DNA from: Bacillus nitratireducens
Lineage (GTDB): Bacteria; Bacillota; Bacilli; Bacillales; Bacillaceae_G
NCBI RefSeq assembly: GCF_001884135.1
Contig: NZ_MAOC01000078.1
Location: 1 to 64,000, forward strand
Reading direction: 5' to 3'
Length of the DNA: 64,000 bases
In this document: positions 1 through 64,000 of the stretch, in pieces
How the letters are laid out: every line of letters starts with the position of its first letter
Position numbering within the stretch: position 1 is the first letter of the stretch
Notes under the pieces: model-generated
The model's input: the letters and a program-made list of their open reading frames with translations, nothing else
Databases searched by the model: none
Told to the model about the DNA's origin: nothing
Program-made: the position numbers and the translations under genes

Positions 1-1
1 A

Positions 2-442
2 GACACTGGTGCAACTGGACCTACTGGACCATCTGGATTAGGACTTCCAGCAGGATTGTATGCATTTAACTCCGCTGCAATTAGCATATCTCTTGGAGTT
101 AATGACCCCGTCCCATTTAATACTGTTGGATCTCAGTTTGGTACAGCAATTTCTCAATTAGATGCTGATACTTTCCTCATAAGTGAAACTGGATTCTATA
201 AGATTACTGTTATCGCATATACTGCATTAGTAAGTGTATTAGGTGGTCTTGCAATTCAAGTGAATGGTGTTGATATCCCTGGCACTGGAACAAGTTTAAT
301 CTCACTTGGAGCACCTATCGTTATCCAAGCAATTACACAAATCACAGTAACTCCATCAATGGTTGAAGCGATTGTTACAGGGCTTGGATTATCGTTAGCT
401 CTTGGTACAAGTGCATCCATTATTATTGAAAAAATTGCTTAA
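2..442 (+). CDS. bclA: BclA exosporium collagen-like glycoprotein, C-terminal part (5' end outside window)
   Basis: The reading frame is open from the window edge and begins with the last collagen-type G-x-T/P triplets (GATGPTGPSG), followed by about 134 residues of the compact C-terminal domain starting GLGLPAGLYAFN. I recognise this domain as the trimerising TNF/C1q-like head of BclA, the main filament of the hair-like nap on B. cereus group spores. The collagen part is the region carrying rhamnose-containing glycans, which fits the sugar-modifying genes that follow on the same strand. The N-terminal exosporium targeting motif lies outside the window, so a BclA paralogue is not strictly excluded. 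Expression is expected in the mother cell late in sporulation. Confidence 0.93.
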   Translation, partial: DTGATGPTGPSGLGLPAGLYAFNSAAISISLGVNDPVPFNTVGSQFGTAISQLDADTFLISETGFYKITVIAYTALVSVLGGLAIQVNGVDIPGTGTSLISLGAPIVIQAITQITVTPSMVEAIVTGLGLSLALGTSASIIIEKIA

Positions 443-451
443 TTTTTACTT

Positions 452-481
452 AGCAGTAAAACTGATATCAGTTTTACTGCT
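452..481 (+). terminator. Rho-independent terminator after bclA
   Basis: A near-perfect hairpin (AGCAGTAAAACTGAT and its complement) follows the bclA stop codon and ends in TTTTC. It should separate bclA from the methyltransferase gene at 563. Confidence 0.8.
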
Positions 482-562
482 TTTCAATTATGAATTCAAT
501 CATGAAACATTCACTACTCACATAATCATATTGTTGTATGACATTTTGCGGGAGGCACCAAT

Positions 563-1408
563 ATGGAAAATAAATCCGCTATTCAGCTTTATCTTGAGTT
601 ATTAAAGAAAACAATTTTGTTTGAAATATGGTTAGAATATGAGGAGTACTTACCTGCATCTCTACATATATCAAAAGAACTTCAATTCGAGCCAGTTACC
701 GTACCACTCCCTTTATTCATTAAGCAATATGCCGAAAATCATAACTTAAAAATTGTAAAGCCAGATGTTTCAAAAAGTGAACGTCATGATGGACTGGATT
801 GGCCAAGAGCAGCACATAGTATGATTGGCCGAGAACGTATGAATCAGTTACATGATGCAATGGAAACCATTGTTCGTGAAAATATAGAAGGGGATTTTAT
901 CGAAACAGGTGTATGGCGCGGAGGTTCTTGCATTTTTATGAATGGCTTTTTACAAGCCAATAACATTACGGATCGCAATATTTGGGTTGCAGATTCATTT
1001 GAAGGTTTGCCAGCACCGGATTTAGAACAATATCCGAAAGACTACGGTGATTATTTACACACATTCGATTATTTACGTGTTTCTTTAGAACAAGTACAAG
1101 AAAACTTTAGAAAATATGATTTATTAAATGATCAAGTAAAATTTTTAAAAGGCTGGTTTAAAGATACTTTACCAACAGCACCAATAGAAAAGATTGCAAT
1201 TGCAAGACTTGATGGGGATATGTATGAATCTACGATGGATGGTCTCGTGAACTTATACGATAAAGTTTCAACAGGTGGGTATATTATTATTGATGACTAT
1301 GGACTACCAGCTTGTGCAGAAGCTGTGACGGACTTTAGAAATCAAAGAAACTTAAAAGCTCCTATTACTAAAATTGATATCTTTGGTGTATATTGGCGAA
1401 AAGAATAA
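563..1408 (+). CDS. TylF/MycF-type sugar O-methyltransferase, probable exosporium glycan modification
   Basis: The 281-residue protein matches the macrocin O-methyltransferase (TylF) family: SAM-binding ETGVWRGGS at residues 114-122, the metal-binding DGDMYEST at 217-224 and IDDYG near 243-247. The family methylates sugar hydroxyls using SAM and a divalent metal. A GGAGG site at 551-555 sits 7 nt before the ATG. Directly downstream of bclA, it is a candidate for adding the O-methyl groups known on BclA rhamnose residues; that substrate is inference from position. The first 80 residues lie upstream of the recognisable catalytic domain. A 247 nt gap separates it from the next gene. Confidence 0.82.
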   Translation: MENKSAIQLYLELLKKTILFEIWLEYEEYLPASLHISKELQFEPVTVPLPLFIKQYAENHNLKIVKPDVSKSERHDGLDWPRAAHSMIGRERMNQLHDAMETIVRENIEGDFIETGVWRGGSCIFMNGFLQANNITDRNIWVADSFEGLPAPDLEQYPKDYGDYLHTFDYLRVSLEQVQENFRKYDLLNDQVKFLKGWFKDTLPTAPIEKIAIARLDGDMYESTMDGLVNLYDKVSTGGYIIIDDYGLPACAEAVTDFRNQRNLKAPITKIDIFGVYWRKE

Positions 1409-1422
1409 GAAAAATTTTGATT

Positions 1423-1500
1423 ATAAGGAGGTTCCATTCCTATTAATTAGTAACGCTCACTAATACTTGAATACATGAACCGTTTTAGGAATCTCCTTAT
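1423..1500. repeat. Nested inverted repeat in the gap between two methyltransferase genes
   Basis: ATAAGGAGGTTCC (1423-1435) pairs with GGAATCTCCTTAT (1488-1500), 12 of 13 positions plus one possible G-U pair. Between them ATTAGT (1446-1451) and ACTAAT (1459-1464) form a second small hairpin. No T-run follows, so it is not a typical terminator. It may be an RNA structure or the edge of an old insertion. Confidence 0.5.
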
Positions 1501-1520
1501 ATGTAATAAGCGGTCACATC

Positions 1521-1631
1521 TTATCCTCTTTCACTATCAAATAAAACTTTAATTTCCCCATACTCTTCGTTTTGAGGTGCGATTCGTCTGTAAATATCGA
1601 GATAATATGGATACTGTATTGATTTTCCTTT
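1521..1631 (-). pseudogene. Possible C-terminal remnant of a lost gene (36 codons, no start)
   Basis: On the minus strand an open stretch reads KGKSIQYPYYLDIYRRIAPQ and continues to DSERG before a stop at 1521-1523. Its residue composition looks protein-like, but it has no start codon and is closed upstream by two stops just before the next gene's ribosome binding site. I cannot name a family. It could be the tail of a gene deleted from this variable glycan locus, or chance. Confidence 0.3.
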
Positions 1632-1655
1632 TTACTACAAGGAAGGAGTGTATTT

Positions 1656-2408
1656 ATGAGCGAACTTGAAAAAGAAATAAAATTACTCCCCCCTCCTGAA
1701 CTCGCCCAATATGTAGGTGGCGATTTTGAAAAGGTCGGTAAAGAATTCCTAAATCATTTCATTCAAATTGGGGCTTTAAAGTCAAACGAAAAAGTATTAG
1801 ATGTAGGCTGCGGCGTCGGCCGAATGGCTGTTCCATTAATGAATTACTTAACTGATGATGGAGCGTATTATGGATTTGATTTATTTAAAGAAGGTATCAC
1901 TTGGTGTAAAAATAATATTACAACTACCCGTAATAATTTTCATTTTGAACACGTTGACATATACAATCAATTTTACAATCCAGAAGGAAAAGAAGATGCC
2001 TCTCACTATAAGTTTCCACATGAAGACGAGACATTCGATTTCATCTTTTTAACTTCTGTATTTACGCACCTTCTCCCAATAGAATTAGAACATTACGTAT
2101 CTGAGATTGCACGTGTATTAAAAAAAGACGGGAGATGTTTTATTACGTTCTTTTTAATAAACCCTGAGTCATCCTATTATTTAAATGCAGGACTAAGTAC
2201 GTTAGGATTTTATCATCAAATTGAAAATTGTTATGTCGTAAATAAAGATATTCCTAATTTCGCAGTTGCTTATCCTGAAACAGATATTTGCGCTTTATTG
2301 AATAAATATGGCTTAGAGGTAATGAATAAACCACATTATGGTTTATGGTGCGGCCGACATGAATATACGAGTTATCAAGATATTGTTCTTACAAAAAAAA
2401 GCTTCTGA
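1656..2408 (+). CDS. Class I SAM-dependent methyltransferase in the bclA glycan cluster
   Basis: A 250-residue protein with the SAM-binding glycine motif VLDVGCGVGRM at residues 47-57, an acidic strand-2 end (YYGFDLF) and the strand-4 region ETFDFIFLTSVFTHL. It belongs to the broad Methyltransf_11/25 group, so the acceptor cannot be read from sequence. AAGGAAGGAG lies 8 nt before the ATG. It runs co-directionally into the glycosyltransferase gene, whose start is 13 nt after this stop, so the two are almost certainly co-transcribed. A role in methylating an exosporium sugar is inferred from the neighbourhood. Confidence 0.82.
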   Translation: MSELEKEIKLLPPPELAQYVGGDFEKVGKEFLNHFIQIGALKSNEKVLDVGCGVGRMAVPLMNYLTDDGAYYGFDLFKEGITWCKNNITTTRNNFHFEHVDIYNQFYNPEGKEDASHYKFPHEDETFDFIFLTSVFTHLLPIELEHYVSEIARVLKKDGRCFITFFLINPESSYYLNAGLSTLGFYHQIENCYVVNKDIPNFAVAYPETDICALLNKYGLEVMNKPHYGLWCGRHEYTSYQDIVLTKKSF

Positions 2409-2421
2409 AAGGAAGTTACGT

Positions 2422-3351
2422 ATGACAAATGAAAAAAATCTACCTCTTGTTTCCATCCTTATTCCCACCTATAATAGACCACATTATTTCAAAATCGCTC
2501 TAGAAAGTGCTTTGGCACAAACTTATCCAAACATTGAAGTTATTGTAGGAGACGATAGTACGAATGATGAAACTGAAAAATTAATGCATGAAAAATACTT
2601 ACCAAACCATTCCCATATAACATATATCCGGAATAGTACTACTTTAGGACAATTCCATAATGACCTCATGCTCTTAGAACAGTCTAGTGGCGAATACATA
2701 AATTTCTTAATGGACGATGACTTATTCCATAGTAATAAAATCGAGAAAATGATGTTCTATTTCCAACAAGACTTAAATCAAAAACTCGCACTTATTACAT
2801 CATATCGCACTTGGATTGATGAAAATGGAGATATAATTGAAAACCATCCCGCTGTAAATAGATTGTATAGCGAAGATACTCTGCTAAGTGGGATAGATTT
2901 TGGAAACCATATGCTTTTATCTGGACATAATATTATTGGTGAGCCTACGACTGTACTCTTTCGAAGGCGACTATTAACAGAACCTTTTGGTACTTTAAAT
3001 GAAAGGAACTATTGTTGTAGTGTTGATATGGCCTCTTGGATGAGTTTACTTTCAAAAGGTGATGCATTTTATATCACTGAACCTTTAAGTTCCTTTCGCT
3101 TTCATGATGGACAGCAAGTACACCATAAATTACTTGAAGGATCTGAAGATTTTTCACATCTCGTTTTAACCTCAAAAAAGTATGGTTTCTTACAAGATTT
3201 CAATGATTATAGAACTAGTCTGCTCAAAGCCTATGAGTGGTGTATAGGCGCATTCGAGTTTTATAAACAATACCCCAATCTCATTCCAGATGCACATATA
3301 CGTCTTTCTCATTGTTTAAATATCATTATAAAAGAGCTAAATCCACGATAG
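2422..3351 (+). CDS. Family 2 (GT-A fold) glycosyltransferase
   Basis: The 309-residue protein opens with the GT2 signature LVSILIPTYNRPHYF (residues 9-23), followed by VIVGDDSTND (41-50) and a metal-binding MDDD at 97-100. These bind the nucleotide-sugar donor. An upstream in-frame start at 2338 exists inside the previous gene, but the ATG at 2422 has AAAGGAAG 5-6 nt ahead and gives a normal GT2 N-terminus, so I chose it. No membrane segments are visible, so it should be cytoplasmic. Donor and acceptor are unknown; assembly of the BclA or another exosporium glycan is the likely job. Confidence 0.85.
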   Translation: MTNEKNLPLVSILIPTYNRPHYFKIALESALAQTYPNIEVIVGDDSTNDETEKLMHEKYLPNHSHITYIRNSTTLGQFHNDLMLLEQSSGEYINFLMDDDLFHSNKIEKMMFYFQQDLNQKLALITSYRTWIDENGDIIENHPAVNRLYSEDTLLSGIDFGNHMLLSGHNIIGEPTTVLFRRRLLTEPFGTLNERNYCCSVDMASWMSLLSKGDAFYITEPLSSFRFHDGQQVHHKLLEGSEDFSHLVLTSKKYGFLQDFNDYRTSLLKAYEWCIGAFEFYKQYPNLIPDAHIRLSHCLNIIIKELNPR

Positions 3352-3360
3352 CTTTGCATA

Positions 3361-3381
3361 AGGGAGGAGCTATTCCTCCCT
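3361..3381 (+). terminator. Hairpin ending the glycan cluster
   Basis: AGGGAGGA and TCCTCCCT flank a 5 nt loop just after the glycosyltransferase stop. The stem is GC-rich but the following T-run is weak, so it may be an inefficient terminator. Confidence 0.5.
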
Positions 3382-3494
3382 ATTATGTATGACTTTACAT
3401 AAATAGTGGAATAAATGTATGGACAATCTGCTTATATTACTTTTAGAATGACGTCATCAACATATTTACTAGGCAATAGAAAGGAATTCATACA

Positions 3495-4655
3495 TTGAAA
3501 GATCCAAATTCTCAATATCAAATAGACTACGTATTGCTATTCATCTTATTTGCCATTGGGACTGTTAGTTGCTTTGCTATTGCAAGTGCGCAAGCCTCTT
3601 TACCACCATTTTTGCAAAACGTAAATTTTGTACTAAAGCAAATTCAATGGTATTTCATTGGATTTATTGCTATTGGCGTTATTATGATTATCGATTTCGA
3701 TCGTTATCAAAAAATTGCTTGGTATTTATATAGCTTTGCATTGGTACTACTTATTGGACTAGAACTTCAAGTACCAGGTGCCGTTACAATAAAAGGTGCT
3801 ACCGCTTGGTACAGGCTTCCAGGCATCGGAAATTTCCAGCCTTCTGAAATTATGAAATTATTTTTAATTATCGTCATTGGACGAATTATAGCAAATCACA
3901 ATGAAAAATATTTTTCCAGAACAATACAGGGCGATTTTTTATTACTCGGAAAGATATTCGCAGCAAGTTTGCCACCACTACTCCTTATTGCAAAGGAACC
4001 GGATTTAGGGAATACGATGGTAATTTTAGCTATGCTCGCAGCAATGATACTAGTTTCCGGTATACGATGGCGTTTTATTTTCGGATTAGCCTCCGGCATT
4101 GTCACAGCGGGTTCTACATTAATATATATATTTTTTTCTCATACAGAGTTCTTTAAAACACACATTTTAAAAGAATATCAACTAAATCGCTTCTACGGCT
4201 GGTTAGCACCATACAAATATGATGCGCAAGGCTATCAACTAAGACAAGCATTCTTAGCTACTGGATCAGGGGAAATGCAAGGAAAGGGTTGGGAAAATGG
4301 ACAAGTATATTTTCCAGAACCACATACAGATTTTATTTTCACTAATGTCGCTGAACAATTTGGTTTTCTAGGTGCAAGTGTCATTATTTCACTTTTTTTC
4401 TTACTCATTTTCCGGATGATTCATATCGCTTTAGAAAGTAATGATCCTTTCGGTAGTTATATTTGCGCTGGTACAATCGGAATGTTTACTTTTCAAGTAT
4501 TCCAAAATATTGGGATGACAATCGGATTACTTCCTATTACAGGGATAACATTACCCCTTATGAGCTATGGAGGAAGTTCGCTGCTTACATACATGATTGC
4601 GATTGGATTTATTTTAAATGTTCACTCAAGAACAAAAATCTTTATGTTTAAATAA
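3495..4655 (+). CDS. SEDS family peptidoglycan polymerase (FtsW/RodA/SpoVE type)
   Basis: A 386-residue polytopic membrane protein with about ten hydrophobic segments and the family motifs GIGNFQPSEIMKL, KEPDLGNTMVI, GKGWENGQVYFPEPHTDFIF and LMSYGGSSLL. SEDS proteins polymerise lipid II with a partner class B penicillin-binding protein. The start is TTG at 3495, about 10 nt after AAAGGA, giving the N-terminus MKDPNSQYQIDYVLLF. It stands alone, without a PBP neighbour, so whether it serves division, elongation or sporulation cannot be decided. B. cereus group genomes carry several such paralogues. Confidence 0.9.
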   Translation: MKDPNSQYQIDYVLLFILFAIGTVSCFAIASAQASLPPFLQNVNFVLKQIQWYFIGFIAIGVIMIIDFDRYQKIAWYLYSFALVLLIGLELQVPGAVTIKGATAWYRLPGIGNFQPSEIMKLFLIIVIGRIIANHNEKYFSRTIQGDFLLLGKIFAASLPPLLLIAKEPDLGNTMVILAMLAAMILVSGIRWRFIFGLASGIVTAGSTLIYIFFSHTEFFKTHILKEYQLNRFYGWLAPYKYDAQGYQLRQAFLATGSGEMQGKGWENGQVYFPEPHTDFIFTNVAEQFGFLGASVIISLFFLLIFRMIHIALESNDPFGSYICAGTIGMFTFQVFQNIGMTIGLLPITGITLPLMSYGGSSLLTYMIAIGFILNVHSRTKIFMFK

Positions 4656-4732
4656 GCCACACAAAAAGCGGTACATTTTTATCTCTATCCTTTTTTAGAT
4701 ATACTAATTAAAAATATGATGGAGGTTTAAAT

Positions 4733-5473
4733 ATGAAATATGACATTATAGGGGATATTCATGGGTGCTTCCAAGAGTTTCAAAATTTAACGACGAAACT
4801 AGGATACAACTGGAATAGTGGCCTACCGATTCACCCTGACAAACGTCAGCTTGCATTCGTTGGTGATATTACAGATCGCGGTCCTCACTCATTACGTATG
4901 ATTGAAATTGTATGGGAACTTGTCATAAATAAAAAAGAAGCTTATTACGCTCCTGGAAATCACTGCAATAAACTATATCGATTTTTCCTTGGGCGTAATG
5001 TAACAATCGCTCACGGACTCGAAACAACTGTCGCTGAATATGAAGCACTATCTTCTCATAAGCAAAACATTATAAAAGAAAAGTTCATCACCCTTTATGA
5101 GCAATCCCCTTTATATCACATACTAGATGAAAAAAGAGTCATCGTATGTCACGCTGGGATTCGGCAAGATTACATAGGAAGACAAGATAAAAAAGTACAA
5201 ACCTTTGTATTATATGGCGATATTACAGGAGAAAAGCATGCTGACGGCTCACCTGTCCGTCGCGACTGGGCGCAAGAATATAACGGGAAAACTTGGATTA
5301 TATATGGACATACTCCAGTAAAAGAACCTCGATTTGTAAATCACACAGTCAATATCGATACTGGTGCTGTATTTGGTGGAAAGCTAACCGGACTACGTTT
5401 TCCTGAAATGGAGACCGTTTCCGTCCCTTCCTCCCTGCCTTTTGTCGCTGAGAAATTCCGCCCAATTTCATAA
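4733..5473 (+). CDS. prpE: PrpE-type symmetrical bis(5'-nucleosyl)-tetraphosphatase
   Basis: A 246-residue metallophosphoesterase with the PPP-family motifs GDIHG (7-11), GDITDRG (44-50), GNHC (75-78) and a later YGHTPV. The length and sequence match B. subtilis PrpE, which hydrolyses Ap4A to ADP and has protein phosphatase activity in vitro; in B. subtilis it affects spore germination. GGAGG lies 7 nt before the ATG. In B. subtilis prpE sits beside yjbO, and here it also lies next to the yjbO equivalent, with one extra gene inserted between them. Confidence 0.92.
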
Positions 5474-5488
5474 CTCCCCTTACTTAGT

Positions 5489-5504
5489 GCAATTCATGAA
5501 TTGC
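5489..5504. repeat. Perfect 16 bp palindrome between prpE and its terminator
   Basis: GCAATTCATGAATTGC is its own reverse complement. It lies 16 nt after the prpE stop. It could be a protein binding site or part of a folded transcript end. Confidence 0.5.
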
Positions 5505-5553
5505 GAGGGATTACCGTATTATTTAGGCATATCTCATATAAAAACTAGGTAAT

Positions 5554-5598
5554 GTACTTAAAAAAAGATGCAATAAAGTGCATCTTTTTTTAAGTACA
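5554..5598. terminator. Long-stem bidirectional-type terminator after prpE
   Basis: GTACTTAAAAAAAGATGCA pairs perfectly with its complement around a 6 nt ATAAAG loop, giving a 19 bp stem containing A and T runs on both arms. It ends only about 30 nt before the next start codon. Confidence 0.75.
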
Positions 5599-5627
5599 CG
5601 GCATATACTGTCGCAGGAGGTGACAGA

Positions 5628-7016
5628 ATGAAGAAAAAATCTTCTAAACAAAAAAGAAATTGCCCGCCTTTCTATCTGCCCATGTACGGAATTAACAATT
5701 GGTGTAGCATTCGAGCTGCAGCTCTAGAAGAACTGGACGAACAAGAATCATCAAAAAAAAGTAAAGCAAGAACAAAATATGTCTCTTTAGAAAATGCTGT
5801 AATGAGCCGCATAATCGATAATAGAAAAACAAAGATGCAGCAAAAACATAAACCTCTCTCTAATCATAATGAACAGGTAGTACAATCTGAGCAAACAGAG
5901 CAAAATACGGAAGAAAATATACCTGTAGCAATAAATAAAAAAGCGGAACCAGAAATTCCAGCTACTATTATAAATCAAGTAAAGAAAATAAAAGAAGCAT
6001 TAGCTCCATCAAATGATATACAAACGGAAAAAGCTATTATAATTCAAACCCCTTCATCCGAAAATACAAAAGTTAAAAAAGGGAACCGGTATGCACATGC
6101 AGAGGGGCTTCACTCTAATGCAGAAGGTACAGCTTCACATGCAGAAGGGCTTCTTACACACGCAAAAGGTTCTTTCTCTCATGCAGAAGGATCAAAAACA
6201 AAAGCAACTGGACATAGTTCGCATAGTGAAGGAAGTGAAACGACAGCAGGCGGCTCTTATTCTCATGCGGAAGGAAAACATACAATTGCTTTAGGCGAAG
6301 CAGCACATGCAGAAGGAACCGCAACTATCGCTAACGGATTCTATTCTCATGCGGAAGGTATGCATACATCAACAGCTCATTTTGCAGGCAGCCATATTAT
6401 GGGGCGCTTCGGCACGGCAGAAGAATCTTATTCTTGGTTTATTGCAAATGGTACAAATGACACCGACCATAATATCGGTGCAAAATGGCTTGCTCACAAC
6501 GGAGAAATGTATATCGATGGTGCTTCTTACAATGCAAGTGGAACGGATTTTGCACAAATGTTTGAGACAGCAGATCATAGTTCTATTGATGTCGGTTATT
6601 TCGTTACATTTAGTAGCGAAGAAAAAATTCGAAAAGCTACTTCAAATGATTTATTCATATTAGGAATATCTAGTGCTACTCCTGCTCTCATTGGAAATAG
6701 CGGTGCTTTAAGTTGGCAAAAACGCTATAAAACAGATAGCTTTGGAAAACGTCAATATGTACGTACGGACACGCAAGACACACGACCTCTTTTAAATACA
6801 GAATGGGATCCAGCTTGTAAATATATATCAAGAAGAGACCGTACTGAGTGGCTTCCTGTCGGATTAATTGGACAAATGTTAGTACGTGATGACGGTACTT
6901 GTGAAACACACGGATACTGTCTTCCAAATGATGACGGTATTGCTACAAAAGCTGAAAATGGCTTTTTCATTATTAAACGTACTGGTGATAATCAAATTTT
7001 AATATTATTCCGCTAA
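5628..7016 (+). CDS. YadA-head-like repeat protein with Peptidase_G2-type C-terminus, probable spore or cell surface protein
   Basis: A 462-residue protein in three parts. Residues 1-150 are basic and polar with no signal peptide, starting KKKSSKQKRNCPPFYLPMYG. Residues about 152-255 hold about eight degenerate 14-residue repeats built on SHAEGxxTxAxG, like the left-handed beta-roll heads of trimeric autotransporter adhesins. The remainder (YSWFIANGTNDTDHNIGA, then GTDFAQMFETAD and GIVG-like GISSATPALIGN) resembles the Peptidase_G2 self-cleaving domain of phage tail spikes. The RBS GGAGG is 7 nt before the ATG. It is inserted between prpE and the yjbO equivalent. A spore surface location is inference from the lack of a Sec signal and the nearby exosporium genes. 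Confidence 0.75.
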   Translation: MKKKSSKQKRNCPPFYLPMYGINNWCSIRAAALEELDEQESSKKSKARTKYVSLENAVMSRIIDNRKTKMQQKHKPLSNHNEQVVQSEQTEQNTEENIPVAINKKAEPEIPATIINQVKKIKEALAPSNDIQTEKAIIIQTPSSENTKVKKGNRYAHAEGLHSNAEGTASHAEGLLTHAKGSFSHAEGSKTKATGHSSHSEGSETTAGGSYSHAEGKHTIALGEAAHAEGTATIANGFYSHAEGMHTSTAHFAGSHIMGRFGTAEESYSWFIANGTNDTDHNIGAKWLAHNGEMYIDGASYNASGTDFAQMFETADHSSIDVGYFVTFSSEEKIRKATSNDLFILGISSATPALIGNSGALSWQKRYKTDSFGKRQYVRTDTQDTRPLLNTEWDPACKYISRRDRTEWLPVGLIGQMLVRDDGTCETHGYCLPNDDGIATKAENGFFIIKRTGDNQILILFR

Positions 7017-7063
7017 AAAAAGGGAACAAAATTCTTCGTTCAGTAAGAATTTTGTTCCCTTTT
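7014..7063. terminator. Bidirectional terminator between convergent genes
   Basis: AAGGGAACAAAATTCTT and its complement form a long stem around CGTTCAGT, with A and T runs on both sides, serving the plus gene ending at 7016 and the minus gene ending at 7062. Confidence 0.9.
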
Positions 7064-7955
7064 AATTGTTATGTAAAGCGGATTGCATGTCATCTGGGAT
7101 ACCTACGGTAAAAGTCATTTCCTTTTCTAAAATAGGATGATAAAACGTCAAAGACGTACTATGAAGCGCTTGGCGTTTCATCACATCTCTTCGACCGCCG
7201 TATAAATCATCCCCGAGTAGCGGATGTCCTATATGCGCCATATGTACACGAATTTGATGCGTTCTTCCTGTTTCAAGCTCAAGTGCTACATGCGTCTTAT
7301 TAGAAGAACTTTCCATCACTTTAAAATGAGTAACAGCCCTTTGACCATCTTCACAGACAGTTCGCTCAATAATACTATCCGCTTTTCGTCCGATTGGTGC
7401 GTCAATCGTCCCTATCTCTTCTAGGATCATTCCATGAACGAGCGCCTCATACGTTCGTTTCACTCCTTTTTGTTGATGCTGCTTTGATAAAAGGTTGTGA
7501 ACGAATCGATTTTTTGCAATTAACATAAGTCCTGAAGTATCACGATCGAGTCTCGTTACAATGTGCACTGTACTTGCAAGGTTCTGTTTATCATAATGAT
7601 ATAACAGGGCATTTGCAACACTTCCTGACGGATGCTCCCTAGACGGAATTGTCGACATATATGCTTCTTTATTTACAACAAGCACTGCGTCATCTTCATA
7701 TACAATATTTAAAGGAATATCTTCTACTTCCATCCCTTCACTTCTTTCCTCGAACGGAAAGAAAACTTGTAACTCTTCACCGGCTTGTAACTTGTGGCGA
7801 ACACTCGCATGTTGACCGTTTACTTCAATAGCTCCGCCGTGAAACTTTATATCTGTTAAAGCAGCTTTCGAAATTCCTTTCGTTTTCAAAAACTCTCTAA
7901 CTAAAGTCCCCTCATCTGCAAGCTGTATATCCCATTTCAATGTAAATCTGTTCAA
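7062..7955 (-). CDS. RluA/RluD-family pseudouridine synthase (YjbO-like)
   Basis: A 297-residue protein with an N-terminal S4-like region (residues 15-70) and the catalytic motif RLDRDTSG at 135-142; the aspartate of RLD (137) is the expected catalytic residue. The family isomerises uridine to pseudouridine in rRNA or tRNA; the target is not readable. The start is TTG at 7953-7955 with AGAGGG about 9 nt ahead, and the MN-F-L-W N-terminus resembles B. subtilis YjbO. It is the last gene of the nadK operon, 15 nt after nadK, and is followed by a strong terminator. Confidence 0.9.
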   Translation of the reverse strand: MNRFTLKWDIQLADEGTLVREFLKTKGISKAALTDIKFHGGAIEVNGQHASVRHKLQAGEELQVFFPFEERSEGMEVEDIPLNIVYEDDAVLVVNKEAYMSTIPSREHPSGSVANALLYHYDKQNLASTVHIVTRLDRDTSGLMLIAKNRFVHNLLSKQHQQKGVKRTYEALVHGMILEEIGTIDAPIGRKADSIIERTVCEDGQRAVTHFKVMESSSNKTHVALELETGRTHQIRVHMAHIGHPLLGDDLYGGRRDVMKRQALHSTSLTFYHPILEKEMTFTVGIPDDMQSALHNN

Positions 7956-7970
7956 ATATATAAACCCTCT

Positions 7971-8768
7971 CTATTTATCTGCAACAAACGAGTCACGGAC
8001 ACGTTTCCAGAACGGGAACGGACGGAAACGAACAAATCGTACTTTCTCGTTTGCAACGCGATACTGAATTGATTTCACATCTTGATGAACCATCGTCAAA
8101 TGATCCACCGTAATTTGCAAGTTCATTCCTGCAGCCGGCTTCAAAACGCATGTATGATGTTTCGGCAGTACGAGCGGCGAACCTACCGTACGAAATACAC
8201 GATTGTTAATTGATGCCATTTCTGCAATTTGAATCGCTTCAATAGAAGGGTGAATAATCGCTCCGCCAAGTGCCTTATTATACGCAGTACTTCCTGAAGG
8301 AGTAGAAATACAAAGACCATCTCCGCGGAACGTTTCAAAATACTCTCCGCGTATTTCCACTTCTGTTACTAATGTTCCTTCTGCACTTTTTACAGTCGCT
8401 TCATTCATCGCCAAATACTGCGACTCTTTACTACCATTCACATAGCGAATAATCACCTCTAAAAGTGGGTATTCAACTACTTGGAACGGTGTTTTAGCAA
8501 TCGCAATCACTAACTTCTCTACTTCCGTCGGTAACCAATCTGCATAGAAACCTAAATGCCCTGTATGTACACCAACAAATGCGGTTTCATCTAATCGATT
8601 ATAGTAACGATGAAACGCATATAAAAGCGTTCCATCTCCCCCAACAGAAATTACAATATCAGGTTCCTTTTCATCCATAGTAAAACCAAAATCTAACAAG
8701 TATTCTTTCATCGTACTTGCTAATGTATCTGATGATTGATCGCCCTTTGACATAATTGTAAATTTCAT
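7971..8768 (-). CDS. nadK: NAD kinase
   Basis: A 265-residue protein with the NAD kinase signatures GGDGT (43-47), MNEAT (121-125), FRGDGL (147-152) and [10 protein letters not shown] (155-164). It phosphorylates NAD to NADP, the sole known route to NADP. Length and sequence match the PpnKA/YjbN type of Bacillus. It lies between the (p)ppGpp synthetase and the pseudouridine synthase in the same order as B. subtilis yjbM-yjbN-yjbO, with an 18 nt gap upstream, which indicates one operon. AAAGGGTG precedes the ATG. Confidence 0.95.
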
Positions 8769-8786
8769 CGCCCAACACCCTTTAGT

Positions 8787-9425
8787 TTATGATTCAGAAT
8801 CTTTCGTTTCCTGCTTTCGTGAAAAGACCTTTTGCGCTTCTTGAATTTCAAGACGAATGGAAGACATTTCTTCATCTAATAAAAATGCCGCTTCCGCTGC
8901 ACGTTGTAAGCGTATTTTAATATCTTCAGGAAAACGTCCACTATATTTGTAATTTAAAGAATGCTCAATCGTTGCCCAAAAATTCATCGCTAACGTGCGA
9001 ATTTGAATTTCCACTAACACTTTTTTTTCTCCCTGTATCGTTTGAACAGGATAACTAATGACAACGTGGTAAGAGCGATAGCCGCTATCTTTCTTTTGCG
9101 TTACATAATCACGTTCTTCCACAATTTCAAAATCATTTCGTTTTCGAAGATATTCTACAACAGGCTTAATCTCATCAACAAATTGACACATCATTCGAAG
9201 GCCCGCGATGTCCTGCATATCTTCTCTGAGCCGGTCTAGCGGTACATTTCTCTTCTCCGCTTTATCAATAATACTTGCAACCGACTTTACCCTTCCTGTT
9301 ACAAACTCAATTGGAGAATGCTCCGTTAACATTGCAAATTGAGTACGCATTCCTTTTAGTTTCACTTTCAGCTCCGCCACCGCTTGGTGATAAGGTGCTA
9401 AAAATTCTTCCCAATTACGATTCAT
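8787..9425 (-). CDS. relQ: Small alarmone synthetase, RelQ/YjbM type GTP pyrophosphokinase
   Basis: A 212-residue synthetase-only RelA/SpoT domain protein: VTGRVKSVASIIDKA for ATP binding, DIAGLRMMCQF and the EIQIRTLAMNFWATIEHSLN block with the catalytic glutamate region. No hydrolase domain is present. It makes (p)ppGpp from ATP and GDP or GTP. An earlier in-frame TTG at 9446 would add seven residues, but ATG at 9425 gives MNRNWEEFLAPY, aligning with B. subtilis YjbM, and has GGTGG ahead. It heads the operon with nadK. Confidence 0.92.
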   Translation of the reverse strand: MNRNWEEFLAPYHQAVAELKVKLKGMRTQFAMLTEHSPIEFVTGRVKSVASIIDKAEKRNVPLDRLREDMQDIAGLRMMCQFVDEIKPVVEYLRKRNDFEIVEERDYVTQKKDSGYRSYHVVISYPVQTIQGEKKVLVEIQIRTLAMNFWATIEHSLNYKYSGRFPEDIKIRLQRAAEAAFLLDEEMSSIRLEIQEAQKVFSRKQETKDSES

Positions 9426-9455
9426 TTCAACCACCACCAAAATCAATCCATTTGC

Positions 9456-9827
9456 TTATAGAAACACTTTTTCTACAGCAGTTACTAGTTCTTCTCCGTA
9501 ATTTGCATTACCTTCAATATTTTCAACTAAATATTCTACTTCTTCTTTTAATCCTTCTAATTCTATTTCAACATCATTCACGTGAATAAACATCGCTGTA
9601 TCTTTATTCATCGCTTCATGTATTGCTTCCCAGCATGTATGCGGAATACTTACATAAATGAAAGATGATTCGTTTTCTAAGATATATAAAAATGATAAAT
9701 TGTCTGAGTCTACAAGTACGTGATTACGTGCACTTAGCTCCTTTACCTCTATTTCAGTATTTTCCGCACAAAAAATAAGCGCATTCTCTCTTGTTTCTAC
9801 GCTCTTAACTTGAATTTTATTTTGCAT
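9456..9827 (-). CDS. UPF0738 family protein (YjbL-like)
   Basis: A 123-residue acidic protein without signal peptide or membrane segment, matching the UPF0738 family of unknown function by length and position (B. subtilis yjbL sits in the same place). The start at 9827 (MQNKIQVKSVETRENA) has GAGGAG at the right distance; a longer frame to 9917 lacks such a site. It ends 30 nt before relQ and may be co-transcribed with it. No function is known to me. Confidence 0.8.
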   Translation of the reverse strand: MQNKIQVKSVETRENALIFCAENTEIEVKELSARNHVLVDSDNLSFLYILENESSFIYVSIPHTCWEAIHEAMNKDTAMFIHVNDVEIELEGLKEEVEYLVENIEGNANYGEELVTAVEKVFL

Positions 9828-9972
9828 GCTCGAACTCCTCCATCTCAACTTTCCTGTCTTACTTAACAGTATTATTGTATCATAACATGGACGCAAACAA
9901 ATAAAACATTGAACCAAATTTGCGAAAAAGCGATAATGTGTAAAGAATTATTTTTCAAAAGGAGCGCATACA

Positions 9973-10551
9973 ATGACACAAGAAATTGAAATTGAATTTA
10001 AAAACATGGTTACAGAGGAAGAATTCCAAAGCTTATGCACATCATTTTCTATTGAAGAATTCACAAAACAAGTAAATCATTACTTTGAAACACCTCAATT
10101 TTCTTTGAAAAATACGGGCTCTGCACTTCGTATTCGTCATAAAGATGGAACTTATACATTCACATTAAAACAACCTGCTGAAATTGGTTTATTAGAAACT
10201 CATCAATCTATAACTGAAAAAGAAGCAAAACTTATGATGGAAACAAACGTAATCATTCAAGGCATTGTAATGGATCAACTTCAGAAACTACAAATTCCAG
10301 TTTCCTCTTTAACTTATATGGGAAGTTTAACAACAGAAAGAGCTGAAACATTATTTGAAGGCGGAACACTTGTCTTTGATCATAGTTTCTATTACAATCA
10401 CGATGATTATGAAATCGAATATGAAGTACAAGATGAGGAAGCTGGTAAAGCCGCATTTATGAGTTTACTAAAACAACATAACGTACCAGTTCGTCATACA
10501 AATAACAAAGTAAAACGCTTTTTCCTTGCCAAACAAAACAAAGAGCGCTAA
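9973..10551 (+). CDS. CYTH domain triphosphate tunnel metalloenzyme (YjbK-like)
   Basis: A 192-residue protein with the CYTH signature EIEIEFK at residues 4-10, alternating basic and acidic strands (ALRIRHKDG, TFTLKQP, YEIEYEV) and the C-terminal basic strand KVKRFFLAK. The family forms an eight-stranded tunnel that binds triphosphates with metal ions; B. subtilis YjbK is the positional match. It is divergent from the UPF0738 gene. A-rich AAAAGGAGC precedes the ATG. Probable role is inorganic triphosphate or related phosphohydrolysis; the substrate is not settled. Confidence 0.88.
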   Translation: MTQEIEIEFKNMVTEEEFQSLCTSFSIEEFTKQVNHYFETPQFSLKNTGSALRIRHKDGTYTFTLKQPAEIGLLETHQSITEKEAKLMMETNVIIQGIVMDQLQKLQIPVSSLTYMGSLTTERAETLFEGGTLVFDHSFYYNHDDYEIEYEVQDEEAGKAAFMSLLKQHNVPVRHTNNKVKRFFLAKQNKER

Positions 10552-10647
10552 AGTGAAATTTCCATCAGTGGAGAAGTGATTTACTGGTGGTCATGTTTCA
10601 CCTTTTTGGAAAGTAAAGATTTATTAGCAACACATAAAATAAGCAAA

Positions 10648-10687
10648 GAATGTTATGAAGGCTGTTTAGTTGCTCTTCATAACATTC
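10648..10687. repeat. 13 bp perfect inverted repeat before the haemoglobin gene
   Basis: GAATGTTATGAAG (10648-10660) and CTTCATAACATTC (10675-10687) form a perfect stem with a 14 nt loop. There is no T-run, so termination is doubtful. It ends 48 nt before the start of the truncated haemoglobin gene and could act in its leader. Confidence 0.5.
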
Positions 10688-10735
10688 CATTGCTACAATA
10701 GATATACATTTCATGGAAAAAGGAGTTTATAAAGG

Positions 10736-11134
10736 ATGAGCAAGCAACCGATGACACCATTTGAAGCAATTGGCGGTGAACAATGCATTGCAACATTAGT
10801 GGATACATTTTATTCCTATGTCAGTGAACACCCTGACTTATCTCCGATCTTCCCGGATGATTTAACAGAAACCGCTAGGAAGCAGAAACAATTTTTAACA
10901 CAATATTTAGGTGGTCCTAATTTATACACTGAAGAACATGGGCATCCTATGCTAAGAGCACGCCATCTTCCGTTTGAGATTACTCCAAAACGCGCAGAAG
11001 CTTGGCTATCATGTATGGAGCAAGCAATGGATGATACAGGAGTGCACGGTCATATAAGAGAGTTTGTTTTTGAACGTTTAGCATTAACTGCTCAACATAT
11101 GGTCAATACTCCAAATGAAACAGGTGAAGTGTAA
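10736..11134 (+). CDS. Group II truncated haemoglobin (YjbI-like)
   Basis: A 132-residue 2/2 globin: PFEAIGG near the start, a Tyr in helix B (TFYSYV), and [13 protein letters not shown] with the expected proximal histidine at 77. These haem proteins bind oxygen or NO. In B. subtilis yjbI precedes yjbH and affects disulphide stress and Spx; here its TAA overlaps the next ATG by one nucleotide, so the two genes are translationally coupled. AAAGG lies directly upstream of the ATG. Confidence 0.93.
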
Positions 11135-12027
11135 TGGATAAGCAGGAAGCAAAGCATATGAATATGCCTTCTCCTTCCACATGCGAGCATAAGTCTGTAG
11201 AAGCATATTTATTTATTGATCCACTTTGTAAAGATTGCTGGGATATCGAGCCATTTATTATTAAACTATGGCTCGAATATGGGAAATACTTCTCTATTCG
11301 TCATATAGTAACTGGAAAAGTGGACGGGACAAACGCTTCCTCACACAAATGGAATAAACCTGCTAATATTCGATTTGTGTGGGAAAAGACAACAAGTTTA
11401 CAAGGTTTTTCATGTGATGGAAAAGTACATATGCAAGAGGCATCGTCAACGCCGTATCTAGTTTCGATGGCAATTAAAGCGGCGGAGTTGCAAGGCCGAA
11501 AAGCAGGTTCGAAGTTTTTGCGAAAACTCCAGGAATACATTCTTCTTAAAAATGTATCAAACCCAGATGGTGAACTATTGCTTACATGTGCAAAAGATAG
11601 CGGCATTGATGTAGAGGAATTTAAAAAAGACCTACACTCAGTTAGCGCAAAAAAAGCTTTCCAATGCGACCTGAAATTCACAAATGAGATGCATATTACA
11701 GAAATACCTTCCCTCCTATTTTTCCATGCAAATTCAGATGAGGAAGGTATTAAAATCGCAGGAATTTATTCCTATGATGTATACGTACAATTATTAAAAG
11801 AACTTGTAAAATGCGAGATTGAGCCAGATCCATTACCTCCTTTAGAGGTATTACTAGAAGCAACACAATTTATTTCTTCAAAGGAAATCTCATTTATATA
11901 TGACTGCCCGCAGCAAGAAATAGAGCGCGAACTAAAAAAATTACAACTAAAACGAAAAGTACAAATGATTGAAGTGAAGTGCGAGCGTTATTGGAAATGG
12001 ATAGCAAAAGAAAAAGACCTGGTGTAA
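11134..12027 (+). CDS. spxH: ClpXP adaptor SpxH (YjbH)
   Basis: A 297-residue DsbA/thioredoxin-like protein with CKDC at residues 32-35. SpxH binds Spx and delivers it to ClpXP for degradation; oxidative or disulphide stress reduces this and lets Spx accumulate. The Spx substrate gene lies about 7 kb away in this window. The start overlaps the haemoglobin stop. A histidine-rich N-terminus as in B. subtilis is reduced here to [21 protein letters not shown] terminator sits across its stop codon. Confidence 0.92.
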
Positions 12028-12040
12028 ACACCAGGTCTTC
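12016..12040 (+). terminator. Terminator overlapping the spxH stop codon
   Basis: GACCTGGTG (12016-12024) pairs with CACCAGGTC (12029-12037), followed by TTCTTCTTT. The TAA stop (12025-12027) is in the loop, so the last codons of spxH form the left arm. Confidence 0.85.
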
Positions 12041-12256
12041 TTCTTTACGGCTTATAAAAATATTAAAGGGGATGGGAGAAATTTTCACGTTCAAACAAAG
12101 GGGTATATGTTTGTATGTGAATTCGTTCACGCTTATTATATTACAAGATTCGACGTCAGATGACAACCCCTTTTGTCGAATTTCACACTTTTGTCACATT
12201 CTAAACGTTTTCATTCTTGAATAAGCTATAAAAAAAGCAATTTAGGAGGTTTCCTT

Positions 12257-12430
12257 ATGAAAAAGTCTCATATTTTTCTTATCTTTCTATGTGTTATTGT
12301 TTCTTTTTTCTTATATATCCTCTCTCTATTACAAGCTTTTCCTAAAATTATTGCCTTCCCTCTTTTATTCGGAGTTATCGTCATCGCTGTCTCTTATTTC
12401 AACTATAGAAAACGATTTAAAGGATTTTAA
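12257..12430 (+). CDS. Small two-helix membrane protein, unknown function
   Basis: A 57-residue protein beginning MKKSHIFLIFLCVIVSFFLY with a second hydrophobic segment (IIAFPLLFGVIVIAV) and a basic tail ending NYRKRFKGF. TTTAGGAGG lies 7-8 nt before the ATG, a strong ribosome binding site, which supports translation of this short frame. No family is recognised. It stands alone between the spxH terminator and the convergent pepF gene. Confidence 0.65.
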   Translation: MKKSHIFLIFLCVIVSFFLYILSLLQAFPKIIAFPLLFGVIVIAVSYFNYRKRFKGF

Positions 12431-12542
12431 TTACAAAAATAAGTCGTAAAAATTCCTTCAAATATAAAAAAAGCACCGAAAATCACCTTAATCATTCGAC
12501 AAATATCGACATGGTTTACTTTTGAGCAAATGTTCCAAACAA

Positions 12543-12572
12543 AAAAGACGAGGATAAAATCCCTCGTCTTTT
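12543..12572. terminator. Bidirectional terminator at the pepF 3' end
   Basis: AAAAGACGAGG and CCTCGTCTTTT surround a short loop, right next to the pepF stop codon on the minus strand and facing the small plus-strand gene. Confidence 0.88.
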
Positions 12573-12576
12573 CTCA

Positions 12577-14403
12577 TTACTTCTCTTCAAACAATAGCGC
12601 TTCTAATTCATTTAATTTCTCTTCAAACACTTGTAATGCTTCTTTTACAGGTTCTGGTGATGCCATATCTACCCCTGCTTTTTTCAGCACTTCAATTGGA
12701 TAATCTGAGCTTCCTGCTTTTAAGAACTCATTAATGTAACGTTCTACTGCTGGTTGCCCCTCTTCTAAAATTTGTTTAGATAAAGCCGTTGCTGCACTAA
12801 ATCCTGTTGCGTATTGGTATACGTAATAGTTGTAGTAGAAGTGCGGAATACGAGACCACTCTAAGCCGATTTCTTCATCGATCACTAACGCGTCACCGAA
12901 ATATTTCTTATTTAAATCATAGTAGATTTCCGTTAACATGTCCGGCGTAACAGCATGCCCTTCTTGTACTTTCTTATGAATAATATGCTCGAACTCTGCA
13001 AACATCGTTTGACGGAATACAGTACCACGGAATCCTTCTAAATAGTGATTTAATAAGTATAGACGCTCTTTCTTATCTTCTGTCGTCTTCAATAAATAAT
13101 CATTTAGAAGTGCTTCATTACAAGTTGATGCTACTTCTGCAACGAAGATTGAATAATCACCATATACGTGCGGTTGTGTCTTCCTTGTATAGTAACTATG
13201 CACGGAATGACCAAACTCATGAGCAAGTGTAAATAAATTATTTACATTATCATGCCAGTTCATTAAAATATACGGATTTGTTCCGTATGCACCAGAAGAA
13301 TATGCTCCGCTTCGTTTTCCTTTATTCTCATATACATCTACCCAGCGATTCTCATATGCTTCTTTTAAAATTTCAACATATTCATCACCAAGTACATTTA
13401 AAGATTTCAATAACATTTCTTGTGCTTCTTCATACTTCACATTCATTTTCACTTCTGGTACAAGCGGTGTATATAAATCATACATATGAAGCTCATCAAG
13501 ACCTAAGGCACGCTTACGAATATCAATGTAGCGATGTAGTAAGTGTAAATTATCATTTACCGATTCAACAAGTTGATCATACACCGCTTCAGGAATATTA
13601 TTATTACTTAATGCAGCTTGACGTGCAGAATCGTATTTACGAACGCGTGCATTGAAATTATTACGTTTCACAGCCCCACTTAACGTACTTGCAAATGTGT
13701 TCTTATATTTTCCGTACGTTTCATATACAGCTTTGAATGCATCTTCCCGCACACGACGATCATCACTTTCTAAAAATTGAATATAACGACCATGTGTTAT
13801 TTCTACTTCTTCTCCATCTTCACCTTTAATAGATGGGAATTTTAAATCTGCATTATTCAACATACCAAATGTATTACTTGATGCACTCATCACTTCAGAT
13901 GCTTCTGCTAATAACGCTTCTTCAGCTTCCGATAATACATGCGGGCGTTGACGTGTAATTTCTTCTAATGCATGCTCATATACACTTAGTTCTCGATTTT
14001 GTTGTAAGAATGTTTGCAATGTATCTTCTGAAATAGCTAAAATTTCAGGCACGATATAAGCTGTGCTACTAGATACTTGTGAGTATAAATTTGTTGCGCG
14101 ATCATTTAATGCTTGATACACAGAGTTTGTTGTATCTTGATCGTAACGCATATGTGCATATGTATATAGCTTACCTAATCGCATTGAAATTTCATCTTCA
14201 TATTGCAATGCCTCAAGCAAATTGTCTGCAGAGTCACCAAGCTTCCCTTTAAATTCAGTTAACTTTGGCAATAGCTCTTTAATAGCTTGGAATTCTTTTT
14301 CCCATTCTGCATCAGTTTGGAAAATATCTTCTAATCGCCATGTGTTTGCTTCTTCAATCTCATTGCGATCTGGTAATGATTTTACTGTGTTTTGTTCAGC
14401 CAT
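12577..14403 (-). CDS. pepF: Oligoendopeptidase F
   Basis: A 608-residue M3B family zinc metallopeptidase with HEFGH at residues 395-399 (zinc ligands and catalytic glutamate) and a second glutamate about 25 residues later in VAEVASTCNEAL. It has no signal peptide and acts in the cytoplasm on peptides of roughly 7-17 residues. Length is normal for the family. It corresponds to yjbG, next to coiA as in B. subtilis. GGAGGG lies upstream of the ATG. Confidence 0.95.
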   Translation of the reverse strand: MAEQNTVKSLPDRNEIEEANTWRLEDIFQTDAEWEKEFQAIKELLPKLTEFKGKLGDSADNLLEALQYEDEISMRLGKLYTYAHMRYDQDTTNSVYQALNDRATNLYSQVSSSTAYIVPEILAISEDTLQTFLQQNRELSVYEHALEEITRQRPHVLSEAEEALLAEASEVMSASSNTFGMLNNADLKFPSIKGEDGEEVEITHGRYIQFLESDDRRVREDAFKAVYETYGKYKNTFASTLSGAVKRNNFNARVRKYDSARQAALSNNNIPEAVYDQLVESVNDNLHLLHRYIDIRKRALGLDELHMYDLYTPLVPEVKMNVKYEEAQEMLLKSLNVLGDEYVEILKEAYENRWVDVYENKGKRSGAYSSGAYGTNPYILMNWHDNVNNLFTLAHEFGHSVHSYYTRKTQPHVYGDYSIFVAEVASTCNEALLNDYLLKTTEDKKERLYLLNHYLEGFRGTVFRQTMFAEFEHIIHKKVQEGHAVTPDMLTEIYYDLNKKYFGDALVIDEEIGLEWSRIPHFYYNYYVYQYATGFSAATALSKQILEEGQPAVERYINEFLKAGSSDYPIEVLKKAGVDMASPEPVKEALQVFEEKLNELEALLFEEK

Positions 14404-14453
14404 TCTTTAAGCCCTCCTTTAAATATCTCTACTTAAGTACAATTCGATTTTTC

Positions 14454-15689
14454 TTATGTAATTCCTTCACGATCAGTCTTTATTATATCCCCTTTTCCCT
14501 CTCTCATGTTGTACTTTGTCTCAAATAGAGATAGTGCATGCGCTAAGCAAATGTCATCATATTTCATAATTTCCTCCTCTGTTTTTACCAAAACAACATC
14601 TCTTATTTTTCGATACTTATTCGTACCTACTTTATTTAACACACCTATATAACATAAAAATGTCATATACTCTGCAACTGCTATCTTCCATATATGTTGT
14701 GCAAAATACGGAAGTAGACGCCTCTTTGTATATTTTGCTACATAATTACATGCGTACTGAAGGGAAATATACTCCCCTACTTTAAGCATACCTATACACT
14801 TCATATAAAGGAAAGCTTGCCATATAAATGGATTTGTTTGAAAAGCAAATGAGGACGGAAGCGGGACACCGATTTCAGAAGGAAAACTCGCTGGGGTACA
14901 TTTATATTGATATAAGAGGCGTAGTAGTGACTTATGATTATAATTCCAGATAGGTAAAGCGTTTTGCCGAAAATAGTTCTTTTTTCTCTTCCATTCTTGT
15001 CCTAATACCTCTTTCCGGAAAGGAACGGGGGAAAAGAGCATTTCAACAGTAGTCGTATCGGTTGGTAAATAAATAATATGTGAGAAAGAGACATTTGTAG
15101 AAAACGGAGTGATAAACGCACATTTCATAAACGATTTTTGTTTCGGGCAAAAGAAAATAAGAAATGGCTGAGGATAAGGTTGTAAGGCGAAAGCCATAAA
15201 AGAGGAAAATGTCATCCAATGGGCGGATTGCTTTTTCAACTGATTTCCACCGATTATCCAGATGACTTGTATACTAGCTTGCCAATACGAATATGTTCGC
15301 TTATAAAGCTGCTCTATGGAGAGATTTGCACATTGATATTCAATCGCAATTTTTCTATCCGCTCTCTCTACGTAAATATCTGGTCGTTGCTGGATTACCG
15401 GCAGATAATGCTCTATATCTACATGGAAATCTTGACGTTTTAACCATCTATATAACAATTCTTTACCTTGCATATGATACACAGATTCTGCCTCATAAAA
15501 CGCAAGACATGAATCTACTTTCTTATGAGCAAAATGCCAACTCTTTTGTGTCCCTAACTTCATTTGCACTTCCTTTCCGCAAGCTGTGCAAAAGAATTTT
15601 TCTCGTTTACGCATGTCGCGTAAAAGCTCTTCATCCCGGTTATATAATAGATGAATTTTCTCTCCGTTTTCTCTCCTTGCAATAAACAT
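14454..15689 (-). CDS. coiA: Competence protein CoiA
   Basis: A 411-residue protein with an N-terminal zinc-finger-like CTACGKEV, the HFAHKK motif, and a nuclease-like core (RPDIYVERADRKIAIEYQ) of the PD-(D/E)XK type. CoiA promotes recombination of transforming DNA in naturally competent Gram-positive bacteria. I chose the ATG at 15689, whose AAAGGG is about 10 nt ahead, over a GTG at 15698 that would touch the ribosome binding site. It is followed by pepF after 50 nt, as in B. subtilis. Confidence 0.88.
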   Translation of the reverse strand: MFIARRENGEKIHLLYNRDEELLRDMRKREKFFCTACGKEVQMKLGTQKSWHFAHKKVDSCLAFYEAESVYHMQGKELLYRWLKRQDFHVDIEHYLPVIQQRPDIYVERADRKIAIEYQCANLSIEQLYKRTYSYWQASIQVIWIIGGNQLKKQSAHWMTFSSFMAFALQPYPQPFLIFFCPKQKSFMKCAFITPFSTNVSFSHIIYLPTDTTTVEMLFSPVPFRKEVLGQEWKRKKNYFRQNALPIWNYNHKSLLRLLYQYKCTPASFPSEIGVPLPSSFAFQTNPFIWQAFLYMKCIGMLKVGEYISLQYACNYVAKYTKRRLLPYFAQHIWKIAVAEYMTFLCYIGVLNKVGTNKYRKIRDVVLVKTEEEIMKYDDICLAHALSLFETKYNMREGKGDIIKTDREGIT

Positions 15690-15746
15690 CACAATCACAC
15701 CCTTTCAACTCCTTGTATTCTACAATTTACTACAAATTCCTCTCAA

Positions 15747-15781
15747 AAAAAGAGATGCCCTAAATTAGGACATCTCTTTTT
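15747..15781 (-). terminator. Terminator after cls
   Basis: AAAAAGAGATG and CATCTCTTTTT form a stem around CCCTAAATTAGGA, itself partly self-complementary, immediately downstream of the cls stop on the minus strand. Confidence 0.85.
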
Positions 15782-17324
15782 ATAATAAAGGTGATAATAA
15801 CCGATACGTCGATTCAACAATCCGCCTATGAAGACGTCTCTTATGAAATCGATCAACATGAATTTCACTGGATTCTTCTAAATCGTCTTTAAAATCTTGC
15901 ACGAGCTTTCGAATGCTATCTGTATCATACAAAAAGGCATTTACTTCAAAGTTTAAATGAAAACTTCTCATATCCATATTAGCTGTCCCAATTGAAGCGA
16001 GATCCGAATCAACGATAACAACTTTACTATGAAGAAAACCTTTTTCATATTCATATATTTTTACTCCTGCATCTAATAACTCCGGAAAGTACGATCTTGA
16101 TGCATAAAAGACAGTGCGCTTATCTGGCTTACTTGGCATTAACAAACGAACATCGATACCAGCAAGTGCAGCTACTTTTAATGCAGATAAAATATCATCG
16201 TCTGGAATAAAGTATGGTGTTGCAATCCAAATCGATTTCCTTGCTGAAGCAATCATTGCAAAATATAAATGTTTAATTGTTTCCCATTTATTATCTGGTC
16301 CACCTCCAACAAGTTGGACTCCGCCCCAATGATCACCCTCAACTGCTTTCGCTTGTAAATATTCAGGTGCTAATACTGCCTCACCAGTCATATAAAACCA
16401 ATCTTGAAGGAAAATTAGCTGTAAACTTTGAACTGCTTCACCGCGCAAATATAAATGCGTATCTCGCCAAAAACCGAAGTATTTATCTTTCCCTAAATAT
16501 TCATCTCCAATATTTAATCCGCCTACAAACCCTTCATTTCCATCTATAATAACGATTTTGCGGTGGTTTCGATAATTAATTTTATCGTTTAAAATCGGAA
16601 AGCGCACAGGGAAAAATGGAATCATTTCTACTCCTGCATCATTCAATTCTTCAATATATGAATTTGATAATTTAAAACTTCCAACCGCATCATATAAAAA
16701 ACGGACGACAACGCCTTCTTTTGCTTTTTTCATTAAAATATCTTTAATTTCTGTACCGAGCTTGTCATCACGCACAATGTAATACTCCATATGAATGTGG
16801 TGTTTCGCTCGATTTAATCCATCTAAAATTGCCTGAAACGTTTCATCTCCATTTGTTAATGTCCTCGTTTCAGTTTGAAATGAAATATTTAAAGCACCCA
16901 ATCGATCAGCTAAACGAAATAACAATTCTTGATGCTTATGGTCTCGTAAAATTCGTTCTTCGTAATCTTCGTGCCCCTTATATTGTAAAAACGCCTGTTC
17001 ATCGAGTAACGCCTTCTTTTGGAACATTCTTTTTCTGCGAAAGTTTTGTCCAAATAATAAATAAGCAAAGAAACCGAACACTGGAAAAATTCCTAGTACG
17101 ATTAACCATGTAAGCGTTTTCGAAGGATGTCTGTTTTCTAAGAAAATAACACATCCAATTAAAAATGCGGAAACCGTAAATAAAATACTAATAATACCTA
17201 AAATCGAAACGTCTTTTATACCAATGACATCCGAATAAAATGCTACATCAATAAACATGCGTAATGAAACAAATAATGCGAACAATAGTAGAAAAAAGAA
17301 AAGTAATTTTAACGTGTTTTTCAT
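15780..17324 (-). CDS. cls: Cardiolipin synthase
   Basis: A 514-residue membrane enzyme: hydrophobic segments near residues 5-30 and 38-62 plus a third at 70-92, then two phospholipase D motifs, HRKIVIIDG (from 254) and HSKVVIVDSD (near 430), each with the HxKxxxxD pattern. It condenses two phosphatidylglycerol molecules into cardiolipin and glycerol. Length and topology are typical. AGGAGGTAAGAG precedes the ATG. It lies between mecA and coiA, a position not occupied by cls in B. subtilis. Confidence 0.95.
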   Translation of the reverse strand: MKNTLKLLFFFLLLFALFVSLRMFIDVAFYSDVIGIKDVSILGIISILFTVSAFLIGCVIFLENRHPSKTLTWLIVLGIFPVFGFFAYLLFGQNFRRKRMFQKKALLDEQAFLQYKGHEDYEERILRDHKHQELLFRLADRLGALNISFQTETRTLTNGDETFQAILDGLNRAKHHIHMEYYIVRDDKLGTEIKDILMKKAKEGVVVRFLYDAVGSFKLSNSYIEELNDAGVEMIPFFPVRFPILNDKINYRNHRKIVIIDGNEGFVGGLNIGDEYLGKDKYFGFWRDTHLYLRGEAVQSLQLIFLQDWFYMTGEAVLAPEYLQAKAVEGDHWGGVQLVGGGPDNKWETIKHLYFAMIASARKSIWIATPYFIPDDDILSALKVAALAGIDVRLLMPSKPDKRTVFYASRSYFPELLDAGVKIYEYEKGFLHSKVVIVDSDLASIGTANMDMRSFHLNFEVNAFLYDTDSIRKLVQDFKDDLEESSEIHVDRFHKRRLHRRIVESTYRLLSPLL

Positions 17325-17363
17325 CTCTTACCTCCTTACTAAGAAAACTTTCCTATTCTTCAT

Positions 17364-17396
17364 AAAAAAAGCCGATTTCATACTATAGAAATCGGC
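17364..17396 (-). terminator. Terminator after mecA
   Basis: GCCGATTTC and GAAATCGGC with an 8-9 nt loop, followed on the minus strand by a run of T. It abuts the mecA stop codon. Confidence 0.88.
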
Positions 17397-18080
17397 CTAC
17401 GTTTTAGAAGGAAAATGGTTACGAATTGTCTCAAGCGCATGCTCTTTCACAACTTGTTTTCCATACTCACTTACACGATGAATCGTTAAAGTAGATTCTT
17501 CCCCATATTCTAAAACAATACTTAAAATACGATCAATCTCTTCCTCATCATGTAGCACTTCATCGAATTCCACATATACATAATAGCGGTCCTCAAATGA
17601 ATACAGTTCATCTTTTATATCTTCAAAAATTAGACGATGACTTAATGAAATTACATCTTCAAAATCATTAAACTTAATTAAAAAGCCAAACGTACCATCT
17701 TCATTAAAGTTTGTACCTGTCGGTTCTATTTCCTCTTCCTCTAATTCTTGCTGGAATAATGATTCGATTCCTTCATCTAAAGGAATATCTATAATTTTGT
17801 CTACACCTATTGGTAGTTCTAATTTTTGTCCATCCTTTGAAAGTTCTGCTTTCGTTACAAGTACTTCAATCCCTTTGTCGACTGCTTGCACTTGAATCCA
17901 TAACGGTCCATCAATAAAGAAGTCATCATGATCGCGAGCTTCATCCATCATTTCCCAAAAGAGTTCTTCACTCCGTTCGCGGTCATACCAAATCTCTTCA
18001 CGGTTAAACCCTCTGTCCTCTATATCAACGTACGTAATAAAAAATTTCATCGTATGATCGTTAATTCTTTCAATTTCCAA
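17397..18080 (-). CDS. mecA: Adaptor protein MecA
   Basis: A 227-residue acidic protein starting MEIERINDHTMKFFITYVDI, matching MecA: an N-terminal substrate-binding domain, an acidic linker (near residues 110-125, LEEEEIEP) and a C-terminal ClpC-binding domain. MecA targets proteins such as ComK to ClpCP. In B. subtilis mecA lies between yjbE/spx and coiA, the same order as here. GGGAGAG precedes the ATG. Confidence 0.95.
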   Translation of the reverse strand: MEIERINDHTMKFFITYVDIEDRGFNREEIWYDRERSEELFWEMMDEARDHDDFFIDGPLWIQVQAVDKGIEVLVTKAELSKDGQKLELPIGVDKIIDIPLDEGIESLFQQELEEEEIEPTGTNFNEDGTFGFLIKFNDFEDVISLSHRLIFEDIKDELYSFEDRYYVYVEFDEVLHDEEEIDRILSIVLEYGEESTLTIHRVSEYGKQVVKEHALETIRNHFPSKT

Positions 18081-18255
18081 AATACAACTCTCCCTTCCTG
18101 TTTAGAATTGTTATGAAGGGATTCCCCACTCATATGACAAGTCAATAGATTCTCGTACTCTCATTTTATGATAAGATTCTCCAGAATGGAAATAAAATCG
18201 ATTTATTTTACAAAAATAGTTATATACCTATCTGCATTCGGCTACTTACATAAAC

Positions 18256-18410
18256 TGAAACTTTAATTAATGGGGTCTTTGCTCATCCACGTTGATTATT
18301 AGCCACACTAATCGGGCATTTACGGACAGGAAAGTTCAAAACTAACTACTTTGCTTTATAGCCGGATTTTGTGACGGAGTCTTACTACCCGCAGATAGTC
18401 GGCTAAATAT
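18256..18410 (+). repeat. Dispersed intergenic repeat, B. cereus group bcr type, copy 1
   Basis: Starting TGAAACTTTAATTA and containing TGATTATTAG, ACTAATCGGGC, TTTACGG and GAGTCTTACT, this stretch aligns along its length with a copy at 56131-56272 in the opposite orientation. Internal inverted segments (TGATTATTAG/CTAATC) suggest a folded structure. It resembles the ~150 bp bcr1 element described as specific to the B. cereus group; that name is from memory. It occupies much of the 517 bp gap between mecA and the TerC gene. Confidence 0.65.
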
Positions 18411-18597
18411 CATTATTCCAATTCTCTGTTCACAAAAAATTTGGACATACATTTGCGTATTGCCCCGTACACTGTAATAAAGTGAAACTTCTATAAGAGA
18501 AGATTATTTAATCCCAAAGGCGCGGGATAAAAGCTAAACAAACTTTCTTCATCACATACATATCGCTTATTAAAACATCATAAACGGAGGCAGACGA
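18411..18597 (+). promoter_or_regulatory. Leader region of the TerC gene with a short hairpin
   Basis: ATCCC (18511-18515) and GGGAT (18525-18529) form a small hairpin in the leader and a candidate -10 TAATAA lies near 18475 with TTGCGT 16 nt upstream. I looked for the manganese yybP-ykoY riboswitch that precedes some TerC genes and do not see its conserved core. Confidence 0.3.
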
Positions 18598-19272
18598 ATG
18601 GACTTAGAGTTTTTAACATCTGTACTAATGATCGTCGGTATCGATGTTGTACTAGGTGGTGATAACGCAATTGTTATCGCATTAGCTAGCCGAAATTTAC
18701 CTGAATCAAAACGAAATAAAGCAATTTTGATTGGTACTATTTTAGCAATTGTGCTGCGAATTCTCCTCACAATACTAGCTGTCTATTTACTCGACATCCC
18801 ATTTTTACAACTCATCGGCGGAGTTTTACTCACATTAATTGCAGTAAATTTACTAACTGATACTAACAACGATCTTTCTTCGATTCAAGGAAAAACGACT
18901 TTATTCCAAGCGGTGCGTACGATTGTATTCGCAGATCTCGTTATGGGGTTTGATAATGTTATTGCCATTGCGGGTGCAGCTCACGGAAGATTATTACTCG
19001 TAATAATCGGTCTACTCATTTCTATCCCGATTATCATTTGGGGCAGCAAACTTATTTTAATACTCATGGAACGTTTTCCGTTCCTCATTTTTTGCGGGGC
19101 AGCAGTTCTCGCCTATACAGCAGGAAAAATGATTACACATGAAGACAGACTTGCAACTTTTTTTCATAACAACCCAAGTTTCACGACAAGTATTCCTTAC
19201 TTATTCATTTTCACCGTTTTATGCATCGGTATTATCGTCCAACGAGTTCGATTACGAAATGTGAAACATTAA
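18598..19272 (+). CDS. TerC family integral membrane protein (YjbE-like)
   Basis: A 224-residue protein with seven hydrophobic segments and the TerC motifs GGDNAIVIALASR (residues 20-32) and FADLVMGFDNVIAIAG, whose acidic residues in the membrane suggest metal transport. Recent work on Bacillus TerC proteins links them to manganese export and metalation of exported proteins; the exact job here is inferred. GGAGG lies 9 nt before the ATG. The same gene (yjbE) lies between spx and mecA in B. subtilis. Confidence 0.9.
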   Translation: MDLEFLTSVLMIVGIDVVLGGDNAIVIALASRNLPESKRNKAILIGTILAIVLRILLTILAVYLLDIPFLQLIGGVLLTLIAVNLLTDTNNDLSSIQGKTTLFQAVRTIVFADLVMGFDNVIAIAGAAHGRLLLVIIGLLISIPIIIWGSKLILILMERFPFLIFCGAAVLAYTAGKMITHEDRLATFFHNNPSFTTSIPYLFIFTVLCIGIIVQRVRLRNVKH

Positions 19273-19274
19273 AA

Positions 19275-19310
19275 GAAAACCTTCTACTATATAATAGGTA
19301 GAAGGTTTTC
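19275..19310. terminator. Bidirectional terminator between the TerC gene and spx
   Basis: GAAAACCTTCTAC (19275-19287) and GTAGAAGGTTTTC (19298-19310) form a perfect 13 bp stem between the two convergent stop codons. Confidence 0.88.
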
Positions 19311-19322
19311 ATATTATTATAA

Positions 19323-19718
19323 TTAATTTACAAGACGCTGTGCTTCACGTAATTGGAACGTTCTTACTGTACGTGGTAAGAAACGGCGGATTTCGTCTTC
19401 GTTGTAACCTACTTGAAGGCGCTTCTCGTCAATCATAATTGGACGACGTAAAATCCCTGGATAGTCACGAATCATCTTATATAAATCTTGAAGTGGTAAA
19501 GACTCTAAGTTTACATTTAATTCTTGGAAAACTTTTGAACGAGTAGAAATAATCTCATCCGTTCCGCTTTCTGTCATACGTAAAATCTCTTTAATTTCCT
19601 CAATCGTTAATGGATCTGAGAAAATATTACGTTCTGTATAAGGAATATGATTTTCCTCTAGCCATAATTTCGCCTTTCTACAAGACGTACAGCTTGGAGA
19701 ACTATATAATGTTACCAT
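19323..19718 (-). CDS. spx: Transcriptional regulator Spx
   Basis: A 131-residue ArsC-fold protein with the redox switch C10-T-S-C13. Spx binds the RNA polymerase alpha C-terminal domain and reprogrammes transcription under disulphide stress. It is degraded by ClpXP with SpxH, whose gene is at 11134. The C-terminus ends LREAQRLVN, the hydrophobic tail expected of Spx for ClpXP recognition. AAGGAGAGTGAGC lies before ATG 19718. A long upstream region (19719-20295) probably contains several promoters as in B. subtilis. Confidence 0.95.
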
Positions 19719-19740
19719 ACAAAGCTCACTCTCCTTAAAG

Positions 19741-19757
19741 AGTACAAATTCTGTACT
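19741..19757 (-). promoter_or_regulatory. Inverted repeat close to the spx start, possible operator
   Basis: AGTACAAATTCTGTACT is an inverted repeat (AGTAC-N7-GTACT) lying 22 nt before the spx start codon. Its position near the ribosome binding site makes a repressor operator possible; spx is controlled by several redox repressors in B. subtilis. No specific regulator is assigned. Confidence 0.35.
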
Positions 19758-20295
19758 AATTACAGTTTAAATTTCTAACTTCCGCAATTTTTCGCGATAA
19801 CTTGTCTTATAGCAAAGTAAAAAATCGCAATTCATGTAAGCAACAATAATTACTTTTAATAAGTAACTTCTATAATCATTATACAATAGTTTTTCCAAGA
19901 AATATACAGTAAATTTACTGCTAGTTGAGAAAACTTCTCCGTGTATTCCACTGCTATGTAACATGATTACACTCACTTTAACTGTCATCTAACAACAATC
20001 TTCAATCCTTTTGACACCTACTTTTTACAATATACTTCATGTTATATACGATTGTTTTTTCATAACATGAATCGCCTAAAGGAGAACGTTTTCTTACCTT
20101 TTCCCAATAATTCAATTGAGAAATGTAAGACCAAAAGCTAAAACAAAACAAGAACACTTGTTCTTATATTAACAAATCTCATCCCTCATGTCTATAAGAT
20201 TTCTAAAATTAATCAAAATTTTTCTGACATTTCTTTCTTTTTCACCTTTTATCTCATACAATAAAAATACAGACAGGCAAAGGGGGAATTTGCAT
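19758..20295. other. Long intergenic region upstream of spx, no convincing gene
   Basis: About 540 bp without a supported gene. A minus-strand TATAAT lies at about 19877-19882, a plausible spx promoter element. TTCATGTTAT (20036-20045) and ATAACATGAA (20062-20071) form a perfect 10 bp inverted repeat. A 73-codon minus frame at 19767-19988 has no ribosome binding site and was rejected. Confidence 0.5.
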
Positions 20296-20499
20296 ATGAT
20301 TGCTTTTTTTACTGATTTTATCATTGTTGCTACCCTCATCATCGGAATAACAGCATTGATTGGTGTCATTACAAATAGTATCGGTGAAAAACTCTTTGGT
20401 GGAAAAGAAAAAATGAAGTTTGTTAACAAAAGTTTAGATGTACAATCTGGCTGGAATCAAGTTGGCGGAAAAGGCATTTATAAAAAGCGTACGTACTAA
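20296..20499 (+). CDS. Small single-helix membrane protein, unknown
   Basis: A 67-residue protein with an N-terminal hydrophobic stretch (IIVATLIIGITALIGVI) followed by a polar, basic tail containing VQSGWNQVGGKGIYKKR. AAAGGGGGAA lies 6-9 nt before ATG 20296; the longer frame from 20188 has no such site. No family recognised. It is convergent with oppA across a shared terminator. Confidence 0.65.
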   Translation: MIAFFTDFIIVATLIIGITALIGVITNSIGEKLFGGKEKMKFVNKSLDVQSGWNQVGGKGIYKKRTY

Positions 20500-20500
20500 A

Positions 20501-20527
20501 AAAAGCAGGTAATCACCTGCTTTTTTT
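20501..20527. terminator. Bidirectional terminator
   Basis: AAAAAGCAGGT-AATC-ACCTGCTTTTTTT between the small plus-strand gene and the stop of the minus-strand oppA copy. Confidence 0.9.
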
Positions 20528-20528
20528 G

Positions 20529-22175
20529 TTATTTCTCTACTGATGCCCATTTGAAGCTTACTTCCCCGCCATATTTATGGTTGTACATATCTTTAATTGT
20601 TTCTCTTTGTAAATATGCTCTACCACGTTGATATACTGGAACAATCGCAGCATCATCAAGTAACATTTTTTCTGCTTCTAATAAGTTTTTCCAGCGAGCG
20701 TTTACGTCGCTTCCATCTTTCTTCGCTTTCATAATAATCTCATCGTACTTCGGATTAGAATACTTCATTTTATTTTGTGCCCCGTCAGTTACAAACATAT
20801 CAAGATATGTAACTGGATCTGGGAAGTCTGCACTCCATCCAGAGAATGACATTACAAAGTCGCCCGCATCTTCTAATTTTAGTTTTTGCGCGAATGGCTG
20901 TTGTTTAATTTTCACTGTTAAGCCTGGTAAATTCTTTTCTAATTCACCTTTTAAATATTCACCAGTTTTCTTCGATAATTCAACATCTTCATTTAATAGC
21001 TCTAATTCAATTTCGTTTTTACCAAGCTCTTTTTTACCAGCTTCCCAATACTTTTTTGCTTCTTTTACATTTGGTTTTATAATATCTCCATTTTCAGCAC
21101 GGAAATCTTTTTTATCCGGTCCTTTAATGAAATTGTCAGGAATTAATCCCGTCGCTGGCTTAGAACCGTTATTTAATAATGTATCAACGAATGGTTTACG
21201 GTCAAAACCAAGAGAAATTGCTTTACGAATATTTTTATTTGCTAAAGCTGGATCTTTTTGATTTAAGCGAAGGAAGAATACAGAAGTATCTTCTACCGTT
21301 TTGAAATCTGGTTTTCCTTTATATTTATCGATGAACTCTGCTAATAACGTCGCTCGATCGACTGCGTTTGTTTCATATAAATTAATTGGCGTAGACGTAT
21401 CTTTTACAATATTAAAGTTTACTTCCTCAAGCTTCACTTCTTTATTGTCCCAATATGATGGGCTCTTTGTCATTTTGAAGCTACGTTCATGTTGCCAATC
21501 ACTTAATGTAAATGGTCCGTTATAAAGTGTTGTATTTGCTTCTAAACCAAACTGTGCACCTTGCTCTTTCACATACTTTTCATTCACAGGATAGAAGATC
21601 GGGTAGACCATTAAATCAACAAGGTATGGAATAGAATTATCCAATTCTACTTCTAATGTATGATCATCAATCGCTTTCACGCCCAATTGATCTGGACTCA
21701 TCTCTTTTTTATTAATTTTCTCAGCATTTTTTATATCGTACATAATATACGCTGATTTCGCAGCTGTATCTGGATTAATCGCTCTTTGCCATGCATACAC
21801 GAAATCTTTCGCAGTTACAGGGTCACCATTTGACCATTTTGCATCTTCACGTAATTTGAATGTATATTTTTTACCGTCTTCTGACTTCTGGAATTCCTTC
21901 GCTACACCTGGCACTAATTTATCATCTTTACCAAGGCGGTATAGACCTTCCATCGTATTATTCATTACTTTTGAAGAAACTGCATCAGCTGATAACGCTG
22001 GGTCCATCGTTGGAATTTCTTGTGTTTCAATTAAATTAATAACTTGCTTCGCACCGCTTTTCCCGCTATCCCCTTTTGCGTTCGCTTGCGGTTCATCTTT
22101 TTGATAGCCACATGCCCCTAAAATCATGCTCATCGCTACTGTTGATGCTACAAAAACTGGTATCTTTTTTTTCAT
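20529..22175 (-). CDS. oppA: Oligopeptide-binding lipoprotein, OppA type (copy 1)
   Basis: A 548-residue SBP family 5 protein with a lipoprotein signal (MKKKIPVFVASTVAMSMILG, then A-C with Cys22) and the typical WSNGDPVTAKDFVYAWQR motif. It captures extracellular peptides for an ABC importer. It is clearly paralogous to the oppA at 29726 (same MEGLYRLGKDDKLVPGVAK block) but stands about 3.5 kb beyond the end of the oppBCDF genes, with its own promoter region. It probably feeds the same permease with a different peptide preference. Confidence 0.93.
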   Translation of the reverse strand: MKKKIPVFVASTVAMSMILGACGYQKDEPQANAKGDSGKSGAKQVINLIETQEIPTMDPALSADAVSSKVMNNTMEGLYRLGKDDKLVPGVAKEFQKSEDGKKYTFKLREDAKWSNGDPVTAKDFVYAWQRAINPDTAAKSAYIMYDIKNAEKINKKEMSPDQLGVKAIDDHTLEVELDNSIPYLVDLMVYPIFYPVNEKYVKEQGAQFGLEANTTLYNGPFTLSDWQHERSFKMTKSPSYWDNKEVKLEEVNFNIVKDTSTPINLYETNAVDRATLLAEFIDKYKGKPDFKTVEDTSVFFLRLNQKDPALANKNIRKAISLGFDRKPFVDTLLNNGSKPATGLIPDNFIKGPDKKDFRAENGDIIKPNVKEAKKYWEAGKKELGKNEIELELLNEDVELSKKTGEYLKGELEKNLPGLTVKIKQQPFAQKLKLEDAGDFVMSFSGWSADFPDPVTYLDMFVTDGAQNKMKYSNPKYDEIIMKAKKDGSDVNARWKNLLEAEKMLLDDAAIVPVYQRGRAYLQRETIKDMYNHKYGGEVSFKWASVEK

Positions 22176-22578
22176 ACTTCCACCCCTCCAAAAAATGTTA
22201 GCCCTTTCATTTTCAAACAGAAAGAAATATATATATGTTCTAATAATTCATATTATACACACAAATATAATCTTTGTATATTTATATTTCTATTTTATTA
22301 AAATTTTCTGTTAAAAAATAATCCCTTGAAAACGTTTCACATTGCTATTTTCCCTGACCAAAACGCCAAAAAACATTATTTTTATATTTTTCTAAATTAT
22401 CAGATAAAAATAAATTTTATATTCTATAATATTTTACGTATAATTATCCTTCTCTTATTAACATAAAATGGAGGTCTCTTCATATTAAAAGTATGTAGGT
22501 TAAAATGAGTGCAATGGCTATGAAAGTATGTTACGATACACTTTGCTAAAAATAGATATCGGTAAAGAGGGGACAGAT
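22176..22578. promoter_or_regulatory. AT-rich divergent promoter region between oppA copy 1 and the MATE gene
   Basis: About 400 bp, very AT-rich, no ORF supported. It must carry the promoters of both divergent genes. A candidate plus-strand -10 (TATAAT) is seen at about 22439-22444 (GTATAATTATCC). No recognised operator found. Confidence 0.45.
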
Positions 22579-23973
22579 ATGACAGCAATTCACTCAAAAA
22601 GTGGGCCAACTGAGAAACTAAGTTTATTCCTATTAACATGGCCTATTTTTCTAGAAGTTTTTCTTTTTATGTTGATGGGGATCGCTGATACTTTTATGTT
22701 AAGTGCATTATCAGACGATGCTGTATCTGGGGTTGGTGCAGCGAATCAATATCTCCATATCGCTATTTTGGTACTAGAAGTAATCGGGAACGGCGCTGCA
22801 ATCGTCGTATCTCAATACCTCGGTTCCAAACGTTTTATGGAAGCATCTAAAATATCAGCATTAGCCGTCACATTAAACTTAGTGGTCGGACTCGTTATAA
22901 GCGCTGCTTTTCTTTTATTTTCAAAACATATGATGATGGCAATGAATTTACAAGGCGATGTACTAATGTATGCACAAAGTTATTTATCCATCGTCGGAGG
23001 AGCTATTTTCCTTCAAGCTATTATTAACTCATTAGCCGCAATTATCCGTGTTCACGGCTTTACAAAGCAGGCAATGTTCGTTTCGCTTGGAATGAATATT
23101 ATTCATATCGCCGGAAACTACGTACTTATTTTCGGGAAATTCGGTTTCCCTGAACTTGGTGTACAAGGGGCCGCGATTTCTTCCGCTGTCAGTCGACTAC
23201 TGGCACTTATTGTGTTCTTCTGGTTACTATACCGCGTTATGGAATACCGTGTGAAATTACAATATTACTTCACTTTATCAAAAGAATACGTTGGCAAAAT
23301 ATTAAAGATCGGCATTCCATCTGCATTCGAACAAGTCATGTATCAAGCTTGTCAAATTGTCTTCTTATATTACGCAACATACTTAGGTACAGAATCATTA
23401 GCAGCAAGGCAATACGCTACTAACATTTCTATGTTCACTTATTTATTCGCTATTGCAATCGGTATGGGAACAGCAATTATTATCGGGCGCCTCGTTGGCG
23501 GTGGTGAAAAAGACGAAGCGTATGAACGCGTATGGAAAAGTGTAAAGTGGGCGATTGGTGTCACTTTATGTATGGTCGCTCTCGTTATTACATTCCGCAC
23601 ACAATTAATGGGACTATTTACAGATAATCCGCACATTATTACATTAGGTGCGTCAGTTCTTTTACTAAGTGTACTACTTGAAACAGGACGTACGATGAAC
23701 ATCGTCATTATCAATTCACTTCGTGCAGCTGGTGATGCAAAATACCCAGTTTTAATCGGTGCATTCTCTATGGTGTTAATGAGTTTACCACTCGGTTACT
23801 TTTTCGCCTTCCATTTAGATATGGGGCTCGTTGGTATTTGGCTAGCGATTGCTATTGATGAATGGACGCGTGCCATTATTATGTTCTTCCGCTGGAGAAG
23901 TAGAGCGTGGGAACGTTATGCACTTGTTAAACCAAATGAGCAAGATGAGAACGTTTCTGTTCAGGCGCAGTAA
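22579..23973 (+). CDS. MATE family efflux transporter
   Basis: A 464-residue membrane protein with about twelve hydrophobic segments in two similar halves, beginning with LSLFLLTWPIFLEVFLFMLMGIADTFMLS, which is the typical MATE opening (P-x-F at helix 1, D-T in helix 2). Such transporters exchange cations or drugs against Na+ or H+. The ATG at 22579 has AAGAGGGG at the right distance; an upstream frame from 22528 lacks one. It follows a divergent oppA and ends at a strong terminator. Confidence 0.9.
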   Translation: MTAIHSKSGPTEKLSLFLLTWPIFLEVFLFMLMGIADTFMLSALSDDAVSGVGAANQYLHIAILVLEVIGNGAAIVVSQYLGSKRFMEASKISALAVTLNLVVGLVISAAFLLFSKHMMMAMNLQGDVLMYAQSYLSIVGGAIFLQAIINSLAAIIRVHGFTKQAMFVSLGMNIIHIAGNYVLIFGKFGFPELGVQGAAISSAVSRLLALIVFFWLLYRVMEYRVKLQYYFTLSKEYVGKILKIGIPSAFEQVMYQACQIVFLYYATYLGTESLAARQYATNISMFTYLFAIAIGMGTAIIIGRLVGGGEKDEAYERVWKSVKWAIGVTLCMVALVITFRTQLMGLFTDNPHIITLGASVLLLSVLLETGRTMNIVIINSLRAAGDAKYPVLIGAFSMVLMSLPLGYFFAFHLDMGLVGIWLAIAIDEWTRAIIMFFRWRSRAWERYALVKPNEQDENVSVQAQ

Positions 23974-24039
23974 CACTCCTTTAATCGAGATGAAGTCATT
24001 TTTAAATGAAATTTGCATTGGAGAGTCTTTAAATAGTAG

Positions 24040-24078
24040 AAAAAGCTGTTCCAACAAATTGTTGGAACAGCTTTTTTT
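24040..24078. terminator. Bidirectional terminator after the MATE gene
   Basis: AAAAGCTGTTCCAACA-AAT-TGTTGGAACAGCTTTT, a 16 bp perfect stem with flanking A and T runs, shared with the convergent minus-strand gene. Confidence 0.92.
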
Positions 24079-24766
24079 AATTATACTTTTCAATTTCTAT
24101 CTTCAATTCGTCAATGTTCTTATTAGAAATCGTATCCGATATTGTATGATCCAATTGATTTTTTAAAATATATGTTTGGTTATCTTGTTTCTTTTTAACA
24201 CTTAATCTCTCTTCGTCTACATGTAATAAGTTTGACTGTAAATACGCTATATCATTTTCATCAAACATTATGGAAAATGGTTCAATTGCGCCAAAGTAAT
24301 GATTCATATTTTCATCTTTTTTCAAAAATAACATGTATTTCTTCCCAATCTCCGGCTTTATATAAAGAGGGTCTTCATTTACAACCTTACTATTCGAATC
24401 ATCGATTTCAATTTGTTCTGCGTATCGATAATTAATTTTCACTCTATCTTGTAAGGAGTCTCCTTTTAAAACTTCTTTTACGTTAAAATTGTATAAATGG
24501 CCCTCTACATAATTCTCCTGATCTTCTTGACTAATGTCTTGTGGATTACGCGCCATATTCCAAGTTGAATGAAAGCCATCATAATTGCCTATTGCAACTA
24601 CATCGGCTTCCTTAACCATGTCTTCTAATCTACTTGTGGATGGAAAATCTTTAGTTATTACAATTGTTTTATCTTCGACTTCTCCAAAATAAATACTATA
24701 TCCCCCTATACTTAAGCAAATTGCGAAAGGAACTGCCAACAAAATGAATTTCAATTTTTTATTCAT
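24077..24766 (-). CDS. Membrane-anchored protein of unknown function, partner of the matrixin protease
   Basis: A 229-residue protein with one N-terminal membrane segment (residues about 5-27, FILLAVPFAICLSIGGYSIY) and an extracellular part. The pattern EADVVAIGNYDG, then YNFNVKEVLKGD and later PEIGKKYMLFLKKDE is reminiscent of secreted beta-barrel domains of the NTR/TIMP or OB type, but the disulphide cysteines of TIMPs are absent. AAGGAGGGA precedes ATG 24766; a longer frame to 24802 overlaps the protease gene. Its start is 19 nt after the matrixin gene's stop, so they form an operon. A role as inhibitor or regulator of the protease is speculation. Confidence 0.6.
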   Translation of the reverse strand: MNKKLKFILLAVPFAICLSIGGYSIYFGEVEDKTIVITKDFPSTSRLEDMVKEADVVAIGNYDGFHSTWNMARNPQDISQEDQENYVEGHLYNFNVKEVLKGDSLQDRVKINYRYAEQIEIDDSNSKVVNEDPLYIKPEIGKKYMLFLKKDENMNHYFGAIEPFSIMFDENDIAYLQSNLLHVDEERLSVKKKQDNQTYILKNQLDHTISDTISNKNIDELKIEIEKYN

Positions 24767-24785
24767 TATATATCCCTCCTTACTT

Positions 24786-25313
24786 TCACTTATAAATTGC
24801 ATTTACACCATTCACATCATCTTTTTGAGGAACATGCATTTTGGTACGATCTCTATCACTATTCATAATAGATGTCCCTGTATTATGATCGAGTCCTAAT
24901 GCATGTCCTAATTCATGAACAGCCGTACTTTTAGCGACATTTGATTTCGTGATATTTGTATTACCTGCATTAATGTCTCCAGAAAACTTCGTAACAATTT
25001 TATTATTTAGTTGAACAATCATTCTTCCATAATATGTGGACGAGGATTCATACCACGAATTTAATGTGTGCACCGAAGATCCGTGATAAAAGAATTTGGC
25101 ATTAGCTGCACTATTTTGCCAAGATGAAATAGCATCCTGCCAACCACTCTTTATTACACTGCTTCCCGATAAACGGTCACCCCATTTAAAACTTTGGGTT
25201 TTTGTCGATAATTTGTATCCTGTCTTTTCATACGCATTTGACACATTCAAACTACTACCTACTATGAATACTATTCCAATAGCGACGAACATCGAAATAA
25301 TTTTTTTCAACAA
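24786..25313 (-). CDS. Secreted matrixin-family zinc metalloprotease
   Basis: A 175-residue protein with a Sec signal peptide (LKKIISMFVAIGIVFIVGSS, cleavage probably near residue 26) and the zinc motif HELGHALGLDH at 133-143, followed by SIMN with the Met-turn. This is the peptidase M10 pattern in a minimal form with no hemopexin or other domain and hardly any propeptide. The start is TTG with GGGGAGGAAG 7 nt upstream. It is transcribed with the membrane protein at 24077. The substrate is unknown; a candidate PlcR-like box lies upstream. Confidence 0.85.
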   Translation of the reverse strand: MLKKIISMFVAIGIVFIVGSSLNVSNAYEKTGYKLSTKTQSFKWGDRLSGSSVIKSGWQDAISSWQNSAANAKFFYHGSSVHTLNSWYESSSTYYGRMIVQLNNKIVTKFSGDINAGNTNITKSNVAKSTAVHELGHALGLDHNTGTSIMNSDRDRTKMHVPQKDDVNGVNAIYK

Positions 25314-25393
25314 ATTACTTCCTCCCCATTATTTTTAATAGATACTCGTTCTCTTTCATGATTCTATAAATCTTTTCGTTTACTATATATACA

Positions 25394-25438
25394 CAAACGC
25401 TTCTATTTCAAAAACACATCATGATGTATATCTACATA
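25394..25438 (-). promoter_or_regulatory. Candidate PlcR-like box upstream of the matrixin operon
   Basis: GATGTATATCTACATA (25423-25438) matches the PlcR consensus TATGNAWWWWTNCATA at all but two positions. On the minus strand it is followed by TTGAAA and, about 16 nt on, TATATA, a plausible sigma-A promoter. PlcR activates genes for secreted degradative proteins, which fits the target. Two mismatches make this tentative. Confidence 0.4.
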
Positions 25439-25525
25439 TTAGTACTATCTCTTTCACCAATCAAAATAATAAAATCAGCTTTTCCTACTAAAAAAACACT
25501 TATTTTCTAGTCTCAAAATAGAAAT

Positions 25526-25556
25526 AAACTTATAAAAAATTCTTTTTTATAAGTTT
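25526..25556. repeat. Perfect inverted repeat, possible weak terminator
   Basis: AAACTTATAAAAAA-TTC-TTTTTTATAAGTTT forms a 14 bp AT-only stem in the 350 bp gap between oppF and the matrixin promoter. The rest of the gap shows no ORF. Confidence 0.5.
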
Positions 25557-25626
25557 AGATTAAGTAACAACTATTGAGATAAACTAATTTTAAAGCAACT
25601 CTATCCTGTCATCCCTTCCATCAATA

Positions 25627-25665
25627 AAAAAGCCACTCTTCCGTAGCGGAAGAATGGCTTTTTTA
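25627..25665 (-). terminator. Terminator after oppF
   Basis: AAAAAGCCA plus CTCTTCCG pairs with CGGAAGA plus TGGCTTTTT just after the oppF stop codon, ending the opp operon. Confidence 0.9.
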
Positions 25666-26610
25666 TTATTGATAAATCTCTTTATATTTCTTATACTCTG
25701 CTTCAGAACATAATACGAAATGTCCTGGGCGAATTTCACGCATTGTTGGTACTTCGCTACCATAATCATGCTGCGTTGGATCGTATACGATACGTTTACG
25801 ATTGCGCTCATAATCTGGGTCTGGAAGTGGAATTGCTGATAGTAATGATTTTGTATATGGATGCATTGGATTCTCATATAACTCTTCACTTGTTGTCAGC
25901 TCAACGATTTGACCACGGTACATTACACCAATGCGATCACTAATGTATTTTACCATCGATAAATCATGGGCGATGAATAAGTATGTTAAACCTTTTTCTC
26001 TTTGTAACTGTTTTAGTAAGTTTACAACTTGCGCCTGAATCGATACGTCAAGTGCTGAAATTGGTTCATCCGCAATGATAAATTCAGGTTCTACAGCTAG
26101 CGCACGAGCGATACCGATACGTTGACGTTGTCCGCCTGAGAATTCATGCGGGAAACGGTTCGCGTGTTCTTTATTTAAACCAACTGTATTTAACAGCTCG
26201 TGAACACGGTCCATACGCTCTTTTTTGCCTTTTGCCAGTCCGTGAATATCAATACCTTCTGCGATAATATCCCCTACTGTCATACGAGGATTTAGTGATG
26301 CATATGGATCTTGGAAAATCATTTGCATTTTACGGTTGAACTTCTTAAGTTCTGCGCGTGATTTTTTACCATGTACATTTTCACCATCGAACAACACTTC
26401 ACCGGCAGTTGCATCGTATAAACGAATAATCGTTCTTCCAGTTGTTGACTTACCACAACCAGATTCTCCTACAAGTCCAAATGTTTCACCGCGGTAAATA
26501 TCAAATGAAATATCATTAACTGCTTTAACAACACCACCACTCACATCAAAGTGTTGTTTCACATTTTTTACTTCAATTAATTTCTCACGTTGTTTAGTCA
26601 TGTTGTTCAC
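25666..26610 (-). CDS. oppF: Oligopeptide ABC importer ATP-binding protein OppF
   Basis: A 314-residue ABC ATPase: Walker A GESGCGKST, signature FSGGQRQRIGIARAL, Walker B EFIIADEPISALD, and the C-terminal oligopeptide-type extension (HPYTKSLLSAIPLPDP). Pairs with OppD to power peptide import. The start overlaps the end of oppD by 17 nt, indicating coupled translation. It is the last gene of oppABCDF. Confidence 0.96.
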   Translation of the reverse strand: MNNMTKQREKLIEVKNVKQHFDVSGGVVKAVNDISFDIYRGETFGLVGESGCGKSTTGRTIIRLYDATAGEVLFDGENVHGKKSRAELKKFNRKMQMIFQDPYASLNPRMTVGDIIAEGIDIHGLAKGKKERMDRVHELLNTVGLNKEHANRFPHEFSGGQRQRIGIARALAVEPEFIIADEPISALDVSIQAQVVNLLKQLQREKGLTYLFIAHDLSMVKYISDRIGVMYRGQIVELTTSEELYENPMHPYTKSLLSAIPLPDPDYERNRKRIVYDPTQHDYGSEVPTMREIRPGHFVLCSEAEYKKYKEIYQ

Positions 26611-27637
26611 CTGCTTTCATTTGAAGAATACGTTTTTCAACAACTGCTGGTGGTTTTACTTCTGGCGCTTGCTCATGAAGTAACCAAGTTGCCGCATAAT
26701 GTGTATCACTTACTTTAAATAAAGGTGGTTCCATTTCAAAATCAATTTTCAGCGCCTGCGGGTTACGTGGTGCAAAAGCATCACCCTTTGGCGGTTTTAA
26801 TAAGTCAGGAGGCGTTCCTGGAATCGCATATAGTTCGTCCTCTGAACCATCTAAGCTTGGCATAGATGCGATTAAGCCCCATGTGTATGGATGTTTTGGA
26901 TTGTAGAAAATTTCATCAACAGTTCCAATTTCAACAACTTTACCAGCATACATAACCGCAACTCGGTCTGCAACGTTTGCCACTACACCTAAATCATGCG
27001 TAATGAAAATGATTGCTGCTTCTGTTTTTTGCTGAATGTCCTTCATAAGTTCTAAAATTTGCGCCTGAATTGTAACGTCTAGCGCTGTTGTCGGCTCATC
27101 GGCAATTAATAATTTCGGATTACAAGCTAACGCCATCGCAATAACTACACGTTGTCTCATACCACCTGAGAATTGGTGAGGATATTGTTTTAAGCGCGCT
27201 TCTGGATTTGGAATACCTACAAGGTCGATTAATTCTAAAGCAACTTTACGTGCATCTGCTTTACTCATCCCTTGGTGTTTAATAAGACCTTCCATAATCT
27301 GATTACCAATTGTCATCGTTGGATTTAATGATGTCATTGGATCTTGGAAAATCATCGCAATATCTTTACCGCGTACTTGCTGCATTTCTTTTTCTGTTAG
27401 TTTCGTTAAGTCACGACCTTCAAATACGATTTCACCGTTTTTAATACGTCCTGGAGGATTCGGAATTAATCCCATTAACGCTTTAGAAGTAACTGATTTA
27501 CCAGAACCAGATTCTCCTACAATCGCTAATGTTTCTCCTTTTTTTAAATCAAAAGTAACGCCGCGTACAGCTTGTACTTCACCTGCATGTGTATCAAAGG
27601 AGACTTGCAAATCTTTTACCTCTAGCAATGTTTTCAT
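26594..27637 (-). CDS. oppD: Oligopeptide ABC importer ATP-binding protein OppD
   Basis: A 347-residue ABC ATPase with [14 protein letters not shown] (Walker A), [17 protein letters not shown] and [12 protein letters not shown] (Walker B). The C-terminal extension carries [14 protein letters not shown], the oligopeptide/dipeptide transporter tail. It lies 18 nt after oppC and overlaps oppF. Partner of OppF in the cytoplasmic ATPase pair. Confidence 0.96.
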
Positions 27638-27655
27638 TTTTACTTCTCCCCTCTT

Positions 27656-28672
27656 TTACTTACGCATTTTTGGATCTAACGCGTCGCGTAATCCGTCTGC
27701 CATTAAGTTGAATGCTAAGATTAACATACTGATGACAACCGCTGGGATGAACATCATATGTGGATACGTTTGAATTGATTTATAACCATCGTTTACAAGA
27801 GAACCAAGTGATGCGAATGGTGGCTGAATGCCTAGCCCGATGAAGCTTAAGAATGCTTCACCAAATACCGCTGTTGGAATTGTAAACATTGTCATTACGA
27901 TAATTGGTCCCATTACGTTCGGAATTAAGTGCTTCACAATTAACTGTGTATTTGTTGCCCCTAATGTACGAGATGCTAATACATATTCTTGGTTTTTTAA
28001 TTTTAGGATTTGTCCACGAACGATACGCGACATCCCTATCCAGCCTGTAATTGCCATCGCGAGTGTAATCGACCATATACCTGATCCCATAATGATTACC
28101 ATTAAAATAACGATGATTAAGTATGGAATACCGTTAATAATCTCCATAATACGTTGCATAATATTATCTACTCTGCCGCCATAGAACGCTGAAATACCTC
28201 CGTATGCAACCCCGATTACTAGATCAATCGCTGCTGCTAAAAGAGCGATATATAATGATACACGTGTACCTTCCCATGTTCTTGTCCATAAATCACGACC
28301 AAGATCATCTGTACCAAACCAGAAGTACTCTTTAATATCACGTTTTTCATATTGGTCAACACCATATTGATCTGTACCGTCAAATGGTAGCCAATGAATA
28401 TTTTCAATCACTGGAATTTTCGGTGGCATTTTCGCACGACCTAAATCCTGCTCTTTATAAGAATGCTTACTTACCATCGGTCCTATAATTGCTAGTAGTA
28501 CAATAAGCATTAATAATACGAAACCAAACATTGCACCTTTATGTTGGAACAAACGTCTTCTTACATCTTGCCAAAACGTTAAGCTTGGACGGGCAATGAC
28601 TTCATTATCAACATTACTTTGATTGGCTGGTTGAAATAAATCTGGAGATAATTTTTGTACATCTTTCATCAT
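27656..28672 (-). CDS. oppC: Oligopeptide ABC importer permease OppC
   Basis: A 338-residue BPD_transp_1 permease with a long N-terminal region, one early membrane segment (FGFVLLMLIVLLAIIGPMV) and five more. The EAA coupling motif region is SRTLGATNTQLIVKHLIPN. The ATG overlaps the oppB stop as ATGA, so the two permease subunits are translationally coupled. Length and order are typical. Confidence 0.95.
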   Translation of the reverse strand: MMKDVQKLSPDLFQPANQSNVDNEVIARPSLTFWQDVRRRLFQHKGAMFGFVLLMLIVLLAIIGPMVSKHSYKEQDLGRAKMPPKIPVIENIHWLPFDGTDQYGVDQYEKRDIKEYFWFGTDDLGRDLWTRTWEGTRVSLYIALLAAAIDLVIGVAYGGISAFYGGRVDNIMQRIMEIINGIPYLIIVILMVIIMGSGIWSITLAMAITGWIGMSRIVRGQILKLKNQEYVLASRTLGATNTQLIVKHLIPNVMGPIIVMTMFTIPTAVFGEAFLSFIGLGIQPPFASLGSLVNDGYKSIQTYPHMMFIPAVVISMLILAFNLMADGLRDALDPKMRK

Positions 28673-29598
28673 TTTTTCCCTCCCGCTAAACGAATACGAG
28701 GATCAATAATTCCGTATAAAATATCGACAATGAAAATAACTAAGATGAAGATCGCACTATAGAAAATTGTAGTTCCCATAATAACTGTATAGTCATTTAC
28801 TGTAATCGATTTAACGAATTGTTCCCCAAGTCCAGGTACAGCGTAAATTTGCTCAATAACTAGTGTCCCTGTAATTAATCCTGCAACCATTGGTCCTAAA
28901 ATTGTTACAACTGGAATTAATGCGTTACGAAGTGCGTGCTTGATAATGATAACGCCTTGGCTAATTCCTTTCGCTTTCGCTGTTAAAATGTAGTCAGCTT
29001 GCATAACCTCAATTAACTCTGCACGAGCGAAACGTGCGATTGTTGCGATAACTGCCATCGATAAGGCAATTGTAGGCATTACTGTAAACTCAGGTCCTTT
29101 CCAGAATGCTACTGGGAACCAACCAAGTTTTACCCCTACGAAATATTGTAGTAATGCGGCGAATACGAATGATGGTACCGACATCCCGAGTACGGAAATT
29201 ATTGTCGCCCCATAATCGACCCACGTATTGTTACGAAGTGCCGCAACGATTCCTAAAATTAATCCGATAAATGTTCCTAATATAATCGCTTGTAAACCAA
29301 GTTGTGCTGATGGTCCAATACGATCCACAATCATATCTGTTACTGGGCGGTTATCATATTGGAATGATACCCCTAAATCACCTTTTGCTAAGTTACCTAA
29401 GTAACGTGCATATTGAACTGGTACCGGATCATTTAAACCATATTTTTCAAGAATGATTTCTTTTTGTGCCGGTGATAGTTTCTCCTGGTTTTTAAGCGGA
29501 GAACCCGGAAGTAATTTCATCAAAAAGAAAGTCAGTGTAGTAATTAAAAATAATGTCAAAGCCATGTACACGAAACGTTTTAATACATAACGTCCCAT
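28669..29598 (-). CDS. oppB: Oligopeptide ABC importer permease OppB
   Basis: A 309-residue permease with six membrane segments and the EAA region TAKAKGISQGVIIIKHALRN. The start is ATG 29598 (MGRYVLKRFVYMALT) with GGGGAGGTGC upstream; the longer frame to 29697 reads through the intergenic region and was rejected. A 127 nt gap separates it from oppA copy 2, usual in opp operons where the binding protein is made in excess. Confidence 0.95.
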   Translation of the reverse strand: MGRYVLKRFVYMALTLFLITTLTFFLMKLLPGSPLKNQEKLSPAQKEIILEKYGLNDPVPVQYARYLGNLAKGDLGVSFQYDNRPVTDMIVDRIGPSAQLGLQAIILGTFIGLILGIVAALRNNTWVDYGATIISVLGMSVPSFVFAALLQYFVGVKLGWFPVAFWKGPEFTVMPTIALSMAVIATIARFARAELIEVMQADYILTAKAKGISQGVIIIKHALRNALIPVVTILGPMVAGLITGTLVIEQIYAVPGLGEQFVKSITVNDYTVIMGTTIFYSAIFILVIFIVDILYGIIDPRIRLAGGKK

Positions 29599-29725
29599 AG
29601 TCAAGCACCTCCCCGTTTTTCTCAAAAGCAATAAGATAGTTTGAAATATTCTTACTTTTATTTTTTTAAAATAAGAGCACATGCCCATCATAGGCATATA
29701 CCCTTATTCATGATGGAAACCATTT

Positions 29726-31357
29726 TTAGTTTTTGAGTTCAACCCACTTATAGCTAAATTCTCCGCCATATTTATGTTCTAATAGGCCTGTAATTGAACT
29801 ACGTTGTAAATATGCCTTTCCAGGTTGATATACTGGAGCAATCGCTGCATCTTCAAGCAGTTGTTGTTCTGCTTTTAATAGAGCATCCCAACGAGCTTGT
29901 ACATCTACTTCTGTTTTGGCTTTCTTAATTAGTTCATCATATACTGGATTTGCGTAATTCACTTTATTTTGCGAATTACCTGTTGTATACATTTCAAGGA
30001 ATGACATTGGATCCATATAATCTGGACTCCATCCCGCATATGACATCGCATAATCTCCACTTGCTTCAAGTTTTAATTTTTGTGCAAATGGCTGCATTTT
30101 TGTTGAAACTGTTAAACCTGGTAAGTTCTTTTCGAATTGTCCTTTTAAATACTCTCCGATTTTTTTAGCATCATCAGTATCAAAGTTTAATAACTCTAAC
30201 TCTACTTTGTCTACACCAAGTTCTTTTTTACCAGCTTCCCAATATTTTTGGGCTTCTTTAACATCCTCTTTTATAAGCTTTCCGTTCTCTTCACGGAAGT
30301 CTTTTCCGCTAGGTCCTTTTGCCAAACCTTTCGGAACAAAACCATACATTCCTTCTGAACCATCGTTTAAGATAACTTTTCCGATATTTTCACGTTCAAA
30401 GGACATCGCAATTGCTTTTCGGATATTTTTATTTGCTAAAAACTTATTTTTTTCATTTAAGCGAATGAATTGTGTAGATGGTCTCTTAATTGTTTTAAAA
30501 TCAGCATCTGATTTGTATTTATCTACAAACTCTGATGTTAATACTACACGATCAATTGCTTTTGTTTCATATAAATTTATAGCCGTTGAACGATCCTTAA
30601 CAATATTGAAGTTTACTTCCTCAAGTTTTACTACTTTATTTTCCCAATACGTCGGGTTCTTCGTCAATTTGAAACTTTGTTCATGCTTCCATTCATTTAA
30701 AACGAATGGTCCATTGTAAAGTGTCGTATTGGATTCTAATCCGAATTTATCTCCTTGTTCTTTTACAAACTTCTCATTCAAAGGATAAAATGTTGGATAG
30801 ACTGTTAAACTTACAAAATAAGGAACAGGGTTGTCTAATTCCACTTCAAGTGTGTGATCATCAACGGCCTTTACACCAAGTTCTTCAACTGGTAACTCTT
30901 TTTTGTTAACTTTCTCCGCATTTTTAACATCAAATAGTATGTAAGCAAACTTGGCACCCGTATTTGAATCTACAGCTCTTCTCCAAGAATAAACGAAGTC
31001 TTTAGCTGTTACAGGCTCACCGTTAGACCATTTCGCATCTTCACGTAATTTAAATACGTACTTTTTACCATCCTCTGATTTCTCATAGGATTTAGCGACA
31101 CCTGGAACGAGTTTATCATCTTTCCCCAGACGATATAATCCTTCCATTGTATTATTCATGATGTTAGAAGATGCTGCATCTGTTGATAACGTCGTATCCA
31201 TTGTTGGAATCTCAGCTGTTTCAGTTAGGTTTAACACTTGCTTATTTGAGGCTTTTTCTTTTGCGCCTGCTTTGTTATCTTCTTTTTGATAACTACAAGC
31301 TCCTAACATACTCACTGTCAACGTTGATGCAATTAATAACGGTATCTTTTTCTTCAT
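29726..31357 (-). CDS. oppA: Oligopeptide-binding lipoprotein OppA (copy 2, first gene of oppABCDF)
   Basis: A 543-residue SBP family 5 lipoprotein: signal peptide with lipobox LGAC (Cys21), and WSNGEPVTAKDFVYSWRR. It is the genuine operon-leading OppA. In B. thuringiensis an oppABCDF system imports the PapR signalling peptide for PlcR activation; whether this is that operon cannot be read from sequence alone. Closely related to the copy at 20529. GGGGAGGCAATAC precedes the ATG. Confidence 0.94.
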   Translation of the reverse strand: MKKKIPLLIASTLTVSMLGACSYQKEDNKAGAKEKASNKQVLNLTETAEIPTMDTTLSTDAASSNIMNNTMEGLYRLGKDDKLVPGVAKSYEKSEDGKKYVFKLREDAKWSNGEPVTAKDFVYSWRRAVDSNTGAKFAYILFDVKNAEKVNKKELPVEELGVKAVDDHTLEVELDNPVPYFVSLTVYPTFYPLNEKFVKEQGDKFGLESNTTLYNGPFVLNEWKHEQSFKLTKNPTYWENKVVKLEEVNFNIVKDRSTAINLYETKAIDRVVLTSEFVDKYKSDADFKTIKRPSTQFIRLNEKNKFLANKNIRKAIAMSFERENIGKVILNDGSEGMYGFVPKGLAKGPSGKDFREENGKLIKEDVKEAQKYWEAGKKELGVDKVELELLNFDTDDAKKIGEYLKGQFEKNLPGLTVSTKMQPFAQKLKLEASGDYAMSYAGWSPDYMDPMSFLEMYTTGNSQNKVNYANPVYDELIKKAKTEVDVQARWDALLKAEQQLLEDAAIAPVYQPGKAYLQRSSITGLLEHKYGGEFSYKWVELKN

Positions 31358-31676
31358 GTTGTATTGCCTCCCCTAATTGCACTTCCTGTACCCTCACTTG
31401 TAAAAAAGTAGAATTGAAAGAATAATCTCCAAGTTTCTACAATTTTCATTATACATATAATATGACGATTGTGAATATAGTTTTTTGTTTTTTTGTTAAA
31501 ATTTTTAATAAATTATTTATTTTTTTATTTTTTTGTAAAGGAATACGTTAACATTGCTACCATCATCTTGCAATTAACACTTTAATTGCGTATAATTTTC
31601 AAAAAATTATTTATATTACTTATTATAGCTTTTATAGTATAATAATTCTAGTAATATTTTGACGGAGGGGAATATT
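31358..31676. promoter_or_regulatory. AT-rich divergent region between oppA copy 2 and the DUF3899 gene
   Basis: About 320 bp, very AT-rich, holding the opp operon promoter (minus) and a plus-strand -10 TATAAT at about 31638-31643 for the next gene. Nothing else recognised. Confidence 0.45.
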
Positions 31677-32057
31677 TTGAATAAAGTTTTTTTTCATACT
31701 TGTATACTATTTTTTGTAGCGATAATCGCTTCTAGTGTTGGCGCATTCCTCGTTTCATCTCAGTTTTTGTTGAATTTTGTCAACATCTCATTCTATATCT
31801 CATTGTTTTTTATTCTTATAGGTGGTTTTTTATACATATTTCAAAATGGATTTTTTAACGTAACAATTTACGCATTCCAAAGAGTATTTGGTACGAACAA
31901 AAAAATTGACTCTTTAATTGAAGAAGCAGAGGAACCTACCGATAAGAAAGAGCGTATTTATAAAACATATTCATTCAAATGGACGTATCCGATTTGTATT
32001 ACTGGTATCGTACTTGGTATGTTCTCGACTCTCATTAGCTTTACTATTTTGATGTAG
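31677..32057 (+). CDS. DUF3899-type small membrane protein
   Basis: A 126-residue protein with three hydrophobic segments: residues about 4-27, 33-57 and the C-terminal 105-125, with a charged cytoplasmic stretch (DSLIEEAEEPTDKKERIYK) between. I recognise it as the DUF3899 type found beside trpS in the B. cereus group; function unknown. The start is TTG 31677 with ACGGAGGGG 8 nt upstream; the frame opens at 31659 with another TTG that overlaps this site and was rejected. Confidence 0.75.
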   Translation: MNKVFFHTCILFFVAIIASSVGAFLVSSQFLLNFVNISFYISLFFILIGGFLYIFQNGFFNVTIYAFQRVFGTNKKIDSLIEEAEEPTDKKERIYKTYSFKWTYPICITGIVLGMFSTLISFTILM

Positions 32058-32058
32058 T

Positions 32059-32086
32059 TTGCAAACGCTATTCCATATGATATAAT
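32059..32086 (+). promoter_or_regulatory. Sigma-A promoter of trpS
   Basis: TTGCAA (32059-32064), 16 nt spacer and TATAAT (32081-32086), starting right after the stop of the preceding gene and leading into the T-box leader. Confidence 0.7.
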
Positions 32087-32149
32087 AATCAGCAAAACAT
32101 TTTGTTATAAAACTTTAGTTCTTTCATATTAAAAGGGCTCAGTTAACAA

Positions 32150-32406
32150 TAAATAATTTTATATGTATGCGATGATAAAGAAGAGTACATATTGAGGCAA
32201 TTTCAGAGAGCTTGTGGCTGGTGTGAACAAGTAATTGTGCAATATGGAATGGGCTTTTGAGCACCAAACCGAACCGTAAGTAGTAGGCTTTGGCGTTATA
32301 TCCAGACGTTATTATGGATCTGAGAGATTTCACAACAGTGAAATAATTAGGGTGGTACCGCGGTCCATTCGTCCCTATGTAATTTGGGATGAATGGGCTT
32401 TTTTGT
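32150..32406 (+). promoter_or_regulatory. Tryptophan T-box riboswitch
   Basis: The leader contains the nearly invariant T-box AGGGTGGTACCGCG (32350-32363) and ends in a terminator, CCATTCGTCCC pairing with GGGATGAATGG followed by TTTTTT. Upstream is the stem I region; a TGG at 32245-32247 (in AATATGGAAT) is the likely tryptophan specifier codon. Uncharged tRNA-Trp binding would favour the antiterminator and switch on trpS. Confidence 0.93.
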
Positions 32407-32441
32407 ATGCCTTCTCTTCCCTATCACACATTCAAATTTAG

Positions 32442-33443
<1,002 letters not shown>

Positions 33444-33448
33444 CTTAT

Positions 33449-33947
33449 AAAGCGGAGGCGACTGCTTAGCCCTGACGGCTAAGGTTCTTTCCCACAGAAG
33501 GTGCTTTTTACCTTCTCGTGGGGAAGGTTCTTAGACGCGAAGGGCTAGGAGCCGGAGCTGGATTTCTATATAAAGCGGAAGCAGCTCGTTCAGCTCTGAC
33601 TGGCTAAGGTTCTTTCCCACAGAAGGTGCTTTTTACCTTCTCGTGGGGAAGGTTCTTAGACGCGAAGGGCTAGGAGCCGGAGCTGGATTTCTACATAAAG
33701 CGGAGGCAGCTCGTTCAGCTCTGACTGGCTAAGGTTCTTTCGCATAGAAGACGCTTTTTGTCTTCTTATGCGGAAGGTTCTTAGACACGAAGAGCTTGCT
33801 GCCGGAGCTGGATTACTACAAAAAGCGGAAGCGGCTCGCTTAGAATGTGAGGGGGATGGAGTTCCTGACGTAGAGGCGCTTTTTGCCTCGCAGGAAGGCG
33901 CGAAGCCACCGAACATTCTTGCCAACTCCATAAAAAAAACCGCCAAT
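33449..33947 (+). repeat. Four tandem ~125 bp units with covarying hairpins
   Basis: Units begin with AAAGCGG at 33449, 33572, 33697 and 33822 (spacing 123, 125, 125). Each has an inner hairpin with the constant loop GCTTTTT (33503, 33628, 33753, 33878) but different stems: CCCACAGAAGGT in units 1-2, CGCATAGAAGAC in 3, GAGGC type in 4, each with matching complements. Outer arms also co-change: TAGCCCT/AGGGCTA, AGCTCT/AGGGCT, AGCTCT/AGAGCT, AGAATGT/ACATTCT. This is strong evidence of a selected fold. Function unknown. Confidence 0.88.
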
Positions 33948-33962
33948 TGGCGGTTTTTTTAA
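33933..33962. terminator. Bidirectional terminator between the repeat array and yjbA
   Basis: ACCGCCAATTGGCGGT, a perfect palindrome with A-run before and T-run after, overlapping the stop codon of the minus-strand yjbA. Confidence 0.92.
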
Positions 33963-34705
33963 TTTACCTTCTGCTCGTTTTCCATTTCCCATAGCTTTTC
34001 AAAAAACGGCTGTCCTTTTACAAGGCGCTCGCATAATTGTTCGTGCTTCTCAGACCATCCAGTTTTCGCTTCATCATAAAGTTTAGCCCAAATATCTTCA
34101 AATTCCATATGTTGAACCATTCCGTATGCTGATGGATCCCACTCTGTGAACCAATAGCGAATTTCAGCTGGATTTTTCGTTGTATGTAATTGATCTAACG
34201 CCATAAATAATAGTTGTTTTAGCTGTCTTTCTTTACGAGTCAAGCCATTCATAATGAAAGGCGATGGTGATAAAATATGATGTTCTTTTTCAATTTCTTC
34301 TACCTGGAACTCATACTTTTCCGCTTGCACGTTTTCTACCATCTCATATACCATCTGCTCTTGACGAGGTATAAGCCTACTTTTTCTAATTGGCACATTA
34401 TAGCCGATTGAATCAATCGCGATGATTCCTTTTCCATCTGTAACTACAAAACAATATTCTTGTTGCAAACGTTCGTGATTTTTACGAATATAAGCCTTAT
34501 GATGTACGTCTTCCAATAACTTTTGCGGAAGCTCTAACAATTCGTTCTCGATGTAATGATATAATGTGGAATCTACTTTTAATAATGGCACTTGATCTAA
34601 TAGCTCAATCGTATCATCTTTCCGCCATTCGTAAAAATGACAAACGTTATACCCATTCTCTTCACCTTCAAACCAATTTACCCATACATCATGTAGATAT
34701 AACAT
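33959..34705 (-). CDS. yjbA: UPF0736 family protein (YjbA)
   Basis: A 248-residue protein starting [20 protein letters not shown], matching B. subtilis YjbA, a conserved protein of unknown function that lies next to trpS there too. No signal peptide or membrane helix; rich in charged residues. GAGGGGTAGTGA lies upstream of the ATG. The start at 34705 gives the family N-terminus. Confidence 0.85.
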
Positions 34706-34817
34706 TCACTACCCCTCACTTCACTACTGTTTGTATCAATCATTATGTTCATTTTTGCTTAACTTTATTCCACCTAAGGAAATATATTCTAATTATTATT
34801 TTTTCTTCTATAATATA

Positions 34818-34848
34818 AAAAAACAAGAGATAGCTCTCCTGTTTTTTT
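34818..34848 (-). terminator. Terminator after yjaZ
   Basis: On the minus strand CAGGAGA-GCTA-TCTCTTG (one G-U pair) followed by a T-run, just downstream of the yjaZ stop. Confidence 0.8.
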
Positions 34849-35638
34849 ATGAAACATGAAATGTATTTGCTTTATTCAATATTTCTTTCGCATCTATAGA
34901 TAATAAAGAAAGTGTATCTTCTCCTTCAAAAGCTACACAATCTTTTACAATATGGAATCCAAGTGCATAGCCAAGCATTTTCGGATACGGGTGCAGTCCA
35001 TTTAATACAACATCGTGCTCCCTCGTACCTCTCTTTACATCTATTCGTTTTTGTATTGAATTTTTCCAATAATAAATAGCATCTTCTTTTGAAATGTAAG
35101 TAGTCCACGGTGCGCATCTTTTTTCTGTATACCTTTCATATACAGCTTGCTCAGCTAACCCTTCCATAATCATCGTATCAAGTAATGTATACTCTGTTTC
35201 TTTCGTCTCAATTTGATGCAATCTACATATATGGTGATATTCATGCGTTAATAGAGCTTTTAATTCCTCTACTGAATTACGCCCACATACGAATAAGAAA
35301 ATAACGTGACGCATAGATAAACCAGCCTTCCCGTTATACTCTTCTTGTACAGTTCGATTATATGAATCTGATAATAAAATAAAGATAGGAACATCCGGAC
35401 CTTTTAGCCAACTTTTTAATTTTTCATACTCCATGCTAAGTTCTTTCCAAATTTCTTTTTTCTCTAATTCTTTAATTTCCTGCTCCCCCCGCATTACCGG
35501 GCGATACATACCTCTAGAGATTAAAAATCGATACAACCTCTCTTTTGGCAATGGTATATACTTTGTAAATTTCTCACAAAGTTTTTCTGGGCGTCCATAA
35601 TACAGGTGTAGCCATTTTGCCGTATCAACAACCCCCAT
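34847..35638 (-). CDS. yjaZ: DUF2268 putative zinc metalloprotease (YjaZ-like)
   Basis: A 263-residue protein with HEYHH in LLTHEYHHICRLHQ near residue 140 and a downstream MIMEGLAEQ glutamate, the gluzincin-like arrangement of DUF2268. B. subtilis YjaZ occupies the same place before fabF. GGAGGG directly abuts ATG 35644 but lies 7 nt before ATG 35638, so I chose the latter (MGVVDTAKWLHLYY). No signal peptide. Substrate unknown. Confidence 0.85.
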   Translation of the reverse strand: MGVVDTAKWLHLYYGRPEKLCEKFTKYIPLPKERLYRFLISRGMYRPVMRGEQEIKELEKKEIWKELSMEYEKLKSWLKGPDVPIFILLSDSYNRTVQEEYNGKAGLSMRHVIFLFVCGRNSVEELKALLTHEYHHICRLHQIETKETEYTLLDTMIMEGLAEQAVYERYTEKRCAPWTTYISKEDAIYYWKNSIQKRIDVKRGTREHDVVLNGLHPYPKMLGYALGFHIVKDCVAFEGEDTLSLLSIDAKEILNKANTFHVS

Positions 35639-35696
35639 CTTCATCCCTCCTTTTTTTATGTATATGCGAAAAAAGGAAAGAGCGTAAAAATAAATA

Positions 35697-35735
35697 AGGT
35701 GTTTTTTCGTAATTTTTTACGAAAAAACACCTTAT
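35697..35735. terminator. Terminator after fabF
   Basis: AAGGTGTTTTTTCGTAA and its perfect complement around TTTT, just past the fabF stop on the minus strand. Confidence 0.9.
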
Positions 35736-35743
35736 TTCATCTA

Positions 35744-36982
35744 TTATTTATACGATTTAAATACTAATACTGCGTTATGACCACCGAATCCTAATGAATT
35801 ACTCAATACCGCGTTTACTTCTTGATGTCTCGCTTCATTTGGTACGTAATCTAAATCACAATCTGGATCTGGCGTTTCATAGTTAATTGTCGGAGGAATC
35901 ACTCCGTCTGTAATTGTTTTAATAGAGAAGATCGCCTCAACAGCACCCGCTGCTCCTAATAAGTGACCTGTCATTGATTTCGTTGAGCTGATCGCTACTT
36001 TATATGCATGCTCGCCGAAAGTTTCTTTAATTGCCATCGTTTCATACTTTTCATTCGCATCTGTACTTGTACCATGCGCATTAATGTAATCAATATCTTC
36101 TGGCTTTAGACCTGCATCAGCTAAAGCTTGACGCATTGCACGCACTCCGCCTTCACCGCCAGGAGCAGGCATTGTAATATGGAACGCATCACCCGTTGCA
36201 CCATAACCAGCAATTTCCGCATAAATATGGGCTCCACGTGCTAATGCGTGCTCTAATTCTTCAAGAATAAGAATTCCTGATCCTTCACCCATTACGAAAC
36301 CGCTACGGTTTTTATCGAACGGACGGCAAGCCGTCGCTGGATCTTCATTAAATGTTAATGCTTTCGCTGAACTAAATCCAGCAAATGCCATACTTGTTAA
36401 CGGTGCTTCTGCTCCGCCCGTTATCATCGCATCAGCATCACCACGCTGAATTGCTTTAAATGCATCACCAATTGAGTTTGCACCAGATGCACAAGCCGTT
36501 ACAGAACAAGTGTTAATTCCTTTTGCTCCTGTAGCGATTGATACTTGACCTGCTGCCATATCTGGAATCATCATTGGTACGAAGAATGGACTCACGCGAC
36601 GCGGACCTTTTTCAGTAAAAATCTTAAATTGTTCTTCGTATGTTTCCATACCGCCAATACCAGAACCAATCCATACACCAATTCGAGGTCCGTTTTCTTC
36701 TGTAATTTCAAGCTTCGCATCCGCAACTGCCATTTTCGCTGCTGCTACTGCATATTGTGTAAAGCGATCCATACGGCGCGCTTCTTTTTTATCAATATAT
36801 TTCTCGACTTCAAAGTCGTTAATTTCTGCTGCTACTTTTGCTGGAAACAGTTCTGGATCAATTCTTGTAAGTCGTCCGATTCCAGATACGCCCTTTTTAA
36901 TGTTTTCCCACGCTGTTTCAACATCTGTTCCGATCGGTGTAACAGCTCCTAATCCTGTAATTACGACCCTCTTTTTTTCCAT
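35744..36982 (-). CDS. fabF: Beta-ketoacyl-ACP synthase II
   Basis: A 412-residue condensing enzyme with catalytic Cys164 in CSVTACASG and two histidines in NAHGTST (near 304) and TGHLLGAAG (near 340). It elongates acyl-ACP with malonyl-ACP in type II fatty acid synthesis. It follows fabH by 31 nt and is transcribed from the same FapR-controlled promoter. AAAAGGAGTG precedes the ATG. Full length. Confidence 0.97.
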
Positions 36983-37013
36983 ACAAAATACACTCCTTTT
37001 TTTCTCTCAGTCC

Positions 37014-37946
37014 TTATTTACCCCAACGAAGAGCGACTGCTCCCCATGTTAATCCGCCGCCAAAACCAACTAGTATAATTAAATCACCGTCTTGAATACG
37101 TCCATTTTGCAATTCCTCTACCATCGCAATTGGAATTGAAGAGGCCGATGTATTACCGAACTTTTCAATTGTCATACTCATTTTTTCTTTCGGTAAATTT
37201 AATCTCTCTCTTGCAGATTCCATAATACGAATATTCGCTTGATGTGGTACTAAGAAGTCCACATCCTCCTTCGTAAGTCCTGCTTTTTCTAACACACGAA
37301 GGCAAGAATCACCAAGTTGACGAACGGCAAATTTAAAGACTTCTCTGCCATTCATCATAACATACTCATCTTGATAAAGATGCTTACCGCCACTTCCATC
37401 CGCTCCTAATTCGAATGAAAGTACACCTTTTCCTTCCGAAACAGCTCCCATTACGATAGCACCTGCTCCGTCCCCAAATAGTACTGCTGTATTTCGGTCG
37501 TTCCAATCTACAATTTTAGATAGTTTGTCACTACCAACTACTAATACATTTTTATAAGTTCCCGTTTGAATAAATTGCTGCGCTGTAATCATTCCGTACA
37601 TAAAGCCAGCACACGCTGCACTTAAATCCATTGCAGCTGCATGTTTTGCGCCAATTGCTTCTTGGATTACACAAGCTACTGCCGGGAATGCGCGATCCGG
37701 CGTTACTGTTGCGACTAAAATAAGATCGATATCCTCTCCGCTAATCCCTGCATCTTCAAGTGCTTTTTTAGAAGCCTCTACCGCCATATATGAAGTATCT
37801 ATTGTATCATCGGCAATGCGTCTTTCTGCAATTCCCGTTCTCGTACGAATCCATTCATCAGATGTATCTACGATTTTCTCTAAATCGTGATTTGTGACTA
37901 CTTTTTCTGGCACATATCTTCCGATCCCTAAAATGCCCACGTTCAC
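37014..37946 (-). CDS. fabH: Beta-ketoacyl-ACP synthase III
   Basis: A 310-residue enzyme with Cys112 in [10 protein letters not shown], His in PHQANIRIM and Asn in [10 protein letters not shown], the FabH triad. It starts fatty acid synthesis by condensing branched or straight acyl-CoA with malonyl-ACP. The start is GTG 37946 with GGAGGG 8 nt ahead. First gene of the fabH-fabF operon as in B. subtilis (fabHA). Regulated by FapR from the operator at 37974. Confidence 0.96.
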
Positions 37947-37973
37947 ATCGCAGCCCTCCGTTTTATATCAATT

Positions 37974-38019
37974 ATTATGACTTGGTACTAATTTTAAAAC
38001 ATAAATGTACTTTTGTCTA
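37974..38019 (-). promoter_or_regulatory. fabH-fabF promoter with FapR operator
   Basis: On the minus strand TAGACA (38014-38019) and TAAAAT (37991-37996) are 17 nt apart. ATTAGTACCAAGTCATAAT (37974-37992) overlaps the -10 and matches the FapR operator consensus of Bacillus fatty acid genes. Malonyl-CoA relieves FapR repression in B. subtilis. Confidence 0.85.
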
Positions 38020-38144
38020 GAATATATTTCAGCTAAAAAATAAAGACAGCGTATTACCAACTTTATTTTTCATTAAAAGAAACAGAAAAATCCCTGCTAT
38101 TTTGAAATACAAATTATTCCATCACCATATCCTTACTTCACTCA

Positions 38145-38347
38145 AAACAAAAAAGCCCTTACCGCTTCTACTCACAGCTTGGGCCTCCTCCCCTTCAAAA
38201 GACGGGTTAATTCTTTATCAGCTTCCCTTCAAAACTAAGACCTTCTTCTCATCACCGCTCTGGCCTTACCTCGCTCGAAACAAAAAAGGCCCTTACCGCT
38301 TCTACATACGGCTCGAGCCTCTCTCCTTCTCAAAAAAGAAGGTTTCT
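38145..38347 (-). repeat. Two-copy direct repeat that includes the comZ 3' end and terminator
   Basis: Reading the minus strand, GCTGATAAAGAATAAAG at the end of comZ is followed by a CTTCTTTTTTGAGAAG hairpin and GAAGCGGTAAGGGCCTTTTTTG. About 140 nt later a diverged copy reads GAAGCTGATAAAGAATTAA ... GAAGCGGTAAGGGCTTTTTTG. Both copies contain a GGCC/GGGC stem plus T-run, so the terminator region of comZ appears duplicated. This explains most of the gap between fabH and comZ. Confidence 0.7.
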
Positions 38348-38524
38348 TTATTCTTTATCAGCTTTCCCAAGCTCATATGCTTCGCCCATTACTTTCATCA
38401 ATAGCTCTAGCACCGGCTGTGCTTTCTCCATATCAAGTGCAATTCCATTATCATCTAAAATTGCCTTAGCTTCTGGTAAATGCTTCATTGCGATTTGTAA
38501 AAATTGCATGCTTTTTTCGTTCAT
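38348..38524 (-). CDS. comZ: Competence regulator ComZ
   Basis: A 58-residue protein (MNEKSMQFLQIAMKHLPEAK ... GEAYELGKADKE) that closely matches B. subtilis ComZ, 63 residues, a negative regulator of comG expression. It is too short for usual ORF cut-offs. Its position upstream of fabH-fabF is the same as in B. subtilis. GGAAGAG lies 7 nt before the ATG. The last codons are part of a duplicated segment downstream. Confidence 0.9.
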   Translation of the reverse strand: MNEKSMQFLQIAMKHLPEAKAILDDNGIALDMEKAQPVLELLMKVMGEAYELGKADKE

Positions 38525-38587
38525 ATATGCTCTTCCTCTCCAATAAAACTTTCAATTTATAGTCCATACAATAGTGTAACACGTACA

Positions 38588-39433
38588 CTACCCTTCGTAT
38601 AACTCTTTATACTTTTTCATATGTGCCAATTGTTTATTTAAACCAAATTCTAACGGCGTATTTCTTTTAAGAGAAACAACCTCTACCGCTTCATTTCTTA
38701 TATCCTCATCTTTTTTGTTTACCTTACCATCTGCATGTAAAAGGCTCATACCTTTTTCCCATAATGCTTCTTTTCCACTAAGTAAATTATATATACCGAG
38801 GTGCTTTACATTCATTCCATTTTCCCATAAGTATTCACATACATCTTCAACGTAAAGTAAATCACTTCCTTTTTCTCCACTTATACAACGGCACTCTTTT
38901 TCATCAAGTTCTGATAAAATGAGCTGATGATACATCATAAACGACGGTTGCCATGGCCCATATAATGTAGGAACTCGATATGCACTATACTGCAATTCTC
39001 CTTTTTTCAACCCTTCTTCCACTTTCGAAAACAGACGTTTGTTTTCAGATTCTTCAGTGCTTCCTATTTCAATAGAAGAAATTAGATTTAACTTTACTTT
39101 ATTTTTTTCACACATTCTTACGATTCGTTTTAAATATTGTAATATGACTCTTTCATTCCGAAAGCCACTTTGCTGATTTGGCTCATACAAACAAAAATAA
39201 ACTGTATCGAAACTCTCTTCCTCTACCGATCGCCATCCGTCTTCATCCCTTATAGAATAGTACGTAAATAATGCATTTCGCCCAATCAACAATAATTTCT
39301 CTTCATTAATTTTTGTCATACTATCAAATTCATCAAAATCAAGACCATATACTTCTACTTCTTCTGCAATCATTTTATTCACAAGGTGATAACCTACAAA
39401 CGTAAGTGCACCTATAATCAGCACGCGTTTCAT
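38588..39433 (-). CDS. NAD(P)-dependent epimerase/dehydratase-like protein
   Basis: A 281-residue extended SDR-fold protein. It begins MKRVLIIGALTFVGYHLVNK; the usual GxxGxxG dinucleotide motif is altered to GALTFVG. SAYRVPTLYGPW carries the R-xP-x-YGP segment, but the YxxxK catalytic pair is not obvious, so it may bind without full epimerase activity. It corresponds by position to yjaV upstream of comZ. ATG 39433 has AAAGGG 8 nt ahead; the longer frame to 39472 was rejected. Function unknown. Confidence 0.7.
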   Translation of the reverse strand: MKRVLIIGALTFVGYHLVNKMIAEEVEVYGLDFDEFDSMTKINEEKLLLIGRNALFTYYSIRDEDGWRSVEEESFDTVYFCLYEPNQQSGFRNERVILQYLKRIVRMCEKNKVKLNLISSIEIGSTEESENKRLFSKVEEGLKKGELQYSAYRVPTLYGPWQPSFMMYHQLILSELDEKECRCISGEKGSDLLYVEDVCEYLWENGMNVKHLGIYNLLSGKEALWEKGMSLLHADGKVNKKDEDIRNEAVEVVSLKRNTPLEFGLNKQLAHMKKYKELYEG

Positions 39434-39489
39434 ACCACCAACCCTTTCCTTTTGAAACAAATAGCTCCTCATTTATGTATATGGGAGCT

Positions 39490-40224
39490 TCACAATTCTT
39501 CTTCATATTTTTTAAAGAAATCAGTCGTTTGTCTAACCATTTTATATTTCACATCTTGGAGATGGAATAAGACAGAAGTATCACATTGATTGAATTGCCT
39601 CATTTTCTCGTATTTGCGTAACAATTGTTTTCTTCCTCTTTTTTCTTGTGTTGATACGAAAATTTTAACCGGTACACACGACGGAAGAAGCGCAAATGAT
39701 TTCTTATTTATTTTTGATTCTAATTCTTCTTCTTTGGAATCATACGCCAAACTTAATTCTTTCACTAATCTTTTGTAAAAAAACTTATGCTCTTTCTCAA
39801 ACTCCACATATTCTGGTAAATCTAAACACGGATTTAACATAACGACAGAACGTATACATTCAGGGTATTTATTCATCATCTCAAGTGCTACAAGCGCTCC
39901 CATACCATCTGCCATAATGTGCATTTTCGCATTTAATGTCTCTTTTCTTAGTACGACATCATACAAACGTTTCGCTAAACGTACAGCTCGATCGTTTCCC
40001 CAATGTCTTCCGTATAAGTTAGATGAAAAGACTGTATAGCCTTTTTCAACAAGACCCTGTAAAAAATAAGCTCTCCCTGCATGCTGTGTCCATAAACTTG
40101 TACCATTCTCAATAAAGTAGTTGTAATCACCAAGAAGCATTACAGAAAATCCATTTGGCTTCTCCGGTAAATAAATTACACATGGTTCTTTTTCTAAGTA
40201 AAAAAAACGTTCCGTAATACTCAT
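39490..40224 (-). CDS. Alpha/beta hydrolase-fold protein lacking the usual serine nucleophile (YjaU position)
   Basis: A 244-residue protein with alpha/beta hydrolase features: MLLGDYNYF, GYTVFSSNLYGRHWGN and the elbow-like segment HIMADGMGALVALEMM. In the elbow the GxSxG serine is replaced by glycine (A-D-G-M-G), so ordinary esterase chemistry is unlikely. It lies 57 nt upstream of the epimerase-like gene on the same strand and is probably co-transcribed with it. Function unknown. Confidence 0.7.
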   Translation of the reverse strand: MSITERFFYLEKEPCVIYLPEKPNGFSVMLLGDYNYFIENGTSLWTQHAGRAYFLQGLVEKGYTVFSSNLYGRHWGNDRAVRLAKRLYDVVLRKETLNAKMHIMADGMGALVALEMMNKYPECIRSVVMLNPCLDLPEYVEFEKEHKFFYKRLVKELSLAYDSKEEELESKINKKSFALLPSCVPVKIFVSTQEKRGRKQLLRKYEKMRQFNQCDTSVLFHLQDVKYKMVRQTTDFFKKYEEEL

Positions 40225-40380
40225 TTTTCCCCCGCCTTATTTTCTAAACGTATAAAAGTACTCTTTTATAATGTATGAACAGAATGCAAATTTGCGTTGA
40301 AAAATCTACAAATATTTTTCTATATTCTTTTTTCAATTGTGTTACAATAAGGACAGATTGAACGAATAGAGGTGTAAAAT

Positions 40381-40563
40381 ATGCGTTTCATTTGGGCATT
40401 AATTTGGTCGTTCGCGCTTGTACATATGATGAGCTACGTAATCGGCTCTATGACTGGCGGTACATACGACTTTAACCAAGCGTCTATTTTCTCAGTTGTT
40501 CTTGCGGTTTTAGTATTAGCGATTTCAGCTGCGATTCCAAACGAGCCAGTAGAACAACACTAA
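40381..40563 (+). CDS. yjzD: DUF2929 small membrane protein (YjzD-like)
   Basis: A 60-residue protein with two membrane segments (IWALIWSFALVHMMSYVIG and FSVVLAVLVLAISAAI) and a short acidic tail. It matches the DUF2929/YjzD family by length, sequence pattern and position. GAGGTG precedes the ATG. It is divergent from the YjaU-type gene. B. subtilis yjzD overexpression is reported to perturb growth, but its role is unsettled. Confidence 0.85.
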   Translation: MRFIWALIWSFALVHMMSYVIGSMTGGTYDFNQASIFSVVLAVLVLAISAAIPNEPVEQH

Positions 40564-40602
40564 AAAAAGAGTCCGGATTTTATCCGAACTCTTTTTTTAT
40601 TT
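40564..40602. terminator. Bidirectional terminator between yjzD and clpB
   Basis: AAAAAGAGT-C-CGGAT-TTT-ATCCG-AACTCTTTTTTT between two convergent stops. Confidence 0.9.
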
Positions 40603-43197
40603 CACATGAACGACTAATTCGTTATTTTCTACATCAACTACTACATGACTATTGTCAGTAATCGTTCCTGCAATTAATTCTCTCGCTAATTTCGTCTCAA
40701 CTTGACGCTGTACATATCGTTTTAACGGACGAGCTCCGTACATTGGATCAAATCCAGCTTCTACAACGAATTCTTTCGCTGCATCTGTTAATTCTACTGT
40801 AATGTGACGGTCAGCTAAACGGCCTTGTAGTTCTTTCACAATCTTATCAACAATGCCTTTAATTTCATTCGTTGTAAGAGGTTTGAATAAAATAATTTCA
40901 TCGACACGATTTAAAAATTCTGGTCGGAAATGTCCCCTTAATTGTCCCATTACAAGTTCTCTTGACTCTTCTTTAATAGATCCATCTTCTTCTAGCCCTT
41001 CTAATAAGTGAGCAGATCCAATATTTGAAGTCATAATAATAACCGTATTTTTAAAGTCTACTGTACGACCTTGTGAATCTGTAATGCGTCCGTCATCTAA
41101 CATTTGTAATAAAATATTAAATACTTCTGGATGTGCTTTTTCGATTTCGTCTAACAAAATAACAGAATATGGTTTACGTCTTACTGCTTCTGTTAATTGT
41201 CCGCCTTCCTCATATCCAACATATCCAGGAGGCGCACCAATTAAGCGTGACACCGCGTGTTTCTCCATGTACTCAGACATATCGATACGAATCATTTGCT
41301 CTTCACTGTCAAATAACGTTTGTGCTAATGTTTTTGCAAGTTCAGTTTTACCAACACCTGTAGGACCTAAGAAAATAAATGAACCAATTGGACGATTCGG
41401 ATCTTTAATACCAGCGCGCGCACGAAGAACTGCGTCTGATACAAGGCTTACCGCTTCTTCTTGACCGATAACACGCTCTGATAAAATTTGTTCTAGACGC
41501 AATAATTTCTCACGTTCACCTTCAACGAGTTTTGCGACAGGAATACCAGTCCAGCGTGAAACAATATCTGCAATTTCTTCTTCACTTACTTCCTCACGTA
41601 ATAAGCGATTCTCTTGTTTATTATGTGCACCCATTTCTTCCGCTTCTTTTAACTCTTTTTCGATAGCTGGAATTTTCCCATGACGAAGCTCAGCTGCTTT
41701 ATTTAAATCGTAATTTCCTTCTGCTTCTTCTAACTCACGGCGCAAGCGTTCTAAATGTTCACGTAAGTCACGAACTTTGTGAATATCTTCTTTTTCTTTC
41801 TCCCATTTCGCTCTCATACCACTTGCAACTTCTTTTAAATCCGATAATTCACGTTGCAGTACTTTTAGACGTTCTTGACTACCTAAGTCCTTTTCTTTCC
41901 CAAGAGCAGCTTCTTCAATTTCTAATTGCATAATACGACGCGTTACTTCATCTAATTCTGTTGGCATGGAATCAATTTCTGTTCGAATTGTTGCGCAAGC
42001 TTCATCGACAAGGTCAATTGCTTTATCTGGTAAAAAACGATCAGAAATATATCGATCTGATAAAACGGATGCTGCTACAATTGCACGGTCATGAATATTT
42101 ACACCGTGATAAATTTCAAAACGCTCTTTTAAACCACGTAAAATTGAAATTGTATCTTCAACAGTTGGCTCTTCTGCTAATACTTGTTGGAAACGTCTTT
42201 CTAACGCTGGATCTTTCTCGATATATTTACGATATTCATCTAACGTTGTCGCCCCGATACAATGTAGTTCACCACGAGCTAGCATCGGTTTTAACATATT
42301 CCCTGCATCCATCGCTCCTTCTGTTTTACCAGCGCCGACGATTGTATGAAGTTCATCAATGAATAATAAAATACGCCCTTCACTCTTTTTAATTTCATTT
42401 AATACAGCTTGCAGACGCTCTTCAAACTCACCGCGGAATTTTGCTCCGGCCACAAGTGCACTCATATCTAAAGCGAAGATTGTTCTATCTTTTAATCCTT
42501 CTGGGACATCTTTTTTCACAATACGCTGTGCTAATCCTTCAACGATTGCTGTTTTACCAACACCTGGTTCTCCGATTAAAACCGGGTTATTTTTCGTTTT
42601 ACGTGAAAGAATGCGGATTACGCGGCGAATTTCACTATCTCGGCCAATAACAGGATCAATTTTCCCTGCTCTCACTTCAGCCACTAAATCACGGCCATAT
42701 TTTTCTAACGCTTCATAAGTTGCTTCTGGATTTTGACTAGTCACTCTTTGATTCCCCCGAACTGTCATTAAAGACTGTAATAAGTTATCTTTCGTAATAT
42801 GAAATCTCGTAAATAATTGATTTATATCGCCTTTTTCTTCAGAAAAAGCAAGCAATACATGTTCGATTGAAATGTAGTCATCCTGCAATTTCTCTGCTTC
42901 TTTCCCTGCTCTTACAAGCAGTTGTTGCAAAGCACCTGTTACATATAATTTTCCCGCCTCTGCCCCGCTTCCAGTTACAGAAGGCTTTTTCTTAATTAAA
43001 CTTTCTACACCTTGCTTTAACGCTTCTATATCGACATTCATTTTTTGAAAAATACGTACTGCTAATCCGTCTTGCTGCTCTAATAACGTAAGCAATAGAT
43101 GAACAGTATCTACTTCTTGATGATGGTGAGATACCGCTAAAGACTGAGCACTCATAATCGCTTTCTGTGTTTTCGTTGTCATTTGATTTAAGTCCAT
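40597..43197 (-). CDS. clpB: ATP-dependent disaggregase ClpB
   Basis: An 866-residue Hsp100 protein with an N-terminal repeat domain, two AAA+ modules (Walker [10 protein letters not shown] and GPTGVGKTE), a long middle coiled coil (about residues 400-530) and the C-terminal D2 small domain. It lacks the IGF/IGL loop of ClpP-bound Clp ATPases, as expected. It rescues aggregated proteins with DnaK. ATG 43197 ([17 protein letters not shown]) has GGAGG 9 nt upstream; the 19-residue longer frame was rejected. Preceded by a CtsR box. clpB is absent from B. subtilis 168. Confidence 0.96.
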
Positions 43198-43216
43198 CTT
43201 TACCGTCCTCCAAATG

Positions 43217-43271
43217 TTTGACTTTCTTTGACCTTTGATTTGATTATACGCCAACTGACTTTTTTATACAA
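43217..43271 (-). promoter_or_regulatory. clpB promoter with CtsR operator
   Basis: On the minus strand TTGTAT, 17 nt, TATAAT (43243-43248) is followed by GGTCAAAGAAAGTCAAA (43217-43233), a full match to the CtsR heptad repeat consensus. CtsR represses clp genes until heat or protein stress inactivates it. Confidence 0.9.
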
Positions 43272-43342
43272 TAATTTTGCTTATGTATTTCAAACTTATT
43301 ATTGGAAAATGCAAAAGTAACATTCATTTTCCTAATCAAAAA

Positions 43343-43362
43343 GCCGCAATAACGATTGCGGC
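43343..43362 (-). terminator. Terminator after yjzC
   Basis: GCCGCAAT-CGTT-ATTGCGGC on the minus strand followed by TTTTT, just past the yjzC stop. Confidence 0.85.
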
Positions 43363-43367
43363 TTCTG

Positions 43368-43547
43368 TTACGGTTTTCTTTTATATGTCCACTGACGGTT
43401 ATGATTCGTGTTATCTGGAAACTTTTCACCGGCAGTTAATTGTACCATTTGCGGATTTTTCACCATACTTCCCGTTTCACCAATTTCTACGTAAATGCCA
43501 TCATTTGGCGCTTTTTGCCCCGAACGAAACCTGCGATTTTGTCCCAT
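43368..43547 (-). CDS. yjzC: YjzC family protein
   Basis: A 59-residue protein, MGQNRRFRSGQKAPNDGIYV to HNRQWTYKRKP, nearly identical in pattern to B. subtilis YjzC. Basic, soluble and of unknown function; the ATG at 43547 is preferred over one at 43553 by comparison with the family and by GGAGAATGG upstream. It is separated from clpB by the clpB promoter. Confidence 0.88.
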   Translation of the reverse strand: MGQNRRFRSGQKAPNDGIYVEIGETGSMVKNPQMVQLTAGEKFPDNTNHNRQWTYKRKP

Positions 43548-44037
43548 TTCCATTCTCCTTCCATGACGTCTTGCCTCATTAGTATATCCATTTTAAAAGA
43601 AAGCTTTTCTGTCATGTTTAGGAAACAAGTACTACGGTTTACCCATGTACATATATATAATTACACAAGCTTAAGCAGGAATTATTGGCATATTTGTTGA
43701 AAAAAAAGAAACCAACCTACTTTAGGCCAGTTTCAAAGGAGAGTCAAACATATACGAGAAGATTACATGTTCATTATAAGTCGCATTGTTCAAACAATGT
43801 AACCCTTTTCACAAATTGTACATAACGAAAGAAACATTGTTTGAACTTTCTAAAAAGATGTTGACTTTTCCTAATTTCCAACGAGAAATAGTAGACACCA
43901 CAGCGCTTCGCGACGTAAGATGGATATATAGTGAAACTTTCATCTACAGTAGTTTCACCCAGTCTAACCTCTTATTTCTGCATATTAAAAACGGAAATAC
44001 AGATAGAAACAAAAAAATTATTATAAGAGGTGAAATT
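43548..44037. other. Gene-poor 490 bp gap with inverted repeats upstream of the Cof-type phosphatase
   Basis: No supported ORF. GTTCAAACAATGT (43788-43800) and ACATTGTTTGAAC (43834-43846) are perfect complements about 33 nt apart, and CATTGTTCAAACAATG is itself nearly palindromic. GTGAAACT and AGTTTCAC (about 43931-43958) form another inverted pair. These look like operator or leader elements. Confidence 0.5.
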
Positions 44038-44847
44038 ATGAACAAACAACATTTAATCGCATTAGACTTAGACGGAACATTATTAACAGACAACAAAATA
44101 ATTTCTCCAAGAACTAAAAACACAATTGCAAAAGCAAAAGAACAAGGACATATTGTCGTTATTTCAACAGGGCGTCCATTCCGCGCTAGTTACGACTATT
44201 ATAAAGAACTTAGCCTTAACACACCAATCGTAAATTTTAATGGCGCTTACGTGCATCACCCACTTGATTCAAGTTGGGGAACACATCACTCTCCTCTTGA
44301 ACTTTCAACAGCGCAAGAAATCGTCCGAGCTTGCTTTGATTTCGGCGTGAAAAATGTCTATGCTGAAGTCATGGATGATGTGTATGTCCGTGAAATTGAT
44401 GAAGATAAAAAACATATTTTTGAATTCGGTTCTCCAAAGATTTTCACAGGAGATTTATTAAATATTTTAAACGACCACCCAACTTGCTTATTAATCGATG
44501 CACATGACGAGCATTCTGCTGCAATTCGTCAGCATTTAACAGATATGCATGCTGAAGTCATCGACCATAGAAAATGGGGTGCCCCTTGGCCCATTATTGA
44601 AATTGTAAAAAGCGGATTAAATAAAGCTGTCGGATTACAAAAAATTTCAGGCCATTACAATATTCCTAAAGAGCGAATTATCGCTTTTGGTGATGAAGAT
44701 AACGACTTTGAAATGATCGAATTTGCTGGTCATGGAATCGCAATGGGTAATGCAATTCCTGAATTAAAATCACTCGCAAATCATACGACATTAACGAATG
44801 AAGAAGATGGGATCGCTCTATATTTAGAAGAGGTTCTTGGGTTGTAA
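44038..44847 (+). CDS. Cof-type HAD superfamily phosphatase (YitU-like)
   Basis: A 269-residue HAD IIB protein with motif I DLDGTLL (residues 9-15), motif II ISTGRP, the lysine of motif III in KSGLNKA and motif IV GDEDNDFEMI. Such enzymes dephosphorylate sugar phosphates, FMN or related metabolites. ATG 44038 has AAGAGGTGA 6 nt ahead; a frame from 43786 would add 84 non-conserved residues. The following small genes and the YitT protein reproduce the B. subtilis yit neighbourhood, so YitU is the best comparison. Confidence 0.9.
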   Translation: MNKQHLIALDLDGTLLTDNKIISPRTKNTIAKAKEQGHIVVISTGRPFRASYDYYKELSLNTPIVNFNGAYVHHPLDSSWGTHHSPLELSTAQEIVRACFDFGVKNVYAEVMDDVYVREIDEDKKHIFEFGSPKIFTGDLLNILNDHPTCLLIDAHDEHSAAIRQHLTDMHAEVIDHRKWGAPWPIIEIVKSGLNKAVGLQKISGHYNIPKERIIAFGDEDNDFEMIEFAGHGIAMGNAIPELKSLANHTTLTNEEDGIALYLEEVLGL

Positions 44848-44950
44848 TCTAAAAATTCCCTGCTTATAGTTTCTCGCCAAACGCTCATACTATTATTAGA
44901 CGCACAGAAGCGCGTCAATTGTTTTCAGCTAAATAAGGGGGGTTTTTCGA

Positions 44951-45091
44951 ATGGGTAAAAAGAACAAATCAAAACGTTTTATCCAGCAAGGAGCCGATTC
45001 TATTATGAAGCATGATGCAAGATTCCCGTACAGAGGTACATTAGCTGAGGCAGAAAAAGCAAGAAGTAACTCTTCATTTGGAGGGGTTTAA
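44951..45091 (+). CDS. Small basic protein, YizC-like position, unknown
   Basis: A 46-residue protein MGKKNKSKRFIQQGADSIMK, then HDARFPYRGTLAEAEKA and SSFGGV. Too short for ORF cut-offs but preceded by AGGGGGG at about 8 nt and followed at once by the DUF3813 gene whose ATG directly follows its stop codon. Its own tail GGAGGGGTT supplies the ribosome binding site of that next gene. Function unknown. Confidence 0.7.
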   Translation: MGKKNKSKRFIQQGADSIMKHDARFPYRGTLAEAEKARSNSSFGGV

Positions 45092-45289
45092 ATGGGGAAC
45101 TTACTATTCCAACAAGCTAGAGACGCTGTTGCAAGTGCCGTTTCTTGTTCAAGTGGCGCTGAACAACAGGAACTCGTTTATAGAGCAAAAAACTCTTTGC
45201 ACTCTGCTTATGCAAACTCTTCAACCGCTGAAAAAGTTCAGCTACGTGAAATGCAGGAGCAATTGCAAAACATTACGAATTCGCATTAA
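45092..45289 (+). CDS. DUF3813 family protein (YitR-like)
   Basis: A 65-residue, mostly helical soluble protein (MGNLLFQQARDAVASAVSCS). I recognise the DUF3813 type. Start ATG immediately follows the TAA of the previous small gene, with GGAGGGG 7 nt before. Function unknown; the pair is probably one transcript. Confidence 0.8.
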   Translation: MGNLLFQQARDAVASAVSCSSGAEQQELVYRAKNSLHSAYANSSTAEKVQLREMQEQLQNITNSH

Positions 45290-45316
45290 AAAAGAGGACC
45301 AGCTTTGGTCCTCTTT
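45289..45316. terminator. Bidirectional terminator
   Basis: AAAGAGGACC-AGCTTT-GGTCCTCTTT between the DUF3813 gene and the convergent YitT-family gene. Confidence 0.88.
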
Positions 45317-46172
45317 AATCTTTTCTAAACAACCCAAACACCCCGACCGTTTGCAGTATATTTGTAAATGCACCTGGGTCCACCTGTTTAATAACCCTCT
45401 CTAATTCGTACAACTCGTAACGAGTAATAACAATCATTAACATTTCTTTATTTTCATTTGTATAAGCACCTGTTGCCGGTATAGTTGTAATCCCTCTCAC
45501 TAAACGAGAGTGAATCGCTTTTCTCACATCTCCCCCGTTCTTTGTAACAATTAATGCCGTAATTTTCACGTGACGGGTATGAATTGCATCAATAATTCTC
45601 GTTGATACATACAAAGTGACTAAAGTATATAATGCCTTTTCCCATCCATATACGTAGCCAGCAGCGATAATGATAAGTGCATTAAAGAAGAAAAAATACG
45701 TACCGACAGGCTTATCTTTTATTTTAGATAAAATCATGGCGATAATATCTAGGCCCCCTGTAGAAGCACCCCACTTTAAAGCAATCCCTACCCCAAACGC
45801 TGAAATAATACCACCAAAAATCGCATTCAATATGATATCGTTCGAAACCGCTCTAACTGGGATAATTTCTAAAAACAAAGTCATAAATACAACGCAAAGA
45901 AAACTAAAAAATGTAAAAGCCTTCCCAACCTTTTTCCACGCTAAAATAACGACAGGAATATTAAATAAACTAAACAATACACCCGTAGATATGTGAATAG
46001 ATAAAAAGTCACCTAATATTTGTGATAATAATTGAGATAGTCCAGCAAAGCCACTCGCATATACTTTCGCTGGCGTTAAAAATAAATTCATCCCAATCGC
46101 ATTTAATAAACCTGCAACAATTACAACGACTAACTTCTTAATAAGTTCGGTATAATTCAGCTTCAAATCCAT
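45315..46172 (-). CDS. YitT family membrane protein (DUF161/DUF2179)
   Basis: A 285-residue protein with five to six membrane segments in the first 200 residues, GLNAIGMNLFLTPAKVYASG near the start, GASTGGLDIIAMIL in the middle, and a soluble C-terminal DUF2179 domain (TRYELYELERVIKQVDPGAF). YitT proteins are common in Bacillus with unsettled transport roles. AAGGTGG precedes the ATG. Confidence 0.88.
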   Translation of the reverse strand: MDLKLNYTELIKKLVVVIVAGLLNAIGMNLFLTPAKVYASGFAGLSQLLSQILGDFLSIHISTGVLFSLFNIPVVILAWKKVGKAFTFFSFLCVVFMTLFLEIIPVRAVSNDIILNAIFGGIISAFGVGIALKWGASTGGLDIIAMILSKIKDKPVGTYFFFFNALIIIAAGYVYGWEKALYTLVTLYVSTRIIDAIHTRHVKITALIVTKNGGDVRKAIHSRLVRGITTIPATGAYTNENKEMLMIVITRYELYELERVIKQVDPGAFTNILQTVGVFGLFRKD

Positions 46173-46273
46173 TTTCTAATCCACCTTTATTATTCATGAA
46201 TGCACCGCTATACATAGTCTTTACGAAAAAGGAAATGATAAACGTACAACGTTTAGAAATGGAGTTGATACAT

Positions 46274-46405
46274 ATGCCACATACGAGCGATAACGACAAA
46301 AAAGCACGCGATAATAATGCAAAGCGCACTCAAAAAAATGAACAAGAGCAAAAAAATATTCAACAAGGAAAACGTGCATATTCTAAGAAAACCGATCACC
46401 TTTGA
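46274..46405 (+). CDS. DUF3941-type small hydrophilic protein
   Basis: A 43-residue protein made almost entirely of polar and charged residues (MPHTSDNDKKARDNNAKRTQ). ATG 46274 has GGAG about 9-10 nt upstream. The longer frame from 46196 adds a region without a ribosome binding site. It is likely a spore-associated or stress small protein, but no function is known to me. Confidence 0.7.
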   Translation: MPHTSDNDKKARDNNAKRTQKNEQEQKNIQQGKRAYSKKTDHL

Positions 46406-46412
46406 TTACATC

Positions 46413-46443
46413 GTACATCAACATTAATGTTGATGTACTTTTT
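46413..46443 (+). terminator. Terminator after the DUF3941 gene
   Basis: GTACATCAACATT and AATGTTGATGTAC form a perfect 13 bp stem followed by TTTTTTT. Confidence 0.92.
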
Positions 46444-46535
46444 TTACATTTTACAGGAAAAAAACATTAAAAATTCACTTCATGTTCACTTCTATATTCT
46501 ACAATAGCGATAACATATTCGGATGAGGTGTTAGC

Positions 46536-47393
46536 ATGAAAGGAAAAAGTATATTCATTATCACTGCACTAATAAGTATAATAATGCTATCTGCTTGCGG
46601 ACAAAAAAATGACTCGGCCACAATCGCCACAACAACCAACTCAACCATTACGAAGAGCGATTTCGAAAAGCAATTAAAAGATCGCTATGGAAAAGACATG
46701 CTATATGAAATGGTAGCACAAGATGTTATCACTAAAAAATATAAAGTATCTGATGATGCGGTAGATAAAGAAGTAGAAAAAGCAAAAAATCAATATGGAG
46801 ACCAATTCAAAGCAGCACTAGAAAATAATCGTTTAAAAGATGAAAAAGATTTCCAAGATCAAATTAGATTCAAACTCGCATTGAATGAAGCGATTAAACA
46901 AAGCGTTACAGAAAAAGATATAAAAGACCACTATAAACCAGAAATTAAAGCTAGTCACATTTTAGTAAGTGACGAAAACGAAGCAAAAGAAATAAAGAAA
47001 AAATTAGATACCGGCGCTTCATTTGAAGAGTTAGCAAAACAAGAATCTCAAGATTCATTATCAAAAGATAATGGCGGAGACCTCGGATACTTCAGAGCAG
47101 GAAAAATGACACCTGAATTCGAAAAAGCTGCCTATAAGTTAAAACCCGGCCAAATTAGCAATCCCGTTAAATCACCAAACGGCTATCACATTATTAAACT
47201 AACTGATAAAAAAGATTTAGAGCCTTACGATGAAGTGAAAGGCTCTATACGTAAAGACTTAGAGGAAGAGCGTATTACCGACCCTTCCTTCGGTCAAAAA
47301 TTATTACAAGATGAGTTAAAAAAGGCGGATATTAAAATAAACGACAGTGACTTAAAAGATACATTTTCTCATCTTTTTGGGAAAGAGAACTAA
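46536..47393 (+). CDS. prsA: PrsA foldase lipoprotein
   Basis: A 285-residue lipoprotein (lipobox LSAC, Cys21) with an N-terminal chaperone region, a parvulin PPIase domain (ASHILVSDENEAKEIKKK to GYHIIKL, about residues 140-227) and a C-terminal helical region. It assists folding of secreted proteins after Sec translocation. B. cereus group genomes carry several prsA paralogues, so which one this is cannot be decided here. GATGAGGTG precedes the ATG. Confidence 0.93.
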   Translation: MKGKSIFIITALISIIMLSACGQKNDSATIATTTNSTITKSDFEKQLKDRYGKDMLYEMVAQDVITKKYKVSDDAVDKEVEKAKNQYGDQFKAALENNRLKDEKDFQDQIRFKLALNEAIKQSVTEKDIKDHYKPEIKASHILVSDENEAKEIKKKLDTGASFEELAKQESQDSLSKDNGGDLGYFRAGKMTPEFEKAAYKLKPGQISNPVKSPNGYHIIKLTDKKDLEPYDEVKGSIRKDLEEERITDPSFGQKLLQDELKKADIKINDSDLKDTFSHLFGKEN

Positions 47394-47498
47394 AAAACAA
47401 GAGTGCAAACTTTTTAAACAGTATACATGATGATAGATGAGATTATATAAGCATTGTTTAAAATATATCGATTTGCCGACCAAAATCGACAACATAAA

Positions 47499-47532
47499 GA
47501 AGTAGGCTGCTTGAGCAGCCTACTTCTTTTAT
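47499..47532. terminator. Bidirectional terminator
   Basis: AAGAAGTAGGCTGC-TTGA-GCAGCCTACTTCTT, a long perfect stem between prsA and the convergent minus-strand gene. Confidence 0.92.
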
Positions 47533-47798
47533 TCTTTCATTAATACTTTCAGCTTTTTCTTCAGACTTTTATAATGCCAATTGATGTGATCTAGTTCTAT
47601 CTCTACTTCAATTAATATATCTATTAAGTCATCTTTATTTTGCTGAAAGTTCACCATACTCTCAAGCAACTTTTCAAACCTTTGACTACTCTCATATATA
47701 TCACTTAAATCAACTGCCGCTATTTCACGTTCTTTTTCGGGGGATAATACGGAAAGGCTCTTTATTAATTGTTCCAGTACATTATCTTGCACTTTCAT
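47529..47798 (-). CDS. Small helical protein of unknown function
   Basis: An 89-residue acidic, probably all-helical soluble protein (MKVQDNVLEQLIKSLSVLSP ... YKSLKKKLKVLMKE). AAGGGAGG is very close to the ATG. It follows the 230-residue gene by 33 nt on the same strand, and the two interrupt the conserved order between prsA and cvfB. No family recognised. Confidence 0.6.
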   Translation of the reverse strand: MKVQDNVLEQLIKSLSVLSPEKEREIAAVDLSDIYESSQRFEKLLESMVNFQQNKDDLIDILIEVEIELDHINWHYKSLKKKLKVLMKE

Positions 47799-47831
47799 AC
47801 CTCCCTTAATTCGATGCTTATACCTCTTTCT

Positions 47832-48524
47832 TTAACATTTCAAAATTAACCACGGATACCACAATACCTCTTCTGCCTCAATTTCCCCACCATCAATTAA
47901 ATGGATAATCTGCTTTGCATCTTCATACTTATCAACAAGTGATAATTCATTTAATTTCTTCCCAAAACCCTCTTGTAAATTGTTATGAAGAAAAGAATAA
48001 AAATCATTGTTACTAAAGCCACATATATCAAATCCTAATATTTCATCGTTTTCAACATCAACAGGTAATGCACTTTCGAGAAAATCATATATAGAAACTT
48101 TAAAGTCATTTTCTTCTCGCTCATTTATTAAAAAATCCGTCCGATACTCTTCTGAAAGATGCAAACTAATAATCTCTAAATTTTCTATCCCTTTTAAATA
48201 ATTTCGCTTAAAGAATCTCGCATCTTCTAAATTTTTAAAAGCATTCGGCCACGAGAACTTTTCTTCTTCCATTAGTGTATCTAAAAAAGATTGTCCACTT
48301 TCATGTTCCTCTTTACTAATCTTCAACCTTCCATTTATCATCTGAGCAATAGGATCATTTTTATTTGAATTACACCAAGGGAAAAACCAATAATCCGGAA
48401 ATGTAGGCCGAATCCCATTACATATCGTTAAAATCGTTTGTGATAGTCCCTCAATAATACAATCTTCATAGATAAGTTCCCTATCATAGGAAATTATGAG
48501 GTATCCAGCGTTATAATATTTCAT
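47832..48524 (-). CDS. Uncharacterised protein, possibly immunity-like
   Basis: A 230-residue acidic soluble protein without signal peptide. Features: many aromatic residues (FPDYWFFPWC, ending VLWYPWLILKC) and EILGFDICGFSNNDFYSFLH. This texture recalls immunity proteins of polymorphic toxin systems, but I cannot assign a family and no toxin gene is adjacent. AGAGGTG precedes the ATG. It forms a probable operon with the 89-residue gene. Confidence 0.55.
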   Translation of the reverse strand: MKYYNAGYLIISYDRELIYEDCIIEGLSQTILTICNGIRPTFPDYWFFPWCNSNKNDPIAQMINGRLKISKEEHESGQSFLDTLMEEEKFSWPNAFKNLEDARFFKRNYLKGIENLEIISLHLSEEYRTDFLINEREENDFKVSIYDFLESALPVDVENDEILGFDICGFSNNDFYSFLHNNLQEGFGKKLNELSLVDKYEDAKQIIHLIDGGEIEAEEVLWYPWLILKC

Positions 48525-48665
48525 TTACACACCTCTTTTCTTTTCCATTAAAAATAAATTCAAATTCTCTTTCATATAGATATAACTATCTATCCTTTCT
48601 ATATTCTTTAAAATATTCCTCTTCCAACGATTCTCTTACTCCCCCTCTCAATTTTTGCTAAACGC

Positions 48666-48715
48666 AAAAAGAACTATCTCTTCCCTAATAATTTTAGAGA
48701 AAAGATAGTTCTTTT
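48666..48715 (-). terminator. Terminator after cvfB
   Basis: AAAAAGAACTATCT and AGATAGTTCTTTTT pair across a 22 nt loop downstream of the minus-strand cvfB stop. Confidence 0.8.
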
Positions 48716-48724
48716 TAGTCCACT

Positions 48725-49579
48725 TTATTTCTTAAAGTAAGTCCAACCTTCTTCTTGGTAAACCTTCTCTTCTTTCATCAACTTACCAAGTGCACGCTTA
48801 AATGCAGCCTTACTCATATTGAAACGTTCTTTAATGTCTTCTGGGTGGCTCTTATCCCAAAACGGCATTGCTCCGCCTCGTTCTTCCATATATGCATAAA
48901 CTACTGCAGCATCATCTTCCATTCCTTCTTCTTTACGAGGAAGAAGTGAAATGTTAATTGTACCGTCATCTTTTACGTCAATAATGCGACCTGTTACACG
49001 TTCGCCGATGCGGACTTGTTCTTTTCTTTCTGTATGGTGTAAGAAAGCACGGAAATGCTCGTCAGTTAGTATGAACGAACCAACTTGAAGTGAGCGATAC
49101 ACACGTCCATTTACGTTTTTATTACGCATAGATGGCGTTGCATCTACGATAATTTCTTGCATATCTGAATCTCTTGCCGGAAGAGCAATTAAACGATCAC
49201 GATTCGTTAATTTTAACGTACAATATAACTCGTCGCCTTCTTGAGGCCATACTGGCATATAAATCGGAAACTCATCAAGTGGAATTAGTATATCTTTTGA
49301 TACACCAATATCAACAAACACACCTAAACTAGGAATAACTTCTACGACCTTTACCCAATTCCAATCATGTGTTGTAATAATTGGCTCCTTCATTGTTGCT
49401 GAAATACGATTTTGGTGATCAAGGTATAAGAATACATCAATTGTATCGCCTTCTGCTATTTCTCCAGCTAATTCGTTTTTATGTAGGAAGATTTCTTCCT
49501 CTTCGTTTCCAACCATATATCCGATTTCCGTTTCGCGTAAAACAGTTACCTGTTCAATCGATCCTAATTGCAAATACAT
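48725..49579 (-). CDS. cvfB: S1-domain RNA-binding protein CvfB (YitL-like)
   Basis: A 284-residue protein with S1-type OB folds (VKVVEVIPSLGVFVDIGVSK and RVTGRIIDVKDDGTINISLL) and a C-terminal winged-helix-like region (EDIKERFNMSKAAFKRALGK). This is the CvfB/YitL architecture; CvfB influences virulence gene expression in Staphylococcus aureus. In B. subtilis yitL belongs to the yit region, like other genes nearby here. AAGGGAATT precedes the ATG. Confidence 0.88.
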   Translation of the reverse strand: MYLQLGSIEQVTVLRETEIGYMVGNEEEEIFLHKNELAGEIAEGDTIDVFLYLDHQNRISATMKEPIITTHDWNWVKVVEVIPSLGVFVDIGVSKDILIPLDEFPIYMPVWPQEGDELYCTLKLTNRDRLIALPARDSDMQEIIVDATPSMRNKNVNGRVYRSLQVGSFILTDEHFRAFLHHTERKEQVRIGERVTGRIIDVKDDGTINISLLPRKEEGMEDDAAVVYAYMEERGGAMPFWDKSHPEDIKERFNMSKAAFKRALGKLMKEEKVYQEEGWTYFKK

Positions 49580-49863
49580 ATTTTTTAATTCCCTTCTATA
49601 TATATAAAGTTATCTTTTTTATCATTCCAAACAAAAGTTAATTATAACACGATTTTTCCTTTATTTGTCCAACTGTCCAAAATTCACTATAATTAAATAA
49701 AGACTTTATCTATAGGACTATATTACCCTACGGATGATCCGTCAAAACACTTAATTTGCAACACTCTATCTAATCGATGTATTTTCCGCTATACTTTAAT
49801 ATGTATATTACATAGCCTATTTAGGTACATGAAAAGATAGAAATTTATTTGGAGGTGCTAACT

Positions 49864-50355
49864 ATGGCAAAAGAGAGTTCTTTTGACATCGTTTCGAAAG
49901 TAGAATTACCTGAAGTAACAAACGCAATTAACATCGCATTAAAGGAAATCCAAAACCGATATGACTTTAAAGGTAGTAAAAGTGATATTAAATTAGAAAA
50001 AGAAGTACTTGTTTTAACTTCTGATGACGAGTTCAAATTAGACCAAGTAAAAGACGTTCTAATTGCTAAACTTGTAAAACGTAACGTTCCAATCAAAAAC
50101 TTGGACTACGGAAAAGTTGAAGCTGCATCTGGTAACACTGTTCGCCAACGTGCAACTCTGCAACAAGGTATCGATAAAGATAACGCGAAAAAAATCAACA
50201 ACATCATTAAAGAAATGAAATTAAAAGTGAAAACACAAGTGCAAGATGACCAAGTACGCGTAACAGCGAAAAGCCGTGATGACTTACAAGCAGTAATCGC
50301 AGCCGTTCGCAGCGTTGACTTACCAATCGACGTACAGTTCATTAACTACCGCTAG
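49864..50355 (+). CDS. yajQ: YajQ family cyclic-dinucleotide/nucleotide-binding protein
   Basis: A 163-residue protein beginning [20 protein letters not shown], matching YajQ (two ferredoxin-like domains). Homologues bind tRNA or nucleotides, and in Xanthomonas c-di-GMP. ATG 49864 has GGAGGTG 9 nt ahead; the frame from 49849 overlaps that site. Preceded by a 280 bp gap with no other gene seen. Ends at a clear terminator. Confidence 0.93.
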
Positions 50356-50359
50356 AAAG

Positions 50360-50386
50360 AAACCTCCTCTATTCAGAGGAGGTTTT
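50360..50386. terminator. Terminator after yajQ
   Basis: AACCTCCTCT-ATTC-AGAGGAGGTT followed by TT, between yajQ and the convergent small gene. Confidence 0.88.
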
Positions 50387-50393
50387 ATACTTA

Positions 50394-50630
50394 TTACGAG
50401 CAACAAAATATTGCTTTATCCAATGATTTTTCTGGAATGTACACTTTATCATTTTCAATTTTGTATTTAATATTATTTCTCTTAAGAACCGCTGTATCGG
50501 CAGAATGAACACTATCGCCCCACTGAACAAATTCCCCATCGTCACCGTTGTCCCAAAAATACAGACTTACGAATACGATAAGAAGGCTCAAACATAAAGC
50601 GAACAACTTCTTTCTCCTCAAACATTTCAC
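50394..50630 (-). CDS. Small membrane-anchored protein, unknown
   Basis: A 78-residue protein with a basic start and one N-terminal membrane segment (FALCLSLLIVFVSLYFW), then an extracytoplasmic domain ending NDKVYIPEKSLDKAIFCCS. GAGGTGAA precedes the ATG. It lies 42 nt downstream of the amylase-like gene on the same strand and is probably co-transcribed. No family recognised. Confidence 0.6.
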   Translation of the reverse strand: MKCLRRKKLFALCLSLLIVFVSLYFWDNGDDGEFVQWGDSVHSADTAVLKRNNIKYKIENDKVYIPEKSLDKAIFCCS

Positions 50631-50672
50631 CTCATCTTGAACTGTAAACGGACTACCAAAAAGAAGCGTTAT

Positions 50673-51968
50673 TCATTTCCGTTTCCTTTTAACCGCAATT
50701 AAAAAAGCAATAAATAATACGTTCACACCAACTATTAAGGAGATAAATAACCAATTCACACCTGTTTCTTCACTAACTTTATACACATTCGATTCTTCAC
50801 GCTTTAAAACGAGATAAAAATTCCCGTTTTCTTCTCTTATAATTTCGTCTTCTAACAAGCCTCTTAACTCTTGTTTTTCACCAATTGCACTTGCAGGTAA
50901 GGAAACTTTTTGTGTTTCTTTCGTATTATTAATCGCTACTAGTGTTACTTCGCCTTTATACTTTCGTTTTAATATACTCATTCCATCTTTATCATACAGA
51001 GGTTCAAACGTACCGCGTCGTAAAGATGGTCTCGTTTGTCTAAGTTCACCTAGCTTCGTTATGTGCTGCATAAACTTTTCATCCGATTTGAAATCCATTA
51101 ATCGTCTATTATCTGGAACATCCCCTCCATCTAATGCGATTTCAGTTCCGTAATAAAAATTCGGTATCCCCGGGGATGTATATAAGTAAGTGAGCGCTAG
51201 TTTTAAACGAGACGGCGGGTAATACATATTTTCTTTTGCAATACGTGCAAATCGCTTTGTTTCTTGATTATCTAAAAACGTAGCGAATTCCCCTTCTTTT
51301 CCGCTCACATCATATAAAGGTTTCACAGACATATCTGGTTTTGAAAATGAATCTACTATTTTTTTATAGTACTCATTATCTTCCCTTGTCATAATGCGAA
51401 AATCTTTCTTTACCTTCTGCAAATCCTTTTGCACTTCATCCCAAAAAGCACGTGGCTTTTTTTCACTATGTATCACATAACTTCCGTCTAAATCAACTTC
51501 TTTTATCCACCATTTCATCGAGTCTATTAATTGTTGTTCATTTTCTTCATACGGAAATTGAAAGACAACTTTCATTCCTTTTTGGTGAGCCACTTTTACA
51601 AGTTCTTTCACATCATTTTCTGTTCCGAAATGTTCATTTACTTTTTGAAAGTTTCGAACGCCTAATCCATCATACTTTTCACTTTCAAAAAGCGGCGAAA
51701 GCATAATAGTAGTAAATCCCATTTCTTTTATGTAGTCCAATCTTTTTATAATCCCTCGTATATCTCCGCCCTGATAGCCTTCTAAATTACCAACGTCTAA
51801 CTGTTTGTCATTTTTCGGTTCCCCGTTATTGAAGCGATCAATCATAATGGAATATATAACTTCATCTCGCCATTCCCTTTTTTCTTCCGCAAAAGTATGT
51901 ACTGGTACAAACAAAATAACAGCTAAACAAAAACAAATGAATAGTTCCTTAGTCCATATTTTTTTCAC
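50673..51968 (-). CDS. Membrane-anchored alpha-amylase-like (GH13) protein with degenerate catalytic motifs
   Basis: A 431-residue protein: signal peptide (residues 2-27), a (beta/alpha)8-type GH13 body (DEVIYSIMIDRFNNG, GGDIRGIIKRLDYIKEMGFT, SPGIPNFYYGTEIAL), a beta domain and a C-terminal membrane anchor (about 403-427) with KRKRK. The conserved regions are altered: FQFPYE replaces DxVxNH, DGSYVIHSE replaces the GxRxD nucleophile motif, and LDNQE replaces NHD. So normal glucosidic cleavage is doubtful. The start is taken as GTG 51968, 6 nt after GGAGG; the ATG at 51974 touches that site. Confidence 0.8.
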   Translation of the reverse strand: MKKIWTKELFICFCLAVILFVPVHTFAEEKREWRDEVIYSIMIDRFNNGEPKNDKQLDVGNLEGYQGGDIRGIIKRLDYIKEMGFTTIMLSPLFESEKYDGLGVRNFQKVNEHFGTENDVKELVKVAHQKGMKVVFQFPYEENEQQLIDSMKWWIKEVDLDGSYVIHSEKKPRAFWDEVQKDLQKVKKDFRIMTREDNEYYKKIVDSFSKPDMSVKPLYDVSGKEGEFATFLDNQETKRFARIAKENMYYPPSRLKLALTYLYTSPGIPNFYYGTEIALDGGDVPDNRRLMDFKSDEKFMQHITKLGELRQTRPSLRRGTFEPLYDKDGMSILKRKYKGEVTLVAINNTKETQKVSLPASAIGEKQELRGLLEDEIIREENGNFYLVLKREESNVYKVSEETGVNWLFISLIVGVNVLFIAFLIAVKRKRK

Positions 51969-52058
51969 ACGCATCCTCCAAACTTCTAATTGTAAGAATA
52001 TTATACCAATTATTAGAACAAATCGCATACGTTGATTTTATCCCTCCAAAATACTTAA

Positions 52059-52168
52059 TGTAAGGTTTTCTAACATCACATAAAAAGTTTTCTGAATTTT
52101 TAGTTGATTTTTCTTTTTATTTCGAATATGATATGAAACATAACAAGACGATGTTATTTTTTCTAACA
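52059..52168 (+). promoter_or_regulatory. Two GlnR/TnrA-type sites upstream of amtB
   Basis: TGTAAGGTTTTCTAACA (52059-52075) and TGTTATTTTTTCTAACA (52152-52168) each match TGTNANAWWWTNTNACA with one mismatch. Such sites bind GlnR or TnrA and make ammonium transport respond to nitrogen limitation. The second lies just before the ribosome binding site, a position suited to repression. Confidence 0.75.
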
Positions 52169-52185
52169 TCATAGGAGGAGAGAGA

Positions 52186-53418
52186 ATGAATACGGGAGAT
52201 ACAGTTTTTATGTTTGTAACGACAGTAATGGTCATGTTGATGACACCAGGATTGGCACTTTTTTACGGGGGCATGGTTCGCAGTAAAAACGTACTCAGCA
52301 CGACAATGCACAGTTATAGCGCAATGGCTATCGTTTCAATTCAATGGATTGTTATCGGTTATTCTTTATCATTCGGACCAGATTGGCACGGACTTATTGG
52401 CAATCTCGATTGGTTCGGTCTAAACGGAGTTACCTACGCACCAAATCCAGACTACTCATCTACTATTCCTCACAATTTATTTATGATGTTCCAACTCATG
52501 TTCGCCATTTTAACTCCCGCTTTAATTTCAGGTGCATTCGCCGAAAGAATGCGATTTTCTGCCTTTCTTATTTTTATCCTTCTTTGGACAACAATCGTTT
52601 ACAATCCTGTCGCTCATTGGGTGTGGGGCGTTGGCGGGTGGCTAAGAGAACTTGGTGCGTTAGACTTCGCTGGCGGTAATGTCGTTCATATCACATCTGG
52701 AGTTGCTGGTCTTGTATTAGCTATTTTCCTTGGAAAACGAAAAAACATAAGCGGCACCTCTCCTCATCATTTACCATTTACAATGTTAGGCGCAGGCTTA
52801 CTCTGGTTCGGCTGGTTCGGTTTCAACGTCGGTAGTGCATTATCTTTAAATGACGTAGCTTTAACTGCATTTATTAATACAAATATAGCCGCTGCTGCTT
52901 CAGCTCTAACTTGGATGCTTTCTGAATGGTTCTTCCAATCAAAGCCGACTGCGATGGGAGCTGCTTGCGGAGTTGTTTCTGGTTTAGTCGCAATTACGCC
53001 AGCTTGCGGATTCGTTACACCTTTCTCCGCTCTTCTTATCGGAGCAATTGGCGGTATATTATGTTTCGGTGCTGTCTTCTTCTTAAAAAACAAATTCGGG
53101 TACGACGATACACTTGATGCATTTGGATGCCACGGCATCGGAGGAACTTGGGGTGGTATTGCAACTGGACTTTTCGCAACAACTTCTATAAATAGCGATG
53201 GCGCTAACGGATTATTTTACGGAAACGCAGCTCTCCTTTTCAAACAACTTGTAGCAATCGGAGCAACATATGCATTCACAATCATAATGACGTACGCCAT
53301 TATTAAAGCGATCAACTTCTTCCTCCCTGTTCGCGTCGATGAGCACGAAGAACAAATGGGGCTTGATATTTCGATGCATGGGGAGAAAGCTTACGAGTAT
53401 ACTGAGCGAGTAAATTAA
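52186..53418 (+). CDS. amtB: Ammonium transporter
   Basis: A 410-residue Amt family channel protein with eleven membrane segments; MTPGLALFYGGMVRSKNVLS at residues 19-38, DFAGGNVVHITSGVAGL, and GCHGIGGTWGGIATGLF carrying a pore histidine. B. subtilis NrgA is the counterpart. No glnK/nrgB-type PII gene follows, unlike in B. subtilis. ATAGGAGGAGAGA precedes the ATG. It ends at a strong terminator. Confidence 0.95.
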   Translation: MNTGDTVFMFVTTVMVMLMTPGLALFYGGMVRSKNVLSTTMHSYSAMAIVSIQWIVIGYSLSFGPDWHGLIGNLDWFGLNGVTYAPNPDYSSTIPHNLFMMFQLMFAILTPALISGAFAERMRFSAFLIFILLWTTIVYNPVAHWVWGVGGWLRELGALDFAGGNVVHITSGVAGLVLAIFLGKRKNISGTSPHHLPFTMLGAGLLWFGWFGFNVGSALSLNDVALTAFINTNIAAAASALTWMLSEWFFQSKPTAMGAACGVVSGLVAITPACGFVTPFSALLIGAIGGILCFGAVFFLKNKFGYDDTLDAFGCHGIGGTWGGIATGLFATTSINSDGANGLFYGNAALLFKQLVAIGATYAFTIIMTYAIIKAINFFLPVRVDEHEEQMGLDISMHGEKAYEYTERVN

Positions 53419-53420
53419 AA

Positions 53421-53462
53421 AAAGAGATGCAATCTATCGATAGTAGATTGCATCTCTTTTTA
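53421..53462. terminator. Terminator after amtB
   Basis: AAAAGAGATGCAATCTA and TAGATTGCATCTCTTTT with a short loop and T-run. Confidence 0.92.
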
Positions 53463-53587
53463 TCGCACTGATTAGCATACCCCGCCCTGTATTCCCATAA
53501 ATATATCGATCATTTCTTTCAATATATCGATTTACCGATGAATTCAGATATATCTAAAATGAAAAATACCCCTGCATGATTTCACAC

Positions 53588-53619
53588 AAAAAAGACGACC
53601 GTTTAACAGTCGTCTTTTC
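53588..53619 (-). terminator. Terminator after katA
   Basis: AAAAGACGAC and GTCGTCTTTT around a 9 nt loop, immediately past the katA stop on the minus strand. Confidence 0.9.
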
Positions 53620-53623
53620 CTAT

Positions 53624-55093
53624 TTACTTCGGAGCATTCCCCACATATTGCGTAATATCAACATTTAAAGACTGCGCTAAACGCATTCCATACTCTTGAT
53701 CTGCACGGAAGAAGTTACAAACAGCTAGTAATTTCGTGCGCTCATTTACGTCTTTTAAGTCATTGGTTAAGTTTGCAATTAAGTTGTCTTGCTCTTCTTT
53801 AGAGAATGAACGGTAACGCTCACCCGCTTGCTTGAAGTCATTTGGTTTGTCAATTTTTTCACGAGATACGTAGCCTTCTACTTTCATAGTTGAATCGCGG
53901 TAATTTGGGTCTTCAACTGGATTTTCAGCATGACGGCTCGGTTCGTAGTTGATTGTAGATGGGTTTTGATTCATTTGCATCGCACCATCACGTTGTTGGT
54001 TATGAACAGCTGCATATGGGCAGTTTACAGGAATTTGTAAGTAATTTGCACCAAGACGATAACGCTGTGTATCTGGGTAAGAGAATAAACGACCTTGTAA
54101 TAATTTATCTTCAGATGGTTCAATACCATTTACAGTTGCACTTGGAGAGAACGCCACTTGTTCTACTTCCGCAAAGAAGTTTTTTGGGTTACGATTTAAC
54201 GTCATCGTCCCTACTTCCATTAACGGGAAACGATCTTCTGGCCATACTTTCGTTGGGTCTAGTGGATCAAAGTCTAAAGAATCCGTTTCATCTAATTGCA
54301 TCACTTGTACGTGTAAATCCCATTTCGGGTGATTTCCTTTTTCAATTGCATCGAATAAATCACGAGTTGCATGGTTGAAGTCTTTCCCTTGCACTTCTTG
54401 CACTTCTTTTGCACTTAAGTTACGTACACTTTGTTGTGGTTTCCAGTGATATTTAATGTAGACAATTTTACCTTCTGCATTAATCCATTTAAATGAATGG
54501 ACACCGAAACCTTCCATTTCGCGATAGCTTGCTGGTGTACCGTAATCAGAGAACACCCATGTCATCATATGTGTAGATTCTGGACTTAATGTCATAAAAT
54601 CCCAATAACGGTCTGGGGTTTGAATATTTGTATCAGGTGCTGGTTTTAAAGAATGCACCATATCAGGGAATTTAATTGCATCACGAATGAAGAAGACCGG
54701 TAAATGGTTACCTACAATATCGTAATTTCCTTCTTCTGTATAAAATTTAACAGCGAACCCGCGTGGGTCACGAGCTGTTTCTGGAGAACCTTGACCATGA
54801 ATAACCGTTGAGAAACGAACAAATACAGGCGTTTCAGTTCCTTCATTTTGTAAAAATGCTGCCTTTGTATATTGCTTCATGCTGTTTTTCGTTACGAATA
54901 CACCGTGAGCACCTGCACCACGTGCATGTACAACGCGTTCTGGAATACGTTCACGATCAAAGTGAGCCAGTTTTTCTACTAAATGATAGTCTTCTAATAA
55001 TACCGGTCCACGGCGACCAGCTGTACGAGAATTTTGGTTATCTCCAACCGGAGCACCTTGGTTTGTTGTTAAGCGATTATTTGGATTCGTCAT
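53624..55093 (-). CDS. katA: Haem catalase KatA
   Basis: A 489-residue small-subunit clade catalase with FDRERIPERVVHARGAGAHG (catalytic histidine), FSTVIHGQGSPETARDPRGF, and RLFSYPDTQRYRLG with the haem-ligand tyrosine. It decomposes hydrogen peroxide in the cytoplasm. GGAGGATCC precedes the ATG. A PerR-type box lies upstream. The gene supplying haem (hemH) is directly upstream on the same strand. Confidence 0.97.
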   Translation of the reverse strand: MTNPNNRLTTNQGAPVGDNQNSRTAGRRGPVLLEDYHLVEKLAHFDRERIPERVVHARGAGAHGVFVTKNSMKQYTKAAFLQNEGTETPVFVRFSTVIHGQGSPETARDPRGFAVKFYTEEGNYDIVGNHLPVFFIRDAIKFPDMVHSLKPAPDTNIQTPDRYWDFMTLSPESTHMMTWVFSDYGTPASYREMEGFGVHSFKWINAEGKIVYIKYHWKPQQSVRNLSAKEVQEVQGKDFNHATRDLFDAIEKGNHPKWDLHVQVMQLDETDSLDFDPLDPTKVWPEDRFPLMEVGTMTLNRNPKNFFAEVEQVAFSPSATVNGIEPSEDKLLQGRLFSYPDTQRYRLGANYLQIPVNCPYAAVHNQQRDGAMQMNQNPSTINYEPSRHAENPVEDPNYRDSTMKVEGYVSREKIDKPNDFKQAGERYRSFSKEEQDNLIANLTNDLKDVNERTKLLAVCNFFRADQEYGMRLAQSLNVDITQYVGNAPK

Positions 55094-55133
55094 GGGGGAT
55101 CCTCCTCTTTCTCTCTTAATAATTATTATTTAT

Positions 55134-55148
55134 TTAAAATTATTATAA
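55134..55148 (-). promoter_or_regulatory. PerR box upstream of katA
   Basis: On the minus strand TTATAATAATTTTAA matches the PerR consensus TTATAATNATTATAA at 14 of 15 positions, 41 nt before the katA start and touching the hemH stop region. Peroxide oxidation of PerR would derepress katA. Confidence 0.85.
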
Positions 55149-55149
55149 A

Positions 55150-56109
55150 CTAATTATTATTCAAAACTAAATCCTTGTCAACTATTTCCTTCATTTTTTT
55201 GGAAACAATTTCAGCTAAGCAATCAATAAATACAGATTGTGAATTAGGCATATTCGGTCTAAAATATGCGGCATTTAATTCATCAGTTACAACTTTACAT
55301 TCATAGTCGTTGTCATATAAAACTTCTAAATGCTCTGCCACAAAGCCAACTGGACAATATACGAAAGACTCATAACCATACTCTTCATATAAATCTCTCG
55401 TTAAATCTTGCACATCTGGCCCAATCCATGGATCTGGTGTATTTCCAGCGCTTTGCCAACCCGTTGTATAATGCTTTATACCGGCTTCTGCCGCAATTAA
55501 ATCCGCTGTCTGCTGTAATTGCTCTACGTAAGGGTCTCCATCAGCAATAATTTTCTCCGGTAAACTATGTGCAGAGAAAATAACAATTGCCTTCTCTTTA
55601 TCTACAATGTTAGCAAACGTTTCTTCAATTTGATTTGCCCAATAAGAAATAAACTTCGGTTCATCGTACCATTGCTCAATCGGTTCAATAACAGGCCCAC
55701 CTATTTCTTTTGATAGGCGAATTGCACGGTCATTATACGCTTGAATGCTAAATGTAGAATAGTGCGGTGCTAATACGATACTAATTGCCTGCTCAATTCC
55801 ATCTTTCTTCATCTCTTCTACTGCATCTTCAATAAACGGAGTAATATGTTTTAAACCTAAGTAACAAACAAATTCATACTCTGTATATATTTTATTCAAT
55901 GAATCTGTTAATTTATGTGCCTGCTCTTTCGTTATTTTTGCAAGTGGTGAAATTCCGCCAATCGCTTTATAGCGCCCGATTAAATCTTGAAGCGCTTCTT
56001 CAGACGGCTTACGCCCATGACAGATATGTGTATAATACGCTTCTACATCATCTAATGACTCTGGCGTTCCATACGCCATTACAAGCAAACCTATTTTCTT
56101 CTTCGTCAT
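55150..56109 (-). CDS. hemH: Ferrochelatase / coproporphyrin ferrochelatase HemH
   Basis: A 319-residue protein with [19 protein letters not shown] at the start, [10 protein letters not shown] with the catalytic histidine, and [12 protein letters not shown] with the metal-binding glutamate. In Gram-positive bacteria it inserts iron into coproporphyrin III. Located directly upstream of katA, it probably secures haem supply for catalase. Its promoter lies about 205 nt upstream, beyond an inserted dispersed repeat, and has a PerR-like box. B. cereus group genomes often have a second hemH. Confidence 0.93.
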
Positions 56110-56130
56110 CTATATAACACCTCAATTTTG

Positions 56131-56272
56131 TCCCGCGTTAACGGGCAGTAAGACTCCCACCTCAAAATTCGGCGAGTGCAAAAAATTTAGCTGGGAGATC
56201 AACTGCCCGTAAACGCCCGATTAGTTCAACTAATAATCAGCGGGGAATGTCCCCTCACTAATTAAAGTTTCA
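56131..56272 (-). repeat. Dispersed intergenic repeat, bcr type, copy 2, inside the hemH leader
   Basis: The reverse complement starts TGAAACTTTAATTAGTGAGG and contains TGATTATTAG, ACTAATCGGGC, TTTACGGGCAG and GAGTCTTACTGCCCG, matching the copy at 18256-18410 in order and spacing. It lies between the hemH promoter and start codon, in the sense orientation, so it should be transcribed as part of the 5' leader. Confidence 0.7.
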
Positions 56273-56312
56273 CCTTATAAATGAGAATCTTTTTCAAGAA
56301 CATTTGTTTCCA

Positions 56313-56355
56313 ATTATAACAAGCAATAATAAGTATGTCAAAATAATTATTCTAA
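56313..56355 (-). promoter_or_regulatory. hemH promoter with PerR-like box
   Basis: Minus strand: TTGACA (56336-56341), 17 nt, TATAAT (56313-56318), a consensus sigma-A promoter. TTAGAATAATTATTT (56341-56355) overlaps the -35 and matches the PerR consensus at 12 of 15 positions, suggesting peroxide control together with katA. Confidence 0.75.
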
Positions 56356-56412
56356 ATAAGTATTATTTCTAATATGATTTTGAATTTTATATGACAATTT
56401 CTTTAATAAAAT

Positions 56413-56439
56413 AGCGGCTCACATAAATGTAAGCCGCTT
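56413..56439 (-). terminator. Terminator after asnO
   Basis: AGCGGCT..ACAT and ATGT-AAGCCGCT pair downstream of the minus-strand asparagine synthetase stop. Confidence 0.75.
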
Positions 56440-56444
56440 TTCTT

Positions 56445-58292
56445 CTATTCCTTAATATTTACCCCATATTCTTTAAACCAAACATGAATTTGGGCTAAAT
56501 GGGCTAAAAGCTGAGGTCCAGTCATTAATTGACCAAACCAAGGTTTTTGAAATGCACTGCCACCAGACTCAATTAACCCACTCAGCTGCTCTTTATCGAA
56601 TAGTTCGTGTAAAATTGATCCTTTATCCGTTAATAAATCTTGTAGCCATACTGTTACTGCTTTCGTATAGTATGGATTATGCGTTTTCGGATACGGGCTT
56701 TTCTTTCTATACAATATATCATTTGGAAGTAATCCTTCTAATGCCTTACGCAATAGACCTTTTTCGCGGTTTTTATACATTTTCATTTCCCAAGGAATAT
56801 TCCACGCATATTCGACAAGTCGGTGGTCTGCAAATGGAACGCGTACTTCTAAGCTTGCCCCCATACTCATACGGTCTTTTCTGTCTAATAATGTTGTCAT
56901 AAACCAAACCATGTTCAAATAAAATAATTGTCGTCTCTTTGCTTCTAGCGGGCTTTCTCCCTCTAAAATCGGAACTTCTTGAATGGATTCTTCATAGCGT
57001 TGTTGCACATATTGTTGTAAATTTAATTTATTTCTCCATTCTTTCTTTAGAAGTTGTTCGCGCGCCTCTGTAGAGCGCATCCACGGAAATGCACTTGATT
57101 GTAAATCATCTTCTCTATAAAACCACGGATAGCCACCAAATATTTCATCTGCACATTCTCCAGATAAACCGACGACAAAATCTTGTTTTATTTCACGGCA
57201 AAACCATAATAATGAAGAATCAATATCTGCCATACCTGGCAAATCACGAACGAGCACTGCTTCTGTTAAATACTGTGCTAGTTGTTCATTTGAAATGACA
57301 CAACGGTGGTGGATTGTTTGAAATGTCTCAGTCATTAAGTTAATAAATGGAGCATCTGAATTAGGCTGAAATGCATTCGCTTTAAAATATTTTTCGTTAT
57401 CTTCATAGTCAATAGAATACGTGTGCAATTGACCCTTCCCTGATCTTTCATATTCTTTTGCGGCAATTGCTGTTATTGCACTTGAATCTACACCGCCCGA
57501 TAAAAATGTGCATAACGGTACGTCAGAAACGAGTTGCCTTGTAATTGCATCTTGTAATAAAAAGCGTGTTTTCTCTACTGTTTCTTCAAAGGAATCTTCA
57601 TGTTTTTTACTTTCTACATTCCAATATCTCCATATACATAAACCGTTCTTTGAAAATGTCATCGCATGGCCTGGGCGCAATTCTTTAATACCAGCATAAA
57701 TACCATGACCAGGCGTTCTAGATGGTCCAAGACCGAATATTTCTGATAATCCTTCTAACGTTACTTCCGCCTTCACCTCTGGATGCGCCAGTATCGCTTT
57801 TAACTCTGAACCAAATAATAATCGTCCACTATCATATTTATAAAAAAGCGGTTTTACACCTAATCGATCTCTTGCAATAAACACTTGTTCTTTCTGTTCA
57901 TCCCATACTGCAAACGCATATATACCGTTTAAATGATCGACACATTCTTCTTTCCATTCGATATAAGAAGCTAATAATACTTCCGTATCAGAATGACCTT
58001 TGAATGTGTACCCTCTTCTTAACAACTCCTTCCGAATGTCTTCTGTGTTATACAGTTCACCGTTATAGCAAATGGCATAATTCGTTTCATCCTTTAAACA
58101 GGTCATAGGCTGTTTACCACCTTCAGGATCTACAACGATTAACCGTTTATGCCCAAATGCGACGTTTCCTTTTATCCAAACTTTGTTATCATCTGGACCA
58201 CGTTTCGCTAGCGTTTCCGCCATTTTCATCACGACGTCCCTTTCCCCTTCTAATGAGCGCTTATAATCCACCCATCCTGTAATCCCGCACAT
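56445..58292 (-). CDS. asnO: Glutamine-hydrolysing asparagine synthetase, AsnO type
   Basis: A 615-residue class II amidotransferase: after removal of Met the nucleophile Cys is N-terminal (MCGITGWVDYKRSLEG); the synthetase domain has LSGGVDSSAI (PP-loop) and LSGECADEIFGGYPWF. ATG 58292 is required for the Cys2 and has AGGAAGG 9 nt ahead; the 28-residue longer frame was rejected. Length and neighbours (yisN, yisL, yisK order) fit B. subtilis asnO, expressed in sporulation, rather than asnB or asnH. Confidence 0.93.
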   Translation of the reverse strand: MCGITGWVDYKRSLEGERDVVMKMAETLAKRGPDDNKVWIKGNVAFGHKRLIVVDPEGGKQPMTCLKDETNYAICYNGELYNTEDIRKELLRRGYTFKGHSDTEVLLASYIEWKEECVDHLNGIYAFAVWDEQKEQVFIARDRLGVKPLFYKYDSGRLLFGSELKAILAHPEVKAEVTLEGLSEIFGLGPSRTPGHGIYAGIKELRPGHAMTFSKNGLCIWRYWNVESKKHEDSFEETVEKTRFLLQDAITRQLVSDVPLCTFLSGGVDSSAITAIAAKEYERSGKGQLHTYSIDYEDNEKYFKANAFQPNSDAPFINLMTETFQTIHHRCVISNEQLAQYLTEAVLVRDLPGMADIDSSLLWFCREIKQDFVVGLSGECADEIFGGYPWFYREDDLQSSAFPWMRSTEAREQLLKKEWRNKLNLQQYVQQRYEESIQEVPILEGESPLEAKRRQLFYLNMVWFMTTLLDRKDRMSMGASLEVRVPFADHRLVEYAWNIPWEMKMYKNREKGLLRKALEGLLPNDILYRKKSPYPKTHNPYYTKAVTVWLQDLLTDKGSILHELFDKEQLSGLIESGGSAFQKPWFGQLMTGPQLLAHLAQIHVWFKEYGVNIKE

Positions 58293-58534
58293 AAGAATCA
58301 TCCTTCCTAATCTAATATCTGTTTCTGAACGTGCAGTAATCCCCACCCTATGAGTGCGGATACATAAAAACAACAAACTTGACGATAACTAACTATTCAT
58401 ATACGGAATAGCAGTTTCACAGTGTAAAGCGTGTTTTATTGTATGCCCACCTCTCTTTAGGTGTGTCTAGTTATAAAGAACGTACGAACTGTCCATAACA
58501 AGAATAACTATTTCTATAAAAGGAGAAATGAACT

Positions 58535-59089
58535 ATGGTACAACGCAAACATATTTTGTATAATCAGCCACGCGCTCATACAGTCGGTAATGTAGAATAT
58601 ATAAACAATGAATGGGTATTCTTTGATGATGAAAATGATGAAGCATTTTTATTAGAAGATATTATCCAAGATGGCTTTGAACTTTTGTATAACAACAATT
58701 GGCTACCAGCCCGTTTCTATGAACAAGATGTATTACAAATCGCCAACGAACAGCATCATTTGCAAAATGGAGAAATGATACGAATTAGAAAAAAATTACT
58801 TCTTAGCTATAATGAATGGCTTGAGGAGTTACCTGACTCTGTCTTTACATTATTAACTGAGGCATTACAATCGCTTCATTACTCTTTATATGATTGCATG
58901 TATTGTCATAATTATTTATCCTTCTTGCCGAAAGAGGAAGCATGCGAGGGAGTAAATATTCTTTTATTTGATAATGAGGAGATGATTTGTACACTGCAGC
59001 ACCATTTCGTTCGTCACGCTACGTCAAATAAAAACATGTTCCGTTTTACGAAAGTAAACGGAGAAGAGTTACATATCGATGCGACATAA
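58535..59089 (+). CDS. DUF2777 family protein (YisN-like)
   Basis: A 184-residue acidic soluble protein (MVQRKHILYNQPRAHTVGNV) that I recognise as DUF2777; in B. subtilis yisN lies beside asnO. A CMYC pair (DCMYCHNYLSFL) could bind metal but no other pair is present. AAAGGAGAA lies 6-7 nt before the ATG. Divergent from asnO. Function unknown. Confidence 0.75.
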   Translation: MVQRKHILYNQPRAHTVGNVEYINNEWVFFDDENDEAFLLEDIIQDGFELLYNNNWLPARFYEQDVLQIANEQHHLQNGEMIRIRKKLLLSYNEWLEELPDSVFTLLTEALQSLHYSLYDCMYCHNYLSFLPKEEACEGVNILLFDNEEMICTLQHHFVRHATSNKNMFRFTKVNGEELHIDAT

Positions 59090-59091
59090 AG

Positions 59092-59145
59092 TAAAAAACC
59101 ACCTTATAATCTCCCAAACATGCGAGATTATAAGGTGGTTTTATT
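59092..59145. terminator. Bidirectional terminator
   Basis: AAAACCACCTTATAATCTC and GAGATTATAAGGTGGTTTT form a 19 bp stem between the YisN-like gene and yisL. Confidence 0.93.
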
Positions 59146-59150
59146 TTTTA

Positions 59151-59537
<387 letters not shown>

Positions 59538-59666
59538 TCACACTTTTTCACTCTATATGATAACATGTTCATTTATTTTCAGGAAATGTTTCGCTTTTTT
59601 ACATTTAAATGCTATAATATTTAGAGTATTTACAAACTTCTTGTAATAACAAAAGGGGGAACAATC

Positions 59667-60857
59667 ATGATTCAAACTAAGGATATTATCGAACTTACAG
59701 ACACATACGGAGCAAATAACTACCATCCACTTCCAATCGTTATTTCTAAAGCAGAAGGCGTTTGGGTAGAAGATCCTGAAGGAAACCGCTATATGGACTT
59801 ATTAAGTGCATATTCTGCAGTAAACCAAGGTCATCGTCATCCAAAAATCATTAACGCTTTAATTGACCAAGCTAATCGAGTTACGTTAACTTCTCGTGCT
59901 TTCCATAGCGATCAATTAGGTCCTTGGTACGAAAAAGTTGCGAAACTAACAAATAAAAATATGGTACTTCCTATGAATACAGGCGCAGAAGCTGTTGAAA
60001 CTGCAATTAAAACAGCTCGTCGCTGGGCTTACGATGTGAAAAAAGTAGAGGCAAACCGTGCAGAAATCATCGTTTGTGAAGATAACTTCCACGGACGTAC
60101 AATGGGTGCTGTTTCTATGTCATCAAACGAAGAGTACAAGCGTGGCTTCGGTCCGATGCTTCCTGGCATTATTGTAATTCCTTACGGTGATTTAGAAGCG
60201 TTAAAAGCTGCGATTACACCAAATACAGCTGCATTCATTTTAGAGCCGATCCAAGGTGAAGCAGGAATTAACATTCCACCAGCTGGTTTCTTAAAAGAAG
60301 CTTTTGAAGTATGTAAAAAAGAAAACGTTTTATTCGTAGCAGATGAAATCCAAACAGGCTTAGGCCGTACTGGTAAAGTATTTGCTTGCGACTGGGACAA
60401 TGTAACTCCTGACATGTACATACTTGGTAAAGCACTTGGCGGCGGCGTATTCCCAATCTCTTGTGTTGCAGCAAACAGCGATATTTTAGGCGTATTCGAG
60501 CCAGGTTCTCACGGTTCTACATTCGGTGGTAACCCACTTGCATGTGCTGTTTCTATCGCAGCTCTTGAAGTATTAGAAGAAGAAAAATTAACAGAGCGTT
60601 CTCTTCAATTAGGAGAAAAATTAGTTGGGCAATTAAAAGAAATTGATAACCCAATGATTACTGATATTCGTGGTAAAGGTTTATTCATCGGTATCGAATT
60701 AAACGAGCCAGCTCGTCCTTACTGTGAACAACTAAAAGCAGCTGGTCTATTATGTAAAGAAACACACGAAAATGTAATTCGTATTGCACCACCTCTAGTA
60801 ATCTCTGAAGAAGATTTAGAGTGGGCGTTCCAAAAAATTAAAGCTGTACTATCTTAA
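59667..60857 (+). CDS. rocD: Ornithine aminotransferase
   Basis: A 396-residue class III PLP aminotransferase: [29 protein letters not shown] and the PLP lysine in [10 protein letters not shown]. It converts ornithine and 2-oxoglutarate to glutamate semialdehyde and glutamate in arginine use. It stands alone, without rocE/rocF. No -24/-12 SigL promoter is visible upstream; a TATAAT is present at 59613-59618 instead. AAAAGGGGGAAC precedes the ATG. Confidence 0.95.
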
Positions 60858-60865
60858 TCATAGTG

Positions 60866-60905
60866 GGTTTGTCCTAAAATATAGGACAAACCCTTTCTTT
60901 TTTTA
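60866..60905 (+). terminator. Terminator after rocD
   Basis: GGGTTTGTCCTA and TAGGACAAACCC around a short AT loop, followed by TTTCTTTTTTT. Confidence 0.92.
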
Positions 60906-60963
60906 GTAATTTACCGTAAAATAAAATTGAATATTCTGTCTTCTGTAAAAAGGGGGTAACTGT

Positions 60964-61248
60964 ATGCTGTTGAAATACGGTAAACATATTAACTATTTAG
61001 CTACAATTTTTATTTCTATGACATTCATCGGTTTCATATTATCTACAACTTTACTCAGTCATTATTCAACTCCTAATACATTCACACTACTTAAAACATT
61101 ATTTTGGACTGCTGTTTTCCTTACAATTATCGGTTTTGGCCGTGAGAGAAGCGCACTTGCAGTTATGCTAATTGGAATTTGTACTCTAGCATTGATTGGA
61201 TTGTATATTTTCGCTATTATAGATTACTCTATTAATCCGCGACCATAG
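60964..61248 (+). CDS. Small three-helix membrane protein, unknown
   Basis: A 94-residue protein with hydrophobic segments at about residues 12-32, 43-58 and 64-86 and short polar ends (MLLKYGKHINYLA ... DYSINPRP). AAAAGGGGGTAAC precedes the ATG. Located between rocD and yisK; no family recognised. Confidence 0.75.
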   Translation: MLLKYGKHINYLATIFISMTFIGFILSTTLLSHYSTPNTFTLLKTLFWTAVFLTIIGFGRERSALAVMLIGICTLALIGLYIFAIIDYSINPRP

Positions 61249-61249
61249 G

Positions 61250-61285
61250 AAAGAGCTACCTTTTCACAAGATAGCTCTTTTTTCA
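61250..61285. terminator. Bidirectional terminator
   Basis: AAAGAGCTA and TAGCTCTTT form a stem with a partly paired CTTTTCACAAG loop, between the small membrane gene and yisK. Confidence 0.82.
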
Positions 61286-62191
61286 TTTCACAATATTTCT
61301 AAGCGTACCAATTCCCTCTACTGTAATAACAACTTCATCACCAGCGTGCAAAAACTTCGGCGGTGTAAAACCTTTACCAACACCAGCTGGTGTCCCTGTT
61401 GCAATGATATCTCCCGGCTCTAATGTCATGCCTTTACTTATAGTTGAAATAATTTCTTCTACTGAAAAAATCATTTCTCTCGTATTTGAAGTTTGCCTTA
61501 CTTCTCCATTTACCACCGTTTCAATGTGTAATTCATTCGGCGTTCTAACCATCGATTTATGAATTAAATACGGTCCCATTGGACAAAATGTATCGAAACT
61601 TTTCCCTAGGAAAAATTGTTTATGTTTCCTTTGAATATCCCGAGCAGTTACATCATTTATAACTGTATATCCAAAAACATGGTCAAGAGCTTTTTCTATT
61701 TTTATTTGTTTCCCTCGCTTACCAATAATGATTGCTAGTTCCCCTTCATAGTCCAGTTCATTCGTTGCATGAGGGTGACCATTAATTTGCTCATCAATTC
61801 CGATCACTGTTGTTGGCGCTTTTGTAAAGATCATTATATTTTCAGGGATAGACTCTACTCCGCCCATTTCCACCGCATGCTCACGATAGTTCTTTCCGAC
61901 ACAAAGAATATTTTTTCTCGGCCTTGGAATCGGTGCTAATATTTTCACTTCTGCTAACGGATAATACGCCGCTTCCGCATTTTCCTTCGCCCAATTTACA
62001 ATATCGTACACCTTCTCAAGGCATTCACTTCCTCTTTCAATACACTCTAACATAGTAATCGGGATCGTAACCTTTTCCCCTTTTTGTCTTTGCGCTTCTC
62101 TTAAATGTAAGACTCTATCTTCCTCTTCAACCACAATACCTACAAATACCTTTTCTTCTTTCTTAGCCGTTACAAAACGCAATATTTCCAC
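61283..62191 (-). CDS. yisK: Fumarylacetoacetate hydrolase family protein (YisK-like)
   Basis: A 302-residue FAH-fold protein with an N-terminal partner domain and the metal-binding core KNYREHAVEMGG, ELDYEGELAIIIGKRG and TGTPAGVGKGFTPP. B. subtilis YisK has oxaloacetate decarboxylase-type activity and associates with Mbl; the yisK-yisL order is also shared. GGATGGAG lies upstream of the ATG. Confidence 0.9.
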   Translation of the reverse strand: MEILRFVTAKKEEKVFVGIVVEEEDRVLHLREAQRQKGEKVTIPITMLECIERGSECLEKVYDIVNWAKENAEAAYYPLAEVKILAPIPRPRKNILCVGKNYREHAVEMGGVESIPENIMIFTKAPTTVIGIDEQINGHPHATNELDYEGELAIIIGKRGKQIKIEKALDHVFGYTVINDVTARDIQRKHKQFFLGKSFDTFCPMGPYLIHKSMVRTPNELHIETVVNGEVRQTSNTREMIFSVEEIISTISKGMTLEPGDIIATGTPAGVGKGFTPPKFLHAGDEVVITVEGIGTLRNIVK

Positions 62192-62428
62192 TCTCCATCC
62201 TAAAACTCATACCCTTTAATTGTATTCGCATCCTTAAGAAAAAAACCTTCTTATACACGCCAATTTTTACAATATTCACCCATAATTATATTTGTTCCTC
62301 ATCCGTTATTTGACATAAAATGTAGAAATTATACTTTTTTTAGCGAAGACGTTTCTTTTTTATGGGATTTTTGTATAATATGTACTACATATATACATAA
62401 AATTTATGGAGAGATGGAGCCGATTTCA

Positions 62429-62608
62429 ATGTTTGAGCAAGCTATCGAAAAAAAACGCGAAAAAATGATCTATTTTGCTGAACGCTACGGAATGACTTCT
62501 CAAAAAACAGTGGATTGTAGCCAAGAACTGGACAGGCTCTTAAATGTTGTTTGGCATATACACACAGATTGCACACACACTCAAATGTTCGAAACACATA
62601 CGCAATAA
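62429..62608 (+). CDS. Spo0E-like aspartyl-phosphate phosphatase
   Basis: A 59-residue protein, MFEQAIEKKREKMIYFAERY then GMTSQKTVDCSQELDRLLN, with the SQELD motif of Spo0E-family phosphatases, which dephosphorylate Spo0A~P or related response regulators. ATG 62429 has GGAG 9 nt upstream; ATG 62414 directly abuts GGAGAG and is less likely. Its last codons form the stem of a terminator. It sits just before the gerP operon. Confidence 0.88.
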   Translation: MFEQAIEKKREKMIYFAERYGMTSQKTVDCSQELDRLLNVVWHIHTDCTHTQMFETHTQ

Positions 62609-62625
62609 CGTATGTGTTTCTTTTA
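62591..62625 (+). terminator. Terminator spanning the stop of the Spo0E-like gene
   Basis: GAAACACATACG (62591-62602) and CGTATGTGTTTC (62609-62620) followed by TTTTATTT; the TAA at 62606-62608 lies in the loop. Confidence 0.9.
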
Positions 62626-62637
62626 TTTCAAAAAAAT

Positions 62638-62667
62638 ACACATTTTATTGAAAACGCCCATACAATA
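62638..62667 (+). promoter_or_regulatory. Candidate sigma-K promoter of the gerP operon
   Basis: ACAC (62638-62641), 17 nt, CATACAATA (62659-62667) fits the mother-cell sigma-K pattern (AC then CATANNNTA). The gerP operon is known to be expressed late in sporulation in the mother cell. Confidence 0.7.
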
Positions 62668-62704
62668 GTAGAAAAGAAAATTTTAAAAACGAAAGGTGTT
62701 TTGT

Positions 62705-62926
62705 ATGCCAGCTATGGTCGGACATATTCGTATCGTTAATATTGGATCAAGTGGTATTTTTCATATTGGAGATGTATTTGCGATTAGGCCTATTAGTTAT
62801 TCACGCGCTTTTGCTGGGGCCGGCTCCTTTAATGTTGGGGATAACGTCTCTGTCTACAATTATCAAAGTTCAACGACTGTCAATGATTCAGATGTAATCG
62901 ATCAAGCAATAATTGGTTCGAACTAA
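62705..62926 (+). CDS. gerPA: Spore germination protein GerPA
   Basis: A 73-residue protein (MPAMVGHIRIVNIGSSGIFH) with the GerPA/GerPF family pattern HIGDVFxIxPxS, FAGAGSFNxGD and a polar C-terminus. First gene of gerPABCDEF, coat proteins that let germinants reach the inner spore membrane receptors. GerPF is similar in sequence, but position before GerPB points to GerPA. AAAGGTG lies 7 nt before the ATG. Confidence 0.92.
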   Translation: MPAMVGHIRIVNIGSSGIFHIGDVFAIRPISYSRAFAGAGSFNVGDNVSVYNYQSSTTVNDSDVIDQAIIGSN

Positions 62927-62940
62927 AGGAGGCGATTGCT

Positions 62941-63147
62941 TTGAATTTTTATGTGAACCAAAGTATCATCATTAACAGCATTAAAATCGATAGCATTACG
63001 ACCTCTTCCGTTTTTCAAATTGGAACTGCAGGTAGTATTAAGGCTCTTTCTAAATTCTCAAATACTGGCGGATTTACAGAACCTCTTCGCCCTTTACATG
63101 CGAAAGGACAAATTATTTCCATTAAGCCTTCAACTAGTTCTTCTTAG
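62941..63147 (+). CDS. gerPB: Spore germination protein GerPB
   Basis: A 68-residue protein (MNFYVNQSIIINSIKIDSIT then SSVFQIGTAGSIKALSKFSN) of the GerPB family. The start is TTG 62941 with AAAGGAGGCG 6 nt upstream, 14 nt after gerPA. Localised to the spore coat in B. cereus group; needed for nutrient permeation. Confidence 0.92.
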   Translation: MNFYVNQSIIINSIKIDSITTSSVFQIGTAGSIKALSKFSNTGGFTEPLRPLHAKGQIISIKPSTSSS

Positions 63148-63211
63148 ACCAGCATTATCATAAATATATAGCAGTAATATACCCTCCCTATTGAAAAGGA
63201 GGTTTCACAAA

Positions 63212-63826
63212 ATGAATCAAGATATATATACTTATCTAAACCAACTTCAGCAAGCTCTTCAAATACAGCAGCAAACTATTCTAAATCTTGAAGAACAAGT
63301 TCGCCTACTACAAGAAGAGCTTAATGAGTTAAAAAGTCGTCCCTCCTCTTCTATAGGAAAAGTGGAATATAAATTCGATCAATTAAAAGTAGAAAATTTA
63401 AACGGTACTTTAAATATTGGCTTGAATCCATTTTCAACAAAAGGACAACAAATTGAAGATTTTCAAGTGGATACAGAAACATTAAAAGTAAATCCTGAAA
63501 CAGAAACAAATCCAGACTTTTATCAAGGTATCCTTCAAGAAATGCATCGCTATTTAGATGAAGAAGCATATAGTCGAATTCTCCATTTTGAACAAGAAGA
63601 GAGAACGCCGCTTGATGAGATGTATCGACAAATGATGGTGGATGACATAAAAAAACAGATGGAACATAGACTTCCGTACTATTTATCACAAGTTCAATCG
63701 TATGAGGGTATTTCCACAGATCCCGATTATTTACGAGACATCATTATTCAAGCGATGAAACAAGATATTGACAAGGCGTTCCTTTCCTTTATTCAACACA
63801 TACCGGGCAATTTCCGAAAGGAGTGA
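63212..63826 (+). CDS. gerPC: Spore germination protein GerPC
   Basis: A 204-residue protein with a heptad-rich N-terminal coiled coil (about residues 5-45, LQQALQIQQQTILNLEEQVR) and an acidic C-terminal half. ATG 63212 has AAGGAGG 8 nt before; a frame from 63191 starts at a TTG upstream of that site and was rejected. It precedes gerPD by 6 nt. Confidence 0.9.
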   Translation: MNQDIYTYLNQLQQALQIQQQTILNLEEQVRLLQEELNELKSRPSSSIGKVEYKFDQLKVENLNGTLNIGLNPFSTKGQQIEDFQVDTETLKVNPETETNPDFYQGILQEMHRYLDEEAYSRILHFEQEERTPLDEMYRQMMVDDIKKQMEHRLPYYLSQVQSYEGISTDPDYLRDIIIQAMKQDIDKAFLSFIQHIPGNFRKE

Positions 63827-63832
63827 GTATGT

Positions 63833-64000
63833 ATGAATTTAAATGTTGTAAACCGCGAGTTAAAAGTAGGCCAGATTAAAATGAACGGGGTTTCTTCTTC
63901 TGCATTATTTTTAATTGGAGATGCAAACCTTCTCATCCTTTCTTCTATTCTTGATACGCCATTCGAATCCGTTACAGAGGGACCATTTGTACCATTAGTA
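63833..64000 (+). CDS. gerPD: Spore germination protein GerPD, partial (3' end outside window)
   Basis: The first 56 codons are MNLNVVNRELKVGQIKMNGV then SSSALFLIGDANLLILSSIL, matching GerPD, a ~60-residue coat protein. AAAGGAGTGA lies upstream within the end of gerPC. The remaining codons and gerPE-gerPF lie beyond the window. Confidence 0.88.
   Translation, partial: MNLNVVNRELKVGQIKMNGVSSSALFLIGDANLLILSSILDTPFESVTEGPFVPLV

Follow-up and report, generated by a model that had tools for sequence, protein, structure and literature searches.

The window (the whole 64,000-nucleotide stretch of DNA that was analysed) carries a trpS gene preceded by a T-box leader and followed, 6 nt behind the stop codon that ends at 33443, by the first unit, u1, of a structured tandem array. 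The counterpart of this gene in genome G024 contains the Pfam domain tRNA-synt_1b, and the C-terminus encoded in the window resembles that of its relatives; the array therefore lies behind a native stop codon. A putative terminator sits between trpS and a convergent gene (33959-34705) beyond it. The features of the locus are:

32163..32379, + strand: T-box leader of trpS (Rfam RF00230, 146.4 bits)
32454..33443, + strand: trpS, tryptophan--tRNA ligase of 329 aa (open reading frame; full-length relatives in 80 loci)
33450..33563, + strand: unit u1, full element (83.6 bits with covariance model R1, among whose 26 sequences u1, u2 and u3 themselves stand)
33573..33688, + strand: unit u2, full element (R1, 85.1 bits; alignment)
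33698..33813, + strand: unit u3, full element (R1, 94.7 bits)
33823..33843, + strand: truncated 5' piece of a unit, trailing the array and opening the fourth unit (u4) of a preliminary description; the entire u4 scores 17.8 bits with R1
33842..33920, + strand: separate hairpin AGAATGT/ACATTCT, the remainder of u4 (fold)
33931..33962, + strand: putative two-way intrinsic terminator composed of A-tract, GC hairpin and T-run (by eye from the sequence; fold)

A tandem array of period 125 and 3.2 copies is detected by TRF at 33447-33838, bearing out the period of 123-125 bp given in the preliminary description; the constant loop GCTTTTT reported there is present in all four units, and the stems that it quotes are all found in the sequence. 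Three of its four tandem units stand as full elements, mutually 82-93% alike and bounded by the repeat period at 33449-33571 (u1), 33572-33696 (u2) and 33697-33821 (u3), while u4 matches them no further than over its initial ~22 nt (33823-33843) and at the loop. We read u4 as a truncated 5' unit piece joined to another hairpin, because arrays of the family described below often end in such a piece. Among the matches listed from 19 related genomes, one alone extends past 33844, to 33888, and a u4 pattern had 0 matches in viral contigs.

The 526-nt array stretch folds with a z-score of -8.06 (0/100 shuffles equally good), u1-u3 forming rods closed by the loop GCTTTTT. The compensatory changes claimed between units are real: u2 and u3 show 15 differences, and 4 of 41 pairs are changed on both sides and still paired, with 0.28 expected randomly and as many reached in 0 of 5000 trials, yet 4 pairs out of the 41 in u3 do not form in u2. 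In the alignment u2 looks like a hybrid, with a u3-like left side and a u1-like right side. The statement that no known RNA family explains the array also holds, as the Rfam scan of the window returned only the T-box and RsaE, the best score within 33400-34000 being 25.9 bits against a gathering score of 50. The RsaE/RoxS small RNA lies at 12010-12130 on the minus strand (Rfam, 94.5 bits).

A dispersed repeat family

When the units were compared by blastn with 80 trpS loci and the window, they matched each other only. Since simple DNA similarity found nothing but the units themselves, a pattern built on the end motifs was needed, and it retrieved 25 copies from 6 of 13 genomes, the reversed control giving 0. 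The alignment of 26 copies from which R1 was built, u1-u3 included, describes a palindromic element of ~115 nt with the ends AAGCGG and GGAGCTRGAC, and head-to-tail arrays of ~125-bp period are common in the family. In the family to which Gottfriedia endophytica belongs, R1 finds 1-118 copies per genome in 18 of 19 genomes, with 150 candidates scored in each. It also has matches in 37 of the 49 Bacillales genomes behind named trpS loci (74 candidates scored per genome), and at E <= 1e-6 in at least 60 of 398 sampled genomes of the class Bacilli, a lower bound given the 9 candidates scored per genome. The named carriers are mostly Bacillaceae, with others including Viridibacillus and Tetzosporium; the 12 of 49 genomes without an R1 match include Listeria, Macrococcus, Ureibacillus and Lysinibacillus boronitolerans, and no member of the 49-genome set is titled as B. 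cereus group. No name for the family was found in Rfam or by full-text literature searches, including searches by sequence words. The family is thus large and, apparently, uncatalogued, and belongs to Bacillus-like bacteria.

The window array had no match among PLSDB plasmids, nor did one C. gottheilii copy among plasmids and INPHARED phages. In viral contigs the window-type pattern matched once and a stricter pattern 0 times, while a loose pattern gave at least 120 stretches, likely by chance in so large a collection. On the viral contig L407 (IMG/VR 2630968894), host unknown, a window-type copy adjoins an open reading frame for a putative transposase, judged by eye.

Copies are dispersed both singly and in arrays. 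With nhmmer, set 1 (defined below) contains 101 arrays, 62 of which hold 2-7 hits at main spacings of 121-127, and set 2 contains 40, of which 19 hold 2-4 hits; none of the 62 and none of the 19 is of mixed orientation. A few of the set-2 hits are split copies, since three spacings fall below 70. A truncated 5' piece ends 53 of the 87 judgeable arrays, out of 141.

Two C. gottheilii genomes, with 126 and 52 copies, allow individual sites to be compared. The comparison covers 29 arrays of the first genome, about a dozen of them flanked in 17 stretches of the second. Six sites are filled in the first genome and lack a full copy in the second. One of these is a clean empty site (L324 versus L400): in the filled genome AAACAAGAAA flanks the insert left and right, and the insert carries 57 further nt. 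The second genome may alternatively have lost this insert between the two copies of AAACAAGAAA. At the second array of L323 the other genome has no clear remnant, and a TAA stop in place of the TGA of the filled genome. The other four 'empty' sites (L318, L319, L321 and the first array of L323) keep a 5' remnant, so that loss by recombination is as possible as gain. Sites filled in both genomes differ by 2 units versus 1 (L320/L393) or 2 units versus 2 plus a fragment (L322/L395, L314/L401), or are equal in number, with 3 units (L317/L387) or 1 (L404/L387). For a target duplication the signal is a statistical one: identity of the 4-nt linkers is 0.56 against 0.42 when shuffled, and exact in 14 of 44, which tandem duplication would also yield.

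At L408:6315-10821 a double unit of 312 bp recurs 14.4 times, its copies being 99% alike, and makes up a 4.5-kb satellite. Every such double unit has in its second half an extra hairpin module found also in L319 and L325, and the gene directly before the satellite is, we presume, acyl-CoA-dehydrogenase-like. Many of the single copies in L366-L377 (genomes G037 and G046) continue on the 3' side into a common extension with CTTTCTTAT at its end, which mirrors the left flank ATAAGAAAAG and may form a terminal inverted repeat (by eye).

Selection on the fold and on one strand

The family fold is rod-shaped, with an AGC/GCT foot, a conserved GGA/GGA internal loop, covarying stems and a long upper hairpin. 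Set 1 comprises 80 stretches of 11 genomes picked for holding copies, together with the window, and yielded 208 matches, of which the best 150 by score (139 distinct) were used for covariation; set 2 comprises 40 stretches of 29 other genomes, likewise picked for holding copies. In the set 1 alignment, which like that of set 2 was fitted to the model so that structure is favoured, 94.0% of cells pair, 33 of 40 pairs have double changes, double-change cells number 1065 against 322 in shuffles (0/500), and slid partners pair in just 30-50%. The corresponding figures for set 2, with the same advantage to structure, are 92.0%, 37 of 40, and 619 against 172 shuffled. The first alignment, built without structure, has double changes in 10 of 16 predicted pairs. 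The fold of the family is under selection. The selection that had been proposed from the window alone is thereby upheld, the covariance model and genome search suggested as a check having found strong covariation in copies far beyond the window units, and far stronger than four units could show.

As to the form in which the fold is selected, RNA or cruciform DNA had been proposed. G-U cells outnumber A-C cells by 408 to 15 in set 1, by 114 to 3 after thinning to 45 copies of <85% identity, and by 140 to 15 after removal of three wobble-rich pairs; in set 2 the counts are 169 and 28, or 105 and 28 without two wobble-rich pairs, a weaker asymmetry in the same direction. When copies are folded singly, the + strand gives the better fold for 176 of 190 full-length copies and, in set 2, for 56 of 65 (three rows >140 nt dropped). 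The + strand is likewise better in 83 of the 85 non-redundant upper hairpins of set 1, with 2.47 G-U pairs against 0.15 on the - strand, and in 76 of the 85 under DNA parameters. With G-U so far in excess of A-C, and a better fold on the + strand in 83 of 85 hairpins, the selected form is one single strand, RNA or ssDNA; this narrows the original proposal, weighing against a symmetric cruciform. We lean towards RNA rather than ssDNA, a judgement drawn from the frequency of G-U pairs. Strand-biased mutation is not supported as an explanation, since the asymmetry is shared by copies whose preceding gene runs the opposite way (-7.0 versus -7.6 kcal/mol).

Gene context and possible origin

The distance from an array to its preceding gene was taken as the array's first base minus the last base of the stop codon, with genes called by a simple ORF rule. 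Where the preceding gene is on the same strand, the array starts within 10 nt of the stop codon in 35 of 56 cases in set 1 and 12 of 16 in set 2; where it is on the opposite strand, the counts are 1 of 43 and, in set 2, 0 of 24 (Fisher 5e-11 and 3e-7). In set 1 two arrays lack a preceding gene, and three places are duplicated regions, which leave the 35 untouched; set 2 was fetched only once the stop-codon rule had been noted. No convergent stop codon comes within 10 nt in either set (0 of 52, 0 of 24), and a gene that follows on the same strand begins that close in 1 of 47 and 1 of 16. Pfam domains are present in nine of the ten upstream genes checked among the 35. An array lies directly behind trpS in 5 of 99 other trpS loci (L020, L136, L137, L138 and L153, one genome counted twice), and many of 54 trpS tails have, by eye, a hairpin and T-run in its place.

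Stop-adjacent copies and the others alike (46 and 84 distinct flanks) have the flank T-A-A-n-A-A-G-A-A, and stop-like triplets at -9, -6 and -5 are present in 15, 14 and 18 of the 84 others; over positions -20 to -11 the mean is 4.9. Since the flank is common to both classes, the stop-codon position may stem from the junction sequence and not from a role in the 3' UTR. Pairing is 93.7% in stop-adjacent copies (n=52) and 94.8% in those with an opposite preceding gene (n=73), the Mann-Whitney test favouring the latter (P 0.049). An RNA specific to trpS is ruled against, the array being one of a dispersed repeat family whose pairing is equally intact away from stop codons. Copies whose preceding gene lies on the opposite strand have no excess of promoters before them (24 sense and 25 antisense of 64). 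Ends of tRNA or rRNA genes, considered as a general rule for the remaining arrays, fit L449 and L422 only. At L449:4063-4178 a copy lies 13 nt behind the 3' end of 16S rRNA on the same strand, and G377 has three further copies of equal score that may sit in other rRNA operons; in L422 a copy lies 8 nt from a tRNA on the opposite strand. L383 has an element on the minus strand at 4695-4812; on its 3' side comes what looks by eye like an intrinsic terminator made out of the element, with a truncated 5' piece, then the complement of that piece, then a T-run.

The element strand coincides with the G-rich strand in 4 of 45 arrays with an opposite gene, 17 of 35 stop-adjacent arrays and 12 of 21 others, and local G-richness was set aside because it is confounded by gene strand. 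On the chromosome G323:C1 orientation follows the replichores: at 63 of 75 sites the element lies on the strand that is not G-rich, with changeovers near 2.2 and 4.3 Mb, whereas G007 has no replichore bias (24/54), origin and terminus having been placed from six or seven GC-skew samples in each genome. Replication direction, strong in G323 and absent in G007, was thus rejected as a general rule of orientation. The motif TTATCCACA, which we take to be a perfect DnaA box, follows GGAGCT at 5-35 nt with 21, 18, 6, 3, 11 and 6 matches in G323, G166, G270, G123, G037 and G038, 1 in G007 and 0 in G001, the reversed pattern giving 0 anywhere; a few matches, among them one in G270 and another in G037, seem to have nothing to do with the element. 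The sequence between GGAGCT and TTATCCACA differs among subfamilies (loci L474-L503).

Two candidate mobilisers were searched for. The Y1 transposase domain PF01797, the only transposase family in the test and one that covers IS200-type and RAYT members alike, is found in 36 of 49 genomes, including six of the twelve that are element-free, and had no match in G033 (71 copies) and G012 (34 copies), drafts that may be incomplete. Reverse transcriptase PF00078 had no match in G001, G033, G034, G043, G049 and G012, which hold 126, 71, 50, 44, 42 and 34 copies respectively. Neither is supported as an obligate present-day partner, the transposase being missing from two element-rich genomes and the reverse transcriptase from six with at least 34 copies; a reverse transcriptase since lost, or one outside PF00078, is compatible with this test.

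We consider it probable that the element belongs to a non-autonomous mobile repeat family of Bacillaceae, that the trpS array is a local, tandemly amplified copy, and that the fold of the single + strand is recognised in trans. Dispersal, filled and empty sites and tandem growth support the mobile reading. The folded + strand would be what the trans-supplied machinery recognises when the element is copied, with A-rich junctions of the type TAAnAAGAA as favoured targets, which would include a stop codon followed by a terminator A-tract; behind trpS the array would be carried in the 3' UTR with a secondary effect at most. The main rival is a host-serving 3'-UTR element like the REP of E. coli, in which the rods slow terminating ribosomes or shield the mRNA from 3' exonucleases. 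The excess of same-strand arrays directly behind stop codons, the lack of convergent stop codons as close, and the arrays behind trpS in the window and in five other loci all agree with such a role, for which there is a precedent, as PMC12306157 (citing its reference 17) states that ribosomes stall at E. coli REP sequences located no more than 15 nt from a stop codon. Stop-adjacent copies, however, pair no better than others, for which reason we favour a mobile element over a trpS regulator, and the stop-like flank is also seen at copies that do not follow a stop codon; we regard the 3'-UTR role as rather unlikely.

An inert palindromic satellite, devoid of dedicated mobility and owing its spread and uniformity to ordinary recombination and replication slippage, would account for the shared site at which the two genomes have 2 units and 1, the 14.4-copy higher-order array of 312 bp, the hybrid u2 in the window and the remnants at 'empty' sites, but selection on paired bases and on one strand is unexpected of inert sequence, as is dispersal to many unrelated sites, making this explanation improbable. 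Still harder to credit is a cruciform DNA element bound by protein, both strands alike, with a nucleoid or replication role: the palindrome itself, the replichore-following orientation in G323 and the presumed DnaA box of some subfamilies would suit it, against which stand the asymmetry of the fold between strands and the lack of replichore bias in G007. A bacterial SINE-like element, that is, an RNA-folded non-coding repeat in the 3' ends of host messages that would be copied via its folded RNA in trans, land at A-rich sites behind stop codons and then amplify in tandem, is a speculation to which we attach little probability.

Covariation together with a one-strand fold, rare in bacterial repeats, tells which nucleic-acid form is selected, and does so here for a family carried by dozens of Bacillales genomes, the highest count being 126 copies in one genome, yet nameless in Rfam and the literature searched. 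The family opens to test both how gene-less short non-coding elements spread and what hairpin arrays behind stop codons do to translation termination outside enterobacteria.

Likeness to known repeat systems

The kinds nearest to the family are REP/BIME, MITEs and the bcr repeats. The REP sequences and BIMEs associated with RAYTs are similarly short dispersed palindromes with clustered copies, partly close behind stop codons; one count in PMC12306157 places 446 of 4,072 E. coli REP within 15 nt behind stop codons. REP are, however, palindromes of 20-40 bp tagged GTAG or CGTC, by the definition in the abstract of PMC3733652, whereas the element described here is ~115 nt long and no GTAG/CGTC end was found in the 26-copy alignment. 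Its arrays are head-to-tail, with 0 of 62 and 0 of 19 mixed, in contrast to the alternating orientation of BIMEs; it is present in genomes with no Y1 transposase match, and its covariation is strong, with G-U pairs on one strand. Membership of REP thus fails on size, end tag and arrangement.

The bcr1-bcr18 repeats of the B. cereus group are also intergenic and 100-400 bp long (PMC6542083), and PMC3446304 reports bcr1-bcr3 as MITE-like and bcr copies in mRNAs of two strains (84/165 and 62/155). The present family spans many genera, unlike bcr1, the first BCR element, which PMC6542083 describes as restricted to the B. cereus group; the comparison with bcr1-bcr18 covers these descriptions, and the family may still prove to overlap with them. 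With MITEs the family shares short, non-coding, dispersed copies, inverted ends and a possible target duplication, but its inverted ends are imperfect (GGA faces GGA), no parent transposon came to notice among the loci inspected, tandem arrays are common and one-strand folding is selected. Single-strand transposition of the IS200/IS605 type, with its miniature derivatives, offers one folded strand and a replication-linked orientation, seen in one of the two genomes counted. Transposition of this type is not known to make a target duplication, which is possible in the family, and the Y1 transposase is absent from two element-rich genomes. The family is filed among short mobile palindromic repeats, from which its covariation and one-strand folding set it apart.
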